Shown here: one piece after another, positions 1 to 14,005 of the stretch | Numbering within the stretch: the stretch's first letter is position 1 | Layout of the letters: every line of letters begins with the position of its first letter | NCBI GenBank assembly: GCA_020216745.1 | Contig: JAIWNQ010000185.1 | Location: 1-14,005, forward strand | Direction: 5' to 3' | Source: Candidatus Hydrogenedens sp. | GTDB taxonomy: Bacteria; Hydrogenedentota; Hydrogenedentia; Hydrogenedentales; Hydrogenedentaceae | Length of the DNA: 14,005 bases | The notes under the pieces: generated by a model | The model's database searches: none | Seen by the model: the letters and a program-made list of their open reading frames with translations, nothing else | What the model was told of the DNA's origin: nothing | Program-made: the position numbers and the translations under genes

Positions 1-656
1 GGTTAACGAGTGTGTACGGATATGAAGTAATCCCAATTAGATTATATATAATGGGTTTTGTTACACCTGAAAAGGGAAACCTTCCTTTTAATATAAATCC
101 TGACTATTATTACTTGAAGAATTACTCTCCAATGAAAGACTATGTCTCATTTTATGGAGGGAAAGATAATATCAAAAATTTAGTTTATTCAAAGATAATT
201 GTAGATAAAGAGGCATCAAAATATACAGATGATTTGTGGTTTCATAATAAAGCTCCGTTAAAAATCACTGTTATCTATTGGCTGATAAAATGGTTTATTC
301 CCATTGCTGTTATTTACTACCTTATTCTTTCCTGTATTTCCAGTTTGTTGGCAGGGATGATTGCATTTAACAAGAGAATTGCGCCCCCTAAAAAAGTACT
401 TTTTGTTATAGGGTTATTAAACTGTCTGACACTTGTCGGTTTTATTTTGTTAACCTATAGAATAATCTCCAAGTATGTTCCCAACGTTGATGAGAAAATA
501 AAAGAAATGGTAGAAAATGCAGGGTATGCTATTTATTACTATAATATCCAGCGTAAATTTTATGTGTGGTTCGTTTTAATTTTCCTTTTCCTTTCTTTAG
601 TCTCAATACATATTTTAAAGTTGTTATTAACGAACTATAGTTTATATACATCATAA
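1..656 (+). CDS. 3' end of DUF2330-like membrane-anchored protein (first of three paralogues)
   Basis: This is the C-terminal 217 residues of a gene that begins upstream of the window. The frame is open from base 3, and the GTG at 12 should not be taken as the start because the residues before it (LTS) align with LTR at the matching place in the next gene. What remains is the end of the extracytoplasmic domain, including IPIRLYIMGFV and YVSFYGG, which matches YASFYGP in gene 2. A membrane tail follows, with hydrophobic segments near residues 95-123, 136-153 and 183-205 of the fragment. The linker SSLLAGMIAFNKR is nearly repeated in gene 2 (CSLFAGIIAIPKR). The next gene starts 15 nt downstream, so the two are probably co-transcribed. 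The family assignment rests on gene 2. The function is unknown. Confidence 0.75.
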   Translation, partial: LTSVYGYEVIPIRLYIMGFVTPEKGNLPFNINPDYYYLKNYSPMKDYVSFYGGKDNIKNLVYSKIIVDKEASKYTDDLWFHNKAPLKITVIYWLIKWFIPIAVIYYLILSCISSLLAGMIAFNKRIAPPKKVLFVIGLLNCLTLVGFILLTYRIISKYVPNVDEKIKEMVENAGYAIYYYNIQRKFYVWFVLIFLFLSLVSIHILKLLLTNYSLYTS

Positions 657-671
657 AGAGGAAGAAATAAT

Positions 672-2177
672 ATGAGAATGGCTAATAAATATTTGTTAAG
701 CATATTTTTAACCCTGAATATTTTTTTTACAGGGGTTATTACTCATGCACATGCAGATGGGGTTGCTTACATGTATGATAAATATATGCAATATCCTCTG
801 AGAATAGTTAGAGAAAACACTCAAATAGGGTACATTAATTATGAGAATGGAAAAGAACATTTAATACTGAATGTGGTATTGCAGAGTGAGAAGAAAGAAG
901 GTGAAACACCAGGAGGTATGGTGTGGATTTTCCCTGTTCCGTCAAAACCCGAGGATATAGAGATTGATGTGATGCAGGACTTCTTTTTCCCAAAAAAAGG
1001 GAAAACAGTTGAAGAATTACTCCGTGAGAGATTGTTTACATTAAATCTTATTACTTTAATGTCGCAGGTTTATCCTTCTTTTCTTTTATTATTTCCTATA
1101 CATGATTTATTCCGTACACGAGAGATAAATTATGAAGAATATTCGGATAAAGGCTTTATGGAACAAATGTTAGGAGAAGGAAGTGTAGAAGTCCATAAAC
1201 ACGTGGAAAAATTAGGGTTAACTACAGAGTTAATTACAGCAAGTGATGGAAATGCATTGGAAACATATCTAAAAAGCAAAGGACTAAATTTTCCTGATTA
1301 TGTAAAGAATATTATTCAATCGTATATAGGACAAAAATTTTCCTTTGTAATTTCATGGGCGTCAGATTTAGAACGATTTTATTTTGAACAAACCGGAAGC
1401 ACAAATCAAAATAATATATATATAGGTAGAGAGTTTTTACAGATTGAGCATCCGCTTCAAGTCTTTATAAAGTTCAAGACAGACAGAATCTATTTTCCGC
1501 TAAAGCTGACCCGTGTTTATAAAGATTTAAATATCCCAATTTATATTTTTATTAAAGGCTTTGTTACTTGCGATATGGGAAAGATGAAAATAAAACCCCA
1601 GGTAAATTATTTTGTGAATCAGGGAAAATATGAAGTTCCATCTGAATATGCTTCTTTTTATGGACCTAAAACAATCAGGAATATGCCTGTTACTCGAATA
1701 CATATATCAGATAAGCCAAGTTCTTTTATAGAAGATTTATATTTTAATAAAGGTGCTCCCCCGGAAGTGATGTTAATCCACAGGTTCACATTCTGGGTAT
1801 TCCCTATATATGTTATAGTTTTTATCGCTGTCTCCTGTTTATGTAGTTTATTTGCGGGTATTATAGCCATTCCTAAAAGGGTTCGACCTGAATGTATTGA
1901 ATTATTAAAATTAGGGTTGTTTAATTGCTTTACTCTTGTTGGTTTTGTTTTAAAAGGGAATTCTTTGCTTGAGAAAAAAATCAATGAACTATATGAAAAA
2001 GATGAAGAGGGAAATAATGAACCATATAAATATTTAACAAGTGAGTACACAATAAAGAAAAGATTTTATATAGCATTTTCTATTCTTTTTCTTATTTTCA
2101 TGTTTATAATTCCCTACAACGTATACATTATTTATATCCATCCTTTATTAGAAAAACAGGTCCCAAAATTGTTCTAA
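672..2177 (+). CDS. DUF2330-like secreted, membrane-anchored protein (second paralogue)
   Basis: This is a 501-residue protein of unknown function. The ATG follows AGAGGAAG at 657-664 with a 7-nt gap; a second Met two codons later is also possible. Residues 1-28 look like a Sec signal peptide with cleavage after AHA. The outer domain (about 29-365) has features I associate with DUF2330 (PF10092): a strand-rich start, the motif WIFPVPS at 85-91, then the order ELITASDGNALETYL (186-200), a YIGQKFSFVISW stretch (218-229) and IYFPLKLTRVY (273-283). Three hydrophobic segments close the protein: about 373-400, 411-427 and 463-488. The first two are joined by a short basic Pro-containing loop (PKRVRP). 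The same tail occurs in both neighbours, so the outer domain is probably tethered to the cytoplasmic membrane from outside. The DUF2330 call is from memory of the motif pattern and not from a profile search. Confidence 0.72.
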   Translation: MRMANKYLLSIFLTLNIFFTGVITHAHADGVAYMYDKYMQYPLRIVRENTQIGYINYENGKEHLILNVVLQSEKKEGETPGGMVWIFPVPSKPEDIEIDVMQDFFFPKKGKTVEELLRERLFTLNLITLMSQVYPSFLLLFPIHDLFRTREINYEEYSDKGFMEQMLGEGSVEVHKHVEKLGLTTELITASDGNALETYLKSKGLNFPDYVKNIIQSYIGQKFSFVISWASDLERFYFEQTGSTNQNNIYIGREFLQIEHPLQVFIKFKTDRIYFPLKLTRVYKDLNIPIYIFIKGFVTCDMGKMKIKPQVNYFVNQGKYEVPSEYASFYGPKTIRNMPVTRIHISDKPSSFIEDLYFNKGAPPEVMLIHRFTFWVFPIYVIVFIAVSCLCSLFAGIIAIPKRVRPECIELLKLGLFNCFTLVGFVLKGNSLLEKKINELYEKDEEGNNEPYKYLTSEYTIKKRFYIAFSILFLIFMFIIPYNVYIIYIHPLLEKQVPKLF

Positions 2178-2216
2178 ATAGATTATGGAAATAATATAAA
2201 ACATTGGAAATGAATT

Positions 2217-3779
2217 ATGAACAAAATACAAATAATAACTCCCTTAAAGGTTATCCTGATACTCACTATTTCGATAGTGTCCTCTATGCCGATTTATGCA
2301 TGTGGTCTTATCATGGGTTATAACCCGGAAACGAAAGTATGGGAACCTATTTCTAATTTGAAATTTGATGTGAGAATTACTCTGCCAGATGACAAGATGC
2401 AATTAACAAAAATGTACATCGAATTTAATCGAGGAAAAACGGAAAGTTGGATCTGGTTATTCCCTGTTCCAGTTACTAATGTAGATATTCCTGTTGATTT
2501 GGTGAATAGTTTTGATTATCCCTACAATTATTATGTTTTGTCTGATGAAATGAGCACATTTTATAGAATCCTCGTTTCCCTTTACACAGGGTCACATGCC
2601 CATTTTGTATCGGTAAATGATATATTAGAAATGAAGGAGGAATTTAGTCCTCAAAATAAAAGGTCTTATCGTTTGCTTGTAGAAAAGAAATCGCCTACTA
2701 CTACATCAAAATTAGCATTAGAGACATGTACATTTTCTGCCGATAAAAAGGAGGAATTTTTCAAGTATATTGAAGATAAAAATTACACATTGTCTGAGAG
2801 TGAAAAAGAGGTAATACAAGAATATTTTACAAAAAACTTTTCTATTGTTTTTAATTACTTTTATATAAAAAAGCCAGAACTATCAGATGCAATGGTTGGA
2901 CTAAGTGAGGAAAGAAAAAAACTTTTAGATATGCCAGGAATGGAAATATTTTCAGATGTGATACAGAAAGAGGAAAGAAAAAGAGAATTAGAAATAGAAA
3001 AAGAAGCGTTAACTCCACATCCAGATAAAATATGTTTAAATGCATTTTATACAATAAATTCTATGCCATCAAAACAAATATTTTTCCCACAGAAACTGCT
3101 CAATTTATATTCAGGAGAGAAAATTCCAGTCAATATTTACATTGATAATGTTGTTAAAGTTATGAATGATAAAAACAAAAAAATGATGTATTATACATAT
3201 AATTTCAGAATAGATAATCAATTAGTTAATTTTAAATTACTACAAATTCGGGATGTGCCGAGAATTGTTTCAGCACCAAAAAGACAGTTGCTATCGCTAA
3301 AAAGAAAGATTGAGAAGTTATATGGAGATAGAGCATCCGATTCGATAAAGAAAAATACATTCAAAGGAATGGATAATGACACAGGAGATAAAAATACTTC
3401 TGTTCAAGAATCGTTAGAAAAGTATGTTTCCCAGCCAATTTTCAAGGCGATTTCATATATGAATTACTCTATAGACCCAAAAGAAGTTAAAGACGACCTG
3501 TGGCTAAAGACGGACACGCTTACAATGAAAGTACTATTTTATTTTATATCACCTCTATATACAATTCCTTCTGTTGTGTTACTATACTTTCATATTATTT
3601 TCTATGCAATTGTCACTATGATTATGAGTATTATTGCTGGAATGATATGTTTCAAAGATAAAACCCGCCCATGGAAAATTACTCTCATTGTTTTAGGTTT
3701 CCTTTATGGTATCCATGTCCTATTATTCTGCATAGTCATTTTTTTTGATATATCTATATCGCTGTTTAACGATACCTAA
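2217..3779 (+). CDS. DUF2330-like membrane-anchored protein (third paralogue), probably frameshifted near its 3' end
   Basis: The frame gives 520 residues. Residues 1-28 form a signal peptide ending IYA, followed directly by Cys29-Gly. This may be a lipoprotein site, although Tyr at -2 is poor for a lipobox, or an ordinary signal peptidase I site. WLFPVP at 81-86 matches WIFPVP in the preceding paralogue. An insertion rich in Lys and Glu (about 225-265) and a polar stretch (about 350-400) make the outer domain more divergent than in gene 2. The membrane tail begins near 437, with SIIAGMICFKDKTRPWK matching the SLFAGIIAIPKRVRP loop of gene 2. The frame then ends early, after a T8 run at 3739-3746, with residues FDISISLFNDT and no final helix. 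Dropping one T extends it to 567 residues and a stop at 3919-3921. The ribosome site is weak (GGA at 2207-2209). Function is unknown. Confidence 0.7.
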   Translation: MNKIQIITPLKVILILTISIVSSMPIYACGLIMGYNPETKVWEPISNLKFDVRITLPDDKMQLTKMYIEFNRGKTESWIWLFPVPVTNVDIPVDLVNSFDYPYNYYVLSDEMSTFYRILVSLYTGSHAHFVSVNDILEMKEEFSPQNKRSYRLLVEKKSPTTTSKLALETCTFSADKKEEFFKYIEDKNYTLSESEKEVIQEYFTKNFSIVFNYFYIKKPELSDAMVGLSEERKKLLDMPGMEIFSDVIQKEERKRELEIEKEALTPHPDKICLNAFYTINSMPSKQIFFPQKLLNLYSGEKIPVNIYIDNVVKVMNDKNKKMMYYTYNFRIDNQLVNFKLLQIRDVPRIVSAPKRQLLSLKRKIEKLYGDRASDSIKKNTFKGMDNDTGDKNTSVQESLEKYVSQPIFKAISYMNYSIDPKEVKDDLWLKTDTLTMKVLFYFISPLYTIPSVVLLYFHIIFYAIVTMIMSIIAGMICFKDKTRPWKITLIVLGFLYGIHVLLFCIVIFFDISISLFNDT

Positions 3780-3921
3780 AGAAATAAGAAATATTGCAAA
3801 GGAGCATCCAGTCAAAATTAGAATCCCAGGCTTTTCTTTATATTTCCTAACGATGTTTTTATTTAATGCGGTTTATAGTTTTGCAGTAGTAACATTCTTT
3901 AAAGTTATTATGAATATTTAA
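3736..3921 (+). other. Out-of-frame continuation of the third DUF2330-like gene (last membrane helix)
   Basis: One frame over from the upstream gene, the sequence stays open from a stop at 3733-3735 to TAA at 3919-3921. It encodes about 61 residues, including IPKEIRNIAKEHPVK and then a hydrophobic helix (FSLYFLTMFLFNAVYSFAVV) ending KVIMNI. Both paralogues end with a basic stretch followed by a hydrophobic helix at this place (RKFYVWFVLIF and KKRFYIAFSILF). The fragment has no start codon and no ribosome site at its beginning. It therefore reads as the displaced end of the preceding gene, not as a gene of its own. The run of eight T at 3739-3746 is the obvious slip point. Sequencing error, a real mutation, or slippage during transcription would all explain it. 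Confidence 0.7.
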
Positions 3922-3924
3922 TGA

Positions 3925-3954
3925 TTGATAAGAAAAATATTGATATGTTAAAAT
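3925..3954 (+). promoter_or_regulatory. Candidate sigma-70-type promoter for the glycosidase pair
   Basis: TTGATA (3925-3930) and TAAAAT (3949-3954) are separated by 18 bases, matching the -35 and -10 consensus at 5/6 and 5/6. The site lies 41 nt before the glycosidase start and just after the end of the displaced DUF2330-like reading frame. This is a sensible place for a transcription start. The DNA is very A+T-rich, so a chance match is quite possible. Confidence 0.35.
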
Positions 3955-3983
3955 AATCATTTAATGAAAATAGATTTACAAGA

Positions 3984-3990
3984 AAGGAGA
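3984..3990 (+). promoter_or_regulatory. Strong ribosome binding site fixing the first glycosidase start
   Basis: AAGGAGA sits 5 nt before ATG 3996. The frame upstream is open back to a TAA at 3954-3956 but contains no ATG, GTG or TTG. The start at 3996 is therefore the only reasonable one, even though the signal peptide it gives has no positive charge. Confidence 0.75.
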
Positions 3991-3995
3991 AGTAT

Positions 3996-5816
3996 ATGGA
4001 TTTTATGAGTATTTCGTTGATGTTTGTTTTGATGACAATGGGTGCTTTTGAGGATATGTTCAAGCCAATTCCTCTGGATGCAGTTAAAGTCAGTGGCGAA
4101 ATGGGCAGACGAATAGATATGACGATATATAACAATACAATGGTAATGGATATTGATGGTGAGTTTTTAGAACCATTTATAAAAAAGGAAAATGATGAAG
4201 GTGGATATGTTGGAATAGGCAAGACTATTGATGCGTTGGTTCGATTTGCTAAATACACCAACGACCCAAAGGTAATTGAACGCAAAAATCATGTTGTTAA
4301 AACATTGCTTGATGCACAGGAAAAAGATGGATATATCGGTTTATTTAAGGAAGGTGCTCGTGTGTGGAGACTTTGGGATATACATGAGATTGCCTACATA
4401 ATCTATGGGCTTGTGATGGAATATCGGTTCTTTGGTGATGAATCTGCATTAGAAGGAGCCAGGAAAGCCGGTGATTATCTCATTCAAAATATGAGCCCAT
4501 ACCCGGGACGCATCCCCGGCGATGGTGATATATGCTGGGAGATGGGTACCACTGGCGTTGAAACTGCAATGCTCTGCTTGTATGAGGATACAAAAGATGC
4601 AAAATATTTAGATTTCGTTAAAAACTACATGAAATTAGACCAGTGGGATGGACCGATTATAAAAGGCAGATGGGGGACCATACAGGGGCATGCCTATGCT
4701 CATTTGAAACGATGCATGGCAAAAATGCAGTTAAACCGTATCGAAACAAATATGGACCTGTTAAAACCAAGCAGTAAAGTACTCGATTTTATATTAAAGA
4801 ATAATGGACTGGTTATAATCGGCACATGCGGACAGCACGAATGCTGGCACGATACGCAAGAGGGAAGTTGTAATCTCGGTGAAACATGCATGACTGCTTA
4901 TTTAATCCGATGGTGGGATGAATGGTTAAGAGAAACCGGTAATCCAAAATTTGGCGATTTAATGGAGCGTGCTATTTATAACGCCTTATTCGGTGCTCAA
5001 TCGTTAGATGGTCGAAAGATCCGCTACTATACGCCATTTGAAGGGAAACGAGTATATTTTGACCAGGATTCTTATTGCTGTCCATGTAACTTCCGCAGGA
5101 TAATTTCGGAATTGCCTCAGATGATATATTACACAAACGATAAATCCATTTATATAAACCTATTTACCCCTTCAAAAGCCAGTTTAACTGTTGATAATAC
5201 CCCTATCGAAATAGAACAAGAGACAAATTATCCATCAGATGGGATTGTGAAAATTAAAATCAGCAAAATTCCAAAAGAGATGGCTTTTCCTATATCATTT
5301 CGTGTTCCTTCCTGGTGTAAAGAAATCAAAACAAGGATAGATAACGGAGATTGGATAGTAAAGGATGATTTAGCAGGGGGTATATTGGCAATAGGAAGTT
5401 CTTGGAAAAAAGGTTCCGTACTTGAAATTGACTTGGGGATTAGGACGCGTATTATCCGTGGAGTTCAGGCTCAAGCAGGTAGAGTTGCTGTTATGTATGG
5501 ACCGCAGGTATTCTGTGTGAGCAAAAAATCAAATCCTGCACTTGAAGATAAAGATTTAAGAAACCTTACTATTGACCCAAAGACTTTAGAAGGACCATTT
5601 CCAGATGATACTGTGCGGAAAGGTGGCTTAAAATTTACAGTAAAAGGCTGGAATACACTCAGCTGGTATCCACTTGTAAAGTATGATTATGAGAACATTG
5701 TTCTGACAGAATTCCCCGACCCCGACGGTGAAATGACCTACTTACATGTCCCCAATCCCGAAGACCCATTATTTGAGCAAGATGAGTTTATAGGATTTGA
5801 CCTTTCAATAAAGTAG
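3996..5816 (+). CDS. DUF1680/GH127-like glycoside hydrolase, exported (copy 1)
   Basis: This 606-residue protein has the layout of DUF1680 (PF07944), the family that includes the GH127 beta-L-arabinofuranosidase HypBA1. An (alpha/alpha) barrel fills the first two thirds and beta-sandwich regions follow. In HypBA1 a zinc is held by Glu338, Cys340, Cys417 and Cys418, with Cys417 as nucleophile. The matching residues here are Glu296 and Cys298 (GETC) and Cys361-Cys362 (CCPCN). Glu282 (QHECW) is a candidate acid/base. The fold motifs GYVGIGKTIDA, WDIHEIAY and the aromatic YTPFEGKRVYFDQD are intact. A short hydrophobic start (about 1-18, ending MGA) suggests export but has no Lys or Arg. The likely substrate is a terminal beta-L-arabinofuranoside or similar sugar, but the exact specificity cannot be read. 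Its neighbour at 5946 is a close paralogue, about 60% identical by eye. Confidence 0.85.
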   Translation: MDFMSISLMFVLMTMGAFEDMFKPIPLDAVKVSGEMGRRIDMTIYNNTMVMDIDGEFLEPFIKKENDEGGYVGIGKTIDALVRFAKYTNDPKVIERKNHVVKTLLDAQEKDGYIGLFKEGARVWRLWDIHEIAYIIYGLVMEYRFFGDESALEGARKAGDYLIQNMSPYPGRIPGDGDICWEMGTTGVETAMLCLYEDTKDAKYLDFVKNYMKLDQWDGPIIKGRWGTIQGHAYAHLKRCMAKMQLNRIETNMDLLKPSSKVLDFILKNNGLVIIGTCGQHECWHDTQEGSCNLGETCMTAYLIRWWDEWLRETGNPKFGDLMERAIYNALFGAQSLDGRKIRYYTPFEGKRVYFDQDSYCCPCNFRRIISELPQMIYYTNDKSIYINLFTPSKASLTVDNTPIEIEQETNYPSDGIVKIKISKIPKEMAFPISFRVPSWCKEIKTRIDNGDWIVKDDLAGGILAIGSSWKKGSVLEIDLGIRTRIIRGVQAQAGRVAVMYGPQVFCVSKKSNPALEDKDLRNLTIDPKTLEGPFPDDTVRKGGLKFTVKGWNTLSWYPLVKYDYENIVLTEFPDPDGEMTYLHVPNPEDPLFEQDEFIGFDLSIK

Positions 5817-5945
5817 CAAATACAATTTTAAAATAATCTATTAGGTTTTACCTCCTGAATTTGAGTATAGATTGACTTTTAGATATTTATTACCCATATC
5901 GAGATTCACCAATATATTTAAACTTTTTATAGAAGGGGACTATAT

Positions 5946-7757
5946 ATGATTATAAGTGTTAGTGTTTTTTGTATTATAAGTTCGCTTTGTGTAGCTGAAG
6001 ATGCTTTTTTATCCCAAATCCCAATAGATTCTATTAAAGTAGGAGGAGAGTTCGGTAGACGAATGCAGACAACAATTTATAATAATTCAATGGTTATAGA
6101 TATTGATGAATTTTTTCTTGACGATTTCCGAAAAAAAGAGGATTGTGATGGATATGTTGGAATGGGTAAGACCATAGACGCATTTGCAAAATTTGCCAAA
6201 TATACGAATGACCCCAACGTAATAAAGAAGAAGGAGTATATAGTGAATACCATTTTAGGACTACAAGAGCCGGATGGATATATCGGTTATTTGAAACCAG
6301 AATGCAGAGTATGGACATTGTGGGATATTGCAGAGATAAGTTATATTATTTTGGGGTTACTTACAGAGTATAGATTGTTTGATAACGAAAAGGCTTTTGA
6401 TGGAGCGAAAAGAGCAGGCGATTACCTTATAGAAAAAATGAGTCCATATCCCGGCAGAATACCTGCCCCCGGTGATTTATGCTGGGAAATGGGAACAATA
6501 GGTGTCGAAGATGCCATGTTAAGTTTATATGAGGAGACGAAAGATACTAAATATCTTAACTTTGTAAAAGATTATATGCGACTACCTCAATGGGACATGC
6601 CAATTGTTAAGGGTAGATGGGGGAAAGTGGAAGGACATGTATATACTTATATAAAACGATGTATGGAAAAGCAGAAACTTTATAGAATAGAACCCGATGA
6701 GGATTTATTAACACCATCAAAGCGAGTAATGGATTTTCTGTTGAAAGGGAACGGATTGGTTATTACTGGCACATCCGGTCAACATGAATGCTGGCACGAT
6801 ACACAAGAGGGGATAGCAAACTTAGGTGAAACCTGTGCAACTGCTTATTTAATAAGATGGTGGGATGAATTATTAAGGTGGTTTCATGATTCAAGGTATG
6901 CCGATTTAATGGAACGCACTATTTACAATGCACTTTTTGCTGCTCAGTCACCAGATGGAAGAAAAATAAGATATTACACGCCGTTTGAAGGTAAGCGAGT
7001 ATATTTCGACCAGGATAATTACTGTTGTCCTTGTAATTATAGAAGAATGATAGCGGATATTCCATGCATGGTATATTACCTTGGGGAAAAGGGAATTTAT
7101 GTTAGTTTATATACTCAGTCTAAAGCGAATATGAAATTGAAGAATACCAATTTGGAAATTGCACAGGACACACGGTATCCGAGTGATGGTAAAGTAAAAC
7201 TATCTGTAAATCCATCGAACCCCGAAGTGTTTTCAATATTTCTTCGTATTCCTTTATGGTGCAAGACATTTGAAGTTATGGTAAACGGAGAGAAAGTGTC
7301 AACAGAAAGAATTAGTGGTGGTTCGTGGTATGAGATTAGAAGGGAGTGGAAAAAAGATGATGTCATAGAGTTGTCGTTAGATATGAAAGTAAGATTTATT
7401 AAAGGGGTCCAGGTGCAGGCGGGGAGATGTGCATTGATGTATGGACCTGTTGTGTTTTGCATGAGCACAGTCAAAAACCCCTATCTCAAAGAAGTACCAA
7501 TAAGAGCAATAACCATAGACCTTAATACCGTAGAAGGACCATTCAGAGACGATTCAATCAGAGAAGATGGATTAATGTTAAAAGTAAAGGGCTGGAGAAC
7601 TACCACATGGTATCCGCATGCCAAGTATGATTATGATAACATTGTTCTGACAGAATTTCCTGACCCCGATGGAGAAATAACATACTTCCATGTTCCTAAT
7701 CCCGAAGACCCATTGATAGAAAACGATGAATTCTTGGGTATGAATATATGGAAGTAA
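5946..7757 (+). CDS. DUF1680/GH127-like glycoside hydrolase, exported (copy 2)
   Basis: This 603-residue protein is a tandem paralogue of the preceding gene, colinear along its whole length. The candidate metal and nucleophile residues are Glu295 and Cys297 (GETC) and Cys360-Cys361 (CCPCN). The candidate acid/base, in QHECWHDTQEG, is also kept, so both copies should be active. The signal peptide is clearer than in copy 1: residues 1-17 are hydrophobic and end CVA before EDAF, again without a basic residue at the front. AGGGG at 5934-5938 precedes ATG 5946 by 7 nt, and a TAA at 5919-5921 closes the frame upstream with no other start between. Some stretches are identical in DNA to copy 1, for example AACATTGTTCTGACAGAATT near 5695 and 7639. 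This supports duplication over convergence. Differences in the barrel loops (SCN versus IAN before the GETC motif) could mean different substrates. Confidence 0.85.
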   Translation: MIISVSVFCIISSLCVAEDAFLSQIPIDSIKVGGEFGRRMQTTIYNNSMVIDIDEFFLDDFRKKEDCDGYVGMGKTIDAFAKFAKYTNDPNVIKKKEYIVNTILGLQEPDGYIGYLKPECRVWTLWDIAEISYIILGLLTEYRLFDNEKAFDGAKRAGDYLIEKMSPYPGRIPAPGDLCWEMGTIGVEDAMLSLYEETKDTKYLNFVKDYMRLPQWDMPIVKGRWGKVEGHVYTYIKRCMEKQKLYRIEPDEDLLTPSKRVMDFLLKGNGLVITGTSGQHECWHDTQEGIANLGETCATAYLIRWWDELLRWFHDSRYADLMERTIYNALFAAQSPDGRKIRYYTPFEGKRVYFDQDNYCCPCNYRRMIADIPCMVYYLGEKGIYVSLYTQSKANMKLKNTNLEIAQDTRYPSDGKVKLSVNPSNPEVFSIFLRIPLWCKTFEVMVNGEKVSTERISGGSWYEIRREWKKDDVIELSLDMKVRFIKGVQVQAGRCALMYGPVVFCMSTVKNPYLKEVPIRAITIDLNTVEGPFRDDSIREDGLMLKVKGWRTTTWYPHAKYDYDNIVLTEFPDPDGEITYFHVPNPEDPLIENDEFLGMNIWK

Positions 7758-8001
7758 TTGGTGAAAGTAATTAAAAATTTTTTCATTATGAATACTTATT
7801 GAGAGTGGTTTGTTTTAATTTTTTGTACTGTCATTGAAAATATTCCGCAATTCTACATAATCTCTATATAAAAAATTTTTTCTTTCTTCCTTTATAATTA
7901 TATTTTTTATTTGTATCTCAAATAGAATTTACTCAAAGATTTTGTGTATATTTTTAAGGTAGTGATAAATATAAGTTAATAAATATATTAAGGAGAATAA
8001 T
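7758..8001 (+). promoter_or_regulatory. A+T-rich spacer likely holding the promoter of the signalling operon
   Basis: This 244-nt gap is the largest in the window and separates the glycosidase pair from the kinase/phosphatase operon. No reading frame of interest was seen. A weak promoter-like pair is TTGTGT (7942-7947) and GATAAA (7964-7969), 16 bases apart. A short A+T-only inverted repeat (TAATT at 7756-7760, AATTA at 7769-7773) followed by AAAAATTTTTT is too weak to call a terminator. AAGGAG at 7990-7995 is the ribosome site for the next gene. Confidence 0.3.
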
Positions 8002-9822
8002 ATGTTACAAAAGTGGGCGAAAGAAATAATAAGGTTCTTGTCTGTAAAAAATCAATTTGTTTTGCATGGAAATATTTATGATATTTACCCATTCCCTTTA
8101 ACGACTGAAGGTGAAACAAAAGTAGTAACATTAACATTATCTAATTTTATTGCAAACTTGTTAAAACAAGAGGAGCAATATTCAATATTTTTGAATTATG
8201 AACCATTATTTGGGTTTAAATTGATAGAAGGGGAGACTTCTCTAATTAAAGAAATTACTGGGGTTGATATATGTAAAGATAAGTTTTATAACGCTACTTT
8301 ATCTAATGGATATGAAATTATTGAAAAAATTGTAACTAATGATAGACATCCATCGGCAATAATCCTGAATTTTTCTTCTCGTTTTGCTGAGGTTATAGGA
8401 GAACAAGCCCACCTGAATGGGTTTTATTATAAGATGTTTCGCCTGTGCCTAAATACTTTTCCTAAGCTAATGGGTTCTAATTATCCTCGTTATAACTTAA
8501 TATTCTGGATATTAGAAAAAGAAAACGATATTCCTTCATGGTTTACTATTGAGAATCCCAAACTTAAAACAATAAGTATTCCCAAACCTGATAATGAAGT
8601 TCGAAACCAGATTATTAATTCAATTGTAGGTGAGGACGACCAGTTTAAAAATTTAGATGGAAATAAACAAAAAGACATAATAGGAGTATTTGTGGATCAA
8701 ACATCTAAAATGCAAGGGACAGAGATAATATCTATTGTTTCACTTGCCAGAAGAGAGAAATTAACGTTGGCAGAAATAGGTGAAGCCATCCGTAGGTATA
8801 AAATAGGAGTGATAGAAAATCCATGGGCAAAAATTGAATTATCCAAAATTGAACAAATGGAACAATTGATAGAGAATAGAGTAAAAGGACAAAAAAGGGC
8901 GGTAAAAAAAGCAGTCGACATAGTTCGGCGTTCATTTTATAATCTTTCAGGGGCACAATTTTCAAGATACTCCCAAAAACCCAAAGGTATTTTGTTTTTA
9001 GCAGGACCTACAGGAGTAGGAAAAACAGAATTAGCTAAAACAATAGCGGAAGTTATATTCGGAAGTGAAACAGCATATATTCGATTTGATATGTCTGAGT
9101 TTGGTCATGAACATTCCGACCAAAGATTATTAGGTGCTCCTCCGGGCTATGTAGGCTATGATGTAGGTGGAGAATTAACAAATTCTATAAAACAAAATCC
9201 GTTTACAGTTGTTCTTTTTGATGAAATTGAAAAAGCACATCCCAAAATTCTTGATATCTTTTTACAAATTCTCGATGACGGAAGGCTTACATCCGGTCGT
9301 GGAGAAACTGTTTATTTTTCAGAGGCTTTAATTGTATTTACATCTAATCTTGGTGTTTATGATATAGGTCCTGGGGGAGAAAAGATTCAAAGAATTAATC
9401 CCGATATGGAATATGAAAAAGTAGAAAAAAGTATTCTGGAAGCCATAGGAGATTTTTTTAAGTTTAGAATTTCTAGGCCCGAAATATTAAATAGGATAGG
9501 CGAAAATATAGCGGTCTTTGATTTTATTCGTCCACGAGGGGCAGAACTTATATTTAGAAAAATGTTTGAAAATGTGTTATTTAAATTAGAAGATACTCAT
9601 AAAATTATTCCGGTTATTAACGAAGAAACAATAGAAAAAATAAAAACTATTGTATGTTCAGATCTTTCTATGGGAGGACGGGGTATTGGAAATAAAATTG
9701 AAGAAGTGTTTATTAATCCTTTATCCCAATCTTTAATTAGAATAAAACCAGAACCAGGAATGAAAATTGAGATATTAGATATAGTTGAGAACCAAGATGA
9801 GTGGGTATTGAAGATTCAATGA
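8002..9822 (+). CDS. ClpB/ClpA-type AAA+ ATPase with a degenerate first AAA domain
   Basis: This 606-residue protein is likely a cytoplasmic hexameric unfoldase-type ATPase. The C-terminal part (about 285-606) is a full ClpB D2-like module. It has Walker A GPTGVGKT (335-342), pore loop GYVGY (382-386), Walker B VVLFDEIEKAH (D407, E408), sensor 1 TSNLG (N449), RPEILNRI with candidate arginine finger R498, a sensor 2-like GGRG (R560) and a Clp small domain ending in a beta strand. The first 270 residues look like an AAA fold that has lost catalysis. HGNIYDIYPF (22-31) stands where a P-loop should be and IILNFSSRF (120-128) where Walker B should be, while NLIFWILEK (165-173) and SIPKPDNEVR (192-201) keep the sensor 1 and lid-entry pattern. 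There is no Clp N domain, no coiled-coil M domain and no ClpP-binding IGF loop that I can see. It is the first gene of the operon, and its stop overlaps the next start. Confidence 0.85.
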   Translation: MLQKWAKEIIRFLSVKNQFVLHGNIYDIYPFPLTTEGETKVVTLTLSNFIANLLKQEEQYSIFLNYEPLFGFKLIEGETSLIKEITGVDICKDKFYNATLSNGYEIIEKIVTNDRHPSAIILNFSSRFAEVIGEQAHLNGFYYKMFRLCLNTFPKLMGSNYPRYNLIFWILEKENDIPSWFTIENPKLKTISIPKPDNEVRNQIINSIVGEDDQFKNLDGNKQKDIIGVFVDQTSKMQGTEIISIVSLARREKLTLAEIGEAIRRYKIGVIENPWAKIELSKIEQMEQLIENRVKGQKRAVKKAVDIVRRSFYNLSGAQFSRYSQKPKGILFLAGPTGVGKTELAKTIAEVIFGSETAYIRFDMSEFGHEHSDQRLLGAPPGYVGYDVGGELTNSIKQNPFTVVLFDEIEKAHPKILDIFLQILDDGRLTSGRGETVYFSEALIVFTSNLGVYDIGPGGEKIQRINPDMEYEKVEKSILEAIGDFFKFRISRPEILNRIGENIAVFDFIRPRGAELIFRKMFENVLFKLEDTHKIIPVINEETIEKIKTIVCSDLSMGGRGIGNKIEEVFINPLSQSLIRIKPEPGMKIEILDIVENQDEWVLKIQ

Positions 9823-10412
9823 AAAGAAGAATTACACCTTTAATACAGTTAATTTATTTTCCAATTTTTACACTGGGTCCAGGAAAACGCTTAGGTATCT
9901 GGTTCCAGGGATGCACAATCCGATGTAAAGGCTGTATAGCAAATCATAGTTGGGAATTTGACCCACAATATAAAATGAAATGGAAAGAGATAGAAAGTTA
10001 CTTAAAAAATGAGTATGGAAAACTTACTATTTCAGGTGGTGAACCTTTCGACCAACCAGAAGCACTCTTGAAATTACTTAAAATGGCGAGAAAATATAGA
10101 TATAATGATATTCTTGTTTATTCAGGTTACACATATACTGTCTTAGATAAAAAATATCCTGATATTTTATATTATATTGATATATTAATAGATGGACCTT
10201 TTATGGAAAAGAATGAAACATCTGCTATATGGAAAGGTTCAGGAAATCAAAATATGTATATTTTTAATCCAGAATTAAAAGAACTTTATGAATCTTATGG
10301 ATTAAAAGAGAAAAATAGAAGTTTGCAATTTGTTGAAGGAAAACAAGGGACCTTTGTGGTTGGTATTCCTTTTCAAAAAGATACACAGGAGATAAAAGAT
10401 GCCATTAATTAA
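9819..10412 (+). CDS. Radical SAM protein, NrdG/activase-like
   Basis: This 197-residue protein is probably a single-domain radical SAM enzyme. It has the cluster motif CTIRCKGC (Cys32, 36, 39; CX3CX2C) and the SAM-binding GGEPF (73-77). DGPF (125-128) and KGSGNQ (139-144) are also present, a pattern seen in NrdG-type activating enzymes. Size and motifs fit proteins that install a glycyl radical on a partner, but no glycyl radical enzyme is in the window and the target is unknown. I chose ATG 9819, which overlaps the AAA+ stop as ATGA and allows translational coupling. An in-frame GTG at 9801 would add six residues with no better ribosome site. The last 14 bases overlap the next gene. A one-cluster protein of this kind next to kinase/phosphatase genes may sense redox state or oxygen, but that is inference. 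Confidence 0.85.
   Translation: MKRRITPLIQLIYFPIFTLGPGKRLGIWFQGCTIRCKGCIANHSWEFDPQYKMKWKEIESYLKNEYGKLTISGGEPFDQPEALLKLLKMARKYRYNDILVYSGYTYTVLDKKYPDILYYIDILIDGPFMEKNETSAIWKGSGNQNMYIFNPELKELYESYGLKEKNRSLQFVEGKQGTFVVGIPFQKDTQEIKDAIN
10387..10391 (+). promoter_or_regulatory. Ribosome binding site of the zinc-ribbon/FHA gene
   Basis: AGGAG ends 7 nt before ATG 10399 and lies inside the 3' end of the radical SAM gene. It supports the overlapping start, which leaves the first Cys pair of the zinc ribbon at residues 7 and 10. Confidence 0.65.
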
Positions 10413-10857
10413 GATTTGTCCCGCTTGTAAAGCAGAAAATAAAGCAGAGAGTATAATTTGCAATTTTTGTATGACAGATATTTCTTCACTTAGTCCACTA
10501 AATACTGATTTAGCTAGTGAAAAACCTACAAATGTTCTACAAGAGGAAACTAAAGAAAATCCTTGTTTGTTGGTTCAATTTGAAAATCACAATGATAGCA
10601 TAAAAATATATAATGGAGATATTATAGGTAGACATTGTAAGTGTAAAGAACTGCTCCAGAAATATAAAACAATTTCACGTAAACATGTTACATTTATTTT
10701 TGAGAATAATAAGTGGTATATCCAGGATTTGAATAGCTCTAATTATACATATCTTAATAATCAAAAAATAAATCCAGGAACAAAATACGAAATAAAACCG
10801 AAGGATGTAGTAAGTTTATCTCAGGATGTGGATATTAAAATAATAGAAGGAATGTAA
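10399..10857 (+). CDS. Zinc-ribbon plus FHA phosphothreonine-reader protein
   Basis: This is a 152-residue soluble protein. Residues 7-24 form a short zinc ribbon: Cys7 and Cys10 (CPAC), then Cys21 and Cys24 (CNFC). A polar linker of about 30 residues follows. The FHA domain (about 56-150) keeps the phosphopeptide-binding residues: Gly77-Arg78 (IIGR), Ser93-Arg94-Lys95-His96 (SRKH) and Asn115 in LNSSNYTYLN, where the usual Gly after Asn is Tyr. FHA domains bind phosphothreonine, so this protein should dock to a target marked by the kinase at the end of the operon and cleared by the PP2C encoded next. The zinc ribbon may serve as a second contact. The start lies inside the radical SAM gene by 14 bases, and the stop is 14 nt before the PP2C start. 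Confidence 0.88.
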   Translation: MPLIKICPACKAENKAESIICNFCMTDISSLSPLNTDLASEKPTNVLQEETKENPCLLVQFENHNDSIKIYNGDIIGRHCKCKELLQKYKTISRKHVTFIFENNKWYIQDLNSSNYTYLNNQKINPGTKYEIKPKDVVSLSQDVDIKIIEGM

Positions 10858-10871
10858 GAGGGGTATTTTGT

Positions 10872-11624
10872 ATGGATATAAAAGTTTCGTATATATGTAA
10901 TAGAGGAACTCAAAGGGAAAATAATGAAGATTCTATTCTTATTAATGGGGAGATTTTTATGGACGCAAATGGCGAGAAGATAATGACAAATGTAGAAAAA
11001 GCCCTATTTATTGTTGCAGACGGAATGGGAGGAGCAATGTACGGAGAAATTGCTGCTAAGATTGTTCTTGAAACCCTTGTCCAAAACCCAATGAATTCAA
11101 TGGAAAATATATTTTCTACTTTAATCAAAGCCAATGAGGAACTCCATTTATATGCGGAAAAGAATTGTGATTCGTTGGAAATAGGTTCTGCTGTAGCAGG
11201 TTTATCTCTGGAAGGCAATACAGCACATGTTTTTAATGTTGGAGATTGTCGTATTTACAGGAAAAACGAAGATTTCCTTCAGCAAGTTTCCAAAGATACC
11301 TCTGTTGTAGGCAAGTTGCTGGAGCAAGGAATTATTTCTTATGAAGAGGTGAGAACTCATCCTCAACGTAGTGTTTTAACCTGTGCTCTTTCAAGTAAAA
11401 CAGATAGTAATTCGCTCGAAATTTATTACCGTGAATTAAGATTATCTAATGAAGAAACTTTCTTACTATGTTCTGATGGCCTTTGGGATGTTTTAGATGA
11501 AAGTGAAATGGAAAATTGTATTAATATGCAAAACGGAAATAGAGCCGTCTCTCTATTCCAGAAAACAATCGAAAAAGGCGATAAAGATAATATCAGCATT
11601 ATTTTAATGGAGGTAAGATTATGA
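10872..11624 (+). CDS. PP2C-type (PPM) Ser/Thr protein phosphatase
   Basis: This 250-residue, single-domain, cytoplasmic phosphatase is about the usual size for bacterial PP2C. The metal-binding motifs are all present: RENNED (Asp20), VADGMGG (Asp50-Gly51), NVGDCRIY (122-129), CSDGLWD (Asp202) and KDNIS (Asp239). A catalytically active Mn/Mg-dependent enzyme is therefore expected, removing phosphate from Ser/Thr on targets of the linked kinase. A small insertion (about 25-42) separates the first two motifs. AGAGGGG at 10857-10863 precedes the ATG by 8 nt. The stop overlaps the next gene's start by four bases (ATGA at 11621-11624), so phosphatase and coiled-coil protein are probably made in a coupled ratio and may act together. 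Confidence 0.93.
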   Translation: MDIKVSYICNRGTQRENNEDSILINGEIFMDANGEKIMTNVEKALFIVADGMGGAMYGEIAAKIVLETLVQNPMNSMENIFSTLIKANEELHLYAEKNCDSLEIGSAVAGLSLEGNTAHVFNVGDCRIYRKNEDFLQQVSKDTSVVGKLLEQGIISYEEVRTHPQRSVLTCALSSKTDSNSLEIYYRELRLSNEETFLLCSDGLWDVLDESEMENCINMQNGNRAVSLFQKTIEKGDKDNISIILMEVRL

Positions 11625-13186
11625 GTTCAATAACTGTGTCATGGGGGATTTCTTTCGCCAATGAAAAAGAAATTTATGAACATAATCACAAATTACTTTC
11701 TGAGGATCTTTTACATATGATCGAGGAAATTCACAAGACTATTGGTGGAAAAGAAATATATTCTGAGGAAATTAAAAAAGAATATGATTCTTTGGTCAGA
11801 ATGAAAAATCAGATTTTACAAGAACACACATATGAAAGAATTCTTGCTTCAGGCTATGAAAAATGGTATGAAAAGAAAATAGATGAATTTAATAAACGTT
11901 CTTTACGGGTAAAGAAGATAATAAAAGAGATTAAAGATAAAAAGATTTTTGATATATTGAGGTATTGGGAAGTAATAAAAGGACAAACTCAATTCATTGA
12001 GGTAAATAAGATAAAAACTTCGATAGATATGTTAAACAAGTTATCCTTAACAGATTTAGCGCATTTAAAAGAAAAATTAGAAAGCTTTGTAGAGTACATT
12101 CAAAAGTATAATTTTACAAAAGAACAAATAAAGAAAATAACAATCCAAGAAGGAGAGGGAAACATTCACAAAAAAATTAGAAAAGGAATCGCAAGTATAG
12201 AAAAATTGAAAGATGATAGGTCATTAAATATACCGCAAAAAATAAAAAAGTTACAAGAAACGATGGAAGAAATTAATTTATCAAAGAATTTACTTGAAGA
12301 ATTAATGAGTTTAAATTTGGATAATGAGAATTATTCAGTTACAAAAATACTATCAAAAGAAAAAAAAGAAGAAAAGGAAAAGATAGAAAACAAAAAAGAA
12401 ATTCTTCAGCAAGAAGTAGAAAAATATTTATCAATGCTTGAGAGAATAGATCCTGATGAATGTAATAATCTTAGGGAAAAAATGAGTGAATATTTAGGAA
12501 AGGATAATATCGAAATACTTAGGAATGTCAGAGATAAAATTAAAATTGTTTATGGTGACATAAAAGAGAAATATTACTATACTAAAGTATACGAGGAAGA
12601 AATAAGTGCAATGTTAGAAGATAAGAATATAAAAGACTCTACTATAGTAGAGTTAGCCAAGAATTTGTTAGAGAAAAAATACATAGAATCGAAAGAGTTT
12701 TGGCAATTATTTTATGCCTATGAAGAAAAAAAGAGAATTGAGAATATTAAGCAAGAAAAAAGAAGAATATTTGAAAAGTTTTTGCAGACCTTAGAAACAA
12801 AAGGGTATTCTCTAATTGAAAAAGGAAATATTTTGGAGATAGGTGAAGATAAAATAATAGAAATACAAACTCCCTTAGGGAATAGTTATAAAATACAAGT
12901 TAAATTTGATAAAGATGGCCAAATCATCACGAGATTTGTAAAAGAAGTAGAAGAGCAAGATATTAGTGAGTATGAAAAGCAGATGGATAAAGAGAGTGCC
13001 CAAAAATGGTGTAAAGTGTATAAAGAATCGATTGTTGAGATGAATAAAGAAGGTTATCCGATAGAGATAAAAGCGATGCAAGAACCGGAAGAAGTGGGTA
13101 TTATATATGTAGAGAGGAAAGGTATATCAAAAGTTAAAAGAGAACAAAAAGGTTTGATACCTAAAACGAAAGAGAAAGAAGTATAA
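11621..13186 (+). CDS. Large coiled-coil protein of unknown family
   Basis: I do not recognise this 521-residue protein. It has no signal peptide and no membrane segment. Residues 1-80 contain a short start (SITVSWGISFA) and helices. About 85-385 is dominated by charged Lys/Glu-rich helices that should form long coiled coils, with a likely break around 225-240. About 385-500 looks like a compact mixed alpha/beta domain, with strand-like stretches such as NILEIG, KIIEIQTPLG, YKIQVKF, QIITRFV and VGIIYVERK. The tail is basic (KVKREQKGLIPKTKEKE). Its start overlaps the PP2C stop as ATGA. The kinase begins 31 nt after it. Its place between phosphatase and kinase makes it a good candidate for the shared phosphorylated substrate or a scaffold, but nothing in the sequence proves this. 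The heavy use of AAA, GAA and ATA codons contrasts with the kinase that follows. Confidence 0.7.
   Translation: MSSITVSWGISFANEKEIYEHNHKLLSEDLLHMIEEIHKTIGGKEIYSEEIKKEYDSLVRMKNQILQEHTYERILASGYEKWYEKKIDEFNKRSLRVKKIIKEIKDKKIFDILRYWEVIKGQTQFIEVNKIKTSIDMLNKLSLTDLAHLKEKLESFVEYIQKYNFTKEQIKKITIQEGEGNIHKKIRKGIASIEKLKDDRSLNIPQKIKKLQETMEEINLSKNLLEELMSLNLDNENYSVTKILSKEKKEEKEKIENKKEILQQEVEKYLSMLERIDPDECNNLREKMSEYLGKDNIEILRNVRDKIKIVYGDIKEKYYYTKVYEEEISAMLEDKNIKDSTIVELAKNLLEKKYIESKEFWQLFYAYEEKKRIENIKQEKRRIFEKFLQTLETKGYSLIEKGNILEIGEDKIIEIQTPLGNSYKIQVKFDKDGQIITRFVKEVEEQDISEYEKQMDKESAQKWCKVYKESIVEMNKEGYPIEIKAMQEPEEVGIIYVERKGISKVKREQKGLIPKTKEKEV
12636..12653 (+). repeat. Perfect 18-bp palindrome inside the coiled-coil gene
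   Basis: The bases ACTCTACTATAGTAGAGT read the same on both strands over 18 positions with no spacer, and symmetry ends at the next pair (G/T). The codons are ordinary (encoding DSTIVEL), so it may be chance. It could also be an operator for a dimeric regulator. Confidence 0.6.
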
Positions 13187-13204
13187 TATAATTATAAGAA
13201 TAAT

Positions 13205-13209
13205 GGAGG
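13205..13209 (+). promoter_or_regulatory. Ribosome binding site of the kinase gene
   Basis: GGAGG ends 8 nt before ATG 13218. An in-frame ATG at 13203 overlaps this site and has no ribosome site of its own. A further in-frame ATG at 13377 is preceded by AAAAGGGG and could give a shorter product that starts just before the kinase domain. Confidence 0.65.
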
Positions 13210-13217
13210 CAGGTAAG

Positions 13218-14005
13218 ATGTTCGAAGAGATAGATCATACAGAACGGAAGAGGGATGAAGAGATAGGAGAAGACACCAATCTGACGGTGAGTACCACAGA
13301 TAAGACCATAATAAGAGAGAGAGAGGTTATAACAGAGGAAACGATGCGAAAGAGCGAAGAGAGTAAAAGGGGTAAAATGAAGATAGATAAATTTCGAGGG
13401 TATGATGTTTTGGAGGAGTTGCCGGCGCGGGGAGGTGAGGCAGATATTTATCGAATTCGTAATTCTGTAGGAGAGGAATATGCGTTGAAATTATACCGTC
13501 GGGGTATGGACCCGAATCCGGAGGTTTTGCGAGAGATACAGGAACTAAGCCATCGGTATCCGGCCCATCTGGTATATATATATGAAGTAGGCTATGATGA
13601 GGATACGGGACGGTGGTATGAGTTGATGGAATATGCGAGGTACGGCAATTTACGGGAGTATGTAAAGAGAGGGGGTGTAGTAGATATAAAGGGTATTCTT
13701 CGGGAGATAAACGAGGCATTACATTCCTTACATGAACATGGTGTAATCCATCGAGACATCAAGCCGACCAATATACTGGTTCGTAATTCGGAGCCTTTGG
13801 ACTTAATATTTACGGACTTTGGAGTATCATCCTTGATAGATGGGGAATTATCGAAGAAGATGACGACGGTAAAGGGAACTCCGATGTATAGTGCTCCGGA
13901 GAGTTTCAGTGGGGTGATGGGACGAGAGGTAGATTATTGGGGATTAGGGATGGTGATGTATGAGTTAATAGTAGGAAGCCATCCATTTACGGGATTAGAT
14001 TACAA
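13218..14005 (+). CDS. Hanks-type Ser/Thr protein kinase (5' part, runs off the window)
   Basis: The frame is open from ATG 13218 to the window end, giving 262 residues without a stop. Residues 1-55 are a charged, Thr-rich extension. The kinase domain starts near 57. It has a Gly-rich loop LPARGGEADIY (68-78), ATP-anchoring Lys91 (ALKLY), catalytic loop HRDIKPTNIL (Asp180, Lys182, Asn185), DFG at 200-202, activation segment with GTPMYSAPES (APE 226-228) and DYWGLGMVMYEL. All catalytic residues are present, so it should be active. It pairs with the PP2C and FHA proteins just upstream. The C-terminal part, where sensor or membrane domains often lie, is not visible. Composition differs from the upstream genes: GC is near 50% in some stretches (32/60 at 13501-13560), with frequent CGG, GAG and GGG codons, against about 27% (16/60) at 12361-12420. 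A TATAAT hexamer at 13182-13187 overlaps the previous stop and could be part of an internal promoter. Confidence 0.92.
   Translation, partial: MFEEIDHTERKRDEEIGEDTNLTVSTTDKTIIREREVITEETMRKSEESKRGKMKIDKFRGYDVLEELPARGGEADIYRIRNSVGEEYALKLYRRGMDPNPEVLREIQELSHRYPAHLVYIYEVGYDEDTGRWYELMEYARYGNLREYVKRGGVVDIKGILREINEALHSLHEHGVIHRDIKPTNILVRNSEPLDLIFTDFGVSSLIDGELSKKMTTVKGTPMYSAPESFSGVMGREVDYWGLGMVMYELIVGSHPFTGLDY

Follow-up and report, generated by a model that had tools for sequence, protein, structure and literature searches.

A packed operon of Candidatus Hydrogenedens sp. joins a half-dead Clp-type ATPase, an NrdG-like radical SAM protein and a phosphothreonine circuit, and may belong to an undescribed defence or stress system

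Relation to described systems

In type VI secretion loci, a Clp ATPase (ClpV) occurs together with an FHA protein, a kinase and a PP2C phosphatase (TagH, PpkA and PppA, respectively). The same grouping is found in an operon of Candidatus Hydrogenedens sp. from a window of 14,005 nt (the whole stretch of DNA analysed, which is also the entire contig), but this cassette reached no type VI cut-off and no type VI core gene was in view. Mokosh, an anti-phage system of an MkoA helicase and MkoB, offers a second comparison. The kinase of the window scored 80.8 bits against the first part of an MkoA model, and a plasmid-borne version of the cassette has a helicase matching MkoA and a PIN protein weakly matching MkoB. 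However, the window lacks a helicase, the kinase part of MkoA was all that was matched within it, and the coiled-coil protein (X, see below), the ATPase and the radical SAM protein matched no Mokosh model. The kinase also fell below the cut-off for the MADS kinase MAD6 (81.6 bits versus 460). Against the PADLOC models for Dodola (DolB) and PDC-M37B, the ATPase scored 67 and 100 bits through its ClpB-like AAA core, but these matches are confined to the common AAA part and the comparison covers the ATPase alone. According to passages of PMC7159879, the FtsH branch of the AAA/vWA ternary conflict systems likewise has an AAA protein encoded in one locus with a radical SAM protein, but these systems use FtsH and vWA proteins, whereas in the cassette described here X and a phospho-circuit accompany an ATPase of the Clp type. 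No unfoldase-plus-radical-SAM system was found in Pfam, NCBIfam, PADLOC or the open-access literature (most subscription journals lay outside the search).

The operon and its proteins

ORF calling on the window yielded six adjacent, tightly packed genes on the same strand, at 8002–14005 (Table 1). With ATG 9819 and ATG 13218 taken as starts, the genes overlap by 4, 14 and 4 nt and are separated by gaps of 14 and 31 nt, exactly as the initial annotation had it, and sites resembling GGAG/GGAGG lie just ahead of the ATPase, FHA and coiled-coil genes and of the start at 13218. The upstream 8 kb carries two GH127-type glycosidases and DUF2330-like genes, and no nuclease or CRISPR gene was found in the window itself. 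The 3' end of the kinase and anything past it lie outside the view, and an assembly search for the remainder of this gene, run without a positive control, gave no match.

Table 1. Genes of the operon, with positions in the window
Feature	Coordinates	Strand	Remarks
Clp-type ATPase	8002..9822	+	degenerate first AAA ring, residues ~1-250; intact second ring, ~277-606
NrdG-like radical SAM protein	9819..10412	+	CxxxCxxC and GGEP present; alternative GTG start 9801 open
FHA protein, phosphothreonine reader	10399..10857	+	FHA domain; two CxxC pairs resembling a zinc ribbon
PP2C phosphatase (Stp1-like), eraser	10872..11624	+	family match, motifs
Family X protein (coiled-coil protein)	11621..13186	+	long helical rod; C-terminal alpha/beta domain, residues ~375-500
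Ser/Thr protein kinase, writer	13218..14005	+	alternative start 13203; truncated by contig end

Pfam and NCBIfam searches assigned five of the proteins to AAA_2 (with a ClpB second ring), Fer4_12/NrdG-like, FHA, PP2C and Pkinase families, and all five keep their active-site or binding motifs; the claim that a phosphothreonine writer, eraser and reader are present with their key residues is thus borne out for the kinase, the PP2C and the FHA protein. The known proteins of the operon are all new members of known superfamilies. The description of the ATPase as "half-dead" also holds, since the first ring has no Walker A motif and the second ring retains Walker A and B in 48/48 relatives. Its Clp-type second ring, with both motifs, places it in the Clp/Hsp100 superfamily but, unlike the ClpB, ClpC and Hsp104 unfoldases, it has a dead first ring and lacks the ClpB N-domain and middle domain. 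As ClpB itself it was rejected (247.5 bits against an NCBIfam equivalog cut-off of 1232).

The radical SAM protein was assigned to its superfamily by Pfam Radical_SAM (30.3 bits, cut-off 29.5) and by the CxxxCxxC motif, the cysteines of which are present in 47/47 relatives; these are small, activase-type proteins with intact motifs. It resembles NrdG and the pyruvate formate-lyase activases in its CxxxCxxC, GGE and G-S-x-N-Q residues, with NrdG as the top NCBIfam match, and differs from them in being partnered by a Clp ATPase and X. Assignment to NrdG proper was rejected (96.7 bits versus an equivalog cut-off of 126.1), and so was assignment to the prokaryotic viperins, with their viperin-like chemistry (22.3 bits versus an NCBIfam cut-off of 180). 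Family scans of the window found no glycyl radical enzyme gene.

The coiled-coil protein had been described as unknown and, indeed, it matched no Pfam or NCBIfam family above cut-off. It is not an orphan, however: on the basis of a C-terminal domain with an invariant cysteine, it belongs to a broad family, defined here as X and without a Pfam entry, that forms part of the conserved core. Cys464 of the window protein aligns with this cysteine, present in 22/22 X rows. The X proteins are large and mainly helical, and all 31 that could be placed start with Met-Ser, this being the first start of the ORF in 20 cases and an internal Met-Ser picked by hand in 11. These starts agree with the annotation in seven of the eight annotated plasmid copies (L115 disagrees), and a 32nd X protein (L165) has LSGPK, within a longer frame. 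No hydrophobic segment above threshold, as a sign of membrane insertion, was detected in the X proteins of the window and P0124; P0123 has one, at residue 10. A Gly-Tyr pair of X (residues 395–396; Gly in 29/31 aligned rows) was considered as a possible glycyl-radical site, and its position is compatible with a helix-strand turn.

Conservation, linkage and exchangeable partners

The co-occurrence of the AAA+, NrdG-like and coiled-coil proteins, proposed as a check in the initial annotation, was examined across genomes, and the set was found to recur: all six genes, in permuted order, are present in four Caldicellulosiruptor-type genomes, so the gene set of the compact operon is not restricted to this genome. 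Linkage was assessed in 34 ATPase-selected loci (7 full-length, 8 plasmid regions from 20 records, and 19 stretches), with profiles that were built from these loci and then run unchanged on 73 ordinary ClpB control loci. Within 3 kb of the ATPase, a radical SAM gene was found in 30/34 loci (4/34 without), X in 24 (10/34 without), FHA in 18, kinase in 16 and PP2C in 10, as against a single kinase and no radical SAM, X, FHA or PP2C gene in the controls. After removal of L160 as a repeat of L030, the radical SAM gene was near the ATPase in 29/33 distinct loci versus 0/73 ClpB loci, in keeping with the earlier view of it as a true partner. A count made with a greedy ORF choice gave 37/43 for the NrdG-like gene, which is an undercount. 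In the phylum of the window, counted apart, nine loci (the window and eight found through their NrdG-like hits) contained NrdG-like 9, X 4, FHA 5, PP2C 4 and kinase 5 times.

Judging from this linkage, the ATPase, the NrdG-like protein and X are the conserved core, which recurs across several phyla and on plasmids. The spread is patchy (5/200, 2/198, 12/398 and 11/68 genomes). X was found in 10/398 genomes, all ten being among the 12 that carry the ATPase, a count to be read with the fact that six of the ten had contributed rows to the profile. The cassette was present in 0/3 same-genus genomes examined, and a DNA search of 5,426 E. coli genomes revealed no copy. In the tree, the copy of the window was placed apart from the remaining copies found in its phylum, which argues for horizontal transfer.

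Elsewhere, the core is accompanied by a kinase-helicase-nuclease fusion, or by a Mokosh-like helicase and a PIN protein; among PADLOC models, these helicases and nucleases scored 340 bits against MkoA and 478 bits against PDC-S37. From such gene neighbourhoods, we consider that FHA/PP2C/kinase is one of several interchangeable modules on the core. Thus, the phosphothreonine circuit reported alongside the ATPase is intact, but it is an exchangeable module rather than part of the conserved core. Type III CRISPR genes adjoin L031, L168, L169 and L171, and arrays adjoin L168 and L172, with Csm genes at the Caldicellulosiruptor-type loci and Cmr genes in Methylocaldum. No more than these two genera underlie the association, and most of the 47 PADLOC models matched stand redundantly for one small group of CRISPR genes. 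Flanking ORFs were restricted to 150–1000 residues, with 100/184 sampled for the family and 100/606 for the control; the family sample was a random 110 minus the last seven and minus three ORFs removed by hand, two of them at the PIN position in L114 and L115 and the third preceding the ATPase in L156.

Possible roles of the cassette

The gene set, the linkage and the active sites, as read from sequence, are best read as an unfoldase/radical SAM system under a putative phospho-switch. The chances are about even that this operon represents one form of a cassette of X, half-dead Clp ATPase and NrdG-like protein that has spread horizontally and probably acts in conflict or defence against mobile elements. 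To judge by the context of its relatives, and not by the window, which shows no sign of defence, a conflict/defence role is more likely than a housekeeping one, because some of them sit near type III CRISPR genes, on plasmids or with helicase/nuclease partners. The protein remodelling under phospho-control that had been proposed fits, but the surroundings of some relatives favour conflict or defence. On sensing a trigger, the kinase would phosphorylate the ATPase, X or both. The resulting phosphothreonine would be bound by the FHA protein, which would dock or gate the ATPase; the latter, powered by its single working ring, would thread or remodel X, or else a target bound to X. The protein thus exposed would receive a radical-based modification from the radical SAM enzyme, and PP2C would reset the switch. 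The killing arm in other lineages would be the kinase-helicase-nuclease fusion or the Mokosh-like helicase and PIN proteins, and the output of the phospho-only version the kinase or modified X. We propose only tentatively the full picture of an undescribed immune machine, in which a dead-ring unfoldase would thread X for radical SAM modification, timed by phosphorylation and fitted with varied killing arms.

A phospho-regulated quality-control or stress system, in which the ATPase would be a disaggregase for X or X-bound clients and the radical SAM protein a modifier or redox sensor, is possible but rather doubtful. This reading, the closest to that of the initial annotation, is consistent with the Clp-type unfoldase fold of the ATPase, with the phospho-only version having no nuclease in view, with C-terminal hydrophobic segments that would suit some kinases to membrane sensing, and with the ordinary metabolism encoded in many other flanks, but the patchy spread, the horizontal transfer, the plasmid copies and the helicase/nuclease partners of other versions argue against it. 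It is unlikely that the ATPase and the radical SAM protein are maturases of an effector or radical-bearing enzyme subunit, with X or a short unrecognised partner as the product. The X–ATPase linkage, the invariant cysteine, the Met-Ser start and the small size and intact motifs of the activase-type radical SAM proteins would suit such a pathway, and, according to passages of PMC7159879, some conflict systems with AAA proteins include peptide-maturing radical SAM enzymes; however, no SPASM-type extension was reported, the window has no glycyl radical enzyme gene, and X, large and mostly helical, is unlike a precursor peptide.

A role as an accessory to type III CRISPR systems, suggested by the Csm and Cmr neighbours, is very unlikely: with limited queries and flanks, the scan for CRISPR genes and arrays gave matches at 5 ATPase-set loci and none elsewhere, plasmids included, so there is no constant association with cas10 loci, and a term search of two type III CRISPR reviews returned no radical SAM, ClpB, AAA or FHA. 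Membership of a secretion locus, of type VI or another kind, to which the Clp ATPase, FHA, kinase and PP2C grouping would point, is rejected as extremely improbable, since the ATPase and the FHA protein fall below the NCBIfam cut-offs for ClpV (198.5 bits versus 885) and TagH (25.5 versus 120), the conserved partners are X and the radical SAM protein, and 0/8 annotated plasmid regions list a type VI gene. In agreement with the earlier statement that no core gene is present, no sheath, baseplate or membrane-complex gene was found among the ORFs of the window, the contig of which stops inside the kinase.

The cassette, adjoined by CRISPR genes in some other bacteria, may serve in defence or in a stress response as a system not yet described, and the Caldicellulosiruptor-type copies, with all six genes together, make it testable. 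Should the core prove to act in immunity, it would couple radical chemistry, under phospho-control, to the threading of proteins at the expense of ATP. Otherwise, it would still be a machine for modifying proteins that is conserved widely, and X would be the first protein to consider as substrate of the radical SAM enzyme.

The six-gene operon and family X

An ORF reading of the window confirmed the six genes of the initial annotation, with overlaps of 4, 14 and 4 nt and gaps of 14 and 31 nt. The kinase lacks its 3' end because the window spans one entire 14,005-base contig of an assembly of 295 contigs (estimated completeness about 86%). Scans with Pfam, NCBIfam and PADLOC identified the ATPase as AAA_2 carrying a ClpB-type second ring, the radical SAM protein as Fer4_12/NrdG-like and the remaining known proteins as FHA, PP2C and Pkinase, and all five keep their motifs intact. 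The coiled-coil protein matched no family over cut-off in these collections, and its sole named relative is a protein of a Candidatus Hydrogenedens MAG. Type VI ClpV/TagH identity was ruled out by curated NCBIfam cut-offs, as were ClpB, NrdG and viperin identities of the window proteins.

Features of the window and of compared loci (L-numbers, regions of other genomes)
Location	Strand	Feature	Remarks
3-3779		three adjoining membrane-type proteins	one weakly DUF2330-like; first truncated by contig start
3996-7757		two GH127-type glycosidases in tandem, upstream of operon	below-cut-off NCBIfam resemblance to aceric acid hydrolase; outside the cassette in every relative seen
8002-9822	+	ATPase
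9819-10412	+	radical SAM protein
10399-10857	+	FHA protein
10872-11624	+	PP2C
11621-13186	+	coiled-coil protein (X)
13218-14005	+	kinase
L117:14178-16160		second trio past cassette, Acinetobacter plasmid	small AAA ATPase, radical SAM protein, hypothetical protein (annotation)
L123:4929-6158	-	FGE-sulfatase-domain protein after kinase	cassette of the window's phylum; similar ORF in L122
L168:12410-14530	-	kinase	W..GF-like repeat run; two hydrophobic segments near end
L171:16635-17903	-	ORF near cassette	matches Csx1 and Cas12f models (PADLOC)

Iterated searches gathered 33 ORFs of the coiled-coil family (X), representing 32 distinct places, window included. Since coiled coils can inflate the scores of such searches, the C-terminal test matters: a profile built from the last 148 residues of window-type proteins found X elsewhere (E 2.9e-6 in L122 and 2.3e-5 in L163). 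When 22 C-terminal domains were aligned, a single column proved invariant, and it holds a cysteine. The structure predicted for X (mean pLDDT 79.5, pTM 0.39) shows an extended rod of helices that ends in a small alpha/beta domain; Cys464 of the window protein sits in helix 450-476 of this end domain. All 31 X proteins with a placed start begin with Met-Ser (MSGPK in eight), 20 at the first start of the ORF and 11 at an internal Met-Ser picked by choice. The annotated starts of eight plasmid copies agree with this in seven, the exception being L115, and a further protein (L165) has LSGPK within a longer frame.

Recurrence, linkage and spread of the cassette

The initial annotation had proposed a co-occurrence search for the ATPase, NrdG-like and coiled-coil proteins, and this combination recurs beyond the window genome. 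Four Caldicellulosiruptor-type genomes (L168, L169, L171 and L172) carry a single run of kinase, X, ATPase, radical SAM, FHA and PP2C genes, with X homologous to the window protein. The order X-ATPase-radical SAM-FHA-PP2C-kinase was found in L163, a genome that shares its phylum with an Oscillospiraceae MAG, and a similar run in L157, which belongs to the same phylum as Burkholderia. Two genomes sharing the phylum of one Nitrospirae MAG (L161 and L162) have kinase-ATPase-radical SAM-FHA. An Aristaeella lactis plasmid has, by annotation and with X assigned by iterated profile search, the order DUF4011 protein, kinase, X, FHA, radical SAM, ATPase, PP2C, DUF6273 protein, kinase.

Among 34 loci chosen by the ATPase alone, NrdG-like genes lay within 3 kb in 30, X in 24, FHA in 18, kinase in 16 and PP2C in 10; the counts within 8 kb were 31, 29, 18, 20 and 10, respectively. 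With identical profiles, none of 73 ordinary ClpB loci had NrdG-like, X, FHA or PP2C genes at either distance, and a kinase was found near one (3 kb) or two (8 kb). Removal of a duplicate locus gave 29/33 versus 0/73 for NrdG-like genes (Fisher 4.6e-22, ignoring kinship). In 398 genomes, the ATPase first-ring profile yielded 12 positives and the X C-terminal profile 10, all inside those 12 (Fisher 2.7e-18, ignoring kinship; four of the 10 are Caldicellulosiruptor-type and six had contributed profile rows). We consider it almost certain that this is a conserved cassette with an X-ATPase-radical SAM core.

The ATPase was present in 11 of 68 genomes of the window's phylum and in none of three same-genus genomes examined. 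In a quick maximum-likelihood tree, drawn with a midpoint root, the window copy grouped with Caldicellulosiruptor-type, Nitrospirae and related copies (SH-aLRT 100), and eight other copies of its phylum fell apart from it. This patchiness and placement indicate that the cassette has been transferred horizontally.

Partner modules and genomic surroundings

Partner genes occur in three recurrent arrangements: (a) FHA/PP2C/kinase, the type present in the window; (b) a kinase-helicase-nuclease fusion; and (c) an SF1 helicase with a PIN protein. Module (b) is a single 2,087-residue protein in Bradyrhizobium (L028), which joins domains of the kinase, DUF4011, SF1 helicase and MTES_1575 nuclease types and has a PADLOC match of 478 bits to PDC-S37. 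Kinase-bearing ORFs of 2,105-2,366 residues occupy the same position in Burkholderia (L030) and Sphingomonas (L033 and L156), and a Rhizobium plasmid (L112) has one of 1,824 residues next to a separate kinase ORF; these four loci were assigned by size and kinase match only. Module (c) was found on five of eight plasmid regions (L114-L117 and L119) and, by similarity, in L173; the L116 helicase matches the Mokosh protein MkoA at 340 bits, and the PIN protein of this locus weakly matches MkoB. C-terminal hydrophobic segments, also present in three of six other kinases examined besides that of L168, suggest that the kinase may sense at the membrane in some cassette versions.

Cas6, Csm5 and Csm3 genes (PADLOC models) flank the L168 cassette, and L169 and L171 carry relatives of them; L171 also has a gene of Csx1 type and an ORF related to one starting at the L168 edge. 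Repeat arrays adjoin L168 and L172, and in Methylocaldum (L031) the radical SAM gene is followed by Cmr1, Cmr2 and Cmr4 genes. At 1e-20, 47 PADLOC models were matched in 100 flank ORFs (of 184), versus two models in a control set of 100 ORFs (of 606). Most of the 25 listed among these 47 are type III CRISPR models for the same few genes, and the Cas10 and Csm4 models each matched one flank ORF. Pfam, run on the family flanks only, gave four RAMPs, two phage integrases and otherwise mostly single metabolic or housekeeping families in the 100 ORFs. The tabulated L171 ORF may be a TnpB-like transposon gene.

Proposed function

All 47 NrdG-like proteins collected, some from loci without the cassette ATPase, retain CxxxCxxC and both GGE glycines; the GGE glutamate is kept in 44, and G, S, N and Q of a G-S-x-N-Q stretch each in 45-46. 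This conservation points to a small activase-type enzyme, which would act on a protein; X is a candidate substrate, though less likely than not.

The two nearest themes are Mokosh and, among the ternary conflict systems (PMC7159879), the branch that pairs an AAA with a radical SAM protein, although the defining proteins of both differ from those of the cassette. No description of the gene set was found in the open-access literature searched; most subscription journals lie outside this scope, so an earlier description is possible. We rate the assembly of genes as categorically new, its single proteins being members of known superfamilies.

The kinase would sense a trigger and phosphorylate, the FHA protein would read the phosphorylated state, and the Clp motor, with one active ring, may remodel either X itself or a protein bound to it; a protein would then be modified by the radical SAM enzyme, and PP2C would reset the switch. 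On balance, we lean slightly towards a role of the cassette in conflict or defence.
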